64,000 bases of DNA, taken from the NCBI RefSeq assembly GCF_007197555.1, contig NZ_CP041614.1, positions 2,782,001 to 2,846,000 on the forward strand, read 5' to 3'. Source of the DNA: Shewanella psychropiezotolerans. Lineage in GTDB: Bacteria; Pseudomonadota; Gammaproteobacteria; Enterobacterales; Shewanellaceae. Under the pieces are notes generated by a model. The model was not told where the DNA came from. It searched no databases and was given only the letters and a program-made list of their open reading frames with translations. Both the position numbers and the translations under genes were made by a program. Shown here in pieces: positions 1-64,000 of the stretch (position 1 is the stretch's first letter; every line of letters starts with the position of its first letter).

Positions 1-202
1 TGATTGGCGTTATAGTTGGGTTCGATGACAAACTCTAAGGCCGAAGAGGTAGATATAACCGTTAATTGAGTTTGCTGCTCGCATCGAGTTAAATTTGGTG
101 GCGGTGGATCGATAGGCGTATTGTTATCTCCATCTGAACTCCCCCGCCGCAGGCTGCTAGGGCTAAAACACTGACTAGGGGAAGCGTGTTAAGTTTCCAC
201 AT
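1..202 (-). pseudogene. Secreted lipoprotein N-terminus, frameshifted, runs off the window
   Basis: On the reverse strand an ATG at 202 opens a lipoprotein signal, MWKLNTLPLVSVLALAAC, with a textbook lipobox (LAAC) and a GGGAG ribosome site about 9 bases upstream. After Cys-Gly-Gly-Gly the frame is lost at a run of five C on the plus strand (141-145). Restoring one base gives a typical post-lipobox linker (Gly/Ser/Asp/Asn then DPPPPN) and an open frame to base 1. Function is unknown because only about 65 residues lie in the window. The break resembles the single-base losses in many other genes here, so it may be a sequence error. A variable glycine tract right after the lipidated cysteine could also act as an on/off switch. 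Confidence 0.6.
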
Positions 203-331
203 CTAAGGGGACTCCCGTTATTGATTAGTTTAATTATTATTTTAACTAAAATATAACACGAGATTTAACATTCAAGCACGAGTTTTACTCAGAATTCTTG
301 TGACACTAAGTAACGGAATAATAAGGGCTAT

Positions 332-351
332 AAAAAAGCGCCCAGAGGCGC
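332..351 (-). terminator. Rho-independent terminator of the DUF2069 gene
   Basis: Read on the minus strand, the stem GCGCC/GGCGC with a 4-base loop is followed by six T. It lies about 30 bases past the stop codon at 379, so it would end the bepA-side reverse-strand transcript. Confidence 0.7.
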
Positions 352-378
352 ATTATTGTGTTTATTCATGAATGTCGG

Positions 379-750
379 TTACGTCTTTTTCTTCTTTAAC
401 CCTAGACCTAATTCTTTGCCACGAATACGGGCATAAAATGGAAAGCCTATCAGCAGGGCACCTAGCAGGAGTACCTCTACCAGAGCAAACAGGAAATGGT
501 CTTCGGTGACGTAGATTAAGGTGAGACCATGAAGCATATACAAACATATGATGTAGCTAGCCCAGGCATAGGTGTAGGGTTTACCTTCGATGATGCCTTT
601 CAAGGGGAAGAATAATGGGATGATCCACATCGCAGTAAATACCAGAGAATATTCTCCCGTGATCCCTTTGTTGATAAACCAAGCGCTGAGCATTAATACT
701 AATGCCAGATAACCAGCTCGGCATAGTTGAAATAAACGAGTCGAATTCAT
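379..750 (-). CDS. DUF2069 inner-membrane protein
   Basis: This 123-residue protein has about four hydrophobic segments (roughly residues 10-30, 38-50, 62-80 and 86-105) and ends in a basic tail, GLGLKKKKT. It matches my memory of the DUF2069 family, small integral membrane proteins of gammaproteobacteria with no assigned function. It starts 9 bases after the arsC-like gene and is probably cotranscribed with it. A strong terminator follows. No catalytic residues can be pointed to. The family call rests on length, topology and position beside arsC and bepA, as in related genomes. Confidence 0.7.
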   Translation of the reverse strand: MNSTRLFQLCRAGYLALVLMLSAWFINKGITGEYSLVFTAMWIIPLFFPLKGIIEGKPYTYAWASYIICLYMLHGLTLIYVTEDHFLFALVEVLLLGALLIGFPFYARIRGKELGLGLKKKKT

Positions 751-759
751 TGAACAGCC

Positions 760-1110
760 TTATAAAATCGCAAGAACATTTTCAGGAGGACGGCCGATAG
801 CGGCCTTATCGTTGGCCAGCACTATGGGGCGTTCAAGCAGTTTAGGGGTATCGACGATAGCCTGAATGAGTTGTTCTTCAGTCAAGTTGGTGTTGGCTAA
901 GTCTTGCTCTTTATATTCAGTCTCCTTGGTGCGCATTAATTCTCGCGCACTTAAACCCAGTTTAGTGAGTAAATCTTCAATTTCATTCTTGTTGAGAGGA
1001 AATTTCAGATACTCAACTATTTGGATTTCGCAATCTCTTTCCTCTAATAAAGCAAGGGTTTGACGGCTTTTAGAGCAGCGTGGGTTATGAATAATACTGA
1101 CCATAGTCAT
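760..1110 (-). CDS. arsC: ArsC-family thiol reductase (YfgD type)
   Basis: The 116-residue thioredoxin-fold protein has the active-site motif NPRCSKSR (Cys12) and a C-terminal LLERPIV segment, both typical of the glutaredoxin-linked ArsC family. Family members reduce arsenate, via a thiolate-arsenate intermediate, to arsenite in the cytoplasm. Members next to bepA (YfgD in E. coli) are not proven arsenate reductases. No arsB or arsR is nearby, so a housekeeping redox role is equally possible. Two in-frame ATGs (1110 and 1104) could serve as the start. It precedes the DUF2069 gene by 9 bases and follows bepA by about 200 bases. Confidence 0.82.
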   Translation of the reverse strand: MTMVSIIHNPRCSKSRQTLALLEERDCEIQIVEYLKFPLNKNEIEDLLTKLGLSARELMRTKETEYKEQDLANTNLTEEQLIQAIVDTPKLLERPIVLANDKAAIGRPPENVLAIL

Positions 1111-1265
1111 AGGCTAATGTCCGAATGAAAATATTGCCGACATCATACTCGAAAAGGTGGCCAAAGTCACAATCAGAAAACATGGGTAATGGGTTAAATT
1201 GGGGTGTATCTTGGAGGAATTCACCATGATACCTGTGTGTACAAGGGAGATGATTGCCAGTGAAA

Positions 1266-1294
1266 GTCAGTGACCTCGACACAAGGTCACTGAC
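1266..1294. other. Perfect 11-bp inverted repeat after bepA
   Basis: GTCAGTGACCT and AGGTCACTGAC are separated by 7 bases, 13 bases past the bepA stop and upstream of the arsC-like gene. No long T run follows on the minus strand, so it may be a weak terminator or an mRNA processing or stability hairpin that sets arsC expression below bepA. Confidence 0.55.
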
Positions 1295-1306
1295 ATTATT
1301 AAACTG

Positions 1307-2788
1307 TTACTGAAGTGCCTCTATTGCCGACTTAGCCTGCTTGAATTGTCGAATTCTAGCCTCGATCCTGGCAAGTTGCAGCGGCTTTTCTTGGGACAAT
1401 CGATAAGCGAAATTAAGTTGGTCTATCGCGCCTTTATAATCTGCACCTAGCGCCATAGATTCTGCGTTGACAAAATGTTCCATCGCTTTATCGCCAGTCT
1501 TTTTATATGCATCGCTGAGCAAGAAGAAAGGCAACTGATTTTGTTTGTCTAAGAAGATGAGTTCCTCGAGCAAAGGGATGGCTTTCGTTGCCTTGTCTGC
1601 TTCAATATACACATGGGCCAAGTTAGTGTTAATTACCTGAGAAAATGGCTTAAGTTCATGTTGTTCCTCGAGAAACTTTATGGCTTCATCCGTTGCTTCT
1701 CGCTGCACTAATAGATCTGTCTTGGTATCGATATAAAATAGGTTGTTTCTATCTTCTTTTAACAAGTTATCGATAATTTCTTCGGACTCATCGAAGCGCT
1801 TAACTCTAAATAAGGCTAAAGCCTTACCGTAAAGGGCCGCATTTTTGAAAGTATAAGTTCTTTTTCTGAGCTGTTTGTCGAATAGGGCGAGGGCGGCTTC
1901 TTCACTGTAGCTGGAGAATCTGACCTGAATACGCGCCTTGGCTAATTGAAAGTCGATATTATCCGGCACATATTTGTGAGGATATTGAGCTGCCCTGTAA
2001 CGGGCTTCAGTAATTCGTGACTCGGGGAGTGGGTGAGTCAACAACATCTGTGGAGGCTTGCTGGTGAAGCGGTAGCGAGTGGCTAGTTTAGCGAAAAAAT
2101 CAGCTGCGCCGTTGGGATCGAAGCCTGCATCCACCAAAATTTGCATGCCTATTCTGTCAGCTTCTTTTTCATGAGCTCGGGTAAAGTTAATTTTGGCCTG
2201 AGTCGATAGGGCTTGTGTGGTGGCCAGTGCAGCCATCCCCGCCTGTGGTGACGCTATTGTCAGGAGTATAGCGCCTAACATGCCGACAATCGTTGCGGTC
2301 GAACTCTTATCTTGGGCTTCTAATGAACGGGCTAAGTGTCTTTGGGTTACGTGGGTAATTTCATGACCCAGTACCGACGCTATCTGGCTCTCATTATCGG
2401 CATTTAAAAACAAACCTGAGTGAACGCCGACGTGTCCTCCGAAGAAGGCAAAGGCGTTGATTTCATCATTTCTTAACAAGAAAAAATAGAAAGGGGTCTT
2501 AACGCCTGTCGCATGAGCCACCAGTTTATTACCCAGTTCAGTTAAATATTGACTCAATACCGGGTCGTTGAGCATGGGAGCTGAGGAGCGGATCACCCGC
2601 ATATACGCATCGCCATAGATGGTCTCTTTCTCGAGACTGAAGGTATTGACGGCGGCAGTACCCAGATCGGGAAGGTCGTTGTTCGCAAAAGCCATAGGCG
2701 CGGTAGCACAGAAAAAAAGTGAAATGGCACCGGCTAACAGAGACTTGGTTGATGTAATTTTACTCAAACTTATCCTTAATGTGGGCAA
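1307..2788 (-). CDS. bepA: Periplasmic M48 metalloprotease/chaperone BepA
   Basis: The 493-residue protein starts with a signal peptide (about residues 1-35, cleaved after AFA). It has an M48 zinc motif, GHEITH (residues 141-146), with a downstream HEKEAD glutamate site. The C-terminal half, from about residue 300, is TPR-like helical repeats. BepA (YfgC) helps assemble LptD at the outer membrane and degrades stalled intermediates together with BAM. The order bepA then an ArsC-like gene matches the enterobacterial yfgC-yfgD pair. Length and motifs are complete. The 263-base gap to the divergent TusA-like gene must hold both promoters. Confidence 0.92.
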   Translation of the reverse strand: MPTLRISLSKITSTKSLLAGAISLFFCATAPMAFANNDLPDLGTAAVNTFSLEKETIYGDAYMRVIRSSAPMLNDPVLSQYLTELGNKLVAHATGVKTPFYFFLLRNDEINAFAFFGGHVGVHSGLFLNADNESQIASVLGHEITHVTQRHLARSLEAQDKSSTATIVGMLGAILLTIASPQAGMAALATTQALSTQAKINFTRAHEKEADRIGMQILVDAGFDPNGAADFFAKLATRYRFTSKPPQMLLTHPLPESRITEARYRAAQYPHKYVPDNIDFQLAKARIQVRFSSYSEEAALALFDKQLRKRTYTFKNAALYGKALALFRVKRFDESEEIIDNLLKEDRNNLFYIDTKTDLLVQREATDEAIKFLEEQHELKPFSQVINTNLAHVYIEADKATKAIPLLEELIFLDKQNQLPFFLLSDAYKKTGDKAMEHFVNAESMALGADYKGAIDQLNFAYRLSQEKPLQLARIEARIRQFKQAKSAIEALQ

Positions 2789-3051
2789 TGTGGTCTTGGT
2801 CAGAACATTCTCTAGGAACTAAGTCAATCATTATTAAACAAGCTGCTGAGTTTACTCGAATAACTCATGTAATTATGTTTAATAGTGAGATTAATATTAC
2901 CTGCAGTTTTGCGCATATTCCACACTTGTGTATATTCATTGTGAATATCGGACTTCGCATTGACCACGAGGTAATAGATTCACCATAGATCGCTTGTGGT
3001 TTGTCTTGCAACTTAGGATAATAGCCAAAGTTTGTTCATGGCAAGATTATT

Positions 3052-3267
3052 ATGGTTTTTATCGATTTAACCACACTGCGTTGTCCATTAGTGTTAGTTA
3101 AAGTCAAACTCGCATTGAAAAAACTCAGCAGCGACGATGTACTTTGTGTTTCGTTATCAGACACTGGCTCTAGACAGGATGTTCCCCGGTTTTTAAAAAA
3201 AGTCGGTTACCGTTACTCAGAAGTGAGAAATGATGACCGGGTGTTAACATTAGAAATCGCTAAATAG
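3052..3267 (+). CDS. TusA/SirA-family sulfur-carrier-like protein
   Basis: The protein has 71 residues with the family signature at its N-terminus, TLRCPLVLVKVK, in which Cys11-Pro12 is the sulfur-accepting cysteine of TusA. TusA relays persulfide sulfur from IscS for tRNA 2-thiouridine. Paralogues beside perM and bepA are widespread but their partners are unproven. It lies 59 bases before perM on the same strand. A short palindrome (TAGGGGC/GCCCCTA, 3265-3280) right after the stop has no T run. This is a paralogue call, not proof of a tRNA-thiolation role. Confidence 0.8.
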   Translation: MVFIDLTTLRCPLVLVKVKLALKKLSSDDVLCVSLSDTGSRQDVPRFLKKVGYRYSEVRNDDRVLTLEIAK

Positions 3268-3326
3268 GGGCTGGCCCCTACACAGTGACAACAAGACGAT
3301 CAACAGTTTATTTTCAGGAATGGTGA

Positions 3327-4407
3327 ATGTTAACTTTATTGACAACTTGGTATAAAGAACGCTTTAGCGATCCCCAAGCGGTGACCTTAGTCTTTATTTT
3401 GATTGGGATAGCCTTAGCTATCTATTTTGCGGGGGCTTGTTGGCGCCCTTGTTGGTGGCCTTGGTGCTGGCCTTCTTACTCGAGTGGCCAGTGGCACAGA
3501 TGTCAAAGTTGGGCATTAATCGAACCACGGCGGCCTCATTAGTGCTCGTCATGTTTGTTGGTGTCATGTTGTTGCTGATCTTTGGTCTGGTGCCCAGCAT
3601 ATGGAAACAGGGACTTGCCCTGGTCACTGACTTACCCACCATGCTCGATAAAGGCTTGATCATCGTCCAAGGTTACGTTAATCAGTATCCACAGTTTGTA
3701 AACCCAAGTCAGCTCGATACTATGGTTCAGGAGCTGAAGAAGATGCTAGATACACAACATCTTCTGGATATAGGTAAGCAAATTCTTGGCTATTCGGCCT
3801 CCTTGTTAGTCTTGATGGTTTACGCAATTTTGGTCCCGCTATTGGTCTTTTTCTTTCTAAAAGATAAAGACGAGCTGCTGCGTGGCAGTAAACGATTTAT
3901 TCCGACGAATCGAGATCTCGCTCATAAGGTCTGGATTGAGATGAACCAGCAGATATTTAACTATATTCGGGGCAAGGTGATAGAGATAGTCATTATCGGA
4001 GTGGTGAGCTACATCTTCTTCGCCGTGATGGATCTCAGGTATGCAGCCCTGTTAGGTGTGTTAACTGGTTTCTCTGTCCTCATCCCCTACGTTGGAGCAA
4101 CCTTAGTGACTCTCCCCATCGCGCTGGTGGCCTTCTTTCAATGGGGGATTAGCCCAGAATTTGGCTACCTTATGTTAGGTTACGGTATCATTCAGGCATT
4201 AGATGGCAACGTATTGGTGCCCATTCTTTTCTCCGATGCGGTGGATCTACATCCGGTATTTATTATCGCCGCCGTGTTGATTTTCGGTGGACTCTGGGGG
4301 TGTGGGGCGTGTTCTTCGCCATACCTTTAGCCTCTCTGGTCAAGGCGGTATTAAATGCCTGGCCGACACCAGAATCTCAAGTTGAGACGGTAGAAAGAGA
4401 GTCGTGA
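3327..4407 (+). pseudogene. perM: AI-2E/PerM family membrane permease, two frameshifts
   Basis: The gene encodes a polytopic permease of the PerM (YfgO)/AI-2E exporter family. Family traits are central hydrophobic segments, a PLLVFFFLKDKDELL stretch and a C-terminal IFGGLWG motif. The frame breaks twice, at runs of five G (3431-3435 and 4296-4300). Adding one G at each site joins three frames into a 360-residue protein ending ETVERES, close to the family length of about 350. No other damage is seen. Read literally, the gene is dead. Taken with the other one-base losses in this window, sequence error is as likely. It follows the TusA-like gene and ends before a strong terminator. Confidence 0.85.
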
Positions 4408-4428
4408 ATCGACTTGCTAAATCAGTTT

Positions 4429-4451
4429 AAAAGGGCCTACGGCCCTTTTTT
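4429..4451 (+). terminator. Terminator after perM
   Basis: The stem AAAAGGGCC/GGCCCTTTT has a 3-base loop and a T run, 22 bases past the restored perM stop. It also faces the 3' end of argP, so it probably works in both directions. Confidence 0.85.
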
Positions 4452-4471
4452 ATGGCTAATTTTTGGGTAAA

Positions 4472-5377
4472 TTAGTTGAGAGATTCATCATGGCATAGGG
4501 ATTGTTTCGCCGTTACCGCCAGAGACCGATAGATGATGGTGGTCTGTTTGGCTTTAATGTTCCAATGCTGCCAATACAGGGGCACACGTTTTCTCTTGCC
4601 TGGGGTGATCTCAATCAGTAGACCTTTCTCCAGCAATGGCTCGGCTTGAAGATGGCCTACTAGTCCGTAACCTAATCCCTGTAAAATGGCATCGAGAAAA
4701 CTCTCTGAGGAGGGGATCTTGTGCTCACGCCAGCTGCCGGTTTTCATCTTAAAATATTGGCTCAGATACTGCTCATGAAGCTTGTCTTTAGTCGAGAACA
4801 CAACCGCAGGCGCTAGCTCCAGAGAGGTTTGAGAGACGGTAATGGGGAAATATCGCTCGATAAATTCAGGGGTTGCGACGCAAAGGTACTCCATATCCCC
4901 CAGATATTCACTACTGCAACCGGTAAGTGCTTGTTTGCTTGTGGTGACACACCCAACTGCTTCGCCGTTTTTTAACAAATGATGGGTGTAAGACTCATCA
5001 TCGACAATCAGCTCGAGTAGCCATTGATGGCGCTTAAACACTTCACTCAAAGCGGGTAAGAACCAGGTTGCTAAACTGTCGGCATTGACGGCTATCTTCA
5101 CTATGGTGGGTAAACTTGGGTCATCTACATTCATTTCTACTCTGAGCTCACTTTCTAATAACTCCACTTGAGAATAGTGACGTAATAAACGCTTACCGGT
5201 AGCCGTTGCTTCGACAGGTGTTGTGCGTATGACTAAGGCTTGGCCGACTCTCTCCTCCAGCTGCTTTATTCGTTGTGACACGGCAGATTGAGTGATGCAG
5301 AGCACCTTAGCAGCGCGTTCGAAACCGCCCTCGGAGATCACTATGGATAGGGCGCGCAGGTGAGCATAATCGAGCAA
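4472..5377 (-). CDS. argP: LysR-type regulator ArgP
   Basis: This 301-residue LysR regulator has an N-terminal winged helix (ITQSAVSQRIKQLEERVG, about residues 28-45) and a C-terminal effector domain. ArgP (IciA) senses lysine and arginine and activates the exporter gene argO. The identification rests on sequence character and on the divergent neighbour being an argO homologue, the classic arrangement. A perfect dyad in the shared intergenic region (5406-5428) is the likely binding site. The length is normal. It converges on perM. Confidence 0.9.
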   Translation of the reverse strand: MLDYAHLRALSIVISEGGFERAAKVLCITQSAVSQRIKQLEERVGQALVIRTTPVEATATGKRLLRHYSQVELLESELRVEMNVDDPSLPTIVKIAVNADSLATWFLPALSEVFKRHQWLLELIVDDESYTHHLLKNGEAVGCVTTSKQALTGCSSEYLGDMEYLCVATPEFIERYFPITVSQTSLELAPAVVFSTKDKLHEQYLSQYFKMKTGSWREHKIPSSESFLDAILQGLGYGLVGHLQAEPLLEKGLLIEITPGKRKRVPLYWQHWNIKAKQTTIIYRSLAVTAKQSLCHDESLN

Positions 5378-5405
5378 AATATGACTCCTCAGAATAAAAT
5401 GAGAT

Positions 5406-5428
5406 GTGTATAAGTTTTACTTATACAC
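5406..5428. promoter_or_regulatory. argP: Candidate ArgP operator (10-bp dyad)
   Basis: GTGTATAAGT and ACTTATACAC flank a 3-base centre between the divergent argP and argO. The core TATAAG-N5-CTTATA fits the LysR T-N11-A rule. Assignment to ArgP is inferred from position. Confidence 0.65.
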
Positions 5429-5505
5429 CATAAAAAAGATTAGTTATATTTATTTATCCAGCTTGTGTACGCTTGCGTTCAATCAGATGTTTTTAGGAAA
5501 AACCA

Positions 5506-6116
5506 ATGCAGGCATTCATTCAAGGTGTAGGAATAGGCGGTAGCCTTATCATGGCAGTAGGAGCGCAAAATGCGTTTGTACTCAAGCAAGGCTTAAAACG
5601 TTCACACTCTCTGCCCATTGCGGCTCTTTGTTCTATTATCGATGCCTTGATGATCACCGCGGGTGTTGCAGGCTTAGGCCATCTTATTTTGGCATTTCCC
5701 TTGATAAAGGACATTGCCAGCATTGGTGGGGCAATTTTTCTACTGGTTTATGGGGCTCGGGCGCTTAAGTCATCGTTTAATGAGCAGAGTCTGGCTAAGG
5801 GGCTAATAGTGGTACCGGGACGCTAAAAGCGGCCGTGTTAACTACATTGGGGATCAGTCTGCTTAACCCTCATCTGTATTTAGACACAGTCGTGTTACTG
5901 GGCAGCATCAGTGCTCAATTTGAAGGGTCTGATAGACCTTTGTTTGGCGCAGGCGCCGTTCTGGCTTCTTTCGTGTGGTTTTTTAGCTTGAGTTTTGGTG
6001 CCAGATATTTGAGCCCACTGTTTGATAAGCCCAAGGCCTGGAGTTACCTGGACCGGTTTATCTGCCTGACCATGTGGACAATTGCTTTGATCTTGATATG
6101 GCCCTACTTCGTTTAG
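5506..6116 (+). pseudogene. argO: LysE/ArgO-type amino-acid exporter, one frameshift
   Basis: The N-terminal half (GVGIGGSLIMAVGAQNAFVL) is the signature of LysE-superfamily exporters. ArgO exports arginine and related basic amino acids across the inner membrane. The frame is lost at a run of four G (5799-5802). The second half continues in the next frame (SGTGTLKAAV, then GISLLNPHLYLDTV, a conserved LysE segment) to 6116. One added G gives 203 residues with six predicted membrane segments, the family norm. Divergence from argP predicts ArgP control. Whether the break is real is unresolved. Confidence 0.85.
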
Positions 6117-6161
6117 GTTTCCCTCTAGCACTTCTTTTTTATGTGTTTTATTGGCACAAGA

Positions 6162-6182
6162 AAGCCCGCGGTGAGCGGGCTT
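6162..6182. terminator. Bidirectional terminator between argO and bcp
   Basis: The stem AAGCCCGC/GCGGGCTT with a 5-base loop sits between two convergent genes (stops at 6116 and 6204). T-rich flanks are modest. Confidence 0.7.
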
Positions 6183-6203
6183 ACTGTTGAGTTAACTCAC
6201 TGT

Positions 6204-6674
6204 TCAGTCTTGCTTCAGATGCTTAAGCACTACTTCGTGATGCTCTTTGGTCTTAAACTTGTTAAACAGGTGAGTGACTTTACCATCTTGTCCGACTAAG
6301 AAGCTCAATCTATGGATACCGTCATAGACTTTACCCATAAATTTTTTCTCGCCCCAGACACCGAACGCATCGGCTATGGCATGGTCTTCATCGCTGAGAA
6401 GAGAAAAGTTCAATTCCTGCTTTTGGGCAAATCGTGCCAGCTTGGCGACTGGGTCTGGGCTAATGCCTAACACGGTAACTTTCAAGTCATTGAGTTCTTG
6501 CATGCTATCTCTAAGGCCGCAGGCTTGAACGGTACAGCCAGGTGTAGAAGCCTTTGGGTAGAAATAGACCAGAACAGGGCCGTTATTCAAACACTCTTTC
6601 AGAGAGATGAGCTTATCGTTTTGGTTTTTTAGCTCGAAGAGTGGGGCGTTATCGCCAGCAGTTAAGGTATTCAT
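6204..6674 (-). CDS. bcp: Thioredoxin-dependent peroxiredoxin Bcp
   Basis: The 156-residue protein has the peroxiredoxin motif YPKASTPGCTVQAC, with peroxidatic Cys47 and a second cysteine five residues on (Cys52), as in the Bcp/PrxQ group. It reduces hydrogen peroxide and organic hydroperoxides in the cytoplasm using thioredoxin. It is complete. It lies downstream of gcvR on the same strand, but a roughly 270-base repeat element separates the two, so it may have its own promoter. Confidence 0.92.
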   Translation of the reverse strand: MNTLTAGDNAPLFELKNQNDKLISLKECLNNGPVLVYFYPKASTPGCTVQACGLRDSMQELNDLKVTVLGISPDPVAKLARFAQKQELNFSLLSDEDHAIADAFGVWGEKKFMGKVYDGIHRLSFLVGQDGKVTHLFNKFKTKEHHEVVLKHLKQD

Positions 6675-6687
6675 TTAAAACTCCTAT

Positions 6688-6958
6688 TTATACCAATTCT
6701 ATTAAATTTATGATCAATTCAGAGCTTTCTCAGGGCTTTAAATTCAAGGCGCATTGTTGAAGAAATGGTTATTTCCTTTTGAGGCAATGCAACGCAGAAG
6801 TGGAAGTCCTGAGAAGCTCACCTAGTGCGGGTTTAAAAACACTTTATGCTGCGCAAGTGGCTTTCGAGATAGAATAACTATTAACTTCAATCCCCTTACT
6901 TGCCTACAGCGTTTTTAACTCCCGCTGAATGGTCACTCACTTAATGGAACTGGTATTA
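6688..6958. mobile_element. MITE-like non-coding element with terminal inverted repeats
   Basis: The stretch begins TACCAATTCTATTAA (6691) and ends TTAATGGAACTGGTA (6941-6955). The ends match as inverted repeats at 13 of 15 positions. Inside, CTCAGGGCTT and AAGTCCTGAG form a second near-perfect inverted pair. It has no reading frame of note and is about 270 bp long. Its right end touches the gcvR stop codon. This fits a miniature inverted-repeat element. Copy number elsewhere cannot be judged from one window. Confidence 0.55.
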
Positions 6959-7495
6959 GCTACTCGTGATGCCCTGCATACGTTCGATGGTACAGTCTAA
7001 TGACATCTCTGAAGCTAGCTCATTTATACTGTTTTCCAACTTATCCAGTTCGACTTTCTCCGGAACATTGATCGTTAGGAAAACATGTTGGCTTGGATTC
7101 CCCTTAGCGTCTTCCTCTGCATGGGACCTCACCGCGGCGAGATCCAAGGAACGTTCGGCAAGGAACTGAGTGATTTTTCTCATGGTGCCCCGCTGATCTT
7201 GTCCGGTAAAGATGACTTGCAGACGCGAAATATAGTTTTGTGCGGTGTGCTTAGAGGTGCGTTTCATCACAGTCATCAACTCAAGCTCAACGCTTAAGGC
7301 GGGGAGTTGGGTTTCCATCTTAGTGATCGAGGCCCAAGAGCCTGATAGCATCATGATCAAGGTGAATTCATTGCCAAATAAGGCCATTCGACTGTCGACG
7401 ATGTCACAGTCACATTCACTTGCAAGTCTTGCAAATTTACTGACAATACCTGGGCGGTCTGATCCCATAGCAGTAACGACAAGATGATTGGACAT
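6956..7495 (-). CDS. gcvR: Glycine cleavage system repressor GcvR (ACT domains)
   Basis: The 179-residue protein has two ACT-type domains. The first opens VVTAMGSDRPGIVSKFARL and the second VIFTGQDQRGTMRKITQFL. GcvR binds glycine and antagonises the activator GcvA at gcvTHP. It is encoded divergently from dapA, the arrangement also seen in E. coli and Shewanella. Its stop codon is formed by the edge of the adjacent MITE-like element, so insertion may have replaced the original 3' flank. Confidence 0.88.
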   Translation of the reverse strand: MSNHLVVTAMGSDRPGIVSKFARLASECDCDIVDSRMALFGNEFTLIMMLSGSWASITKMETQLPALSVELELMTVMKRTSKHTAQNYISRLQVIFTGQDQRGTMRKITQFLAERSLDLAAVRSHAEEDAKGNPSQHVFLTINVPEKVELDKLENSINELASEMSLDCTIERMQGITSS

Positions 7496-7732
7496 GAATT
7501 TTCCTTATTTATAGCTAGTTTTGTACATAAATGCACCATTTTCAGGCGCGTTTCTCTGTTGGGGACAATGCTAACACAAGATCGTGGAGATGAGATCCCC
7601 GCCTGATACAACAAACTTGTCATTGCATACACTACATGGTGAAAAACTCTTAACGTGATTCAATCGCTGAAATGCTTGTTTTTAATGGATAGCATCAGTA
7701 CCATAGCCAGTCCTGAATCTTGGGGAAGTCAC

Positions 7733-8617
7733 ATGATAAACGGAAGCATCGTAGCCTTAATCACACCACTCAATAGTGATGGCGCAGTAGATTATACAAG
7801 TCTTGAAAAGTTAGTTGAGTACCATATAGCAGAAGGCACTGATGCCATCGTTGCCGTAGGCACCACAGGTGAGTCTGCCACACTTCCTATATCTGAACAT
7901 ATTGAAGTCGTAGGGCAAACGGTAAAATTTGCATCCGGGCGTATTCCTGTCATAGGCGGAAATGGCGCCAATGCAACGGCAGAAGCGATCGAGCTGACCA
8001 AGGCGCAAAACAAACTTGGTGTAGCGGCTATGTTAGGTGTTACGCCTTATTATAATAAGCCAAGCCCAAAGGGCTTGATCGCTCATTATAAGGCCGTCGC
8101 TGCCAGCACGGATATTCCGCAAATTCTTTACAATGTGCCAGGCCGTACGTCTGTTGACATGTTGCCAGAGACCATAGCTCAGTTGGTTGAAGTTCCTAAT
8201 ATCATAGGCGTTAAAGACGCCACTGGTGATGTCGCGCGGGTGAAACAACTACGTGAGCTCTGCGGTAATGATTTTCTGCTTTATAGTGGTGACGACGCCA
8301 CCGCGAGAGAGTTTTTGACCTTAGGTGGTGACGGTGTCATCTCAGTCGCCAACAACATAGTGCCAAAGATATTTAAATTGATGTGTGACGCCGCATTAGC
8401 CGGTGACACCCAAGCCGCTATGGCTGCTGAAGATCAGATCAAAGGTCTATTCAGTGCGCTATTTTGCGAAGCTAATCCTATACCAGTGAAGTGGGCCGCC
8501 CATCAGATGGGCTTGATCAGTCAAGGTGATATTAGATTACCATTGACGGAACTTTCTACCGAGTTCCATGGTCTCTTGTTAGATGCAATGAAAAATGCCC
8601 GAATTGAGGTTAAATAA
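7733..8617 (+). CDS. dapA: 4-hydroxy-tetrahydrodipicolinate synthase
   Basis: DapA condenses pyruvate with aspartate semialdehyde, the first committed step to diaminopimelate and lysine. Starting at 7733 ([13 protein letters not shown], preceded by GGGGAAG) places the catalytic residues exactly where the family has them: Tyr133 in [10 protein letters not shown] and Schiff-base Lys161 in [10 protein letters not shown]. An upstream in-frame start at 7655 would add 26 unlikely residues. The protein is 294 residues and complete. bamC starts 3 bases after the stop, giving the conserved dapA-bamC operon. Confidence 0.95.
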
Positions 8618-8620
8618 TAG

Positions 8621-9742
8621 ATGTTGAAGCAAGTGACTCCTTTAGTTCTTATTGCCGCCGTTACCGCGTGTAGCTCGCCTGTCGATAGAAGGCAGGCCAA
8701 TGGCGGTGATGAGTATACCAACGTACTCGTTGAATCGGCTTTAATTATACCCGAAGGCCTTAATACGCCGGTATACAGTAAAGAGTTCGATATTCCTAAA
8801 CCAGGTAGCAAAGCTAACGCGAGCCTGGTGGGTAAGCAGCTGGATATTCGCCCACCTCTTCAGGTTTTACCTATGGCTGAGGGGACCCATGTAGAGGAAG
8901 GCAGTGACAACATTAAAATTGTCGTAGAAGCTATCGATAGTGATATCGAACTAAAAAATGAACTGTTCGACGTGATCAAAGATTATTTAGCGAGTAAATC
9001 AATCGCTATTCTTAACGAAGATTTTGACAAAGGTTTGATTGAAACTGATTGGATTGAGAATCAAGAAGTGATCGATTCTAGCTTCTGGGGTAGCGATGAG
9101 ATCTATACCCTGCGTCAACGTTATGAATTTAATATCGATGTTCGTCCACACGGCCGTAGTGGTAACTTGATGATCGATCTTATCGATCATCAAGAGAGCT
9201 TTGATGGTAAGCAACAAGACATCATACTGAGCGGCGAAGATAAGCGAAGATACACTATCGATATGCTGAACAATGCCGTTGCGTATATGAGTATCAAACG
9301 TAATCAATCGATCAAAGCCAAGCGTCTGCGGGAAAGTCTCGGTATTGACGTGAATATAGTGAAAGGCACCGGCTCTGAGGTCGAAGGAGAAGACCTTGTT
9401 GCTTCATACTGGTTAGCAGAAGCCCCGTTCAAAAGAACTTGGGATCGCTTGCGTATCGTTTTGCCTGAGATGGGCTTTGAGGTTGTCGATATGGACAGCA
9501 ATAAGGGTCTTTACTATATCAATGTTACCGATGATTCTGGCTTTTGGAGTTCGCTTTGGAATGAAAAAGAGCTACCCGTAGAAGAAGGCTCTTACCGCAT
9601 GATACTGGAAGATGACACTAATGCTGATAAGACTCGCATCTATCTGCGTGATTCATCGGACAAGCCATTAACTAATGAGGTTGTTGAAGCTGTTTATGAT
9701 GGTTTCTCTGAACTGATGCAGGAAGATCGCAAGATTCGTTAA
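8621..9742 (+). CDS. bamC: Outer-membrane assembly lipoprotein BamC
   Basis: The 373-residue lipoprotein has the signal MLKQVTPLVLIAAVTAC, with acylated Cys17, and is a component of the BAM complex that inserts beta-barrels. After an unstructured N-terminal stretch come two helix-grip domains (about residues 95-215 and 260-370), as in NlpB/BamC. Coupling to dapA is the usual gammaproteobacterial arrangement. It ends at a strong terminator. No defects are seen. Confidence 0.9.
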   Translation: MLKQVTPLVLIAAVTACSSPVDRRQANGGDEYTNVLVESALIIPEGLNTPVYSKEFDIPKPGSKANASLVGKQLDIRPPLQVLPMAEGTHVEEGSDNIKIVVEAIDSDIELKNELFDVIKDYLASKSIAILNEDFDKGLIETDWIENQEVIDSSFWGSDEIYTLRQRYEFNIDVRPHGRSGNLMIDLIDHQESFDGKQQDIILSGEDKRRYTIDMLNNAVAYMSIKRNQSIKAKRLRESLGIDVNIVKGTGSEVEGEDLVASYWLAEAPFKRTWDRLRIVLPEMGFEVVDMDSNKGLYYINVTDDSGFWSSLWNEKELPVEEGSYRMILEDDTNADKTRIYLRDSSDKPLTNEVVEAVYDGFSELMQEDRKIR

Positions 9743-9763
9743 GCTTATTGGTTGAAGCATTGC

Positions 9764-9792
9764 AAAAAAGGAGGCATTTAGCCTCCTTTTTT
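9764..9792 (+). terminator. Terminator of dapA-bamC
   Basis: AAAAAAGGAGGC/GCCTCCTTTTTT with a 5-base loop forms a perfect stem with built-in A and T tracts, 21 bases after bamC. Confidence 0.9.
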
Positions 9793-10020
9793 ATTGTTTT
9801 AATTTTGACATATTAGTGACTTCTGTATCGCAACTATCCCTCACACTCCACTATCCAATCTCACTAGTTAGCATTAAGTTCTACAAAAATTAGACAGGGC
9901 TTAAACTATTCTCTGTTGTTAACCCTATGTATCAATTGTAAGTAAAGGTAAAACCCCTTGAAGCACTGTGATCTATGGGTAAACTATCTGCATAAAAATA
10001 AGTGGTATTTTGGTGATTTG

Positions 10021-11105
10021 ATGAAAAAAATAATAATATTGTTAATGCTCTTGCCTCTTGCTTGGTTTATCTATCAGCAAGTTGTAACTGAGAGCCTTTC
10101 TGTGGGTAAGAAACAGAGACCCATGGCTAACGTCGTGGTGGCTAAGGCGACGATTGAGCCTATTAGGGACGAAGTAGAGGCATTGGGGACCAGTAAGGCC
10201 AATGAGTCGATAACCGTCACTCCGAAAGTCACCGAGGTGGCAACCAAGATCAACTTCGAAGACGGTGATATTGTCAAAAAAGGCCGTTTACTGGTTCAAC
10301 TTCAGGACAGAGAGCAGAGGGCCAGGGTGAAAGTCGCCAAGGTACGTGTCAGTGACCATATACGTGAATTGGACAGGATACGCTCTCTGGTCACCAGTCA
10401 GACCATTGCAGAGCTCGAACGTGATAGATTACAAACCTTGATTGATACCGCCAAGGCGGAATTAGAGCAAGCTCAAGCAGCCCTCGCAGACAGGAAGATA
10501 TTAGCGCCCTTCAATGGTCGGTTAGGCTTGCGTCAAGTCAGTGTTGGCAGCCTGTTGACCCCAGGAACTGTGATTACTACCTTAGATGATATCTCTGTGA
10601 TCAAGTTGGATTTCTCTGTGCCTGAGCGCTTCTTGCGATCTCTTGCTATAGGTAAAACTGTCGAAGCCAGTGCGGTAGCATTTCCGGGTGAACTGCTCAC
10701 AGGTAAGGTGATATCCATTGACAGCCGGATCAATCCGACCACTCGAGCCGTTACCGTCAGAGCCGAGCTCCCCAATCCAGACCATCGCTTGATGCCGGGT
10801 ATGTTGATGAAAGTCGCCTTGATCCAACAGAGTCGTGAAGCCCTTATTTTGCCCGAGTCGGCGATCATCCCAATTCAGGACCGGCATTATGTCTATCTGG
10901 TCAACGATGAAAATGTCATCGTTCGCCGTCAGGTTACCTTAGGTTTGCGTAAGCGTGGTTGGGTCGAAGTACTTGATGGGGTCAAGATAGATGAACAGGT
11001 GGTTATTCGGGGATCTTGAAGGTTAGGCCCGGGGACAAGGTAAAGGTTCAGTTTAGTGAGCGTTTTAGTTTTCTTAAAGAAGCTAAGGTTGGGCCAACTG
11101 CATGA
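10021..11105 (+). pseudogene. RND efflux periplasmic adaptor, C-terminal frameshift
   Basis: The gene encodes a membrane-fusion protein: an N-terminal membrane anchor (MKKIIILLMLLPLAWFIY), a lipoyl/hairpin region (VTPKVTEVATKINFEDGDIVKKG, with a coiled coil around residues 85-150) and beta-barrel domains. It would link the RND pump encoded next to an outer-membrane channel. As read, the frame stops early at 11019 after a run of four G (11009-11012). One added G extends it to 361 residues, ending KVGPTA, with its TGA overlapping the permease ATG (ATGA). That overlap supports the longer frame as the true gene. Losing only about 29 C-terminal residues might leave some function. Confidence 0.88.
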
Positions 11106-14100
11106 TGTTAACCGACCTTTCTGTTAAGCGTCCTGTCTTCGCTTCGGTGATCAGCATATTGCTTATTGCCTTTGGCTTAGTGGCGTTCGACAAGTTACCC
11201 TTGAGAGAATACCCCAATATCGATCCGCCAGTGGTGTCGATACAGACAAATTATCGCGGAGCCAGTGCCTCTGTGGTCGAAAGCCGCATCACTCAGCTGG
11301 TGGAAGATAGAATAAGTGGCGTCGAAGGCATACGTCATATCAGCTCCTCGAGCCGTGACGGTCGCTCTACTGTGACCCTGGAGTTCGATGTCGATCGTGA
11401 TATTGAAGCGGCTGCTAATGATATTCGTGACAGAGTATCGGGCCTGTTAAACAATTTACCCGAAGAGGCTGAGCCGCCCGAGGTACAGAAAGCCAATGGC
11501 GGTGATGAGGTGATCATGTGGTTAAACCTGGTTTCAGATCAGATGACCACGTTGCAGCTCACAGATTATGCCCGCCGTTATCTGACCGATCGATTATCCG
11601 TTATCGATGGTGTGGCGAATATTCGCATCGGTGGCGGCAAGGTATACGCCATGCGAATTTGGATCGACAGACAAGCTTTGGCCGCGCGAAATTTAACCGT
11701 AGCTGACATAGAGAAAGTACTGAGATCTGAAAATGTTGAGTTACCTGCGGGCTCGGTGGAGTCCAAAGAGCGACATTTTACTGTGCGCGTCGAGCGTAGC
11801 TTTAGCACTGTGGAAGATTTTTCCAACCTGGTGCTGAGCGAGGGTGATGATGGTTATTTGATCAAGCTTGGGGATGTCGCACGAGTAGAAATAGGCTCCG
11901 AAGAGGAGCGTATCATGTTCAGGGGGAACCGCGAGGCCATGATAGGCCTTGGGGTCTCAAAACAATCCACGGCCAACACCTTAGATGTGTCGAGGGCGAC
12001 TAATGCCTTAGTGGATGAGCTGAACCCGACCTTACCCGCAGGTATGGAGATAAAGCGCTCCTATGACAGCTCAGTGTTTATCGAGGCTTCGGTGAAGGAG
12101 GTGTATCAGACTCTGTTTATCGCCATGTTCTTGGTTATCATCGTCATCTATCTGTTTCTCGGTAGTGTGCGCGCCATGTTGATCCCAGCGTTGACCGTAC
12201 CTGTGTCCCTGATGGCAACGTTTATCGTGCTCTACGCCCTGGGCTACACTATTAACCTACTGACCTTACTGGCGATGATCTTGGCCATCGGCATGGTGGT
12301 GGATGATGCCATCGTGGTGCTGGAGAATATTCACCGCCGAATAGAGGAGGGGGATTCGCCATTAAAGGCGGCCTACCTTGGTTCTCGTGAGGTAGCGTTT
12401 GCTGTTGTCGCCACCACTCTAGTGCTGATCGCAGTCTTTATGCCGATCACGTTTCTCGAAGGTGACATAGGTAAACTATTTAAAGAGTTTGCCGTGACTA
12501 TGAGCGCCGCCGTTATTTTCTCGAGCCTGGTCGCCCTGACTCTGAGTCCCATGATGTGCTCTAAATTGCTCAAACCCGCAGGGAATGATCCTTGGTTGGT
12601 TCGCAAGGTCGATGCCGGTATGAGCCATGTCTCAGACAAGTATCGTCAGTTGTTGACCAAGGCCATGTCCCACCCGGTGATCGTGACCTCGCTAATAGTG
12701 GTCGCACTTGGCTCAAGCATGGTCTTGTTTACGTTGGTGCCTCAGGAGTTTGCTCCAAGAGAGGACAGGGGCTCGATGTTTCTTATCGTCAATGGTCCTC
12801 AAGGTGCGAGTTTCGAGTATATTGAGTCCTATATGGATGAGATCGAAACACGTCTGATGCCCTTGGTAGACAGTGGGGATATCAAGCGACTCTTGATCAG
12901 GGCGCCGAGAAGTTTCGGCAGCAGTGCAGATTTCTCTAACGGCATGGCCATCATAGTATTGGAAGATTGGGCGGTGCGTAGAAGCGCAGCAGAGATAACC
13001 ACTGACATACGAGGGCGACTGTCCGATCTCGCTGGGATCAGGGCCTTTCCTGTGATGAGGCAAGCTTTCGGCCGTGGTGTCGGCAAACCGGTTCAATTTG
13101 TGCTTGGTGGGCCAAGCTACGAGGAATTAGCCAGATGGCGGGACATTATTCTGGAAAAAGCCAAAGAAAACCCGAACCTTGTTGGATTGGATCATGATTA
13201 TCAGGAGACTAAACCTCAACTTAGGGTGATCATAGATAAAGACAGAGCAGCCGATCTGGGAGTCTCCATCTCTCACATTGGTAGAACATTAGAGTCTATG
13301 CTGGGATCACGTCTGGTCACTACCTTCATGCGAGATGGCAAGGAATATGATGTCATCATAGAGGGCAATCGAGAAAATCAAAATACCGCCAGAGATCTGG
13401 AGAACATCTATGTTCGCTCGGACAGAAGTCAGGCCTTGATCCCCTTGTCAAACCTGGTGAGTGTCGAAGAGTTTGCCGATGCCAGTAGGCTAAATCGTTA
13501 TAATCGTATGCGAGCTATCACCTTAGAGGCAAACCTTGCGGAGGGGTACAGCCTAGGTGAGGCGCTGGACTACCTCAATGAGCTTTCCGATACGTATCTG
13601 CCCGCCGAGGCGGTCATCAGTTATAAGGGCCAGTCACTGGATTATCAAAATTCGGGGAGCTCCATGTACTTCGTGTTTGCCTTGGCTTTAGGCATCGTAT
13701 TTTTAGTATTGGCGGCTCAGTTCGAAAGCTTTATTCATCCCATGGTGATCATGCTCACAGTGCCATTGGCAACGCTTGGTGCTCTTATTGGACTCTATTT
13801 AACCGATCAGAGCCTCAACATCTACAGCCAGATAGGTATCATCATGTTGGTGGGGTTAGCGGCCAAGAATGGCATCTTGATTGTCGAGTTTGCTAACCAG
13901 CTAAGGGACAGGGGACTCGAGTTTGAACAGGCCATTATACAAGCCGCCTCTCAGCGACTCAGGCCTATACTGATGACGGGGATCACCACAGCTGCTGGCG
14001 CGATCCCACTGGTTTTGGCTCAAGGGGCTGGCGCCGAGACTCGATTCGTCATAGGTGTGGTGGTGTTATCGGGTATTTTGGTTGCCACCTTATTCACCTT

Positions 14101-14194
14101 GTTGGTGATCCCCGTGGCCTATTCTCTGTTTGCCCGCAACTCGAGTTCTCCCGAGGCCGTGGCGCGGGCATTGGAGATCGAGTTAGAAAAGTAA
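11102..14194 (+). CDS. RND-family efflux permease
   Basis: The 1030-residue AcrB/HAE-type pump has the expected twelve membrane segments, two large periplasmic loops, and the family stretch ILAIGMVVDDAIVVLENIH, whose Asp-Asp pair lies in the proton-relay helix TM4. It exports hydrophobic or amphiphilic compounds using proton-motive force. The substrate cannot be read from sequence. It is translationally coupled to its adaptor (ATGA overlap). No outer-membrane channel or regulator gene is adjacent, so a TolC-like partner must be encoded elsewhere. Confidence 0.93.
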   Translation: MMLTDLSVKRPVFASVISILLIAFGLVAFDKLPLREYPNIDPPVVSIQTNYRGASASVVESRITQLVEDRISGVEGIRHISSSSRDGRSTVTLEFDVDRDIEAAANDIRDRVSGLLNNLPEEAEPPEVQKANGGDEVIMWLNLVSDQMTTLQLTDYARRYLTDRLSVIDGVANIRIGGGKVYAMRIWIDRQALAARNLTVADIEKVLRSENVELPAGSVESKERHFTVRVERSFSTVEDFSNLVLSEGDDGYLIKLGDVARVEIGSEEERIMFRGNREAMIGLGVSKQSTANTLDVSRATNALVDELNPTLPAGMEIKRSYDSSVFIEASVKEVYQTLFIAMFLVIIVIYLFLGSVRAMLIPALTVPVSLMATFIVLYALGYTINLLTLLAMILAIGMVVDDAIVVLENIHRRIEEGDSPLKAAYLGSREVAFAVVATTLVLIAVFMPITFLEGDIGKLFKEFAVTMSAAVIFSSLVALTLSPMMCSKLLKPAGNDPWLVRKVDAGMSHVSDKYRQLLTKAMSHPVIVTSLIVVALGSSMVLFTLVPQEFAPREDRGSMFLIVNGPQGASFEYIESYMDEIETRLMPLVDSGDIKRLLIRAPRSFGSSADFSNGMAIIVLEDWAVRRSAAEITTDIRGRLSDLAGIRAFPVMRQAFGRGVGKPVQFVLGGPSYEELARWRDIILEKAKENPNLVGLDHDYQETKPQLRVIIDKDRAADLGVSISHIGRTLESMLGSRLVTTFMRDGKEYDVIIEGNRENQNTARDLENIYVRSDRSQALIPLSNLVSVEEFADASRLNRYNRMRAITLEANLAEGYSLGEALDYLNELSDTYLPAEAVISYKGQSLDYQNSGSSMYFVFALALGIVFLVLAAQFESFIHPMVIMLTVPLATLGALIGLYLTDQSLNIYSQIGIIMLVGLAAKNGILIVEFANQLRDRGLEFEQAIIQAASQRLRPILMTGITTAAGAIPLVLAQGAGAETRFVIGVVVLSGILVATLFTLLVIPVAYSLFARNSSSPEAVARALEIELEK

Positions 14195-14230
14195 GCCCAG
14201 TGAGCTATCTTAGCTAATTAAGCGTGCTAA

Positions 14231-14258
14231 GCCAGTCAGCAATCTGACTGGCTTTTTT
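14231..14258 (+). terminator. Terminator of the RND operon
   Basis: GCCAGTCAG/CTGACTGGC with a CAAT loop is followed by six T, about 37 bases past the permease stop. Confidence 0.9.
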
Positions 14259-14342
14259 ATTCTTTTCAATTGAAACCTCTGCTCATAAACTTTTGTCTCA
14301 AGAACGGGTATCACTGCTATAAATAGATAAGAGGTGACTGAG

Positions 14343-15137
14343 ATGAAGTCGTTCCTGTACAAATATTTATGCGCTATTGCCTATAGTTTGTCGCTTTTCT
14401 TAGTGACAATCCCTCTGGCCATTTCTGTAGAAAATCCAGTGGTAGCAGAGCCGACAGAGCATATACTGATCCTTGGAGTTCCCCTAGATCGCCCTCCCTA
14501 TGTGGTTGGAGATGGCGGCATAGAGGTCGACATATTAAGACAAGCCTTGCAATTGCAAGGTTATAAGGTTGAAGTGCACAAGTTTTCTCATCTCAGGTTA
14601 CAGAGAGAACTGGAGAAAGGAAGAATTGACATCAGCTCCAGATACATGGCACAGAATGACAATATTGCCTTATCTCTGGCCTATATCACTTTCTATGATG
14701 TGATCTTCACTAAGACCAGCCTTGGACTGACAATCGATTCATGGGCCGACTTGAATGGTAAAACCTTTCTTGGCTGGCATGGATTCGAAGATGATCTGGG
14801 TGATGATTTCAAACAAGTCTATCGGGAAAATACCCACCTCTGGGATGGCTTAGTCTCTCAAGAGGAGCAGTGCCTGCACTTTTGGAAAGGCATGGCCGAT
14901 GCCATCATACTCGATATCAATATCTTTAACTGGTATCGCAAGACCTTAGGCCTACAGGGGATCGACACCTCGGCGCCGATATCCATGCATCATCTGTTGC
15001 CTGAAGGTGTTTCTTATCAGGCAGGCTTTAGGGATAGCAAGGTCAGAGATGCTTTCGATAAGGGAATCGCCGAGCTCAAAGAAAGTGGCAGTTATCAAGA
15101 CATCATAGAGAGTTATACTCAAGTGGATACTAAATAG
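14343..15137 (+). CDS. Periplasmic solute-binding protein (SBP_bac_3-like)
   Basis: This secreted protein of about 264 residues has a hydrophobic N-terminal signal (residues 1-30). Its fold pattern is that of family-3 solute-binding proteins (LGVPLDRPPYVVGDGGIEVDI near the mature start, and repeated D/E-rich lobes). The ATG at 14343 has an AGAGGTG ribosome site 6 bases upstream, so the GTG 9 bases earlier is less likely. No ABC permease is adjacent. Such orphan binding proteins often feed a chemoreceptor or a distant transporter. The ligand is unknown, and the divergence from amino-acid binders is large. Confidence 0.75.
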   Translation: MKSFLYKYLCAIAYSLSLFLVTIPLAISVENPVVAEPTEHILILGVPLDRPPYVVGDGGIEVDILRQALQLQGYKVEVHKFSHLRLQRELEKGRIDISSRYMAQNDNIALSLAYITFYDVIFTKTSLGLTIDSWADLNGKTFLGWHGFEDDLGDDFKQVYRENTHLWDGLVSQEEQCLHFWKGMADAIILDINIFNWYRKTLGLQGIDTSAPISMHHLLPEGVSYQAGFRDSKVRDAFDKGIAELKESGSYQDIIESYTQVDTK

Positions 15138-15637
15138 CTGTGCCTGTCTTTGATATGTACTTTCTTTTGTACGGGTAATTTTTATAGTGTTTGGTATCCT
15201 GTGGTTCAGCACTATAATATTTCCTAGCTTCCTAGCTTCCTAGCTTCCTAGCTTCCTAGCTTCCTAGCTTCCTAGCTTCCTAGCTTCCTAGCTTCTTACA
15301 AACTTCCTCAGGTTCGACCTCTGTACCTTCTTATCTCATTGCTCTCGATCATTGTCGACCTTTACTTGCCAAAACCTATAAATCTCGTTAATAACATGTT
15401 GCATTATTGTATATCGTATATTTTATGTGTTAGTTTAGTTTTTGGTGATTAATCGAATGATTTGTGTTCAATCATTATCGCGTTGACTCAAACTGATTGT
15501 TAATTGACAAGCAAATATCACTAGCACGACTAGTAAAAGCGGCATGGGCAATTCGTTCTAAAGTCGCAGAACAGAAATCGTGGCATCAGCAGTGGCCCGT
15601 CACGTTACTTTATCCTGATAAAAACGAGAATATAACA
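15138..15637. other. 500-base intergenic region with microsatellite
   Basis: No credible gene lies here. The region holds the octamer repeat at 15221-15295 and AT-rich promoter-like DNA (15380-15480) upstream of the M43 protease. An in-frame upstream start at 15497 exists but would bury the signal peptide. Confidence 0.6.
15221..15295. repeat. Octanucleotide microsatellite (TTCCTAGC)9
   Basis: Nine perfect head-to-tail copies of TTCCTAGC plus three bases. Each copy contains CTAG, a tetranucleotide usually rare in enterobacteria and relatives. It lies about 340 bases upstream of the secreted protease start and 84 bases past the solute-binding protein gene, so it is intergenic. Confidence 0.97.
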
Positions 15638-18600
15638 ATGATAAAAACCATTAAAGGTGGTGCTATCTTAACTGCGCTGACCCTGTGTGCAAGTTTGCCT
15701 ATTGGGCATGCTTGGGCCGGGTTGTCGGTCAATAAGATAAGCCAAGCCAATAGCAATCAACAAAAAAATACCATGTCGACTCATCTAAAGTCCGGAGGTC
15801 AGGTATGTGGTACTGACAGCAATGGACAGACTTGGGTGCCGAGTCCAAATGAAGGATTATTTTTCGGTTCAACTTCATCACAATCACAATTACAAGCTCA
15901 GTCAAAATCTTTATCTAGTCCTGCTAGTTTCTCTGTGGGAGTACAATCTATCGGTAATGCCGATCAGGGCGAGTATATCGTCCCTGTGGTATTTCACGTC
16001 TATGGCGCAATACACAACTGTGATACCGGTGGCTCTTGTGTACCAGACAGTCTAATTGCCAATGCGCTAAAGAGATCAAACGAAGATTTTCAGGGACTCA
16101 ATACCTTAGATGGGCCTATTGCCAGTCAATTTCAAGCGATAAGAGAGAACATGAATGTCGAGTTTGTGCTTGCACAAATCGATCCTTGGGGAAACCCAAC
16201 TAACGGCATAGTCAGGCATGGTGAAGCCACGGGTTACGGCAATTATGACGCGCCGAACGATGCCGCTAGAGACGCGAAAAATGCCGAGATTTCCGGGGAT
16301 GCCTGGGATAACTATCGCTACATGAACATCTATATCATGAATGATTTAGATGGGGATGGCGCCACCAATAACTCAGGTGTTGCCTGGTATCCAACCACAT
16401 CTATGTCTGACTCAGGCCTGGCTCGAGTGGTCTATAACGGTGCTTATTTAGGCACCAACACAGATGAAAATTTTCGCTCGATTTTGACTCATGAGTTTGG
16501 CCATTGGCTTAACTTACCCCATGTATTTGACGGTGCTCAGTGTAATACAGATAACGAAATTTTCTGTTCTCATTCGGGAGACCGAGTCTGTGATACGCCC
16601 CAGATGAGTAGTCAATCTATGGCCAATAATGCGCAAAATTGCCTTGGGCAGGCGACTAATACTGAAAACTTCATGCACTACACCGACAATTACGCCATGT
16701 TTACTCAGCAACAGGCTCAGCGTATGTACGGTGCCTTGAATCATCCGGCTCGCAAGACGCTGTGGACAGATGATAACTTAATCTCTGTGGGACTCAGTGC
16801 CTATACATCCAATTTTCCACATAACTGGGATGGTTCGGGTGTCGATGCACCACCAGAAGGTGCGGTATTGATGGAGTTACTTGGGTTGTCGGCCTTAAAG
16901 GGAGAGATCAACACTTATACTATCGATCTGCCTGTGGGCACCGAGGTGGTGGCCGTTTATCTGGATGGTTTCTCTGAAGATCCCGATTTGTACTTGAGGT
17001 ACGGTCAGGCGCCGAGTTATGACGGTACTAACTGGACTTATGACCTTCACTCTTTTAGCTCTGCTGGCACCCCGAGTTTATTGGTCTTGTCGGTCCTAAG
17101 ACCACAGGGACGTACCACATCACCATAGATGCTTTTTCGGCCTATACCAATGCCAGATTGATCATCGTTTCGATGGACGATCCTACCCTGTGTAACGGTT
17201 GTGAGCGTGTCACTGCAATCGAAGAAACTAAGCTTGCGGCGCTTAAAGGCTCTGCACCTAAGCACTTTAGTTTCACAGTGCCTAATGATGCCACTCGTGT
17301 CATGGTTGAGATCCCTGCAGGTTATGGCAGTACCCTTCAAGGAGGGCCTGATCCGGATCTGTATGTTAGCCGTGATATCATTCCGACGACCTCAGTTGCC
17401 GATTGTAAGCCCTTTGCAGCGCCGGGGTTAAGAGAAGTTTGTGAATTTACTGGGGCCGACCTCGGTGGCACTTATAATATCATGATCGATGCATTTCTCG
17501 ACTACAGTGAGGTGACACTTAAAGCCGTTTATGATCATCCTGTAAGCGCTAATGCGCTGCCAACGGCTCAAGCCAACGGACCCTACTCGGCAACCTTGGG
17601 CGCAGGCATCAATTTCTCAAGTAATGGATCAGTAGATTCAGACGGTTCGATTGTCAGCTACAGTTGGGATTTTGGTGACGGCAATACCAGTAATCAAGCC
17701 AATCCTGTTCATACCTACGGATCTGCTGCGACATTTAGTGTGACCCTGACAGTTACCGACGATCTCGGTGGTATAGGCAGCGTAGCCACGACGGTGGTCA
17801 TCAGCAACTCAGGTCTTGTGGAGCTGAAAAATGCTCTACCTCAGTCAGGAATCTCGGCGAACACAGGTGACTTTGCTAAGTTTTTCATCAATGTCCCTGC
17901 TGGAGCGACCAATCTTGTGATCAAGATAAGCGGTGGCAGCGGTGATGCCGATCTCTATACTCAATCTGGCGCAGAGCCCACCGATAGCAGTTACGTATGT
18001 AGACCTTATGTGGGGGCAACAGTGAGACTTGTACTGAAACCGCTCCGGCAGAAGGACTCTGGTACGTGAATCTTAAGGCCTACAGTACCTTTGCCGATGT
18101 GACCGTGGTGGCAAGTTTTGATAGCGGAACGGCTAATGCCGCGCCGATTGCCAATGCCAATGGTGGCTATGCGGGCTATGCGGGCTATGCGGGCAATGTG
18201 GCTCAAGCTATTAGTTTCTCAAGTCAAGGCTCTAGTGATGCTGATGGGACAATAGCGAGTTATGAGTGGAATTTCGGTGACGGCAGTGTCAGTAGTCAAG
18301 CCAATCCAAGCCACGCATATTCGGCGGCGGGTAACTATACGGTTACCCTGACGGTTACCGATGATGGCGGCTTAAGCGATATCAGTACCACGACGGCCAC
18401 TGTCAGTGCCACGCAAAATATAGCCCCCACAGCCGCGGCCAACGGACCCTATGCCGGAGATGTGAACGCTAATATTAGCTTCTCTAGTCAAGGCTCCAGT
18501 GATGCCGACGGTACTATCGCCAGCTACAGTTGGGCGTTCGGTGATGGTAGCACCAGCACTCAAGCTAACCCAAGTCATGCCTACGCAAGTTCCGGCAGCT

Positions 18601-19019
18601 ATACAGTGTCTCTGACGGTGACCGACAATCTCGGTGCCATAGGCACCAGTGTTGCCGATGTTACAGTCTCGAGCGTACCTAGCAATGGTTTGGTTAATGC
18701 GTGTGGTACTCAAGGGGCGGTGGATTATCTTGAGGTACAATCGGCCAGCCCAATTTGTGTCACATCGGGCAGTGATATGTATTTCTACTTCTACGCCGAT
18801 GGGTTGAGTAAAACCGTTATCCGTACTCAACACGGCGGCGGTGATGTGGCGCTCTATTACAGTAACTCAGGTTGGCCGAGTAGCTCATCCTATACTCAGA
18901 TATCAAACACTTCAGGTAATACTGAAACGATCACGGTTAATGGGCTGGCAAATGGCTGGCACTACATCATGGTTGGCGGTAGCCATTCGGGTGTGACGCT
19001 TAAGGTCGATATGCAGTAA
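15638..19019 (+). pseudogene. Secreted M43 zinc metalloprotease with PKD domains, two frameshifts
   Basis: The ATG at 15638 opens a signal peptide (cleavage near GHAWA). The catalytic domain carries the pappalysin-type motif THEFGHWLNLPH (HExxHxxxxxH) followed by a cysteine-rich segment and a downstream methionine turn (NFMHYTDNYAMF). Then come PPC-like beta domains, three PKD domains (each with a W-x-FGDG core, near 17570-17810, 18135-18415 and 18425-18670) and a C-terminal PPC-like domain. The frame breaks near 17088-17093 and at a G5 run (18012-18016). One base at each site restores 1127 residues. A likely extracellular protein-degrading enzyme. The break status is unresolved. Confidence 0.85.
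18165..18194 (+). repeat. Triplicated 9-bp unit in the protease gene
   Basis: GGCTATGCG occurs three times in a row, giving Gly-Tyr-Ala three times just inside the second PKD domain. The period is a multiple of 3, so copy changes would alter only the linker length. Confidence 0.9.
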
Positions 19020-19045
19020 TGTCTGTACAATACCGGTAAATCCGA

Positions 19046-19078
19046 AACCGGCATGGTTCACCATGCCGGTTTTTTTTA
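19046..19078 (+). terminator. Terminator of the M43 protease gene
   Basis: AAACCGGCATGGT/ACCATGCCGGTTT forms a 13-bp perfect stem with a 2-base loop and eight T, 27 bases past the stop. It is convergent with the next operon. Confidence 0.92.
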
Positions 19079-19110
19079 CGCTATTTTTCTTGTATAAGCA
19101 TAAGCCGGTG

Positions 19111-20531
19111 TCAATAACGGGTCAGACTGGGATCAACCTGGTCGATCCAAGCCAAGATACCTCCATTGAGATTGGTCACCTTGTTAAAACCTAGCTCAAT
19201 CAGCTTGTCACATACCTTAGCGGATCGGCCCCCCAGTTTGCAGTGAAAAACCAGCTCCCGACTCGGGTCCAGCTCAGCCAAGTGAGCATCGAATTCTTGC
19301 ATGGGAATAAATTGACTGCCCGCTATCATGCATATTTCCCGCTCGAAGGGTTCTCTTACATCGATAAGAATCACGTGCTTATCTTTATCCATCCAAGCCT
19401 TGAGTTCTTTGGCTTCTATCTCTTTATAGGCCTTTACCTCACTGGTGTGGGAGAGGCCACAAAATGCCTGATAGTCGATGAGCTTAGTAATGGATGGGCT
19501 ATCGCCGCAGATGGGGCAGTCAGCATCTTTCATTATGGCAAGAAATTCAAAATCCAGAGCCAAGGCATCGTATAACAGCAGGCGCCCAGAGAGTGGTGTG
19601 CCGATATTGGTGATCATCTTGATGGCTTCGGTGGCTTGGATAGAGGCTATGATACTGGGTAATACACCGAGGACCCCACCTTCGGCGCAGGAGGGCACCA
19701 GACCTGGAGGGGGGGAGTAGGATAAAGGCAGCGATAGCAGGGACCGGCTTGATAATTGAATACACTGGCCTGACCGTCGAAGCGAAAGATGCTGCCGTAG
19801 ATGTTAGGTTTATTGAGTAAGACGCAGGCATCATTCACCAGGTAGCGGGTAGGAAAGTTGTCTGTGCCATCTATGATAATGTCGTACTTGTCTATAATCT
19901 TGAGTGCATTGTCTGAAGTGAGGCGCTCACGATAGCCGGTTATGTTAATGTTTGGGTTGAGTCGCTCTAGACGCCGCTTAGCGCAATCGACCTTAGGTAG
20001 CCCTATGTCATCGACGGTGAACAGCACTTGTCTCTGCAGGTTTGATTCATCGACGACATCATCGTCCACTAGACCCAAATGGCCCACTCCGGCGGCGGCC
20101 AGATAGAGGGCTAATGGACATCCCAGGCCGCCAGCGCCGATGATCAGTATGCTGGCACTTTTCAGGGCTTCCTGTCCTGATATTCCTATTTCAGGTAAGA
20201 GGATATGTCGACTATAGCGACTGAGCTCATCGGCTAACAGACTGGTATCGAGCGAACTACCCCCGGCGATTGCTGGGACAATTCTCACTTCACTGCCAGC
20301 TTGGAGCTTAGTGTCCAGACCTTCTTGCTGACGTATATCCACCTTGTTGTGATATAGGTTAACAAAATTTCGTAAGTCACCTGTGTCGTCCATGATCTGA
20401 GGCTTAATATCCGGATAGCGGTTAAATAGTTCAGTGAGCGCTTCTTTTACTGTTAGGGCATCGAGTTCTATCTGCTTCTGATTGTCGGTAAATCGGCGCA
20501 GCGGGGAAGGGATCTTCATTACCATCTTCAT
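19111..20531 (-). pseudogene. CysO-like ubiquitin fold + MoeB/ThiF E1 + rhodanese fusion, one frameshift
   Basis: Residues 1-91 resemble the sulfur carrier CysO and end in an internal diglycine (IVPAIAGG, Gly90-Gly91). An E1-like adenylyltransferase follows, with IIGAGGLGCPLALYL nucleotide loop, NLQRQVLF, and zinc cysteine pairs CYRC and CPIC. The C-terminus is a rhodanese domain with the sulfur-carrying FHCKLGGRS loop. E1 would adenylate a C-terminal Gly-Gly and rhodanese would supply sulfur, making a thiocarboxylate. The frame breaks at a run of seven G (19709-19715). One more base restores YPTPPPPGLVPSC and 473 residues. It is last in the operon with cysM and a JAMM protease. Confidence 0.88.
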
Positions 20532-20582
20532 GATTCAACCTCTATTAGCATGTCTTTTTCATCTGATTTGGGGAAGTGATCT

Positions 20583-21014
20583 TCATGGTTCATCCTCCAT
20601 TAGAATGTCTTCTCCATCGAACTGGCTGTGATCTTCCCTGAGTTGCCAGGAGCGATAACTGTTCACCTGACCCTCTAGAACGGAGATGATGATGTAGCTC
20701 AGTCCGGGCCAGGCATGTGAGCGGTCAAATTCGGAAGGATCATGGCTATGATCTGGGTGTGAATGCACTATGCTGATGATGGCCAGTCCCTCCTCATCGG
20801 CCCTGTCCTCTGCGACTTGGTATTGCAATGGATCGATAAGGAAGCGGCGGGTCTTCTCTACTAAGGTATTATGACAGGGAAGGTAATAACTCGCCTTAGA
20901 CAATGCCGTGTCTGCCTGGGTGCCTGCGATGAAACCACAGCACTCATGGGGGTAACAAGTCTTGGCATGGGCTAAGATTTGGGCCTCGATCAGTCTGCTT
21001 ATTTCTATGCTCAT
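20583..21014 (-). CDS. JAMM/Mov34 metalloprotease (Mec-like)
   Basis: The 143-residue protein has a complete JAMM zinc site: Glu24 in PHECCGF and His84-x-His86-x7-Ser94-x2-Asp97 in the HSHPDHSHDPSEFD stretch. In Mycobacterium, the homologous Mec releases cysteine from the CysO-cysteine adduct. Here it is encoded between cysM and a protein that contains a CysO-like domain, so the same job is likely. It might also cut after the internal Gly-Gly of the fusion protein (inference). An MPN+ deubiquitinase-like fold in a bacterium is unusual but known. It is complete. Confidence 0.9.
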   Translation of the reverse strand: MSIEISRLIEAQILAHAKTCYPHECCGFIAGTQADTALSKASYYLPCHNTLVEKTRRFLIDPLQYQVAEDRADEEGLAIISIVHSHPDHSHDPSEFDRSHAWPGLSYIIISVLEGQVNSYRSWQLREDHSQFDGEDILMEDEP

Positions 21015-21075
21015 CTAAGCTCCTCTGGTTAGTATTAGTTAACACTCTGGTTTGCCAGATACTCCAATCTGGATT

Positions 21076-21975
21076 CTATCGCTGCCACAAGCCTGAACTG
21101 ATGTAGCGCTCTCCCAAATCACACAATAATGTGGTGATGACGCCCGAGGTCAGGCTCTGCATTAACTTCTCACTCGCGGCCAGGTAAGCACCTGAAGATT
21201 GACCCAGGAAGTAGCCATGACTCGACATTCTCAGACACATCTCCTTAGCTTCATCGGCGCTGATGTCTATCCACTCATCGACTAAGCTGGCATCAAAGAT
21301 GGCAGGTATGATGTCAGCGGGATCTCCCAGAGGCTTTAATCCTTCTATGCCGGGCCAGATTTCGGGCCGAACACCGACAATGCATATGTCGCTATTGGTT
21401 TGTTTCAGGCGCTTGGCTATACCGGTTAATGAGCCACCGGTGCCGACACCACAGACGAAGTGGGTGATGGGCTCGGGACTTTGTTGAAGAAGTTCGTTAG
21501 CGGTGCCGTGAAAGTGGGCTTGGACATTGAATGGGTTGCTGTATTGATCGCAGTAGAAATACTTGTCCCTCGAATCGGCGTAAATGTCGCGTACATGGCG
21601 TAATGCCTGATCGTAACCTTCTAAAGGGTCTGTCTCGATGAGAGTCGCACCATGGGCCTGTAGACGTTGCTTACGTTCATTGCTGGCATTACCGGGAATG
21701 ACGATGGTGACAGGAAAACCCAGGGTAGCGCCTATCATGCTGTAAGAGATCCCTGCATTGCCACTGCTGGAGTCGAGTATGGTTTTACCTGGTGTGAGTT
21801 CGCCAGATTCGATGGCATGTAACAGCATGGCCTTGACTGGCCTGTCTTTGAGGGAGCCTCCAGGATTTAGCCACTCGGCTTTGGCGAATAGCTTGATACG
21901 ATTCGGTGTTTCGCTGAGAAAACTCAGATCCAGTAGCGGAGTATTGCCTATCAGCTCAAGCAGTGTCATGTCCAT
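21076..21975 (-). CDS. cysM: Cysteine synthase, CysM-like (fold II PLP enzyme)
   Basis: The 299-residue PLP enzyme has LIGNTPLLDL at the N-terminus, the PLP lysine in NPGGSLKDRPVKAM, the SSSGNAGIS loop and a CGVGTGGSLTG phosphate-binding loop. The family makes cysteine from O-acetyl- or O-phosphoserine and a sulfur donor. The C-terminal ERYISSGLW is reminiscent of the mycobacterial CysM that uses CysO thiocarboxylate. First gene of the operon, with about 60 bases to the JAMM gene. Linkage to CysO-like and Mec-like partners argues for thiocarboxylate rather than free sulfide as donor. Confidence 0.85.
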   Translation of the reverse strand: MDMTLLELIGNTPLLDLSFLSETPNRIKLFAKAEWLNPGGSLKDRPVKAMLLHAIESGELTPGKTILDSSSGNAGISYSMIGATLGFPVTIVIPGNASNERKQRLQAHGATLIETDPLEGYDQALRHVRDIYADSRDKYFYCDQYSNPFNVQAHFHGTANELLQQSPEPITHFVCGVGTGGSLTGIAKRLKQTNSDICIVGVRPEIWPGIEGLKPLGDPADIIPAIFDASLVDEWIDISADEAKEMCLRMSSHGYFLGQSSGAYLAASEKLMQSLTSGVITTLLCDLGERYISSGLWQR

Positions 21976-22189
21976 GTCTCATTATTTACTCAGACACGAA
22001 TGAGTATAGTGCATGAGAATCAGAGCCTGAGTAGAAACGGCACATTGGAACTTAGGGAAAATAGGTAAAGGTTGTAGATACTCTTGGATTTTAGTATTTT
22101 GAGCAAAAAGGAATATCTGAGTCTAGGAAAAATGGGGGCGGTGAAAACCCGCTGTGATCCAGTTACGTTTTCAGATGTGTTGGCAAATT

Positions 22190-22450
22190 CTAAGAGCCCG
22201 ATTTATCATCAGTATCTGTGTTCTCAGCTTTATCCGCATTATCAGTCTTACCCGTGGCATTAGCCGAACTCTGATCCGTTGGAGTGGTTTTTTCCTTAGC
22301 GCCGGCAGGCTTCTTGGCTCTGACATTGAGCTTGGTATCTTTACCGAACTGAGTCATTTTAAATTTAGCACTGTATTTGAGCACAGCGAGATTACTGGCT
22401 ATCACGCCAATAACAAGAATGATGATGAGCCAAGTTTCAAGATCAGACAT
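22190..22450 (-). CDS. DUF2897 small membrane protein
   Basis: The 86-residue protein has one N-terminal membrane helix (WLIIILVIGVIASNLAVL) followed by LKYSAKFKMTQFG and a long acidic, Asn/Asp/Lys-rich tail. I recognise this as the DUF2897 family of Shewanella-like bacteria, function unknown. It lies 64 bases downstream of kdsB on the same strand and may share its transcript. The tail looks disordered. Confidence 0.65.
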   Translation of the reverse strand: MSDLETWLIIILVIGVIASNLAVLKYSAKFKMTQFGKDTKLNVRAKKPAGAKEKTTPTDQSSANATGKTDNADKAENTDTDDKSGS

Positions 22451-22514
22451 TACAGCCCTTAATCAATGTTCTCAAAGGAGTAAAACAAAGCCCATAAGGC
22501 AGGCTTTGGCTTAT

Positions 22515-23252
22515 TTAATCCACCGCCAGTCTGGCTTCACAGATGCGGATATCTTCTGGGGTATCCACTTCTGGAGAGTCGAAGGCACTGATAGCGACCT
22601 TGATCTTATGACCATGCTCCAGCGCCCTGAGTTGCTCAAGCTTCTCAAGATCTTCTAAACGTCCTAATGGAAGTTTAGCAAAGGTAGATACAAATTTTCT
22701 GGTATAAGCATACACACCTAAATGCTTATACACAGGGTAGTCGTTGGTGTCACGACCGAAGGGAATTCGAGCACGGGAAAAATACAGTGCATTAAAATCG
22801 TTATCGAACACCATCTTCACGTGCTTAGGATCGTCGAGTTCACTCTTTTCGGTGATCTCAAAGCCTAGAGTGGCCATGCCGAACTCGCCGGGATGACGTT
22901 TAAACAGGCTGATGATCTGTTCGATTGAGATAGGATCGATCAGAGGCTGATCGCCTTGTAGGTTGACGATAAGGTCATCATCTTTCAAACCAAGCTGGGT
23001 TATGGCATCTTCAATTCTGTCTGTACCTGAAGCGGCTTCCGGGCTGGTCATTATCACTTGACCACCGAAGGCTTCTACAGCGTCCTTGATACGAACATCG
23101 TCCGTGGCCACATAGATGGAGGTCAGGCCTTTGGCTAATGATGCACGCTCAACAACATGCTGGATCATAGGCTTGCCGTTAATCGGGGCTAGTGGTTTTC
23201 CTGGAAAACGACTTGAACCATAGCGTGCCGGGATTAACAGGGTAACATTCAT
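22515..23252 (-). CDS. kdsB: CMP-Kdo/CMP-Kdo8N synthetase
   Basis: This 245-residue cytidylyltransferase starts with the family signature [20 protein letters not shown] and contains [10 protein letters not shown], the metal and CTP site. KdsB activates Kdo with CTP for lipopolysaccharide inner core. In Shewanella the homologue beside kdnA-kdnB prefers 8-amino-Kdo. Here too it is the third gene of that cluster, so the amino sugar is the likely substrate. It is separated from kdnB by 118 bases holding a perfect palindrome and a duplicated kdnB tail. Confidence 0.92.
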
Positions 23253-23290
23253 GGGATTTACCTATCACTTTACAATTCTAGTTCAATAGA

Positions 23291-23312
23291 TGAGGGCTCA
23301 ATTGAGCCCTCA
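23291..23312. other. Perfect 22-base palindrome between kdnB and kdsB
   Basis: TGAGGGCTCAA is followed directly by its reverse complement, with no loop. As RNA it can form a tight hairpin; as DNA it could bind a dimeric regulator. No T run follows on the minus strand, so it is not a classical terminator. Confidence 0.7.
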
Positions 23313-23334
23313 TTCGTAACATGCGCTGACACAA

Positions 23335-24474
<1,140 letters not shown>

Positions 24475-24514
24475 CTAGATTGAAGGCGCAATAAAAAATA
24501 TGGGTCAATGCTAT

Positions 24515-25759
<1,245 letters not shown>

Positions 25760-25897
25760 TTATAACTGGGTTAGCCGGAAAACTGCGATGTTTATTAAGG
25801 ATTATTTATCTAAAAAAGCAAGATATTGGAGAGATAGGGCAAAGCGTGTACATCCAGCCCCTAAATTTTAACGAGTTTAAGGGCTGGTACGGTCAAG

Positions 25898-26515
25898 TTA
25901 GTCGATTTCAGGTTTATATTGTTCGTTATCGACCGTGACATCAAGATCTGACAGTAAGCCATTTTCGACACTGTAAATCCAGCCGTGAACGGAGACATTT
26001 TGTCCTCGTTCCCAGGCATCCTGAACGATATTGGTGCTACTGACATTGCCGACTTGCTCGATGACGTTGAGTTCACAGAGACGATCGAATTTCTCTTGTT
26101 CATCGAGTTTATTGAGTTCTTCACTATGAAGACGGTGGATATCTCTGATGTGCCCGAGCCAGTTATCGATGAGTCCGAGTCTCTGCTTACCCATGGAGGC
26201 TTTCACGCCGCCACAGCCATAGTGGCCGACAACCATTATGTGTTTCACTTTTAGCACTTCGACCGCATATTGAAGTACAGATAAACAATTAAGATCCGTG
26301 TGGATCACCATGTTGGCGATATTGCGGTGAACGAAGACTTCCCCAGGCATAAGGTCGATAATTTGATTCGACGGAACTCGGCTGTCCGAGCAGCCAATCC
26401 ACAAATATTCAGGATTTTGCTGCTTCGCCAACTGCTCAAAAAAATCAGGCTTCTCTTGTACGATACGTTCGGCCCAACGGCGATTATTGTCAAATAGGGG
26501 TTTTAGTATTTTCAT
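25898..26515 (-). CDS. can: Beta-class carbonic anhydrase
   Basis: The 205-residue enzyme hydrates CO2 to bicarbonate. Zinc ligands fall at the exact positions of E. coli Can: Cys42, Asp44, His98 and Cys101 (WIGCSDSR and GHYGCGG), with Arg46 pairing with Asp44. It is a single gene with its own upstream region. A weak 12-base inverted repeat (25854-25887) after the stop lacks a T run. Confidence 0.95.
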   Translation of the reverse strand: MKILKPLFDNNRRWAERIVQEKPDFFEQLAKQQNPEYLWIGCSDSRVPSNQIIDLMPGEVFVHRNIANMVIHTDLNCLSVLQYAVEVLKVKHIMVVGHYGCGGVKASMGKQRLGLIDNWLGHIRDIHRLHSEELNKLDEQEKFDRLCELNVIEQVGNVSSTNIVQDAWERGQNVSVHGWIYSVENGLLSDLDVTVDNEQYKPEID

Positions 26516-26637
26516 TTATTCACTGAAATTAAGTAATTAAGAGTCGGTTGTGACGAAAATGCATTCTAGCATCGTTTGTTCACTTTGGTGGTCTACTCAG
26601 TAAGGTACAAGGTGAACATTAATTAACGATTAACAGA

Positions 26638-27471
26638 CTATTTTACGCGCTTAGCGAGAAACTTATCTAATTCACCATTGACAAAATCTGGCTGTTCCAG
26701 ACTCGAGATATGACCGGCCTTGGGAATATTGATAAATTCACTGCCATCGATGGCATCGTGCATTAAATAGCTTTCTAACACAGGTCGTACTGTGTCTTCT
26801 AGTCCCGTCATGATTAAGCAAGGTGAGATCAATTTATTGATATCATCCATAGTGTCACGGCGTCCGAAGATAATCTTACCTAATCGACAAATACTCTCGA
26901 TACGCCCGGGTTCTATATCGGCGAGAGACTGTTTAAATGTGTTAAATAACTCTGGATTATCAAGCTCAACGTTTTTGGCGAAATAAAGTGGGGCTATCTG
27001 CTCGATAAGCGGCGCAGGAACACTTTGGGTCTCTTTGATGATATCCAGCATAGCGTAATACTTAGCTCTGGCGACCTCAGGCTCATAGCCTATGAAGCAG
27101 TTCATCATGACGAGTGCCTTAACACGAGTCGGCGCAATTAATGCCAGCTCTGCACCCCACATACCACCGACAGATAAGCCAATCACAGAAAAATCGTCTA
27201 TTGATAAGCTATCCATCAACTGCAGCATCTGCTGACTGATATCTCGTAATGAGTGGGTCGACTCAGGAAGAGTGTCTGACTCACCGTGTCCCCATAGGTC
27301 GGGCACAACACAACGATACTGTTTCGACAGATGCTCAATTTGAGGAGCCCACATCTTAGAATCCCAAAGATAACTATGGCCGAATAATAGTACCGGACCT
27401 GTGCCTATATCTAAGTAACTAAGACTCTTGTTATCTATGGTTATCTGCTTTCTTGCGGATGAAAAATTCAT
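26638..27471 (-). CDS. Alpha/beta-hydrolase
   Basis: The single-domain alpha/beta hydrolase has the nucleophile elbow GLSVGG (Ser), an oxyanion-type FGHSYLWDS near the N-terminus, an Asp in GLEDTVRP and a C-terminal catalytic His in KAGHIS. Substrate unknown; nearest named groups are ester hydrolases and haloperoxidase-like enzymes. I prefer the ATG at 27471 (MNFSSARKQ, preceded by AGGA) over one 42 bases upstream with no ribosome site. It stands alone between can and the vanY-like gene. Confidence 0.8.
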   Translation of the reverse strand: MNFSSARKQITIDNKSLSYLDIGTGPVLLFGHSYLWDSKMWAPQIEHLSKQYRCVVPDLWGHGESDTLPESTHSLRDISQQMLQLMDSLSIDDFSVIGLSVGGMWGAELALIAPTRVKALVMMNCFIGYEPEVARAKYYAMLDIIKETQSVPAPLIEQIAPLYFAKNVELDNPELFNTFKQSLADIEPGRIESICRLGKIIFGRRDTMDDINKLISPCLIMTGLEDTVRPVLESYLMHDAIDGSEFINIPKAGHISSLEQPDFVNGELDKFLAKRVK

Positions 27472-27579
27472 ATTTCCTGCTGTGATTATTGGTAATGAGA
27501 GTTCGATTTTCATTAGGTGTAACTAAGTCCGTGGCGTTAATTTCGCCGCGTTTACTCGGTAGTGCTTACTTGGGCTCAC

Positions 27580-28246
27580 CTACTCGGGAGGCGGCGCAAC
27601 CTTAAACACATATTCTTGTGTTAAAGCTGGCAGGCGTGACAATATCTCATCTTTAAATATGATGTTTGAGTCTATGAGTGTCTGTCTTAAACCTTCGATA
27701 TCGAAATTGCTTAAGATGCCGTTGGATACCGGGTAATAGCTCAAGTGCCAGGGCTCTGGGCTGACGCCACTTAATCCTTGTTGAAAAGGAAAATAAAAGC
27801 CAAATTCAGCGGCATGCTCTAGCAACCAGAGGTAAAGATTGGCACAAGGCCCCCCGGTGAGTATTCGGCGGTCACCAGTTTTAAATCTTCTTGTTTGATA
27901 CCAGTAGCATCAAAGACATCGAGATCTGTGCCCCAGTGGTGGCGTGAGGCACCGGGCAGTGCTGACCAGAGCAAGATCAGATCTATGATCTCATCGGGTG
28001 ATTTACCTTCAAGGTTAACCGCTCGCGACTTAAGGTCAAGAACAGGCCGTTTACCACTGGCCTTGGAGTTCCAAATCTTAACTTGTCTTTTGAAATCACG
28101 GTAACCGGAGCAGAGCTGGAGTGTTACTCCATAACAGTCGGCGGCGCGGGCCATCTCTATGAACGCATCTCGTGTTCTACGTTCGAGTCTATGACCTTGA
28201 TGTTCTACTAAGTGATTCGAATTAAGGCCATAAGCCGCCTTGGAAT

Positions 28247-28253
<7 letters not shown>
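27580..28253 (-). pseudogene. M15B D-Ala-D-Ala carboxypeptidase (VanY-like), one frameshift
   Basis: The first frame has the M15B zinc motif elements: SGYRDFKRQ, SRHHWGTDLDVFD (His and Asp ligands) and, in the next frame, EPWHLSY (third ligand His). The enzyme would trim D-Ala from peptidoglycan stem peptides or act as an LD/DD-carboxypeptidase. The frame breaks at six C (27850-27855). One added base gives 224 residues, with PGGPCANLYLWLLEHAAEFG joining the halves. Its start overlaps the dapE stop by 7 bases, so it is the last gene of yffB-dapE-vanY. The split separates the zinc ligands, so if real the enzyme is dead. Confidence 0.85.
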
Positions 28254-29717
<1,464 letters not shown>

Positions 29718-30465
29718 GGTGGTTACTCCATTTAAAAAGCAGATGTTCATGCCGATTGTTACTCATGCCAATGTTACTCATGTAAGTGAGCAGGTTAACT
29801 CACCAGATGCATGAATTGTTATTTGCACGCATTGTGGCATTGCCATGCAAAGGACTCAAGCATCTAGTGCGCTTACGAGTAAATAGCATAAACAAGGTTA
29901 ATATTTTATCGAAATTAGCTCAGTGAGCAGTAAATGCCTAGGGTCATTCTGTTAAATCTAGGATTCATATCATTATGCTGAGCCTTAGGGATTTCTAAGG
30001 TAGCAGCACGTTTAGGTGATGGCATTTCATTACTGAGAGTAAATGAACCGCTCATGGGTGCTGGATTATTTCCTTTAAAAATCTATTTTAGAAAAATACT
30101 TCTCTTTTGACTTAAGCAAAAACTAGCCTTGAGCTGTATTGATACACAATGATATTCTGATTTATAAAAAATCAAACCACTATTGCCAAAACTAAATTCA
30201 CGCTTTATTATTGAGATACAAAAAAGTGGTGTAAATTCAGTAAGATGAAAGTATGCGTTCAAGTCCTACTCAGATAATAGGACGTGAAAACGCGCAACTG
30301 AGTTTTGTCCGAAAGTGTATTGGATACAATCTGCTTGTTGTTAAAGTAATGAACTGTTTTTAATGTATTTTTAAGACTGATTTTTGTGCACTCTTTCCCA
30401 AGAGACATTGGCGAAACCCGCTTGCCGTATACTAAAATGATATTTATAATCGAGTATTAGGTCAA
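29718..30465. other. 748-base intergenic region, no gene seen
   Basis: AT-rich towards its right half. No reading frame, RNA gene or clear repeat was recognised. It separates the conserved yffB-dapE operon from an AT-rich islet and may include the left border of acquired DNA. Confidence 0.5.
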
Positions 30466-30945
30466 ATGAAAAGTAAATTGTTATTAAGCTCCTTAATTTT
30501 ATTATGTGCATGTAAACCAACCCCATACGTTAGTAAAACTTCGCAGTCAGATATTAATAAATATTTTGAAAAACAAGTTATAAAACCTCAAGGTGGGGAA
30601 GTTGAACACATTAAATATGGAAAAATGGCCGCTACTCAAGAGCCATATGCGACAGACTATAATGAATGCCAAAATCAATCTTTTTTAGGTAAATTCTTTA
30701 TGTTTGGCGAATTAAAAATTTCCGATCCGAAAAAATTATATCAGTATTCAATGGATAGTTTAATGTATCAACTTGCATTTAGTTTTCCAGAGTTAGGTCT
30801 AAGCGACATTACTACTAACCCAATATTCGAAGATAAAGAATTCAAACGTACATTAGATGAAATTAACCTTTTAACCAGCAAAGCATTAATTTGCGTTGAA
30901 AATAAAGGTTGGATTTATTTAAGCCAAAAGAAAAGTGAGAAATAA
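30466..30945 (+). CDS. Hypothetical lipoprotein
   Basis: The 159-residue protein has a lipoprotein signal (MKSKLLLSSLILLCAC, lipobox LCAC, Cys16) and a mature part rich in Lys, Asn and Ile. It has two further cysteines (NECQN and ALICVEN) that could pair. No family was recognised. Codon use is clearly more A/T-rich than in neighbours, suggesting recent transfer. The next gene, a small membrane protein, follows after 47 bases on the same strand. Confidence 0.65.
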   Translation: MKSKLLLSSLILLCACKPTPYVSKTSQSDINKYFEKQVIKPQGGEVEHIKYGKMAATQEPYATDYNECQNQSFLGKFFMFGELKISDPKKLYQYSMDSLMYQLAFSFPELGLSDITTNPIFEDKEFKRTLDEINLLTSKALICVENKGWIYLSQKKSEK

Positions 30946-30992
30946 ATATCAACCTGTTAACAGGGTGATATTTTGCTTCGAGGCACTAGTAA

Positions 30993-31271
30993 TTGAAATT
31001 TGAAGCCACATTAAAAAGTGCTTCACTGCTAGGAGTAATCCATGTGGTCGCAGGCATGGCAACCCTTTTTACATCACTAGCACTAGAAATAAGTCAAGGA
31101 GCAGGGGTTTTTATTGGCTTACTTTATGGCTTGGTGATGTCAGTGACTTCTTACATTTGGGTAATAGGCTTTCCTTTTAACCTGAATAGCGTAAAAAGAA
31201 TGTTTTGTTGGTGGTTATGCGGTGGTGGTTTATTGGCTTTAGGTGGTTTAGTATCGAATATTTGGTCATAA
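30993..31271 (+). CDS. Hypothetical small membrane protein
   Basis: The 92-residue protein has three predicted membrane segments (about residues 12-32, 38-60 and 70-90). A TTG start at 30993 is preceded by GAGG at suitable spacing; no ATG serves. No family recognised. Paired with the upstream lipoprotein gene in an AT-rich islet. Confidence 0.55.
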   Translation: MKFEATLKSASLLGVIHVVAGMATLFTSLALEISQGAGVFIGLLYGLVMSVTSYIWVIGFPFNLNSVKRMFCWWLCGGGLLALGGLVSNIWS

Positions 31272-31583
31272 ATATGGAACAATCAGGACACTCATAGTTA
31301 TTCTCACCTTGCTTTGCACTGATAAACCTAGAATTTCAGACAGGCTGCCGTCTTCGATTAACGCCACTATAAATGCGCTTTATCTGTTGGCCGTTTGCTG
31401 CTTTATCTTAGTGTCTTTCCCGTGAGCGTAGCGTTCTCTTTTTCTTAGCCCATATTCCGTGAGCGCAGCGTTCTGTAAGAGAAGCGTTCGTCACATGGTG
31501 AATTTTTCTAGGTCGAAGCGGGCTTAGTTCCCCTTCACTGGGTTTAACTCCTGTGAAGGGGATATGACACTAGCGAAGGGAGT
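31272..31583. other. 312-base intergenic region with short direct repeats and a hairpin
   Basis: CCGTGAGCGTAGCGTTCT (31420-31437) recurs with one change at 31457-31474. CCCCTTCAC (31530-31538) pairs with GTGAAGGGG (31553-31561), 22 bases past the crr stop, a possible crr terminator without a T run. Confidence 0.55.
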
Positions 31584-32093
31584 TTAGAGCACGACAGTGA
31601 AGATGACATCCTTGCCGGCTTCGATGGAGCCTTGCCTTTTATCCAATGATTGAATATCTTCCATGTTGGCGAGGACGACCGGAGTCAGTAGACTCTCGAC
31701 TTGTTCTTTGAGATAACCGATATCAAACTCTAAGATGGGCTCTCCCATTTTGACTTCCTGGCCTTCTTCAGCCAAACGCTTGAAGCCATTGCCTCGTAAT
31801 TCCACCGTGCCCACTCCAAAATGAACGAAGAGTTCCAGCCCTTGCGGCGATTCAATGCTGAATGCGTGGTTGGTTTCGAATATTTTTCCTATGGTGCCAT
31901 CGATTGGTGCGACGATCTGTTTGCCCTTAGGGTTGATGGCTAACCCGTCGCCGACAATTTTCTCGGCAAATACCACATCGGGTACTTTTTCAATTGGGAC
32001 TATCTCGCCTGATACGGGGGCATACACATCTATGCCTCCAACTAGGTCGGTTTGCCCGGACATTAATCGTCTGATACGGCTTAAAAAACCCAT
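31584..32093 (-). CDS. crr: PTS glucose-specific enzyme IIA (EIIA-Glc)
   Basis: The 169-residue protein, same length as E. coli Crr, has the two active-site histidines His76 (ETNHAFSI) and phospho-accepting His91 (LFVHFGVGTV). It passes phosphate from HPr to sugar permeases and regulates adenylate cyclase and non-PTS uptake. It is last in ptsH-ptsI-crr, 73 bases after ptsI. It is complete. No sugar-specific IIBC gene is nearby. Confidence 0.95.
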   Translation of the reverse strand: MGFLSRIRRLMSGQTDLVGGIDVYAPVSGEIVPIEKVPDVVFAEKIVGDGLAINPKGKQIVAPIDGTIGKIFETNHAFSIESPQGLELFVHFGVGTVELRGNGFKRLAEEGQEVKMGEPILEFDIGYLKEQVESLLTPVVLANMEDIQSLDKRQGSIEAGKDVIFTVVL

Positions 32094-32166
32094 TTATTAT
32101 CCCCTAGTATAATTTCTATCTTATTGTTATTACTCTTGTCATCACCAGCATACTGAATAATATCAG

Positions 32167-33882
32167 CTAGTAACAGTGTGACACATAATCATTTAATTCA
32201 TCTAATCTTTGTATCGATAATGCCTGTTGGCTCCATTTCTGATAGGTAGCAAGAGTGTGATTGCACAGTGAAGATTTAAGCTCCAGCAAGGAGGACGGAC
32301 TGACACTGAGCTCATCTAATCCCATGCCGACCAGAATGCCAGCGACATTGGGATTCGTGGCGAGTTCACCGCACAGAGAAATAGGGACCCCGGCTGGCTT
32401 AGCCGTGTTAATCGTCATCTTGATGAGTGTCAAAATGGCCGGTGAAAGTGAAGGGTAAGCCTTAGTTAACGCCGGATTAGTTCGGTCTGCCGCCATGGTA
32501 TATTGGGTGAGGTCATTAGTTCCTATGCTGATAAAGTCGAGTCTGGGAAGCATAGATGACAGGTTTAGTACCGCAGCTGGCGTCTCTATTACTATGCCAT
32601 AACTGAGATCGCCATATCCTCGCTCCTCGTCTACCAGTTCTGTCTTACACTCTTCTATGATGTCGAAAATCTTGTCCAGCTCTTCCACTTGATTGACCAT
32701 GGGAAACATTAATCTGATCTGACCATGGTTGGCAGCCCTGAGTACGGCTTTCAATTGAACTTTGAGCAGTTCAGGGTGAGCGAGTGAATATCTGGCACCA
32801 CGAAAACCCAGTGCCGGGTTGTCTTCTGGTGGCAGGGACAGACAGGGAAGCTCTTTATCTGCACCGATATCTAAGGTTCTTATGGTGAAAGTTTTACCAT
32901 CTAACAGCTGCAGCGCATCACAATATAGTCTGTATTGCACTTCTTCCGTCGGCATCTCACTGGCGTTCATCAACATAAACTCGGTGCGAAATAAGCCAAT
33001 GCCATCGGCGCCAGCATCGGATAAATGACCTATCTCGCTTAAGCATCCCACATTGGCTAACAGGGCGACTCTGTGAGAGTCTTTGGTGACCATAGGCTGG
33101 TCTTTGTATTTGAGTAGCTGAGCTTTTCTTAATGTGTCATGTTTACCGAGCTGTGTAAGCTGCTCAAGAACATCTGAGTTAGGGGTTATATGCACATTGC
33201 CTGATAGGGCATCGAGAGCCACCGTTTGATCATCTTTGAGAGTCTCATTTCCTTTGATTAGGTCAAAATCACAACTGAGTAAGGCCGGGATCCCGGCGCT
33301 TCTGGCTAGGATGGCGGTATGGCTAGTGAGGCCGCCGGTTTTGAGCACTATGCCGTTAATCTTATCCAGGGGCAGTGTGGCAAACTCGGCTGGAGTGAGA
33401 TCATAAGCGAATAGTATCGTTGGCCCATTGAGGTTTTGCAGATCATGTTTGATGTTACCGTTGATGGCCGATATCAAACGACTGCCCAGACACGCTATAT
33501 CTTGAGCTCGATCTGCAAGATAAATGTCTTCCATGGCTCTTAGTTGATTCGCATGTTGAGTGAAAATACGCTCCACTGCGACACTGGCGGTAAATTGCTG
33601 GTCGGCAATTGATGTCTGTAATTGCGAGATAAGTTCATCATCTTCTAGCAGTAAGATATCGGCCTCGATTAACTGATAATTCTCACAATCCTGGCTTAAA
33701 CTTTGTAAGCTGATAGTCAATGAGGTGACAAACTGGGCTATCGCTGTGGAGAGCTTGGCTTGCTCGGCTGGAATTTGCTCTAAGGCTAATACCCGATAAT
33801 CCAGTGCGGTGTTGTGTTGCTTAAGTATTCTGGATTGACCGAAGGCGATACCCGATGACACAACAATTCCCGAAATGGACAT
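32167..33882 (-). CDS. ptsI: PTS enzyme I
   Basis: The 571-residue phosphoenolpyruvate-protein phosphotransferase has the phospho-histidine in GGLTSHTAILARSAGIPA, DGIGLFRTEFMLMNA (PEP site) and a conserved SLCGELATNP near the C-terminus. It takes phosphate from PEP and gives it to HPr. It lies 44 bases after ptsH. Full length with no anomalies. Confidence 0.96.
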   Translation of the reverse strand: MSISGIVVSSGIAFGQSRILKQHNTALDYRVLALEQIPAEQAKLSTAIAQFVTSLTISLQSLSQDCENYQLIEADILLLEDDELISQLQTSIADQQFTASVAVERIFTQHANQLRAMEDIYLADRAQDIACLGSRLISAINGNIKHDLQNLNGPTILFAYDLTPAEFATLPLDKINGIVLKTGGLTSHTAILARSAGIPALLSCDFDLIKGNETLKDDQTVALDALSGNVHITPNSDVLEQLTQLGKHDTLRKAQLLKYKDQPMVTKDSHRVALLANVGCLSEIGHLSDAGADGIGLFRTEFMLMNASEMPTEEVQYRLYCDALQLLDGKTFTIRTLDIGADKELPCLSLPPEDNPALGFRGARYSLAHPELLKVQLKAVLRAANHGQIRLMFPMVNQVEELDKIFDIIEECKTELVDEERGYGDLSYGIVIETPAAVLNLSSMLPRLDFISIGTNDLTQYTMAADRTNPALTKAYPSLSPAILTLIKMTINTAKPAGVPISLCGELATNPNVAGILVGMGLDELSVSPSSLLELKSSLCNHTLATYQKWSQQALSIQRLDELNDYVSHCY

Positions 33883-33926
33883 ACTGTTTTCCTATGAACG
33901 AATGACTTGATGATGTTTCACATCTT

Positions 33927-34184
33927 TTAGCTGAGCGTGATTAAAAGCTCTGAGACTCTCTCAACGGCTTGCTCTGCTTCTTCACCTTCGGCAAATACTC
34001 TGACAGTGACGCCATTATATAAGCCTAACGTTTGCAGTTTAAACAAGCTCTTGGCACTGGCTTGCCTGCCGTTGCACTCAACTAAGACATCACATGCATA
34101 GGTCTTGGCTTCTTTAACAAGCAATGCTGCGGGTCTGGTATGAATACCATGGGTAGCCGTTATAGTGACTGATTTTTCGTACAT
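33927..34184 (-). CDS. ptsH: Phosphocarrier protein HPr
   Basis: The 85-residue protein has the phospho-accepting His15 in TATHGIHTRPAAL and a Ser46 site (ASAKSLFKLQ). First gene of the pts operon. An ACT-domain gene ends 28 bases upstream on the same strand, so transcription may begin further upstream. Confidence 0.96.
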   Translation of the reverse strand: MYEKSVTITATHGIHTRPAALLVKEAKTYACDVLVECNGRQASAKSLFKLQTLGLYNGVTVRVFAEGEEAEQAVERVSELLITLS

Positions 34185-34212
34185 AGCAAGAACTCTTAAA
34201 ATTGGATTGGTA

Positions 34213-34599
34213 TTAATATTCGGTAATGATAAAGTTCTTTTTCTTTAATGCTGTGATGGCTTTCTCGAGTTTGTCTTTTTTTACTAAAATATAATCGGTA
34301 TCGAAGGTTGAGATGGCAAATATACTGATCTCAGCATCTGCAAGAGTGCCGGAAACACTGGAGAGAATCCCTGTCATGGAGAAGCCCAATGGACCCATCA
34401 CTTCGAAGCAGCGCCAACCTCTTTCCTCTTCTATGCTGTCTAGCAGCAAATGTGTAGGCACTACAACGGATAGCTCATCCTTGGTTTTTCCCACAAAAAA
34501 CATCTCTTGTTGAAAAATTTCTGGGGCTATAGGCGCATCGGGGCTGAAGCTATGTATGCTGTAGAGTTGAGAATGAACTGCTAACGTCATCCGCGCCAT
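34213..34599 (-). CDS. ACT-domain protein
   Basis: The 128-residue protein has two ACT-like halves. The second (WRCFEVMGPLGFSMTGILSSVSGTLADAEISIFAIST, about residues 62-98) closely resembles the small-ligand-binding ACT domains of CASTOR-like proteins. Such proteins bind amino acids. It is 28 bases upstream of ptsH on the same strand and could link amino-acid status to sugar uptake, but that is inference. Confidence 0.75.
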   Translation of the reverse strand: MARMTLAVHSQLYSIHSFSPDAPIAPEIFQQEMFFVGKTKDELSVVVPTHLLLDSIEEERGWRCFEVMGPLGFSMTGILSSVSGTLADAEISIFAISTFDTDYILVKKDKLEKAITALKKKNFIITEY

Positions 34600-35202
34600 G
34601 ATTATCCGTTACCTAATATTTTTGAAATTAGAGTCAGTAGCTTAGCATAGTTATTTGGGGCAAAGCTTTGCAAAATTATGCTTTATTTAATTATGTTAAA
34701 TCACTAGGATTTGCTTGTTCAATAAGGGAGCTATCGGCTCCTGTATTGAACAAGTATAGATGTGTAAACTTTGAATGAGATTAACGTTTTTGTAACATCT
34801 TCGCTCATAGTTTGTTGAGATACTGCCGAGCAGCAGTTACTTTTAATGACGGCATTAAACGCGAGCAGCTGAATTTGAACGACGACACCTCTAAATATCT
34901 ATTAATAAGCGTAAATGTAAAAGATTTTACCTTAGTCTGAAGAGATATCTTGCTGTTATACCAATCGGTAGTCGTTTTAAAGTGTAACTTTTAGTGTCTT
35001 TTTTCGAGATATTAGCAATAACCTCAGGGTATTATTCATTTTTTCGTCATCATGAGTAAATTTTAAAAAATCATTTAAATTCAGTGCCTTATCGTCATGT
35101 TTGAATGTTTTCTTATATTATACCTGTTAATTTATTGTTTTCACTTTGATTTTTTTGCTGATTGGGCGCAAAATTAATTATTATTCTTTTTGGGTTGGCC
35201 TC
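34600..35202. other. 603-base AT-rich intergenic region
   Basis: No gene seen. It includes the dispersed palindromic motif TATACCAATCGGTA (34957-34970) and divergent promoters for the ACT gene and the DUF3334 gene. An in-frame start at 35146 for the DUF3334 gene adds an unlikely hydrophobic leader. Confidence 0.5.
34957..34970. repeat. Dispersed TATACC-RATY-GGTA palindromic motif, copy 1
   Basis: TATACCAATCGGTA is one of four near-identical intergenic copies in the window (also near 37753, 43972 and 52885). Confidence 0.8.
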
Positions 35203-35910
35203 ATGACTACAACACCCACTGTTATCACATCCGATGACATATTAATCAAACTTTGTAATTCAGTTTCCCATGTATTATCCAGTACCACGGCAAGCCAGGT
35301 CACACATGCTGCTATGGTGCAGAGTATTACCCGCACTTGTCTCAAACCCGATCTCGGTTGTTTCTCTATTTTTGATGGGGGCTTCTCGGGATTAGTTGTG
35401 ATTAATTTCTCGGCCCCTGCAGCCATCGAGATTTATCGCTCTTACATGAAACAGATGGGTATGCCGGAATCTGAGCTGGCTTTTTCTCATACATCCGATG
35501 AAGTCGGTGATGTATTGAGTGAATTAATGAACCAGATCTTGGGCGACTTTATCAGTAAGGTGAACAAACAACTACAGACTTCTATTAACCAGAGTCAGCC
35601 AAAAATGCTGACCATCAATAAAGAGCTAACTATCTCCATCGATACCAATTTAGACGAGGCTGTGGCGAGAAGAGTATCGTTCCGAACTCAGAGCAATCAT
35701 ATATTCTATCTTGAGTTTGCCATGGACAAGACTGAGTTTATTAAGCTTAAAGATTTCGATGCCGAAGAGGAGTTTGATCCTGATGATCTATTGGCTGAGC
35801 ATGGACATAACCACAAGGCTAAGTCTCAGGTTTCTCCCTTAGTTCAGGTAATGGATAATAAGCCGATGGCTGATGAAGCAGATGATCTGCTCAATGAACT
35901 AGGACTTTAA
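35203..35910 (+). CDS. DUF3334 family protein (CheX-like fold suspected)
   Basis: The protein of about 235 residues starts at ATG 35203 (MTTTPTVITSDD). The first 170 residues resemble the CheC/CheX-type fold (FDGGFSGLVVINFSAPAAIEIY, then DEVGDVLSELMNQILGDF). The C-terminal tail is acidic with a short His/Lys stretch (AEHGHNHKAKSQ). I recall such proteins as DUF3334 in Shewanella and Vibrio. A chemotaxis or phosphatase role is possible but no partner is nearby. Confidence 0.65.
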   Translation: MTTTPTVITSDDILIKLCNSVSHVLSSTTASQVTHAAMVQSITRTCLKPDLGCFSIFDGGFSGLVVINFSAPAAIEIYRSYMKQMGMPESELAFSHTSDEVGDVLSELMNQILGDFISKVNKQLQTSINQSQPKMLTINKELTISIDTNLDEAVARRVSFRTQSNHIFYLEFAMDKTEFIKLKDFDAEEEFDPDDLLAEHGHNHKAKSQVSPLVQVMDNKPMADEADDLLNELGL

Positions 35911-36046
35911 TGGCTTTTTATTGAAGCGCAATCAGGCCATACGTAAGAGTATGGCTTACTCACTGGCTAACAGGGTTTAGAATCTATCTGCAATAATGGT
36001 TAATACTCAGCGTTAGAATAAAAACAATAATAAGGTGCTTAGTTAA

Positions 36047-37075
36047 ATGGCATTGAAAGCAACTTCGATAGACATTGCGTATCGCGCAGGCGTATCTCAA
36101 TCTACAGTATCCAGGGCATTGAGAAACAGCCCATTGGTGAATCTCGAAACCCGCGAGCGGATCCAAGCGATAGCTAAAGAGCTCAACTATAAAGTCGATA
36201 AAAATGCCAGTAATTTACGGACACAAAACTGCAAGACAATAGCGTTACTTCTGTGTGAAGACCCAACCAATGATGACTCACTGATCAATCCATTTTTCCT
36301 CTCCATGTTGGGATCAATAACCAGAGCCACGGCTCAGCAGGGCTACGATCTGCTGGTTTCATTTCAACAGCTCAGTAGCGACTGGCATGGAGATTATGAA
36401 GACAGTAATAAGGCCGATGGCATCATATTGCTCGGCTATGGTGATTATTTGGATTATGAAGCCAAGTTGGAAAAACTCCTGGAGCAAAATACCCATTTTG
36501 TTATTTGGGGGGCGGAGCATAACAACAAGTCAGTCTTGTCTATCGGTTGTGATAACTTTCAAGGGGGCTTGATAGCGACTGAGCATCTATTGTCGCAAGG
36601 CCGTACACGGCCCGCCTTCTTAGGCGACTCGAGCAGCCATAGCCCTGAGTTTAGAGACAGGTACTTAGGCCATAGCAGAGCGATGAAACAAGCTGGTTTA
36701 CCTCTCAATAAGAAGTGTCAGTTTAGTGCTATCAGCACCGAGGCATCTGGTTTCGAGGCGGCGAATAAACTGTTCGATTCGGGATTGGAGTTTGACTCGA
36801 TTTTTGCCGCCAGTGATCTCATTGCCATAGGTGCCATTCGGGCGTTAAAAGAGCAGGGGATTTCAGTTCCGCAGCAAGTATCAATCGTTGGCTATGACGA
36901 TATACCTGTCGCCAGTTTCGCTAACCCTCCGCTGACTACGGTTAAACAAAACACTAAACTTGCCGGTGAAATCTTGGTTGACAGTGTACTCAAGCTGATT
37001 AGAGGTGAAGCAGTCAAAGCCCAGCTGATCCCAACCAGGTTAATTGTCAGAGAGTCGACGGCCTGTGCGCGTTAA
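36047..37075 (+). CDS. LacI-family transcriptional regulator
   Basis: The 342-residue regulator has the N-terminal HTH (SIDIAYRAGVSQSTVSRALRN) with hinge helix (NASNLRTQ) and a periplasmic-binding-protein-like sugar domain. The ligand is not readable. Two identical LacI-type palindromes (TGCATACGTATTCA) precede maltodextrin genes 11 and 19 kb away; this protein is a candidate to bind them, by inference only. It converges with the exonuclease gene 15 bases on. Confidence 0.88.
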   Translation: MALKATSIDIAYRAGVSQSTVSRALRNSPLVNLETRERIQAIAKELNYKVDKNASNLRTQNCKTIALLLCEDPTNDDSLINPFFLSMLGSITRATAQQGYDLLVSFQQLSSDWHGDYEDSNKADGIILLGYGDYLDYEAKLEKLLEQNTHFVIWGAEHNNKSVLSIGCDNFQGGLIATEHLLSQGRTRPAFLGDSSSHSPEFRDRYLGHSRAMKQAGLPLNKKCQFSAISTEASGFEAANKLFDSGLEFDSIFAASDLIAIGAIRALKEQGISVPQQVSIVGYDDIPVASFANPPLTTVKQNTKLAGEILVDSVLKLIRGEAVKAQLIPTRLIVRESTACAR

Positions 37076-37090
37076 GCTCTGGTCATGAAC

Positions 37091-37711
37091 TTAATCGAGC
37101 ATACTTAAGAAGCGATTGACCTGAGCCTTAGGTTTTCGTGACAAGTCCTGCATCAAGGTAAAACTCGGTTCTATGATGTTATGTTCGTTGCGCATATCAT
37201 CAAGCATCTGTAACCAGAGCTTAGCTGTCATCTCTGAATCGGCCAATGCCCGGTGAAATACACCATCATTTTCAATCTGTTTATATTCAACCAGGCCACC
37301 GAGTTTATGGTTGGGGGCATCTTGATATAAACGGCGTGCTATCAACATGGAACAGGCAAATTCCCCGCCATAGCGTAAATTAATAGCGTCGAGCTCGGCA
37401 TCTAAGAAGCGTTGATCGAACGAGGCATTATGTGCCACCAGATTATGGTCGCAGATGAAGTCAGCGAAACGTGCCATCACTTCTTCACATGGAGCTGCAT
37501 TGGCTAACATAGCGTTTGAAATACCTGTGTAGCCAGCAATGAATCCACTGACACGAAAACCTGGGTTCATCAGTTCTTGAAATGTATCGACGACTATACC
37601 GTCTTCTATTCTCACGGCGCCAATTTCTATGGCTCTATCTCCTTGGTTAGGGGAGAGGCCTGTGGTCTCGAAATCGAGAATAATGACTGAGTCGGCTGCG
37701 GGAGAGCTCAT
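37091..37711 (-). CDS. DnaQ-like 3'-5' exonuclease
   Basis: The 206-residue DEDDh exonuclease has motif I ILDFETTGLSP, motif II HNASFDQRFLD and motif III HRALADSEMT (His and Asp). Such free-standing proofreading-type exonucleases act on single-stranded DNA or RNA. It is not dnaQ itself by length (epsilon is about 240 residues). It follows EF-G on the same strand after a terminator. Confidence 0.85.
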   Translation of the reverse strand: MSSPAADSVIILDFETTGLSPNQGDRAIEIGAVRIEDGIVVDTFQELMNPGFRVSGFIAGYTGISNAMLANAAPCEEVMARFADFICDHNLVAHNASFDQRFLDAELDAINLRYGGEFACSMLIARRLYQDAPNHKLGGLVEYKQIENDGVFHRALADSEMTAKLWLQMLDDMRNEHNIIEPSFTLMQDLSRKPKAQVNRFLSMLD

Positions 37712-37752
37712 CTATTTTTACGCCTAATATGATACAGAAAACAAGGTCCATT

Positions 37753-37767
37753 TATACCGATTGGTAT
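37753..37767. repeat. Dispersed palindromic motif, copy 2
   Basis: TATACCGATTGGTAT, upstream of the exonuclease gene; reverse-complement orientation of the copy at 34957. Confidence 0.8.
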
Positions 37768-37807
37768 GATCCCAATCCAAATGCACATAAGTGTTCTAAA
37801 CACAAAA

Positions 37808-37833
37808 GCCCGCGATTTGAGTCGCGGGCTTTT
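37808..37833 (-). terminator. Terminator of the EF-G gene
   Basis: GCCCGCGA/TCGCGGGC, with flanking AAAA and TTTT and a 6-base loop, starts 33 bases past the stop at 37866. Confidence 0.9.
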
Positions 37834-37865
37834 ACGTGTTTAGAAAGCGTGCTTAAAAAGTAATA

Positions 37866-39959
37866 TTACTTCTTAGCTTCAGCTGCTTTTCTTTCTTTAA
37901 CATCAGCGATAACTTTTTCAGAAACACTGTTTGGACACTGACTGTAGTGAGAGAACTCCATAGAGAACTGACCACGGCCCGATGTCATAGTACGTAGTGT
38001 ACTGATGTAACCAAACATTTCAGATAACGCTACGTCAGCCTTGATACGAACGCCAGTAACACCCGCCATTTGATCTTTGATCATGCCGCGGCGACGGTTA
38101 AGGTCACCAATAACATCACCAACGTGGTCATCTGGAGTGAACACGTCAACGGCCATGATTGGCTCAAGAAGCTTAGGATCTGCCTTTGGAATTGACTGAC
38201 GGAATGCGCCTTTAGCAGCGATTTCGAATGCGATAGCTGACGAGTCAACTGCATGGAAAGCACCATCACGAAGTTCAAACTCAACGTCAAGCACAGGGAA
38301 ACCAGCAACAGTACCAGTACCCATTAGAGATGCGAAACCTTTCTCAACAGCAGGCCAGAATTCCTTAGGAACGTTACCACCAACAACTTTAGAGGTAAAT
38401 GTTAAGCCAGTGTTGGCTTCGCCTGGACGGATAACGTAGTCGATCTTACCGAACTGACCAGAACCACCAGACTGCTTCTTATGGGTGTAGCTATCTTCAA
38501 CCATCTGAGTGATAGTCTCACGGTATGCCACTTGTGGCTCACCAACGATTAGCTCAACGCCGTAAGTACGCTTAAGAATATCAACTTTAATGTCTAGGTG
38601 AAGTTCGCCCATGCCTCTAAGGATGGTTTCGCCTGAATCTTCGTCAGTTTCAACGCGGAAAGTTGGATCTTCAGCAATCATCTTACCGATAGCGACACCC
38701 ATCTTCTCACTGCCACCTTTGTCTTTCGGTTTAACAGAGATTGAGATAACTGGCTCTGGGAATACCATGGCTTCTAGTGTACAAGGGTGCTTAGGATCAC
38801 ATAATGTGTGACCAGTTTGCACGTTCTTCATACCCACGATAGCAATGATGTCACCAGCTTGTGCTGAAGATAATTCGTTACGCTCATCGGCTTGCATCTC
38901 AACCATACGGCCAACACGCTCAGTTTTACCTGTGAACGAGTTCAGTATGGTGTCACCTTTATTAAGACGACCCGAGTAGATTCGTACGAAGGTCAGGGCA
39001 CCGAAACGGTCATCCATGATCTTGAATGCAAGCGCTTTAAATGGCTCATCGGCAGATACGATAGCGAATTCACCATTTGGCTCGCCTTCTTCGTCGGTAA
39101 GCGGCTGTGGATCAACTTCTTGTGGCGCTGGTAAGTAATCAACAACGGCGTCAAGCAGAAGCTGCATGCCCTTGTTCTTAAATGCTGAGCCACAGTATGT
39201 TGGGAAGAAATCTATTTTACGAGTACCAGTACGGATACAACGCTTAATATCTTCGATAGAAATCTCTTCGCCTTCCATGTAGGCTTCTAGCAAATCGTCA
39301 TCCTGCTCTAGGGCAGTTTCGATTAGCATTTCACGGTACTCTTCTACAAGGTCAACCATGTCAGCTGGAACATCTTCAATCTTATAGTTTTCAGCTTGTC
39401 CGGTTTCGTCCCATATCCAAGCCTTACGAGTCAGCAGGTCAACCAGACCAGAGAACTCATCTTCGATACCGATAGGAAGTACCATGACGATCGGGTTAGC
39501 ACCCAGAACATCTTTAGTCTGCTTAACAACACGTAGGAAGTCAGCACCCATACGGTCTAACTTGTTGACGAAGATGATACGTGCAACTTCTGATTCGTTC
39601 GCATAACGCCAGTTAGTTTCTGACTGAGGCTCAACACCACCAGAACCACAGAATACGCCGATACCGCCATCAAGGACCTTAAGAGAACGATAAACTTCTA
39701 CTGTGAAGTCAACGTGGCCAGGGGTGTCGATAACGTTAAAACGGTGATCGTTCCAAAAACAACTTACAGCAGCAGACTGAATGGTAATACCACGCTCAGC
39801 TTCCTGTTCCATGAAATCAGTTGTTGATTCGCCATCATGAACTTCACCGATCTTATGGATTTTACCGGTAAGCTTTAGGATACGCTCAGTTGTGGTGGTC
39901 TTACCCGCGTCAACGTGAGCGAAGATACCAATGTTTCTGTACTTTGATAAATCAGTCAT
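37866..39959 (-). CDS. fusA: Elongation factor G, probably a second paralogue
   Basis: The 697-residue translocase GTPase has [15 protein letters not shown] (P-loop), [12 protein letters not shown] (G3) and [10 protein letters not shown] (G4), then domains II-V. It drives ribosome translocation or recycling. It stands alone, without rpsL, rpsG or tuf, so a second EF-G separate from the str-operon copy is likely, as many gammaproteobacteria have. Codon use looks strongly expressed. A 364-base upstream gap and own terminator suggest a monocistronic unit. Confidence 0.88.
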
Positions 39960-40323
39960 TTTTCTACTCTAATTGGAGTTACGTTCTAAAATTCGGGGGA
40001 AGTATATCAACACTTTGAGAATATCTTTATAGATTTTTATTAAAATCCGCTACTTTCGATTAGATAAGCCAATAAAATACGCATTCTAACTAAGAGGTTA
40101 TTGCCTGTATTGCCTGATATGACTGAGTTATGTGACTGTCAGACTAGAATTGTTAAACCCTATTTATACTTATATCATTTTTACTAAATGTGAGCTTAGT
40201 TCAGTACTATTTCATCTGTTAGTCGCAATTGTCTGCTTAAAGCCTCCTTTTTTATGATCTTATCGAGCGTTTATAGGGATATTTGTTGCTAGTATCGCGC
40301 AAATTTTTAATGGCTTTATTACT
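39960..40323. other. 364-base intergenic region between EF-G and roxA
   Basis: AT-rich divergent promoter region. No RNA gene or repeat was recognised. Confidence 0.5.
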
Positions 40324-41466
40324 ATGCATCTGCACTTAGGTGAACTTACACCGGAAACCTTCCTTAGAGATTATTGGCAGAAGAAACCTCTGGTTATTCG
40401 ACAAGGATTCAGAAATTTTGAAGACTTACTCACGCCCGAAGAGATGGCGGGTCTTGCCTGTGATGAACTGGTCGAGTCTCGCCGTATCTATAAAGAGCTA
40501 GGACAATGGCAGGCCGAGTTCGGCCCTTTTGATTCTTATGAAGATTTAGGAGAGTCAGACTGGACTCTGGTCGTTCAGGCACTAAACCATTGGCTACCAG
40601 ATGCAGAGCGGCTTATTCAGTGTTTTGATTTTATTCCCCGCTGGCGTTTCGATGATGTCATGGTGAGTTATGCCACACCTGGTGGCGGTGTTGGTCCACA
40701 TATTGATCTCTATGATGTGTTTATCTGCCAGGGCTCTGGCCGTCGTCGTTGGCGGGTGGGAGATAGAGGACCACATAAAGAGTTTGCCGCACATCCAGCA
40801 CTGCTGCACACGGAAGCCTTTGAGCCCATTATTGATGTCGAGTTATTGCCCGGTGATATCTTATATCTGCCACCAGGTTTTCCTCACGACGGGGTGACAC
40901 TGGAAGCGTCCATGAGCTTCTCTGTGGGATATCGCACCGCATCAGCTAAAGATATGGTGAGCGCGCTCGCGGATCATCTGATCGATAATGATTTAGGCTG
41001 TGAGCAGATAGCCGATCCGGGTCGTCCCCTTGCCAGGCAAAGCGGCAAGATAAGTGATGCAGATCTGGCCCGTATCAAGGCGCAATTACTCGATACTCTG
41101 GATGATCAACTTATTAGTGAATTTTCCGGCCGTTATCTGACTCAATCTAAGTGTGAATTGGACCTTGTTGAAGAAGAATTAGGATTTCAGCCCGCTGATA
41201 TTGTTGAGCTTCTCGGCAATCAAGGGCTAACTCGTCTTGGGGGGCTACGCTGTCTCTATTTTGAACATTCAGTCGAGCAGGGGATCTTCTATCTCAACGG
41301 CGAGAAAATATCTATGTCGCCTAGGTTGATGAGCATAATTCCCATGCTCTGCGATCATCAAGTCCTTACGCCTGTGATGCTAGAACCTTGGATTAAAGAT
41401 GATGGCTTCATCGACATGCTCACCATGTGGATCAATGCCGGTTTCTGGTATTTCGAAGAAGATTAA
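40324..41466 (+). CDS. roxA: Ribosomal protein L16 arginine hydroxylase (JmjC/cupin)
   Basis: The 380-residue 2-oxoglutarate/Fe(II) oxygenase (YcfD/RoxA) hydroxylates an arginine of ribosomal protein L16. The iron site His126-x-Asp128 (GPHIDLYDVF) and the distal His in PPGFPHDG are present. The C-terminal half forms the helical/winged part of the family. It is followed by a perfect terminator at 41485. Complete. Confidence 0.92.
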   Translation: MHLHLGELTPETFLRDYWQKKPLVIRQGFRNFEDLLTPEEMAGLACDELVESRRIYKELGQWQAEFGPFDSYEDLGESDWTLVVQALNHWLPDAERLIQCFDFIPRWRFDDVMVSYATPGGGVGPHIDLYDVFICQGSGRRRWRVGDRGPHKEFAAHPALLHTEAFEPIIDVELLPGDILYLPPGFPHDGVTLEASMSFSVGYRTASAKDMVSALADHLIDNDLGCEQIADPGRPLARQSGKISDADLARIKAQLLDTLDDQLISEFSGRYLTQSKCELDLVEEELGFQPADIVELLGNQGLTRLGGLRCLYFEHSVEQGIFYLNGEKISMSPRLMSIIPMLCDHQVLTPVMLEPWIKDDGFIDMLTMWINAGFWYFEED

Positions 41467-41484
41467 CCTTTTAAAACTCGTCAT

Positions 41485-41512
41485 AAAATGGAGCCATAAG
41501 GCTCCATTTTTG
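41485..41512 (+). terminator. Terminator of roxA
   Basis: AAAATGGAGCC/GGCTCCATTTT with an ATAA loop and T run. It lies upstream of the 41564 start, so the next gene is a separate unit. Confidence 0.9.
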
Positions 41513-41563
41513 TTAGAGTATTTATATTGTTTTACATCGTCTTTTGGTTTGATTAGAGAGACG

Positions 41564-41965
41564 ATGTCGTATTATCTCATCGAAGGAGAGCCAACTTTGG
41601 CGATTGAACACAGCGTAATCATGTCAGTTTTAAGCTCATTGGAGTGCCGTACTAACTTCACCATCAAGAAGATCACCGAGTATATGTTGCCTCAGCTCAA
41701 GGAACCCGTGTACCTGCACGGCTCGGCCAGTGACTGTCAACTGGTGATCAGACCCGCTTATGAGGTGTTTCTGGCGGATCTCAGTGGGCTCGAGGGGGTA
41801 AAACATAAACAGGGTTATTTTCATAACAATGAGATGACGCGTTTCCCAAAGCGAGTACAGAAGAGCCTCAACGGTATTCATTATGGTTTGGCATTTAAAT
41901 TTGAAGATGAAGCTGCCGTTAAGCGATTCATCAAGCGTCTGATCGGTATTATTAATGGCGAATAA
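41564..41965 (+). CDS. Small protein resembling YgaC (DUF2002), tentative
   Basis: The product has up to 133 residues. Its C-terminus (HYGLAFKFEDEAAVKRFIKRL) and central PVYLHGSASDCQLVIRP recall the E. coli YgaC/DUF2002 pattern, but the similarity is from memory and weak. The ATG at 41564 has only GAGAG ahead; a TTG at 41597 has GGAGAG. A start upstream at 41399 would cross the roxA terminator. Its last codons (AATGGCGAATAA) contain the ATG of the first 56-bp repeat unit, showing an original 11-base overlap with the following gene. Confidence 0.55.
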   Translation: MSYYLIEGEPTLAIEHSVIMSVLSSLECRTNFTIKKITEYMLPQLKEPVYLHGSASDCQLVIRPAYEVFLADLSGLEGVKHKQGYFHNNEMTRFPKRVQKSLNGIHYGLAFKFEDEAAVKRFIKRLIGIINGE

Positions 41966-42290
41966 TACCAAACTTGATAAACGCTTAATCGTCGATAGGA
42001 TCATTTATTAATGGCGAATAATACCAAATTTGATAAACGCTTAATCGTTGATAGGATCATTTATTAATGGCGAATAATACCAAATTTGATAAACGCTTAA
42101 TCGTCGATAGGATCATTTATTAATGGCGAATAATACCAAATTTGATAAACGCTTAATCGTTGATAGGATCATTTAATAATGGCGAATAATACCAAATTTG
42201 ATAAACGCTTAATCGTTGATAGGATCATTTAATAATGGTGAATAACACCAAATTTGATAAGCGGTTAATCGTCGATAGGATCATTTCTGG
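41955..42290 (+). repeat. Six 56-bp tandem copies of the 5' end of the Gre-like gene
   Basis: Copies start at 41955, 42011, 42067, 42123, 42179 and 42235, exactly 56 bases apart. Each of the first five opens with ATG and encodes MANNTKFDKRLIVDRII with or without a final Tyr, then TAA. The next ATG overlaps or abuts that stop (TAATG). The sixth copy is the true start of the Gre-like gene and has the most synonymous changes (GTG, AAC, AAG, CGG). Because 56 is not a multiple of 3, each unit changes frame and meets its own stop. Confidence 0.97.
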
Positions 42291-42819
42291 GCTTGAGCTT
42301 GCCAAGCAGGCAGCTATGTCTGCGGCGAAACAGGCCCACGAGACCGCCACACACAGTGAAACTGTGGCCAAGAGTAAGTATGAGACTTTTGGCCTCGAAG
42401 CCTCATACTTGGCCCATGGGCAGGCTCAACGAGTCGCAGAATGTGAAATCGAGTTATTGGCCTATAGGTCGTTGAACTTAGCCTGCTTCTTAGATGATTC
42501 AGGTATAGACTTATCTGCCTTGGTGACCCTCGAAGACGAGCTAGGAGTAGAGAACACCTATTTTATCGGCCCCGGCGCACCGGGTATGAAAATTGACCTC
42601 GAAACTGACAAGAATATTGACCTGAAGATTAACAAACACACAGAGATTGATTTAGCGGCCGGGTGTCATAAAAATTCAGACAAAGGGCAGCGGATGATCA
42701 TCGTCATCACTCCATCATCTCCCCTTGGGCAGTCACTCATGGGCAGGTATCTTGATGATACCGTGCGGCTCAATATAGGCGCTCAGCCTAAGGTTTATGA
42801 AATCACAGGGGTGGAGTAA
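42235..42819 (+). CDS. GreA/GreB C-terminal-domain protein
   Basis: The 194-residue protein ends in a Gre/Rnk-type FKBP-like domain (ITPSSPLGQSLMGRYLDDTVRLNIG, about residues 160-187). The N-terminal 70 residues are Ala-rich helical, possibly a coiled coil, but I see no GreA-type acidic tip. It may bind RNA polymerase like Gre or Rnk. Its ATG (42235) is the last unit of the 56-bp repeat array, so its translation may be coupled through five minicistrons to the upstream gene. Confidence 0.75.
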   Translation: MVNNTKFDKRLIVDRIISGLELAKQAAMSAAKQAHETATHSETVAKSKYETFGLEASYLAHGQAQRVAECEIELLAYRSLNLACFLDDSGIDLSALVTLEDELGVENTYFIGPGAPGMKIDLETDKNIDLKINKHTEIDLAAGCHKNSDKGQRMIIVITPSSPLGQSLMGRYLDDTVRLNIGAQPKVYEITGVE

Positions 42820-42934
42820 AACATCCTGGAGATTAATGCTCGTTAACCCCTGTCTTTTATTACTGAATTTGTTAGTCTTTTTCTAATTCTACTTGATTTA
42901 TCGGCCATAATGGTTAGTTTGGTTTGTATCGGAT

Positions 42935-43957
42935 ATGTTGCGGCTCGGTTTCAATGCTGTGCCGTCATCAACCATTTTTCTGCCGGATAGCCAATCGATG
43001 TCATTTATTGCTCCTGAGCATATTTTCTCAAATCTAGCCCACACCCGCTCTTTTTCCTTTTGGGGAGCCAGAGGTGTATTGTTAGCTGCGTGCTTGGCTC
43101 AGTGCGTCACTGGTGCCCAGGCCCAAGATCTCGAACCCAGAAGTTACACTAATATTCCCATTGGGATGAATTTTATGGTGCTGGGGTACGCACATTCTCA
43201 GGGGGAAGTTTCACCCTCTCCTGGTGCACCTGTCGAAAATGTACAGCTTAATATCGATGCCGCCGCTATCGGATATGCCCATTCTTTCTCTCTGGGGGGA
43301 CGATCCGCTAAAATAGATATGGGGGTATCACGAGTCTGCTTCGATGGCAGCGCCATGTTAGCGGGAGAAACCATCACAGCAGACCAATGTGGTTATACCG
43401 ATCCAAGTATCAGGCTCACTTGGAACTTTTTCGGCGCGCCGGCCTTATCACCTAAAGAGTTTGCATCTTGGGATCAAGGTGTCGTGATCGGTACCAGCTT
43501 GCAAGTGACCGCGCCCATAGGTAGCTATGATGAAAAGCGATTGCTTAATGCAGGTACCAATCGGTGGATTTTTCGTCCGGGAATAGGCATGTCTCAAAAA
43601 CTGGGTCGCTGGTATTACAACCTTATCGCCTCCGCGAGAATATATGCTGACAACGATGAGTATTACAATGAAGTGGGTTTAACCCAAGAGCCTCAATACA
43701 CTTTTCAGGGCCACCTCATTTACTCCATTGGCCCAGGGCACTGGATCTCTTTTAACTCGAATTACTTTTTTGGTGGTGAGACCACCAAAGGAGATATTGA
43801 GTCCAATGATTACCAGGAGAACTCTCGATTTGGGTTAACTTACTCCATTCCTCTGAGTAGGCATCACAGTATCAAGCTAAATTACAGCAAAGGGGTACTG
43901 ACTCGAGTAGGCAATGATTTCGATTCATTTGGTGCATTTTGGCTGTACAATTTTTAA
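42935..43957 (+). CDS. Outer-membrane channel of the MetA-pathway (phenol) type
   Basis: The 340-residue protein has a hydrophobic signal-like stretch ending VTGAQAQD (about residues 46-65) and beta-barrel alternation ending in an aromatic Phe (FDSFGAFWLYNF). It fits the putative transporter family found in aromatic-degradation clusters; the substrate is unknown. Two starts (42935 and 42998) are possible and neither has a clear ribosome site. It converges with the glucoamylase gene at a shared terminator. Confidence 0.7.
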   Translation: MLRLGFNAVPSSTIFLPDSQSMSFIAPEHIFSNLAHTRSFSFWGARGVLLAACLAQCVTGAQAQDLEPRSYTNIPIGMNFMVLGYAHSQGEVSPSPGAPVENVQLNIDAAAIGYAHSFSLGGRSAKIDMGVSRVCFDGSAMLAGETITADQCGYTDPSIRLTWNFFGAPALSPKEFASWDQGVVIGTSLQVTAPIGSYDEKRLLNAGTNRWIFRPGIGMSQKLGRWYYNLIASARIYADNDEYYNEVGLTQEPQYTFQGHLIYSIGPGHWISFNSNYFFGGETTKGDIESNDYQENSRFGLTYSIPLSRHHSIKLNYSKGVLTRVGNDFDSFGAFWLYNF

Positions 43958-43971
43958 GGCCTATACCAATC

Positions 43972-43986
43972 GGTATTACTTGATGC
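43972..43986. repeat. Dispersed palindromic motif, copy 3
   Basis: TATACCAATCGGTAT, 15 bases past the outer-membrane protein gene. Confidence 0.8.
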
Positions 43987-44026
43987 CTGATAAATACCAA
44001 CAGAGATCATTACAAGAATGCCGGCT

Positions 44027-44054
44027 AAGATGCCGGCATTTTTATTGAGACTCG
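44027..44054. terminator. Bidirectional terminator between convergent genes
   Basis: AATGCCGGC/GCCGGCATT with a 6-base loop and T run lies between stops at 43957 and 44066. Confidence 0.85.
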
Positions 44055-44065
44055 AGATGGAACTT

Positions 44066-46615
44066 CTAATTTTTCAACTTATCATCTACCACAGGGTAAT
44101 GATCCCAAACGCGTTTATCTGTTAAGGAACGTACCAGCTTGATGTATTCTGCATGGGTCCAGGCGAGCGGGGTGGCCGAGTTGGTTCCTTGGCCATGTCG
44201 ATAGTGATATCGGCTAGGGTCGCCTACGCTGTCCCACACCTGCTCCGGCAGCATCAGCCCTTGGTTGGCAAAACTCTCCATTCCCTGAACATAAGTATCG
44301 ACCAGCTCCCTATGGCGCTTCTCGGTTAACGCGTCATTGTCGATGGCAAGTGCCAGCTCATAGTGCCCACGCTCACCGGTGAAGAAGGGCCATACCCGGC
44401 CCCTTTGGTGGGGAGTGTTTGTACCTTTCTCTGCATAACTCGCTCCGGTCTCGGTATCTTCACCATAACCATCGTTGCCATAGCGCCGGAACCCAGGAAA
44501 CAGACTGCCATCTTTGGCGGTGAAGGTGTATTTGACCCTAAGGTTATCATCCAGTTGGGTATTGTCCATCAGGGCCAACGTCTGCCTAATCACAGCATCA
44601 TCTGCCGGGACGACACCGTAACGGACCAACTCGAGGAAACCACCGTCTAAGATGAGGCGTTGATCTAAGCCCGCTCTGCCATTGTTATCACCGAGTGTCC
44701 TTGCTTCATTGGGCTTACCCTGAGGCGAGAGACGCAGGTAATAGGGAGGAGTTTGCTGCTCGTCAGCGAGAGTCATGGCTACTCCATCGGCGCTAAGCAA
44801 GCCTTTAGTGGTGATGACTCGTTCTGCGAGTCCTTGCTTCATGGCTTTTGCCGTATCGAGATAACGTTGTGCGCCTTTGAGATCTCCTGCAACCCGTGCG
44901 ATATCGCTGGCGGCCACCAGGCCCGAGATAACTGCGGCAGCAGTCGATGGTGAATAGCCTTGTTGCTCTTCCCAGCGCTCCTGCTGCGTTTTTAGCGGCG
45001 TAATGTGAGTGTGATTCCAGTCAAGGTTTACCTCACCACCGGTGACGAGAAATTCGGCCGCGGGTTTGAGCATTCGCTGGTACCAATGCGTAATTTCAGC
45101 GTCGGAAAATATTTGAGCTTGCCAGAGTTTCCAGCCGAGCATGATGGGCATGGCAGTTTGATCCAGCTGCACGCCAACCCATTCTATTTCGCCATCCACA
45201 TGGGTCTTTTGCAAGAACCAGCCGGGAGTGCCGGTATAGCCCGGGGTATGCTTGGTGACTTGTACCTTCTCTAAGTATTCGAATGCCACCTTGGGCGTTT
45301 GAGTGTCTCCCATGGCGAGAAAGGCCATGGCGCATTGATAAAAGTCCCGCGGCCATACGGCTTTATAGCCTGTGCTACCCACTTTAGCCGATACCGTGTC
45401 ACCCCAAGGATTAGACAAGGAGGCGATAAGGGCGCCGGTATGTGTCTTATCTTCCTGAGCCTTAAGTACCAGCGCGCTGGCATATAAGAGTTTGCCTTCA
45501 TCTGTAGTATTGCCGGACATCGCAGGCAGGGCGGTTAACGAAGCGAGGTAGTCTTGCCAACCTATGGCTTCGCCTTCGCCGTTATAGTCGGCTAATACTT
45601 GGTTATAGCCTCGCGTTAACGTCGCATCGGCGTTGGCCATGCTCTGGGCTGGGTCATTACCGAATCCCAGCACTAAATTAAAGCTGAGACTCTTCATCTC
45701 TTTATCGGTGCTCTTCTCGAGTCCTGGCAATTGCGCCGTGAGGGCGACATTGCCTATGGTCTGGTCTTGTGGATCCGATGTCGATCTGTACTGCCAGTTC
45801 ATTTCGCCATCTTGTTTAATGTCGGTGAGACCATCGGATACCCCGACGAAACCTGCACTGGCTTTGATGAAGGGCAGATCGGATTTCACCGTCATCACAC
45901 TGGGTTCTGCTTCATTGGTGTAAGCAATCAGAGCCAGATCCCCGTCTTGGCTTACCACATCGGCTATGTCGTTGGCGCCGCTATTATCCATGTGAGGATT
46001 CACGTAAAGATAAGGGGTGATACCCTCCTCGAAGGCGGTAAAAGTCACTCGCATCATCAGGCTGGCGTGAAGCGGATCGGTAAAGATATGCTTCTCTATT
46101 CGATACTTGCCATCCTTATCTGTGTTGATGACCTTGTAAGCCAGTGACAGCGGGCGACCTAACTCATCTTTGTGAAGATAGTCAATTGTGCTGATCGTAT
46201 CTTGCTTCTCGGTATCGACGAAGCCATTTCCCGTGACGATAAACTGTAGCTCTTTAAGCTGGGCGTTATGGATCAGGCCATACATGGTCTCGGTTAGCAC
46301 GCCTTGGGCGATAGAGAACCAGACCTTGCTGTGTGACTCCGACTCATTGTTAGCATTTGAGTAGGGCGCATAAGAGGTGCCTATGCCTGTCTTACCGGCA
46401 AATGCCCATGTGGGGTCAATCCCCGGGGCGCCGGGGGAAAATGTGTTCGAGCTAGATTGTGCGTTTATCACAGGCTTTTCGGTTGTCGGTGAGCAGGCAC
46501 CGAGAGCGGCAATGATGGCCAGAGTCACTAGCGACTTAGTCACGGGTGAAGGCAAGTATCCATGGAACATATTAGTCATCCCCAAGTTGAATTTATTGGT
46601 TTTATTTTTCGACAT
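44066..46615 (-). CDS. Glucan 1,4-alpha-glucosidase (GH15 glucoamylase), lipoprotein
   Basis: The 849-residue protein has a lipoprotein signal (LAIIAALGAC) preceded by about 30 residues; internal Met13 or Met16 are alternative starts. An N-terminal beta-sandwich is followed by an (alpha/alpha)6 GH15 catalytic region (GYKAVWPRDFYQCAMAF, EIEWVGVQLDQTAMPIMLGW, RGRVWPFFTGERGHYELA). It releases glucose from maltodextrin ends in the periplasm or on the outer membrane. It lies 8 bases after the sugar permease, the same operon. A LacI-type operator stands upstream of the permease. Confidence 0.9.
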   Translation of the reverse strand: MSKNKTNKFNLGMTNMFHGYLPSPVTKSLVTLAIIAALGACSPTTEKPVINAQSSSNTFSPGAPGIDPTWAFAGKTGIGTSYAPYSNANNESESHSKVWFSIAQGVLTETMYGLIHNAQLKELQFIVTGNGFVDTEKQDTISTIDYLHKDELGRPLSLAYKVINTDKDGKYRIEKHIFTDPLHASLMMRVTFTAFEEGITPYLYVNPHMDNSGANDIADVVSQDGDLALIAYTNEAEPSVMTVKSDLPFIKASAGFVGVSDGLTDIKQDGEMNWQYRSTSDPQDQTIGNVALTAQLPGLEKSTDKEMKSLSFNLVLGFGNDPAQSMANADATLTRGYNQVLADYNGEGEAIGWQDYLASLTALPAMSGNTTDEGKLLYASALVLKAQEDKTHTGALIASLSNPWGDTVSAKVGSTGYKAVWPRDFYQCAMAFLAMGDTQTPKVAFEYLEKVQVTKHTPGYTGTPGWFLQKTHVDGEIEWVGVQLDQTAMPIMLGWKLWQAQIFSDAEITHWYQRMLKPAAEFLVTGGEVNLDWNHTHITPLKTQQERWEEQQGYSPSTAAAVISGLVAASDIARVAGDLKGAQRYLDTAKAMKQGLAERVITTKGLLSADGVAMTLADEQQTPPYYLRLSPQGKPNEARTLGDNNGRAGLDQRLILDGGFLELVRYGVVPADDAVIRQTLALMDNTQLDDNLRVKYTFTAKDGSLFPGFRRYGNDGYGEDTETGASYAEKGTNTPHQRGRVWPFFTGERGHYELALAIDNDALTEKRHRELVDTYVQGMESFANQGLMLPEQVWDSVGDPSRYHYRHGQGTNSATPLAWTHAEYIKLVRSLTDKRVWDHYPVVDDKLKN

Positions 46616-46623
46616 GATCTATG

Positions 46624-48210
46624 TCATCGGGTTTGAGTCGGCACTTTGACAAACAGCACGCTGACGCCGGCAATCATCATGAGTATGCCGCCTGTGATGA
46701 GGGCAAAGATGGGCTTGCCATCGAACCCCTGTTTGATAATTAACCCCAGCACGCTGGCAGCCAGCAGTTGAGGGATAACTATAAAGAAGTTAAATATTCC
46801 CATATAAACCCCCATTTTTTGTGCAGGTAAGGCGTTCGCCAATAGGGCGTAGGGAATCGATAAAATTGACGCCCAGGCTATGCCAACCCCGATCATGGGT
46901 AGCCAGAGCAGGCCGGGATCTGTGATGAAAAAGAAACTTATCAGGCCTATGCCACCACAGAACAAGTTGATCATATGGGTCAGTTTAAGGCCCACAGCCA
47001 TGGCAAGCAGAGGAATAACCAAGGCGGCCAGGGCGGCGAAACCATTGTAGGAGGCGAAGAGCATGCCCACCCAGTCCGCGCCGTCGTTATAAGCCTTGGA
47101 TAATACGTTTTGGGTACCATAGTGATGATCTGTGACCGCCGCGGTGGTGTATATCCACATCGAAAATAGGGCAAACCAGGAAAAAAACTGCACCACAGCC
47201 AGTTGGCGCATGGCTTTGGGCATGTGAAACATATCGTCGATGACACAAAATACCAGGCCCTGTTTATCGCGAGTCTGGCTCTGTCCCTGGTGACTCTTGC
47301 TGATTTGCCTGAGCCTATGGGCGCAGTAAAATTGCAGGGGTCCGAAGGACAAGATGCCTAAGCTTAAGATATAGAGCTGTTTATCCAGATCCTGACCCCA
47401 GATTATCAGAGTGAACAAGGCGCCCAGGGCGGTCCAGATGAAGGAAGATGAGCGGTAGGCTTGCTCGCTCCTCTTGTCTTCAGGTTTTAGATTTGACTCT
47501 AGGCTGGTTGCGGATTGTTCCAGGCGCTCAAATGCGGCCAGCTCTTCGGGTGAATACTCTTTCGTCGAAATGACAGTCCAGCCCACGGCTAACAAGAGTA
47601 CGGCCCCACCAAAATAGAAGGCATAACGCACCGAGTCGGCTATCTCACCCGCCGGCGCGGTATTGGCCACGTCAAAATAGTTAGTCAGTATGTAGGGCAG
47701 AGCCGAGGCGATAACGGCACCAATACCGATAAAGAAGCTTTGCATGGCATAGCCGAGGGGACGCTGGCGTTGGGGCAAATTATCGCCGACAAACGCCCTG
47801 AAGGGTTCCATGGCGATATTGATCGAAGCGTCCATGATCCACAGCATGCCAGCGGCAATCCATAGAGTAGGGGAATTAGGCATGATAAAGATAGCTAAGG
47901 TGGTTAAGATGGCGCCGATGAGAAAGTAAGGTCGACGTCGTCCCAGTTTTCCCCAAGTGTTATCACTCATATAGCCGATAATAGGTTGAACTAGGAGGCC
48001 GGTGAGCGGCGCGGCTATCCAGAGAATGGGGATCTCATCGATTGAGGCTCCCAGCGTCTGAAAAATTCGGCTGACATTGGCATTTTGCAATGCGAAGCCA
48101 AATTGGATCCCCAGAAAACCGAAACACATGTTGAAAATCTGCCAGAAGCTGAGCTCTGGTTTACGGCGGCCATGAGTGGCCTGATGGCTAGGGTGTACGG
48201 GCTCAGACAT
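46624..48210 (-). CDS. MFS maltose/maltodextrin-type sugar permease
   Basis: The 528-residue major-facilitator protein has twelve predicted segments and a SLC45/sugar:H+ symporter-like N-terminus (FWQIFNMCFGFLGIQFGFALQ). It also has motif-A-like DNTWGKLGRRRPY and a long central loop. It probably imports maltose or maltodextrin, as the linked glucoamylase and the GH97 enzyme with a matching operator suggest. The operator TGCATACGTATTCA is about 120 bases upstream. Confidence 0.88.
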   Translation of the reverse strand: MSEPVHPSHQATHGRRKPELSFWQIFNMCFGFLGIQFGFALQNANVSRIFQTLGASIDEIPILWIAAPLTGLLVQPIIGYMSDNTWGKLGRRRPYFLIGAILTTLAIFIMPNSPTLWIAAGMLWIMDASINIAMEPFRAFVGDNLPQRQRPLGYAMQSFFIGIGAVIASALPYILTNYFDVANTAPAGEIADSVRYAFYFGGAVLLLAVGWTVISTKEYSPEELAAFERLEQSATSLESNLKPEDKRSEQAYRSSSFIWTALGALFTLIIWGQDLDKQLYILSLGILSFGPLQFYCAHRLRQISKSHQGQSQTRDKQGLVFCVIDDMFHMPKAMRQLAVVQFFSWFALFSMWIYTTAAVTDHHYGTQNVLSKAYNDGADWVGMLFASYNGFAALAALVIPLLAMAVGLKLTHMINLFCGGIGLISFFFITDPGLLWLPMIGVGIAWASILSIPYALLANALPAQKMGVYMGIFNFFIVIPQLLAASVLGLIIKQGFDGKPIFALITGGILMMIAGVSVLFVKVPTQTR

Positions 48211-48330
48211 ACTATCGTTTACCTTAATATTGTTATTATTTTTTATGTCGATTATTCAAATGTCACAAGCATGATTTGAAATTAAACACATTGGCATAGT
48301 ACCCTCGGGCACGAATTTGATACAATGAAA

Positions 48331-48344
48331 TGCATACGTATTCA
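48331..48344. promoter_or_regulatory. LacI-type operator upstream of the sugar permease
   Basis: TGCATACGTATTCA is an imperfect palindrome centred on ACGT, identical at 14 of 14 bases to the site before the GH97 gene (55784-55797). It is consistent with a maltose-type LacI regulon. Confidence 0.75.
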
Positions 48345-48409
48345 TCATGTTTATTAACACTAAGTCAGGGGTAGGTTAACCTGGAGGTGTTTTCTGCAGG
48401 GACTAATCA

Positions 48410-48778
48410 TTGAAATTATTTAACTTTCTTATATTGACTATATTGGTACTCTTGACCGGATGTAACTCAGCTAACCATGGTTCATTTGTCACTCAGACTT
48501 ATGATGGCGCAGAGGCTAACAGGGAGACAGGTGCCGCTTTGGTTAAGCTTGGCAAGGTTGAAGGAAAAAGTTGTCAAACTGCCATTTTGTATCTTATCCC
48601 TTATGATGAATCTGCTTCGACCCATAGGGCGATCGAAGATGCTAGATCCAAGATTGAGGGAACAGAACTCCTGGCTGATATCTCTATTGACGATAAATTA
48701 TGGGTTGAGTTTGGTTATTCGGTGCAATGTATCTCAGTGAGTGCAACGGCCTATGGCGTTAAGGCAGGTTCACAATAA
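48410..48778 (+). CDS. Small lipoprotein, unknown function
   Basis: The 122-residue protein has the signal MKLFNFLILTILVLLTGC (Cys18). A TTG start at 48410 with CAGGGA upstream is used. The mature part has two cysteines (KSCQTAIL and VQCISVS) and a conserved-looking stretch (STHRAIEDARSKIEGTELLADI) reminiscent of TRL-like lipoproteins, uncertain. It is divergent from the permease; the shared gap contains the operator, so co-regulation is possible. Confidence 0.65.
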   Translation: MKLFNFLILTILVLLTGCNSANHGSFVTQTYDGAEANRETGAALVKLGKVEGKSCQTAILYLIPYDESASTHRAIEDARSKIEGTELLADISIDDKLWVEFGYSVQCISVSATAYGVKAGSQ

Positions 48779-48902
48779 CCTGTCTTAACGAGACGTTTAG
48801 TTGAGTGTGTGTCTTGGCGATGCTGAGCATGCTGGTATCTAAACGTATCTGTGGGGTGCTAATCAATACCGTAACGCATTGCAATGAATAACAAAGCCAC
48901 CA

Positions 48903-50396
48903 TTAGGTGATAAATTGTTTAGCCAGTTCATCTAAATCTTTCGATAGTGAAAGAAGTGCCTGAATGGTGTCGGATACCTTGTTGAGGGATTCTGTATTGT
49001 CGTAGCCCAGGGATACTATCTGATTAACATTCTTACTCAGCTCTTCGGCCACATGAGATTGCTCGTTAACGGCGACAGCAATCTGTTCAGACATAGAGCT
49101 GATTGAGCTAGTGGCATCGAGAATGCCGGTGATTGAGGCTTCGGATCGCTTAGCATTGTCCACGGCTGTGGCGCTTAACTCGAAGGAAGCCAGTGTAGAC
49201 TCAACCGCAGTATTTGTGCTCTTTCTGAGACCATCAATTTTCTCTTTAATCTCTAAGGTGCTGGCCTGTGTGCGCTGAGCCAGGCCGCGTACCTCATCGG
49301 CGACGACGGCAAAACCTCTACCATGCTCTCCGGCTCTGGCGGCTTCGATAGCGGCGTTGAGCGCGAGTAAATTAGTTTGCTCGGCGACGCCATTGATCAC
49401 GTCCATCACAGAGACTATTCCTTGGACATTCTCATCCAATGAGTTGATAGCATGCTCAGAGTTTTTGAGTTGCAGCGCCAGCTGTTCGATGGACGCGACT
49501 GTCTCTTGTAAGATCAATGCCACGGCTTGGGTATCTTTACGTGCTTGCTCCGCCGACTCTGCTGTTTGATTGACCCGGCTGGCGACTTCTCCCGCAGAGG
49601 ATGACATCTGTGTGATGGCTGTAGCCATTTGATCGGTTTCTTGTTGCTGAGCCGCGATGAGCTGGATACTCTCTCTGGCATCTTCATTAGCCTGCATTGC
49701 CTGGACGCTGGTTTTGGCTATTGACTCTTGAAATGCACTGACGATGGCTTGGATCATCTCGACGAATCGGTTGAATCCTTGGCTGACCCGTGCAAACTCA
49801 TCTTTATTGCCGACATGGAGACGATGAGTGAGATCGCTCTGTCCTCGGTCCATATTCTCCAGTGCCAATGTGAGTTTGAGTAAGGGTTTTGCGATCAGCG
49901 TCTTATATAATGTATAGGTAATTAGAATTATCAATAATCCCAGTGACAGGGCTTCGATAACCGAGGTAATGAGTAAGTCACCGAGTACAGACCGTATGCT
50001 GTTATTGTCTATATATATGGCTAATTGACCCAGTGAGTTGGACTCGCCATCTTCGATGAAGACCAAAGGAATACTCATTTTTTGCCGAGTCTTGTTGTCA
50101 CCGACGGTGGCGCTGATCTCGTCTTTATCGTTGATAAATTCGATGACCGCGATATGTTCAGATGCCTGCTCTGACTTGAGAATATTAACGATGCGTTCCT
50201 GCTCAAAATTCCACACCGCCGTGGGAAGGTTCAATTCGAGTCGTGAAATGGCATGCTGGAGCTGCTGCTGTTGCCTATCTTGGAGTAAGGTTTTTTGGCT
50301 GTAATAACTGATGGTACTCATTACAGTGATTAAGAAACTAACCGCAATCAGGGTCGCGACAATCAATCTGAATGCGATAGAGTTAATGATCTTCAT
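48903..50396 (-). CDS. Methyl-accepting chemotaxis protein
   Basis: The 497-residue receptor starts at [11 protein letters not shown] (50396), 4 bases past the binding-protein stop. It has TM1 near residues 8-30, a small periplasmic domain to about 150, TM2 ([19 protein letters not shown]), a HAMP domain, and the signalling hairpin tip [21 protein letters not shown]. It sends signals to CheA/CheW. The upstream cotranscribed gene codes a solute-binding protein, probably the ligand-loaded partner. Confidence 0.9.
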
Positions 50397-50400
50397 AGGG

Positions 50401-51156
50401 TTATTTCCAGTCAATGAGCCCATAAACGGATAAAATCTGCTGTAACTTGCCGGATTCTCTCAGCTGTTTTGTTCCCTTCTCGACGATATCGATATACTCC
50501 TGACTGCTAGCTTTGCTGGGTGAGCAGGCGATAAATAGCGGGGTAGGGTTACCATCTTCACCACCAGACACTATGTTAGCCGATAGACCCATCTCGCTGA
50601 CTTTGGCTGCGCCTACAGCTTGAGACTCGATAACAATATCGAGTCTGCCGGCATTGAGCTTCTTGAAGTTTTTTTCGAGTGCATCGTTACCTGTTGCCGC
50701 TTTATATGTACTTGGATTTGCCTTAATCAAGGCATCCATTTTGTCACCGTAGGAGTAACCGGAAATAATGCCTATCTTCTTACCTTTTAACGAGTCATCG
50801 CCATTGAAGCGCCAGTTGTCATCTGCTTTGACATAAAAAGAGGAAACATCTGTGCCCCAGGATTCTTTCGGAAAGATAAAATCCGGCGCGTCGTCGGTAT
50901 AAGCCCCTATGACACAGTCGAACTTACCGTCACGTACCTGATTGACGGCCCGCTCCCAGGGCATGGTCTTATATTCAATTTGATGGCCAGCGGCGCCGAA
51001 TATCTCATTTGCAAAGTCAATCATGTAACCGGCGGGTGTTGCTCCCGGAGCGGCATTCATGGGAAACCATTCATCGCTGCGAATCGTAATGGTCGCGCTG
51101 TTGGCCAGAAAGCTGGCCAGAGACAGGATAATAATAGGGGTGAACTTATTCATCAT
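50401..51156 (-). CDS. Periplasmic solute-binding protein paired with chemoreceptor
   Basis: The 251-residue family-3 binding protein has a signal (cleavage near FLANSA) and lobes typical of amino-acid binders ([14 protein letters not shown], then [15 protein letters not shown]). No ABC permease is nearby. Its stop is 4 bases before the MCP start, so the two are translationally linked. The likely role is presenting a solute to the MCP. Confidence 0.85.
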
Positions 51157-51447
51157 ATTTCCAAAGTACTAAGAACTGAGCGTACTAAGAAGTCTAGTCA
51201 ATGAATGCTGCTTTATCGAACAGAGGTGTTTTGCTGATAGAAAGTGGCTTATGAATATGGATTCAAGGCGTTAACTGAACCGAGTGATACACAGGTTTAA
51301 TGCTGAATCCGCCTTGAGGCGATCTTCATAGGTGTCTTCTTGCCAATAGGCTCAGCTAAGCCTGGTTGAAAATCTTCACTAGATTAAATACTCTAGCTTC
51401 AGGTTTAAGCAGAAAGTTATCTCTCGAACGGAGTCAATAGGAGCAAA

Positions 51448-51905
51448 ATGAAACTCAGCCCCAAGTCTATGAAGCGATTTCTGAATCTCTATCCACCTTA
51501 CATAGGAGCTGGGATAAAGATCACCCACTTGAGCCAAGATTGGCGGGAACTTCATGTTGCTATGTCGGTGCGCTGGTACAATCGCAACGCCGTGAATACG
51601 CACTTTGGCGGCAGTCTCTATTCCATGGTCGACCCACATCTGATGTTGCTATTGATGCAGCTGCTCGGCAGGGATTACTTTATCTGGGACAAGGCGGCCG
51701 ATATCGAGTTTTTGAAGGCGACAAAGAAGAAAGTTAACTGTGTTATCAGCATTTCAGATAATGATTTAGAGGAGATCAAGCATCACACCCAAGGGGAGAC
51801 AAGTATTTCCCTACATTCACCTTAGAGATAAAAGATGAAATGGGTGATGTGATAGCCAGAGTAAACAAGACTCTCTATGTGAAGAGAAAGCCGCTCAAGG
51901 CGTGA
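51448..51905 (+). pseudogene. DUF4442 hot-dog thioesterase-like protein, one frameshift
   Basis: The protein has a hot-dog fold pattern (YPPYIGAGIKITHLSQDWRELHVAM and NTHFGGSLYSMVDPHLMLLLM). The family is related to acyl-CoA thioesterases; the substrate is unknown. The frame breaks at four G (51793-51796). One more base joins TFTLEIKDEMGDVIARVNKT and ends KRKPLKA, giving 152 residues, the family norm. The stop is 11 bases from the convergent EamA gene. Confidence 0.82.
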
Positions 51906-51916
51906 CAGGCTTATTT

Positions 51917-52810
51917 TCACTGTGCAGGTTCAGGCCGTGTCCGCGACTGAATACCTTGTGACAACAGGCCTTGTGCCATTCCTGCCGTTATGATCAAGCT
52001 GCAACCTAGGAGTTGAATCGGCGTTAAGCTCTCAGAAAATAGCCACCATGCCAGACTGACCACGGCCACAGGTTCGAGATAGGCTAAGGTGCCGAAGGTG
52101 ACCGCCGGCAGGTGCTGCAGCGCTTTTACCGCAAACAGAATCGCCAAGAATCCCGGCAGGAATCCGATAGCCAGTAAGTAGCCAAGCTGCTCGCCACTGA
52201 GCGCGATATCTTGGGTCATGACCAAAGGTAAGAGGCATAATGCGCCCACCGAAAGCTGAATCAAGGTGCTCTGATAGGCTGTGGCCTTGCTGGGTTTACG
52301 ATTGATCAACATGAAGCCGCTGTAGGTGAATAGGGCTAAAATTGAGAAGAACAAGCCTCTAGCCTCATCTGAGTTGGCTAGCGTATTGCTGCTCGCACTC
52401 GGGCTCATCAAGGTAAACCCAAGGAGAGCGATGCCAATGGCGACGATATTGAGCAGTTTGAGTTTTTCACCTAAGACTAAGTGAGCGATGATGGCTGTGA
52501 GCAGGGGAGCGAGATAGATCACCATGATGACATTAGCCATACTGGTGTAGTCGATGGCTTCGACGTAGAAAGACATAAAACCTGCCAGCATGGCACCATT
52601 GATCATATGGCGTTTACTGGGTTTATGCAGTATTTGAGCTTTCTTACCAGAGACAAGCATGTAGGCAATTAAGAACAGTGATCCCAAAAGTAGACGGAAG
52701 AAGGTGATTTGCTCAGCCGGAAGCGCGGCATATTTAGCCAATATGCCGATAGTGCCCATCAAGACTGCCGACATTAAAGCCAGTACAATATATCCAGTTT
52801 GAGATTGCAT
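51917..52810 (-). CDS. DMT-family (EamA) transporter
   Basis: The 297-residue permease has ten predicted membrane segments in two EamA repeats (FFRLLLGSLFLIAYML and FGTLAYLEPVAVVSLAWWLF mark them). Drug/metabolite exporters of this type move amino acids or other small solutes; the substrate is unknown. It has its own divergent upstream region containing the dispersed palindromic motif at 52885. Confidence 0.88.
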   Translation of the reverse strand: MQSQTGYIVLALMSAVLMGTIGILAKYAALPAEQITFFRLLLGSLFLIAYMLVSGKKAQILHKPSKRHMINGAMLAGFMSFYVEAIDYTSMANVIMVIYLAPLLTAIIAHLVLGEKLKLLNIVAIGIALLGFTLMSPSASSNTLANSDEARGLFFSILALFTYSGFMLINRKPSKATAYQSTLIQLSVGALCLLPLVMTQDIALSGEQLGYLLAIGFLPGFLAILFAVKALQHLPAVTFGTLAYLEPVAVVSLAWWLFSESLTPIQLLGCSLIITAGMAQGLLSQGIQSRTRPEPAQ

Positions 52811-52884
52811 CGAGCATCCTTATCTATATTTCAGGCATTATGAGTCCGAAAAATTTGCTTAACAAACCTTTTATCAAGGCATGT

Positions 52885-52899
52885 TATACCGATTGGTAT
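52885..52899. repeat. Dispersed palindromic motif, copy 4
   Basis: TATACCGATTGGTAT lies upstream of the EamA gene. Confidence 0.8.
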
Positions 52900-52994
52900 T
52901 ATTAAACGATAGGCTTGGTTATCATCTCCAATGCTAACACTAGAGTCATAGTTCAAATGAGAGTTAACGCGTTAAAATCAGAATTGAAAATTAG

Positions 52995-53018
52995 AGTCCA
53001 AAATCAGAGTTTTGGACT
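52995..53018. other. 9-bp perfect inverted repeat upstream of the VOC gene
   Basis: AGTCCAAAA and TTTTGGACT are separated by 6 bases, about 48 bases before the VOC start. It could be a leader hairpin or an operator. Confidence 0.55.
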
Positions 53019-53065
53019 TCACAGATGAAACAAAAATGTGCGACACCAGTATTAGGACAATGAAT

Positions 53066-53461
53066 ATGAAACAATCGATCGTACACATAGCATTGGTGGT
53101 CAGAGATTATGATGAAGCCATCGATTTTTATGTAAACAAGCTGAAATTCGAACTCATCGAAGACACTTATCAAGCGGAGCAAGATAAACGTTGGGTCCTG
53201 GTATCGCCACCAGGATCCACTGGAGTGAGTTTGTTATTGGCTCGGGCATCTAAAGCCGAACAAGCGCGTTTTATTGGTGATCAAGCGGGAGGAAGAGTGT
53301 TCTTGTTCCTCAATACCGATGATTTTTGGCGTGATTATGAGCGCATGCTTGCAGACGGCATCAATTTCATTAGGCCTCCTAAGGTTGAAGATTACGGCAC
53401 TGTTGCCGTATTTGAAGATCTGTACGGTAACTTGTGGGATCTACTCCAGCTCACTGACTAA
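53066..53461 (+). CDS. VOC/glyoxalase-family protein
   Basis: The 131-residue protein has two beta-alpha-beta VOC modules; metal-ligand candidates are His8 (VHIALVVRDYDEAI) and a glutamate near the end (FEDLYGNLWDLLQ). Start 53066 follows AGGA by 8 bases; an earlier frame start at 53012 adds a poor leader. VOC proteins include glyoxalases, dioxygenases and resistance proteins; the role is unknown. Confidence 0.85.
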   Translation: MKQSIVHIALVVRDYDEAIDFYVNKLKFELIEDTYQAEQDKRWVLVSPPGSTGVSLLLARASKAEQARFIGDQAGGRVFLFLNTDDFWRDYERMLADGINFIRPPKVEDYGTVAVFEDLYGNLWDLLQLTD

Positions 53462-53484
53462 AGAGTATTGGTCACAAAGTCGTG

Positions 53485-53527
53485 AAGCATGGACCCCATA
53501 TCCTGAATGGATCTCGGGCCCATGCTT
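53485..53527. terminator. Probable bidirectional terminator
   Basis: AAGCATGGACCC and GGGCCCATGCTT pair with one mismatch across a 19-base loop between the convergent VOC and GH97 genes. Confidence 0.5.
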
Positions 53528-53555
53528 TATTTAAGAGTGTTAGGTCACAAGGGCT

Positions 53556-55682
53556 TTATTTTTTGCTTTTCTTATTGGGCAGCAGTTTAAAACGTATGGC
53601 TGTACCGCCACTGCTGGCGAGGTTGAGGATTAACTTGTCTTTATTGGTGACAGTCTTAGTCTCAATAACGTAATCATAGGGATTGTGCTGCCAGTTAGCC
53701 TTGTTACCATCCCGGTAAATTTGCGCCTGATAGTATTTTCCTTGCTGTAAGAAATCCAGCTCAACTTCGAGTTGTCTCGCTTTATCATCGGTTATTGCCC
53801 CAAGGAACCAGTCGGCATTGGCTTGTTTAGTGTCGACTCTCTCTTGTCTGGCAAACACCACAAATTCACCGACTTCACCCTTTAGCGCGATACTCTTATG
53901 CCAGTCCGTAGGCACATCACGAATGAACTTAAATGCATCCGGGTGCTTGTCATAATTACGCGGCAGATCGGCGGCCATCTGAATCGGACTATACAGCACC
54001 ACATACAAGGCCAGCTGTTTAGTCAACGTTGTCTGCACGCGATTAACCGCATCTAGTCCTTCGGGGGCTAAGTCAAAGATCCCGGGAGTGAAATCCATTG
54101 GGCCAGCAAGCATGCGGGTATAGGCGAGGGTAGTGGTGTGCGCGGGGTTATTAGGCGGCGTCCCCCAGGCGTTAAACTCCTGACCGCGTGCACCTTCACG
54201 GGATATCCAGTTGGGATAAGTGCGGCGCAGACCTGTATCCTTGATAGGCTCATGGGTATTGATGCTGATATGACGTTTAGCGGCTTCTTTAACGCTGTGC
54301 AGATACTCATTGACCATAAACTGGCTATCATGCCACTCGTGGCGGATGATCCCTTGTTCGTCGATGCGTTTGATGTCGCCGCCATCGGCCACATAACCCG
54401 TTTTTATTTGAGTGACGCCGTATTTTTGATACATGTCGTAAGCATCACTCATCTGCTTGCGATAGTTAGTCACCGAGCCTGAAGTCTCATGATGACCAAT
54501 CAGACGTACGCCTTTGTCTATGGCATATTGGGACACAGCAGCAAGATCGAAATCTGCATAGGCTTGAGTAAAGCTAAACACATCGCCGTTATGGAACCAA
54601 CTGCCGTCCCAGCCGATATTCCAGCCTTCGACTAACACGCCGTCGAATCCATTATCGGCGGCAAAATCCATGTAACGTTTAGTCTCGCTGGTGGTCGCGC
54701 CGTGTTTGTCTCCTGAGCCCCAGGTATTCTCGTTAAGATGCATGCCCCACCAGATCCCAATATACTTACCAGGATCAACCCAGCTGACATCGCCGAGTAT
54801 ATTTGGTTCGTTAAGGTTAAGGATGAGATCGGAATTGAGCAGGCCTGTGGCTTGATTCGCTATTTGAATCGTGCGCCAAGGGGTTGAGAAGCCTGCATGG
54901 GTTTTGACCTTGATGCCATCAGACCAAGGCGTGAGATCGGCCCTTAATGTCCCGCCACGTCGCTGATCCAGTGTCATCGCCGCATAATCGGTAAGCGCCG
55001 CCTCATGAATGCTCATATGCACGCCTGAGTTTAACTTAAACGTGTAGGGGGTATGGACTCTGTCGATATCTTGCACCGGACTCTGGGTATAAAGGTATTC
55101 ATAGCGGTTCCAGCCACGAGCCGGGATCCACCAACTTAGGCTTTTATCCGCATCGGGAATGCTAAATTCGGTGAGCTCATTGGTGATGTTTAGCGTATTC
55201 AAGTCTGCTTGCTTAGGCACGCTATAGCGAAAACCTATGCCGTCATCGAAGGCTTTAAACTCGAGGTAGAAGTGGTACTTATCATTGCTTAGTTTTACTT
55301 TTAATCGGTTATGGTGATCGCGGATCCATTCCCGTTCTCCCCAAGGCTGTTGCCAGCGTTCATCATGACTCGTTTGCTCGATAGTTTCTATCTTAAAACC
55401 TTGGCCAAACTCGCCGATAGACTGAAACTCCAGGCCTAGCCTTGAGTCATTGATGACAGCTTGGCCGTGAAATTTGACCCGATACTCGGGGCCTTGATTA
55501 TCGTCACTGAGCTCTATCATTATCTGCTTGTCGGGAGAGGCAAGCGAGACGGTCTGGGCCGTAGCAGTTGTACTGGCAATAGTGGAAATACCAGCAATTA
55601 CCAGCGCGTATATCCCCGCTAAGGCATATGACTTATCTTGAACTATCATTCTTTTATTTTTTTTGTTCATCTTAGGTCTCAT
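53556..55682 (-). CDS. susB: GH97 alpha-glucosidase (SusB-like)
   Basis: The 708-residue secreted enzyme has a signal ending TATAQ. It has a beta-sandwich N-domain, a (beta/alpha)8 barrel (WWGMHLNENTWGSGDKHGAT, VLVEGWNIGWDGSW, INTHEPIKDTG) and a C-terminal beta domain. GH97 SusB hydrolyses maltodextrins to glucose. It works with the GH15 enzyme and the permease at 44-48 kb; an identical operator is about 100 bases upstream. Start at Met1 or Met5 is uncertain. Confidence 0.9.
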   Translation of the reverse strand: MRPKMNKKNKRMIVQDKSYALAGIYALVIAGISTIASTTATAQTVSLASPDKQIMIELSDDNQGPEYRVKFHGQAVINDSRLGLEFQSIGEFGQGFKIETIEQTSHDERWQQPWGEREWIRDHHNRLKVKLSNDKYHFYLEFKAFDDGIGFRYSVPKQADLNTLNITNELTEFSIPDADKSLSWWIPARGWNRYEYLYTQSPVQDIDRVHTPYTFKLNSGVHMSIHEAALTDYAAMTLDQRRGGTLRADLTPWSDGIKVKTHAGFSTPWRTIQIANQATGLLNSDLILNLNEPNILGDVSWVDPGKYIGIWWGMHLNENTWGSGDKHGATTSETKRYMDFAADNGFDGVLVEGWNIGWDGSWFHNGDVFSFTQAYADFDLAAVSQYAIDKGVRLIGHHETSGSVTNYRKQMSDAYDMYQKYGVTQIKTGYVADGGDIKRIDEQGIIRHEWHDSQFMVNEYLHSVKEAAKRHISINTHEPIKDTGLRRTYPNWISREGARGQEFNAWGTPPNNPAHTTTLAYTRMLAGPMDFTPGIFDLAPEGLDAVNRVQTTLTKQLALYVVLYSPIQMAADLPRNYDKHPDAFKFIRDVPTDWHKSIALKGEVGEFVVFARQERVDTKQANADWFLGAITDDKARQLEVELDFLQQGKYYQAQIYRDGNKANWQHNPYDYVIETKTVTNKDKLILNLASSGGTAIRFKLLPNKKSKK

Positions 55683-55783
55683 AGGCTCCCCTGTGCTTTG
55701 TTTTAATTGTTCTAGCTGAGATGTTTAACGCTGAGATATTGAGCTCACATACTAGTGGGGAAGCGACATTTGGTTCAATAAAC

Positions 55784-55797
55784 TGCATACGTATTCA
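55784..55797. promoter_or_regulatory. LacI-type operator upstream of the GH97 gene
   Basis: TGCATACGTATTCA is identical to the site at 48331-48344 and lies 102 bases before the GH97 start. Confidence 0.75.
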
Positions 55798-55916
55798 GCT
55801 GGATATAAGCCAAGGGAACTTTGAGCCTAAAGCTATTTATACTGTGTGGGCATTATGATAAAAGAGTGGTCTAGGTTAATTATTTAAAACGATAATATGG
55901 ATCAATAAGAAAGGTC

Positions 55917-56540
55917 ATGTATATCCCGCCACCAATGAAAATGGACAATCAGCAACAAGTATTCGATCTCATCGAGCAATTTAGTTTTGGTGTGATCGTG
56001 TCAAATATTGAGGGGCTGGAGGCCAGTCATCTGCCGTTTATGCTGGATAGAGGTCATGGCAATAAAGGGCGTTTACTCTGTCACTTTGCCAAGGCAAATC
56101 CACAATGGAAGGATTTAGCCGAACGGGAAGTATTGGTCGTATTTAGCGGTCCCCACAGTTATATATCACCGAGTTGGTATGCAAATTACCCTGCAGTGCC
56201 AACCTGGAACTACAGCGCTGTGCATGTAAAGGGCATGGTTAAGATTTCAAGCAAGCAAGATACTGCTCAATTAGTCAAAAATATGAGCGCAAAGTATGAA
56301 CCTGACTTACTCGACAAACACGATATCATGAGCCCTGAAGTTATCGACAAACTCAGTGGCGCCATCGTTGGTCTATCGATTGAAATATCAGAGATACAGG
56401 GTAAGTTTAAACTAGGTCAACACAGAAAAATTGACGACCAACAAGGCGTGTTCAAAGCATTATCAGAAAGTGATCACAATGATGCCCAGCAATTAGCTCG
56501 ATATATGGCAGCATTGGGGATGGGTTTAGGAAAGGTTTAG
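55917..56540 (+). CDS. PaiB-like FMN-binding split-barrel protein
   Basis: The 207-residue protein has the PaiB N-terminus (MYIPPPMKMDNQQQVFDLI), ASHLPFMLD, and the flavin-binding VVFSGPHSYISPSWY and PAVPTWNYSAVHVKG blocks. Annotated members are called negative transcriptional regulators of proteases, yet the fold is a flavin oxidoreductase-like split barrel. It is a single gene with a shared terminator after it. Confidence 0.88.
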   Translation: MYIPPPMKMDNQQQVFDLIEQFSFGVIVSNIEGLEASHLPFMLDRGHGNKGRLLCHFAKANPQWKDLAEREVLVVFSGPHSYISPSWYANYPAVPTWNYSAVHVKGMVKISSKQDTAQLVKNMSAKYEPDLLDKHDIMSPEVIDKLSGAIVGLSIEISEIQGKFKLGQHRKIDDQQGVFKALSESDHNDAQQLARYMAALGMGLGKV

Positions 56541-56605
56541 AGCGTAGTAATCGCCCCTCATACATGTCAGAGCCTACAGAAAGTGATTATTTTAATAGCC
56601 TGTGG

Positions 56606-56643
56606 ACTAAAACCCACCTTCGTTAGATGGTGAGTTTTAGTCT
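56606..56643. terminator. Bidirectional terminator after the PaiB-like gene
   Basis: GACTAAAACCCACC and GGTGAGTTTTAGTC form a 14-bp stem with one mismatch and a 10-base loop, between convergent stops at 56540 and 56656. Confidence 0.75.
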
Positions 56644-56655
56644 ATCTAGTTCAGG

Positions 56656-57969
56656 TTAATTCACTACCACTTCTTTAATCGCAATCATTTCACCATTTCG
56701 GTCACCACTCCTCATCATAAATGTGACTTTATCACCGATGGATAGCGGTTCGCTGGTAACTCTGTGGACTTCTTTTTCATTGTTAGTAACACTTGATCTA
56801 GAGTAATAGCATGTGTGCTGGTCACAAGACATTTGATAATTGCCATTCACTTCCACTCTAACAAAAAAATCAGCGAACGAACTGTAAGTATCGCTAAATG
56901 ACATGGAGATAGTATTGGTTTTTAATAGCGCTTTTACCTCAGAAAAATGAGGGTTAACTATGACTTCTTTTTTATCTACAATTTCACCATTTGAGCCACC
57001 AGTTCTCATCGTAAATGTGACTTTGTCACCGAAGGATAGTGGTTCGCTGGTAACTCTGTGGACTTCTTTTTCATTGTTATTAATACTTGGCCAAGAGTAA
57101 TAGCATGTTTGCTGTTCACAAGACATTTGATAATTGCCGTTAACCTCCGCTCTAACAAAAAAGCCTGAGAACGAACTGTAAGTATCGCTAAAAGACATGG
57201 AAATGGTATTGTTTTCTAATTGTGCTTCAACCTCAGAAAAATATGGGTTAACTACCACTTCTTTTCTATCTACAATTTTACCATTTGAGCCACCAGTTCT
57301 CATCGTAAATGTGACTCTATCACCAAAAGACAGCGGTTCACTGGTTACTCTATGGACTTCTTTCTCATTGTTTTTAACACTTGGCCAAGAGTAATAGCAT
57401 GTTTGCTGCTCACAAGACATTTGATAATTGCCATTCACTTCCACTCTCACAAAAAAATCAGAGAACGAACTGTAAGTATCGCTAAATGACATGGAAATGG
57501 TATTGTTTTCTAATCGTGCTTCAACCTTAGAAAAATAAGGGGTAACTATTACTTCTTTTTTATCTACAATTTTACCATTCTTGCCGCCGGTTCTCATCGT
57601 AAATGTAACTTTATCACCAAAGGATAGAGGTATATTGGTTTTTCTATGGACTGTTTTTTCATTGTTATTAACACTTGCCCTAGAGTAAAAACACCTTTGC
57701 TTTTCACAAGACATTTGATAATTATCATTGACTTCCACCCTAACAAAAAAATCAGGTAATGAACTATAATCATTGCTAAATGACATGGATATATTGCTAT
57801 TATCCAGTTCGGCATGTACTTCGGAAAAAGATAATTCAGCCCCTAACTCATCGTTTATATCTTCATTGGTGTAGTTAGTGCTCATGGCTTGAAAAGAGAC
57901 AGTGTTGAGTACTGCTATTAAGTACAAATGGAATTTTGTCTTCGACAAAAATTGCATAAATTTATTCAT
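56656..57969 (-). CDS. Secreted protein of four 98-residue tandem repeats
   Basis: The 437-residue protein has a signal peptide (about residues 1-30, FHLYLIAVLNTVSFQAM). The rest is four head-to-tail repeats of exactly 98 residues (294 bases). Each has ISMSFSxxYSS, FFVRVEVNxNYQMSCxxxxCYYS (a cysteine pair four residues apart) and VTFxMRTGGxNG. The middle copies are nearly identical, so they are recently amplified or kept similar by recombination. It resembles carbohydrate-binding or adhesin modules in layout, but no family was recognised. Confidence 0.8.
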   Translation of the reverse strand: MNKFMQFLSKTKFHLYLIAVLNTVSFQAMSTNYTNEDINDELGAELSFSEVHAELDNSNISMSFSNDYSSLPDFFVRVEVNDNYQMSCEKQRCFYSRASVNNNEKTVHRKTNIPLSFGDKVTFTMRTGGKNGKIVDKKEVIVTPYFSKVEARLENNTISMSFSDTYSSFSDFFVRVEVNGNYQMSCEQQTCYYSWPSVKNNEKEVHRVTSEPLSFGDRVTFTMRTGGSNGKIVDRKEVVVNPYFSEVEAQLENNTISMSFSDTYSSFSGFFVRAEVNGNYQMSCEQQTCYYSWPSINNNEKEVHRVTSEPLSFGDKVTFTMRTGGSNGEIVDKKEVIVNPHFSEVKALLKTNTISMSFSDTYSSFADFFVRVEVNGNYQMSCDQHTCYYSRSSVTNNEKEVHRVTSEPLSIGDKVTFMMRSGDRNGEMIAIKEVVVN

Positions 57970-58570
57970 TATTAATATCCTTACGTATACAAGAGGTCTT
58001 TCGATGGTTATTTAACCAATAATTCATGATTCAGTTTTTATTTTTATGGACACTACGCAGTCACAAGTGAACTGTTTATAGATTGAATTTCCATATTAAG
58101 TAAATAAGGGATCATAGAATGAGCCCAGTGCAATTTTTAACACCTATTTAGGTGATGCGTCACTGTTTTTAATGTATCTACAATGTTGCGATAACAATAC
58201 GTTCAGATGTGCAGTTTTACTGGTTTGATCAGATAAACGTGCTAGGGAAACTCTTTGGAAATATCGAGCATGAATACACTGGCGAGCTTGCGTTTGAGTC
58301 TCTATGCTATAGTCAATATTACTGAACGATTAGCAGTAATAGATTACTGTTATTTACAAAAACTAAATGTAGAATAAACCGCCGCATTAACTGTTTTTTG
58401 AAGTGTTGAGTATGAGATATGATATGCTATTGATTAAAGTTTTTGCTCTTTATTTGGGTAAATAGAAATGACATTACTATCTTCAGTAATAGCAATATAA
58501 CCAAAGACTATGGTATCAATAGTTAATTACACGCACCTTCATAACGGTGTTTTATTTTCAAGGAAGTTAA
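57970..58570. other. 601-base AT-rich intergenic region
   Basis: No gene, RNA or repeat recognised. It contains divergent promoters for the repeat protein and ybjQ. Confidence 0.5.
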
Positions 58571-58888
58571 ATGATCTACTCAACCACTGAAACGATTCCC
58601 GGTAAAGACATTACTGAAATAGTCGGTATCGTTACAGGCAATGTTGTTCAATCGAAACATATTGGACGTGACATTATGGCAGGTTTAAAAAGTATCGTGG
58701 GCGGTGAGATCCGTGGATATACGGAAATGCTGACAGACGCCAGAGATGTTGCTATTCAACGCTTAGCTGCAAGCGCTCATGAAAAAGGTGCGGACGCTGT
58801 AATAGGTATTCGCTTTACTACCAGCTCAATCATGGATGGCTCGTCTGAAATAATGGTATTTGGCACAGCGGTCAAATTAAGAGGCTAA
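58571..58888 (+). CDS. ybjQ: YbjQ/DUF74 heavy-metal-binding-like protein
   Basis: The 105-residue protein has the YbjQ pattern: MIYSTTETIPGKDITEIVGIVTG, a central IGRDIMAGLKSIVGGEIRGYTEM, and HEKGADAVIGIRF. The family forms pentamers, with no confirmed activity. A good ribosome site (AAGGAAG) precedes the ATG. It ends 35 bases before the 3' end of the oppositely oriented group II intron. Confidence 0.9.
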   Translation: MIYSTTETIPGKDITEIVGIVTGNVVQSKHIGRDIMAGLKSIVGGEIRGYTEMLTDARDVAIQRLAASAHEKGADAVIGIRFTTSSIMDGSSEIMVFGTAVKLRG

Positions 58889-58923
58889 CAGGTAAACGGT
58901 GTTCGTTCCAGCAACTGAGTCTG

Positions 58924-59736
58924 GTCGGATAAGCGGCACCTGTTACCAGGTGCCGCTCTCCTAAGAACCGTACGTGCAACTTTCACTGCATACGGCTCAA
59001 GCCTCCACTAAGGCGTACTATGTTACCCGGTAACCACAGGGGTTACCTTTGCAATACTCACTTGAAGCTTTGATACTTTCTGCTCTGTGACTTTCCTATC
59101 GAAGGATTGTCATTGAGCAAGCAAGGAGAGGCACTAACTTCATTTGAAGTCATCATTTGCGTTTCTCCATCAACAAAGTTCTTCAAACTTTCTTGCAACG
59201 GGAGACCAGCTGGAAGTGGGCTCACTTTTGTGCCAGACACAAGGTCTGTATCTGCATCATTACAATGCAGCTTTGGCTTTCTCCAGCCTCCTTTACCTGC
59301 ACCACTATCGGCTATCTTCACAGATAACTTTCCCAATGGGAGTGATACAGGCTTACCGTGTTCCGTATGTCGCGCAATGTCAGGTTAGATGCCCACTCTA
59401 GTGCGGAGAGCTTTACAACCACGAAAGAGCATTGCCCAATCTCTTTCCTACTCTCGTTGCCATTTTGGCCACAGCGTATAAACCACTTCCGCTGCTTCTC
59501 ATATAACGCACCTTACATGGATTCACATATGTTCATCATACTGACTCCCTAGCACTTACCCGACTTGTGGTTATCAGGAAGAACGTCCTCTCACGATTCT
59601 GTTCCCATTCGGTATAAAACCAAATTTCGTTACATTGTCTGGCTCGCTACTTTATTCAGAGCCATAGGGTCATCTGGTGATACAGATGGTTCACTCAAAA
59701 GCGGTGAACAGCGCTTCATACGACTTCACGTCGCAC
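58924..59736 (-). mobile_element. Group II intron, apparently without its reverse transcriptase
   Basis: On the minus strand the element opens GTGCGACGTGAAG (GTGYG 5' consensus) at 59736. It carries a 34-base domain V, GAGCCGTATG...CACGTACGGTTC with a GAAA tetraloop (58965-58998). A domain VI hairpin with a bulged A follows, ending CTTATCCGAC at 58924. Bases 59737-59742 (TTGTCT on the minus strand) abut the 5' splice site and can pair with AGACAA inside the intron (59640-59635), a possible IBS1-EBS1 pair. Only a start-like stub (MMTSNEVSASP, near 59156) of the intron-encoded protein remains in domain IV. At 813 bases it is ribozyme-sized. Confidence 0.82.
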
Positions 59737-59790
59737 AGACAAAAATGAGTTGGTGCCTGTATCTAAGCGCTAACTCGCAATAGGAAGTCT

Positions 59791-60255
59791 ATGTTACGCA
59801 TTAGAGATTATCAGGAAGAAGATTGTCATGAGCTGTGGGAGCTATTTTATAACACCATTCATTTCGTCAATATCAAAGATTATTCCAAATCTCAAGTTGA
59901 AGCGTGGGCATCAAAAGAGATAAAACGTTCTGATTGGTGTTCTGTATTGACAAAAAACAACCCCTTTTTAGCTATAGTCGATGGTAAGCTGGCTGGATAT
60001 TCAGACTTACAAAGTGATGGTTTGATTGACCATTTTTATTGTCATCATGAATATCAAGGGAAAGGAGTTGGCTCAGCACTTATGCAGTATATTTTTGATG
60101 AATCCACCAGCAGAGGTTTGAGTAAACTATATGCGCATGTGAGTATGACTGCTAAACCATTCTTCGAATCATTTGGTTTTCAAATCGTGGCAGAACAAAA
60201 GGTCAATGTTCGCGGAGAAAAGTTAACCAATTACCTGATGGAGAAGGTTAGTTAA
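59791..60255 (+). CDS. GNAT-family N-acetyltransferase
   Basis: The 154-residue acetyltransferase has the acetyl-CoA loop YQGKGVGSALMQ (Q/RxxGxG/A) and an N-terminal LRIRDYQEEDCHELW. A C-terminal FFESFGFQIVAEQ matches the usual GNAT tail. The substrate is unknown. ATG at 59791 has AGGAAG upstream. It lies 54 bases past the 5' end of the group II intron, which is inserted between it and ybjQ. AT-rich codon use suggests an accessory gene. Confidence 0.88.
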   Translation: MLRIRDYQEEDCHELWELFYNTIHFVNIKDYSKSQVEAWASKEIKRSDWCSVLTKNNPFLAIVDGKLAGYSDLQSDGLIDHFYCHHEYQGKGVGSALMQYIFDESTSRGLSKLYAHVSMTAKPFFESFGFQIVAEQKVNVRGEKLTNYLMEKVS

Positions 60256-61343
60256 TCATCTTCTAAATTAAGGATTTACTAGGTCTAGGTGGTAGTGAAC
60301 CGCTGTAAAGCAAGCGTACTTTGTTAACCGTAAATCTAACGATATGGATATTTATTAACTCTGCTGGTAATACATATTACTTAAAATAAACAATATGTAT
60401 TTTAAGTATTTTATTAATAAGTCTACTTTCAATGGCAGTTTGTTCAAGAAGAGAATAGTCTAAGTCAATTGACTTTAAATTATATCGGATGACGATTTGA
60501 ATTTTTAGTTAATTACTTCAGTAATATTATTGAGCATCTCAGGGAGGAGGAATGAAATTTTTTATTAGGGAAAACTTTTCTCAGACAGATAAAGGGCAAT
60601 AATATTTAGTTCAATGTGTTATCGATTAAATTAGACGTGAGTATTATTGTGCCGATTTATTAACCAGGGCTCATGCCCCAAATAAAGATTAGTTTATTGA
60701 GGGTTTTGAACATGAAATGAATCAAAAGTTTACAGTAAAAGCCTTTAGGCAATATCGGATTGACCTTATCGAATAGTGTGATGCTTTGACTTTTATTCGT
60801 ACTTCAATGAGTGAGAGTGGGGAGTATGAACTAGCCTACAATCTATATTCAAATAATCCAAGCCTATTTTTATGCCCATTGGGTTAATGCTCCGATAAAA
60901 AACACATTACTCAGAGAGTTTATTTATTTTTATATTTTTACTGTGACTCTCTGCTAGCTGAAACTGTGTTTAATCAAACATGGTCAAAGTGAGATGATAT
61001 AGGTAGCAGTTTCTAAGCCTCTCCCTTGTTGCTTTATCCTTACCTATTACACCTCAACCTTTTTCATTTCAAGAGAACCTGTACTTCGTCGGTATGGGAG
61101 TAGACGTTTGGATCTGATAGAAGTTTATGTGATTTTTACAGTGCTTTTTGTATCAGTAATGAACAAATCCTCACCATCACTGAATTAGCCACAGGCATTG
61201 GATGAATCTTAGTTATTTGCCAGTTTGTTTGGCTAGACAAATGGAAATATAGGGAGCAATATCCTTCTCGATAATTAAGTTATAGGCTTATTAGTTTAAA
61301 TTAATGTACGCCATTTTTTGGCAAAAACACTCAGAGAATACAT
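60256..61343. other. 1.09-kb AT-rich region without a clear gene
   Basis: No protein family recognised. Two items stand out: a 16-codon frame at 60552-60602 (MKFFIRENFSQTDKGQ) behind a near-perfect ribosome site (AGGGAGGAGGA), and a 57-codon frame (60717-60887) interrupted once by TAG (MNQKFTVKAFRQYRIDLIE, stop, CDALTFIRTSMSESGEYE...). Both could be chance or relics. Upstream DNA must carry the ktrA promoter. Confidence 0.45.
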
Positions 61344-62006
61344 ATGGCTCCTGAAAATAAATATATTGTTATCATTGGTTTAGGTCGATTTGGTATGGCT
61401 CTTTGTCATGAGTTGAGTCAAGAGGGGGCACAGGTACTCGCTATAGACATAGATGAAAAAAATGTACGCAAGGCGGCCGAATTTGCGACTGAAGCCATAG
61501 TTGCAGATTGCTCAGATGAAGACACTATTTCTGAGTTGAAACTCGATGATTACGATCTCGCCATGGTAGCGATAGGTGAGGACGTCAACGCCAGTATATT
61601 AACCACACTCGTGTTAAAAGAGGCTGGAGTGAAAACGGTTTGGGTAAAAGCCAAAGATAAGTTTCATGCGAAGATTTTGGACAAGATAGGGGCGGATAAA
61701 GTCATTCAGCCTGAGCGTGATATGGGAGTCAGAATTGCCCATCACATGCTAGATCAGCATATTTTTGAGTTCATCGATTTAGGCTGCGACATTGCTTTAG
61801 CTGAGGTTGCTGTCTCTGATAAGTATTTAGGCAGTAAACTTATGGATCATCCTTGCTCTAAGCGTAGTGATATCAATTTATTGGCATTGAAAAGAGGCGT
61901 AGAAGTCGATAAGTACCCGTCACCCGAGGCCACTTTTGATAAACATGACATGTTGATCGTGACCGGGCAGAAGGATAAATTAATAGAAGTGTTAAGACGA
62001 CTATGA
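61344..62006 (+). CDS. ktrA: KtrA, RCK regulatory subunit of K+ uptake
   Basis: The 220-residue protein has one RCK_N Rossmann domain (IIGLGRFGMALCHELSQEG, with acidic D-x-D at the end of beta 2) and one RCK_C domain. A single RCK unit is typical of KtrA rather than the doubled TrkA. It binds nucleotide and gates the membrane partner. ATG overlaps the ktrB start (ATGA at 62003). Confidence 0.92.
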   Translation: MAPENKYIVIIGLGRFGMALCHELSQEGAQVLAIDIDEKNVRKAAEFATEAIVADCSDEDTISELKLDDYDLAMVAIGEDVNASILTTLVLKEAGVKTVWVKAKDKFHAKILDKIGADKVIQPERDMGVRIAHHMLDQHIFEFIDLGCDIALAEVAVSDKYLGSKLMDHPCSKRSDINLLALKRGVEVDKYPSPEATFDKHDMLIVTGQKDKLIEVLRRL

Positions 62007-63369
62007 AGTTTATCGCTCACAGGAATACTTTCTTTCCAATCAAAGCTGAAAAATCCGGTGTAAAATGGTCTGAGCCTAAGATCATCTTGTGCAGTTTTTT
62101 TGCTATTTTATTTCCTTCCGCGGTATTACTGACCCTGCCGGTATTCTCTGTCACCGGGCTAAGCTTTACCGATGCATTGTTTACGGCGACGTCGGCGATC
62201 AGTGTGACCGGATTAGGTGTGGTCGATACCGGCACACACTTCAGAGCGAGTGGTAAAATATTATTGATGTTCTTGATGCAGATAGGTGGCTTAGGCCAGA
62301 TGACACTCTCTGCAGTATTGCTTTATATGTTTGGTCAGCGTCTGAGCTTGCGCCAACAAGCATTAACTAAGGAGGCGCTTGGCCAGGATAAGTCTATTAA
62401 TATAAGACGATTAGTGAAGCACATCGTCGTCTTTTCACTGATTGCCGAATTGTTAGGTTTTATCTTTCTGGCCATACGTTGGGTGCCGGAAATGGGCTGG
62501 CAGACTGGCATGTTTACCGCTCTTTTTCATGCGATATCGGCATTCAATAATGCCGGTTTTTCACTGTTTTCAAATAGCTTGAGTTCCTACGCCACAGATC
62601 CCTTGATCACTTTCACCATTGCTAGTCTGATCATCTTTGGAGGTTTGGGCTTTACGGTTATCTCAGATCTCAGGCGCAATGGTGCAAGTGGTTTTCGCTA
62701 TTTTCAGTTGCACACTAAGATCATGCTGCTTGCCACACCATGTCTGATCTTGTTCGGTACCTTGATGTTCTGGCTACTGGAGCATAATAATCCGAATACA
62801 TTAGGGCAATACAATCTGGGGCAACAATGGTTGGTGGCCTTCTTTCAATCCGTCACGGCGCGAACCGCAGGTTTTAACAGTGTGGATATCGCATTGTTCA
62901 GCCAGGGCGCTTTTTTTATCATGATCATCCTTATGTTGATTGGCGCGGGCTCCACATCGACGGGGGAGGGATTAAGGTATCTACATTTGTGGTTGTGGCT
63001 GTGGCAACTTGGTCTTTCCTAAGACAGCGCCCTCATGTATCCATTTTTAAACGTACCGTGCCATCGAAAACGGTGACTAAATGTCTGGCCATCATAGTGG
63101 TCAGCGGCATCATATTGTCACTGGCCATGTTCAGCCTTATGCTCACTGAAAATGCACCTTTCGAACAGATCATGTTCGAGACTATTTCGGCATTTTCCAC
63201 CGTGGGGTTGACAGCGGGCTTAACGGGTAACTTATCGGAACCTGGCAAGTACATCATGATAGTGGTGATGGTCATAGGTCGTATTGGCCCATTGACACTG
63301 GCCTACATGCTGGCAAGACCCAATCCTACCTTGCTGAAATATCCGGAAGATAACGTATTCGCCGGATGA
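62003..63369 (+). pseudogene. ktrB: KtrB, K+ transporting subunit, one frameshift
   Basis: The gene encodes a Trk/Ktr/HKT superfamily channel with four M1-P-M2 repeats; filter-type glycine segments are visible (TSAISVTGLG, SAFNNAGFS, TARTAGFNSVD and, in the second frame, SAFSTVGLTAG). The frame breaks at a G5 run (62962-62966). One more G restores TGGGIKVSTFVVVAVATW and 455 residues. The overlap with ktrA marks one operon. As read, the fourth pore repeat is cut off and transport would be lost. Confidence 0.9.
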
Positions 63370-63406
63370 TGTTTGATAGCGATAGGAATTATTATCAATA
63401 GGTATA

Positions 63407-63440
63407 AAAAACGGACACGAGCACACTCGTGTCCGTTTTA
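63407..63440. terminator. Bidirectional terminator between ktrB and dadA
   Basis: AAAACGGACACGAG/CTCGTGTCCGTTTT is a 14-bp perfect stem with a 4-base loop between convergent stops at 63369 and 63521. Confidence 0.92.
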
Positions 63441-63520
63441 CTCTTTCTTGTACTTACTGTTTACATGTTTTTCTATTCAATTCTTTTATTAAGAATAAAC
63501 AGAACAGAACCTTAAGCTGG

Positions 63521-64000
63521 TCATGAGTAGCGGAAGATATCTAAGCCTTGGGGATCGATATCAGGCGTTCTGCCACTGACTCGATCGGCTAGCAATTTTC
63601 CTGAGCCACAGGCCATGGTCCAGCCCAAAGTACCGTGTCCGGTATTGGTAAACAGGTTAGGGATAGGTGTTTTACCTATGATAGGGGTGCCATCTGGTGT
63701 CATGGGTCTAAGTCCGGTCCAGAATTCGGCCTTGCCTATATCACCGCCTCCGGGGAACAGATCATTAACCACCATGGCTATGGTTTCTTTGCGTTGCTCA
63801 CTCAAGTCAAGATTATAGCCTGAGAGTTCGGCGGTTCCTGCCACGCGAATTCGTTGATTAAAACGTGTGATGGCGACCTTATAGGTCTCATCCATCACTG
63901 TGGATATTGGCGCGAGTTTCTCATCAGTGATGGGGAGTGTCAGCGAGTAGCCTTTTACCGGGTAGACAGGTACAGACAAACCTAACGGGGCGAGTAGGCC
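63521..64000 (-). CDS. dadA: D-amino-acid dehydrogenase small subunit, C-terminal part
   Basis: About 160 residues of a FAD-dependent deaminating dehydrogenase continue past the right edge. Visible features are [12 protein letters not shown], the substrate-region [18 protein letters not shown], and the FAD-binding [21 protein letters not shown]. DadA oxidises D-alanine and other D-amino acids at the inner membrane in alanine catabolism. The start lies outside the window. Confidence 0.9.

Follow-up and report, generated by a model that had tools for sequence, protein, structure and literature searches.

Mycobacterial interspersed repetitive units (MIRUs; Supply et al. 1997, as described in a 2025 review) are short repeats which, on the review's account, are inserted at the start codons of genes and carry an internal open reading frame (ORF) coupled to the gene at a spacing of -4, with a likely minimal effect (PMC12548453), and three 77-bp MIRUs are reported between senX3 and regX3 in strain H37Rv (PMC4213456). 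For translational coupling in general, the same review gives -4 to +3 as the efficient range of stop/start spacings, efficiency dropping with longer overlap (PMC12548453). Here we analysed a 64,000-nt stretch of DNA (the window, to which coordinates refer unless another contig is named) from Shewanella psychropiezotolerans YLB-06, in which a tandem array of very short cistrons separates two genes. An earlier note on this DNA knew of no described equivalent, a view contradicted by the MIRUs, which are, in the review's account, repeated short-ORF units coupled to the following gene (PMC12548453).

As with MIRUs, the short-ORF units of the window stand at a co-directional gene junction with ends that couple to their neighbours (here by geometry only), and they form tandem copies of variable number, between strains for MIRUs and among species here. 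By their description MIRUs are mobile and use the -4 spacing, whereas the window array has spacings of -11, -1 and +2, and its units duplicate their own junction and are not dispersed; a search of the host genome with two units returned three matches, all inside the window array. The units of the other chain-bearing arrays reported below look unrelated by eye. The architecture is already known from MIRUs; what is new is that the units are junction-born and non-dispersed, arising at several junctions with unrelated-looking units. Bicistronic designs of expression engineering are artificial and usually have a single leader cistron; the window chain is natural and in series. The two share a short ORF that delivers ribosomes to the following gene; the engineered case is named in the review (PMC12548453).

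The locus also resembles the translational coupling of overlapping genes (PMC12548453), with which the arrays described here share spacings of -1 (TAATG), -4 (NTGA) and -8, and in its single-copy relatives the two genes are such an overlapping pair. Five of the six links in the window fall inside the coupled-pair range of -8 to +3, with the first (-11) outside; unlike a coupled gene pair, however, the window has five very short cistrons in series, derived from tandem duplication, between the two genes. In promoter tandem repeats of Mycobacterium tuberculosis, reported to undergo copy-number phase variation, repeat number before a gene likewise changes, but those repeats are described as acting via promoters (PMC12817950), for which the evidence here is weak. 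Among the literature matches listed there was no description of such arrays in Shewanella.

Anatomy of the junction array

The array lies between two co-directional genes, termed here gene A and gene B, and the features of the region are as follows.

41597..41965, + strand: gene A (122 aa), probably starting at a TTG that follows AAGGAG (start inferred from conservation in relatives), stop TAA at 41963-41965
41945..41969, + strand: possible hairpin of 9 bp whose loop contains the first ATG (MFE -8.5, z -1.25, not significant)
41949..42286, + strand: tandem array, period 56, 6.0 copies, 96% alike
41955..42011, + strand: minicistron 1, MANNTKLDKRLIVDRIIY and stop, -11 relative to the gene A stop (ATG tracing)
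42011..42067, + strand: minicistron 2, MANNTKFDKRLIVDRIIY and stop, TAATG (-1) (ATG tracing)
42067..42123, + strand: minicistron 3, MANNTKFDKRLIVDRIIY and stop, TAATG (-1) (ATG tracing)
42123..42176, + strand: minicistron 4, MANNTKFDKRLIVDRII and stop, TAATG (-1) (ATG tracing)
42179..42232, + strand: minicistron 5, MANNTKFDKRLIVDRII and stop, +2 spacing (TAATAATG) (ATG tracing)
42198..42225, + strand: sigma-70-like TTGATA-N16-TAGGAT, one per unit (six), from a scan for promoter-like sites; weak
42221..42224, + strand: AGGA, Shine-Dalgarno-like, 10 nt before the gene B ATG and likewise present ahead of ATGs 2-5 (first at 41997-42000)
42235..42819, + strand: gene B, GreA/GreB C-terminal-domain protein, 194 aa (by Pfam and named relatives), +2 from minicistron 5

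Tandem Repeats Finder identified six 56-bp copies in the assembled sequence (6.0 units, 96% matches, no indels, score 606), and tracing of ATG starts, the only starts considered for this array, yielded minicistrons of 18, 18, 18, 17 and 17 codons, which bears out the proposed 56-bp tandem duplication of a gene's 5' end into five minicistrons. Stop/start spacings from gene A through minicistrons 1-5 to gene B are -11, -1, -1, -1, +2 and +2. As the earlier note had it, the first ATG (41955) lies within the end of gene A, with an 11-nt overlap, and the last is the true start of the Gre-like gene (42235), whose 5' end and own start make up the sixth copy. Because the gene A stop falls in the first copy and the gene B start in the last, both proteins are untouched and, as anticipated, the final ATG is kept at any copy number. 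The peptide length of 17-18 codons was also given correctly; the sequence of the first peptide was not, since it is MANNTKLDKRLIVDRIIY, with Leu and not Phe. The claim that each ATG overlaps or abuts the preceding stop holds for three of the four steps between minicistrons (TAATG, a one-base overlap) and fails for the fourth and for the step into gene B, where two bases separate stop and ATG. When the 269-nt spacer was shuffled with its dinucleotides kept, an ATG chain of any kind arose in 4 of 500 shuffles, indicating that the chain is not due to chance. Since the host genome is a single 6,449,204-bp contig and shorter, diverged arrays occupy the same place in two other genomes, the existence of the array is not an assembly artefact.

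Gene A was present in 92 of the 129 genus genomes searched and matched no Pfam family above the cut-off (query from 41567). Gene B scored 26.2 bits against Pfam PF01272, slightly below the 26.9 cut-off, and 21.9 against TIGR01462, for which the threshold is 139; its named relatives are annotated as transcription elongation factor or GreA/GreB family elongation factor, a few being hypothetical. Gene B itself contains a 24-bp repeat (42588-42635, IDLETDKNIDL...), of which an S. benthica relative (P0002, 202 aa) has one more unit by eye, so that this linker is variable in length too. An Rfam search of 41400-42900 gave no credible match, with two sub-threshold hits at E 0.46 and 0.68. The idea that the hairpin at the first ATG acts as a coupling switch was rejected, as the hairpin is not significant and its stem is predicted neither at later units nor in single-copy relatives.

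The window junction in related genomes

We compared the window locus across the seven genomes whose gene B is most similar (at least 74% identity), all of which have the overlapping A/B junction. Copy number is six in the window, three in S. violacea (G123), two in the MAG DT_112 and one in four genomes, namely S. benthica DSM 8812, S. benthica KT99, G073 (the first 30 residues of its gene B match exactly those of a protein that carries the name S. psychrophila) and G028; the junction sequences of G014, G015 and G094 match those of DSM 8812, KT99 and DT_112, respectively. The units that precede the main copy are all 56 bp long and share a common junction, the first unit of S. violacea having gained one base and lost one. 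A gyrB+rpoB tree of 14 genomes gave the order (G028,(G073,(G123,(G000,(G094,(G014,G015)))))), G000 being the host of the window, with supports of 64-100, those near G000 and G094 being only 76 and 64. The single-copy S. benthica pair is nested within the array-bearing clade, and the tree favours a history in which one gain and one loss, the latter in S. benthica, would explain the distribution of copy number. That each of the three array-bearing genomes duplicated the unit independently was considered and set aside because unit length and junction are shared and the tree needs one gain and one loss, even though two of its node supports are the 76 and 64 noted above. The gap between gene A and a JmjC gene is ~650 nt in S. 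benthica KT99 (L002 ~1989-2642) against ~130 nt in DSM 8812, which suggests an insertion.

The chain is present in all three orthologous arrays at this locus. In DT_112 the spacings are -11 and -1; in S. violacea the chain runs through other ATGs with spacings of -1, -8 and -1, the original first minicistron now being a 7-codon stub. The predicted ribosome-binding strength differs with the array: calculated with ViennaRNA at 37 °C, for a host that lives at deep-sea temperature and pressure, the duplex with the anti-Shine-Dalgarno sequence at the gene B start is -4.0 kcal/mol with the array versus -1.7 in all four single-copy genomes. Every unit start after the first, including the gene B ATG, has AGGA at -4.0 kcal/mol; at the first ATG the value is -3.0 in the window and S. 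violacea and -1.7 in the first copy of DT_112, and the substitute first ATG of S. violacea, which is without AGGA, reaches -2.8 kcal/mol. Because the AGGA derives from gene B codons 15-16, the duplication supplies gene B with a better ribosome site, by predicted duplex, than its single-copy relatives have. The 3' part of the unit, which holds the AGGA site, is less divergent than the 5' part in 12 of 12 minicistron-containing pairs (p<0.05, uncorrected, in four of the 12), which is weak evidence because gene B is itself conserved over that part.

Arrays and chains at other junctions

Spaced samples of three genomes were scanned for arrays with a period of at least 25 and a score of at least 100. 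The samples amounted to 1.264 Mb for G000, counting the window, to 0.8 Mb for G123 and, for the sole genome sampled outside the clade, G022, to 0.4 Mb. The scan found 24, 31 and 2 arrays, that is, 19.0, 38.8 and 5.0 per Mb, and its own tally, at any array position and including one doubtful case (L110), put a chain in 3 of the 24 G000 arrays and 3 of the 31 G123 arrays. The L110 chain was dropped for its TTG starts and an 8-codon ORF. Several arrays lie at gene 3' ends, for example L121:18496-18783 (87 bp x 3.3). Beyond the window, four further junctions with chains were found, one in the G000 samples and three in those of G123.

L115:15431-15822 (G000): period 67, five 21-codon GTG minicistrons, +1 spacing
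L172:3707-4045 (G123): period 92, three 31-codon minicistrons, all -4
L179:6895-7380 (G123): period 161, two 54-codon minicistrons, GTG
L179:17143-17499 (G123): period 95, three 32-codon minicistrons, all -4

Seven co-directional arrays contain both the gene A stop and the gene B start, and five of them, the window included, carry a full chain; under a link limit of -8 to +5 the count is four of seven, the window being counted only under the wider limit of the other scan because its first link is -11. The two junction arrays without a chain are at L173, with a transposase gene, and at L212, where the repeat makes an in-frame N-terminal extension. When each unit was shifted by one base, the chain remained in 52 of 200 trials for L115, 130 for L172 and 45 and 12 for the two L179 arrays; the corresponding 5 of 200 for the window cannot be set beside these values, since the unshifted array there also fails the -8 to +5 limit. 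The period of a junction array has to fit its stop/start spacing. The idea that all such periods are 2 mod 3 fails, since L115 (67) is 1 mod 3 with a +1 spacing.

We also followed L115, L172 and L179:17143-17499 into orthologous places. At the L179-type junction the number of minicistrons is three in S. violacea, none in G000, two in G014, one in G073, two in G015 and one each in G094 and G028, with every link at -4, GGAG ahead of each and the chain present in six of six arrays. For the L172-type junction gene A was located in three of the seven genomes, and the chain was unbroken in all three (minicistrons: S. violacea 3, G000 2, G073 3). The L115-type junction carries a chain in four of six usable genomes, or three of five leaving aside G000, where the chain was first noticed, the count omitting G094, whose junction copy lies at contig ends (L243, L244). 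In G014 and G028 the chain there is made up of ORFs of 39-43 codons that extend across units; G073 has no chain at this junction, and an apparent chain in S. violacea was dropped, as it consists of a 2-codon ORF and a TTG ORF with spacings of +8 and +12. For both the L172- and L115-type loci the first candidate gene B start that yielded a chain was taken, so these counts are biased toward chains.

Taking the window, L179- and L172-type loci, 12 of 12 traced arrays carry a chain, where shuffled spacers would lead one to expect 1.83, and the same holds for nine of nine arrays other than those in which a chain was first seen, with ~1.80 expected; minicistron counts are not independent, because of shared ancestry and possible sequence exchange. 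The commonest unit lengths, from codon counts, lie 12 bases apart (95/83, 92/80, 67/55), which keeps the frame; the L172-type units of G000 and some L115-type units fall outside this simple pattern. Survival of all ten L179-type minicistrons through the observed divergence would have p ~5e-5 if they were neutral and independent, a guide only, since they are not independent.

Origin of the array and competing readings

We consider it somewhat probable that the array arose by local tandem duplication across the operon junction and was then filtered by selection for unbroken translation. The duplicated segment would run from just before the gene B start, within the end of gene A, to about codon 17 of gene B; the duplication would have occurred in an ancestor shared by S. 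violacea, YLB-06, DT_112 and S. benthica, with expansion to six copies in YLB-06 and loss in S. benthica. Each middle copy would then be a minicistron whose stop coincides with the next start or lies only a few bases from it, and ribosomes could traverse the array by termination and reinitiation or load at the AGGA of each unit. Gene B would thereby stay translated and polarity from untranslated mRNA would be avoided, the peptides being by-products. Duplications without a match between unit end and next start would be lost more often, and copy number would drift afterwards. Such a translation filter would explain the recurrence of chains, the frame-keeping length changes and the drifting copy number. 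From the comparisons above we infer the one-gain-one-loss history, the translation of the units, the avoidance of polarity and the near-neutrality of copy number.

The stepwise reinitiation proposed in the earlier note fits the geometry of most steps, -1 and +2 lying within -4 to +3, and fits it poorly at the first link: longer overlaps are described as coupling less efficiently, so the -11 link should be a weak step (PMC12548453). Relay from gene A alone is consequently not expected to raise Gre-like output, and, judging from the motifs, fresh entry at the AGGA sites may matter more than this relay.

Dose tuning is possible on such a layout. If each unit, with its AGGA and ATG, were an extra ribosome entry site and unit number set the output of the Gre-like protein, the stronger duplex over single-copy relatives (-4.0 versus -1.7), the -1 and +2 spacings within the efficient range and the spread of one to six copies across species would all be expected. 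We nevertheless regard such tuning as rather unlikely, as the same architecture occurs at unrelated gene pairs, and as copy number at 24 M. tuberculosis MIRU loci is reported to be homoplasic with no detected selection (PMC7481465), a result that counsels caution about tuning. Given copy numbers of one to six and recurrence at unrelated junctions, a tolerated duplication fits at least as well as tuning. On/off phase variation of the frameshift type was rejected, because copy number leaves the frames of both genes intact. A fully inert array, in which untranslated duplications were tolerated because the flanking genes stayed whole and the chain followed by chance from duplicating this period near a start codon, would accord with the abundance of arrays, 21 of 24 in G000 and 28 of 31 in G123 having no chain by the tally of the scan, which counted arrays at any position, and with the low coding density reported for YLB-06, 77.28% (PMC10059138). 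It appears improbable, slightly more so than tuning, in view of the chain in all 12 arrays that were traced at the three loci, diverged ones among them, and of its retention in 52, 130, 45 and 12 of 200 one-base shifts at L115, L172 and the two L179 arrays.

Transcription from within the units would be a further way to serve gene B. The TTGATA-N16-TAGGAT site recurs once per unit, six times in all, and the senX3-regX3 MIRUs are reported to drive senX3-independent expression (PMC4213456); the sites match at only 9 of 12 positions, however, the seven promoter-like sites of the region (these six included) stand about one standard deviation above the mean of shuffles (4.6 +/- 2.1), and single-copy relatives have the motif too, as part of a coding sequence, so that tandem internal promoters seem a distinctly improbable cause. 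The least probable reading, to which we give very little credence, is that the 17-18-residue peptides are themselves functional, for example as mimics of the N terminus of the Gre-like protein. The window encodes a near-identical peptide five times, and its differences from gene B are mostly synonymous: counted, here and below, relative to each genome's own main copy, units 1, 2 and 5 have 3/2, 4/1 and 4/1 synonymous/nonsynonymous differences. These copies, with few and mostly synonymous differences, are too young to tell retention of the chain from retention of the peptide. In DT_112 and S. violacea the peptides are much altered (MATSVKNDQRLIVDRITY, MAMSDKLDKCLTLDRIIC), with 0 synonymous and 12 nonsynonymous differences in the DT_112 minicistron and 1 and 6 in unit 2 of S. 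violacea; since nearly all are nonsynonymous, the peptide is not what is kept there. The N terminus of gene B is itself free to vary across species, differing by 1 synonymous and 7 nonsynonymous changes from DT_112 and by 1 and 9 from S. violacea, and the L179-type minicistrons sum to 37 and 46, the peptide changing slowly at that locus. At the level of sequence, the chain is better kept than the peptide in old arrays.

The array shows a route by which a tandem duplication can enter an operon and leave it intact: where the end of one unit meets the start of the next, ribosomes may still pass through. With zero to five minicistrons at orthologous sites, the junctions of deep-sea Shewanella offer a natural dose series, posing the question of serial ribosome reinitiation on one mRNA and of whether step number affects output, and the junction arrays suggest a possible origin of MIRU-like intercistronic ORFs. 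A broader and doubtful extension is that deep-sea Shewanella hold a genome-wide class of locally born, frame-locked junction minicistron arrays in which the chain is selected over the peptides and copy number is a fast-evolving translational dial; the perhaps 5-20 per genome is extrapolated from three arrays in 0.8 Mb of G123 and, the window aside, one in 1.2 Mb of G000.

Elsewhere in the window we observed two other repeats: a 294-bp repeat x 3.8 at 56687-57793, within a minus-strand ORF (56656-57969), and a perfect 8-bp repeat, TTCCTAGC x 9.4, at 15221-15295, which is a possible slippage locus.
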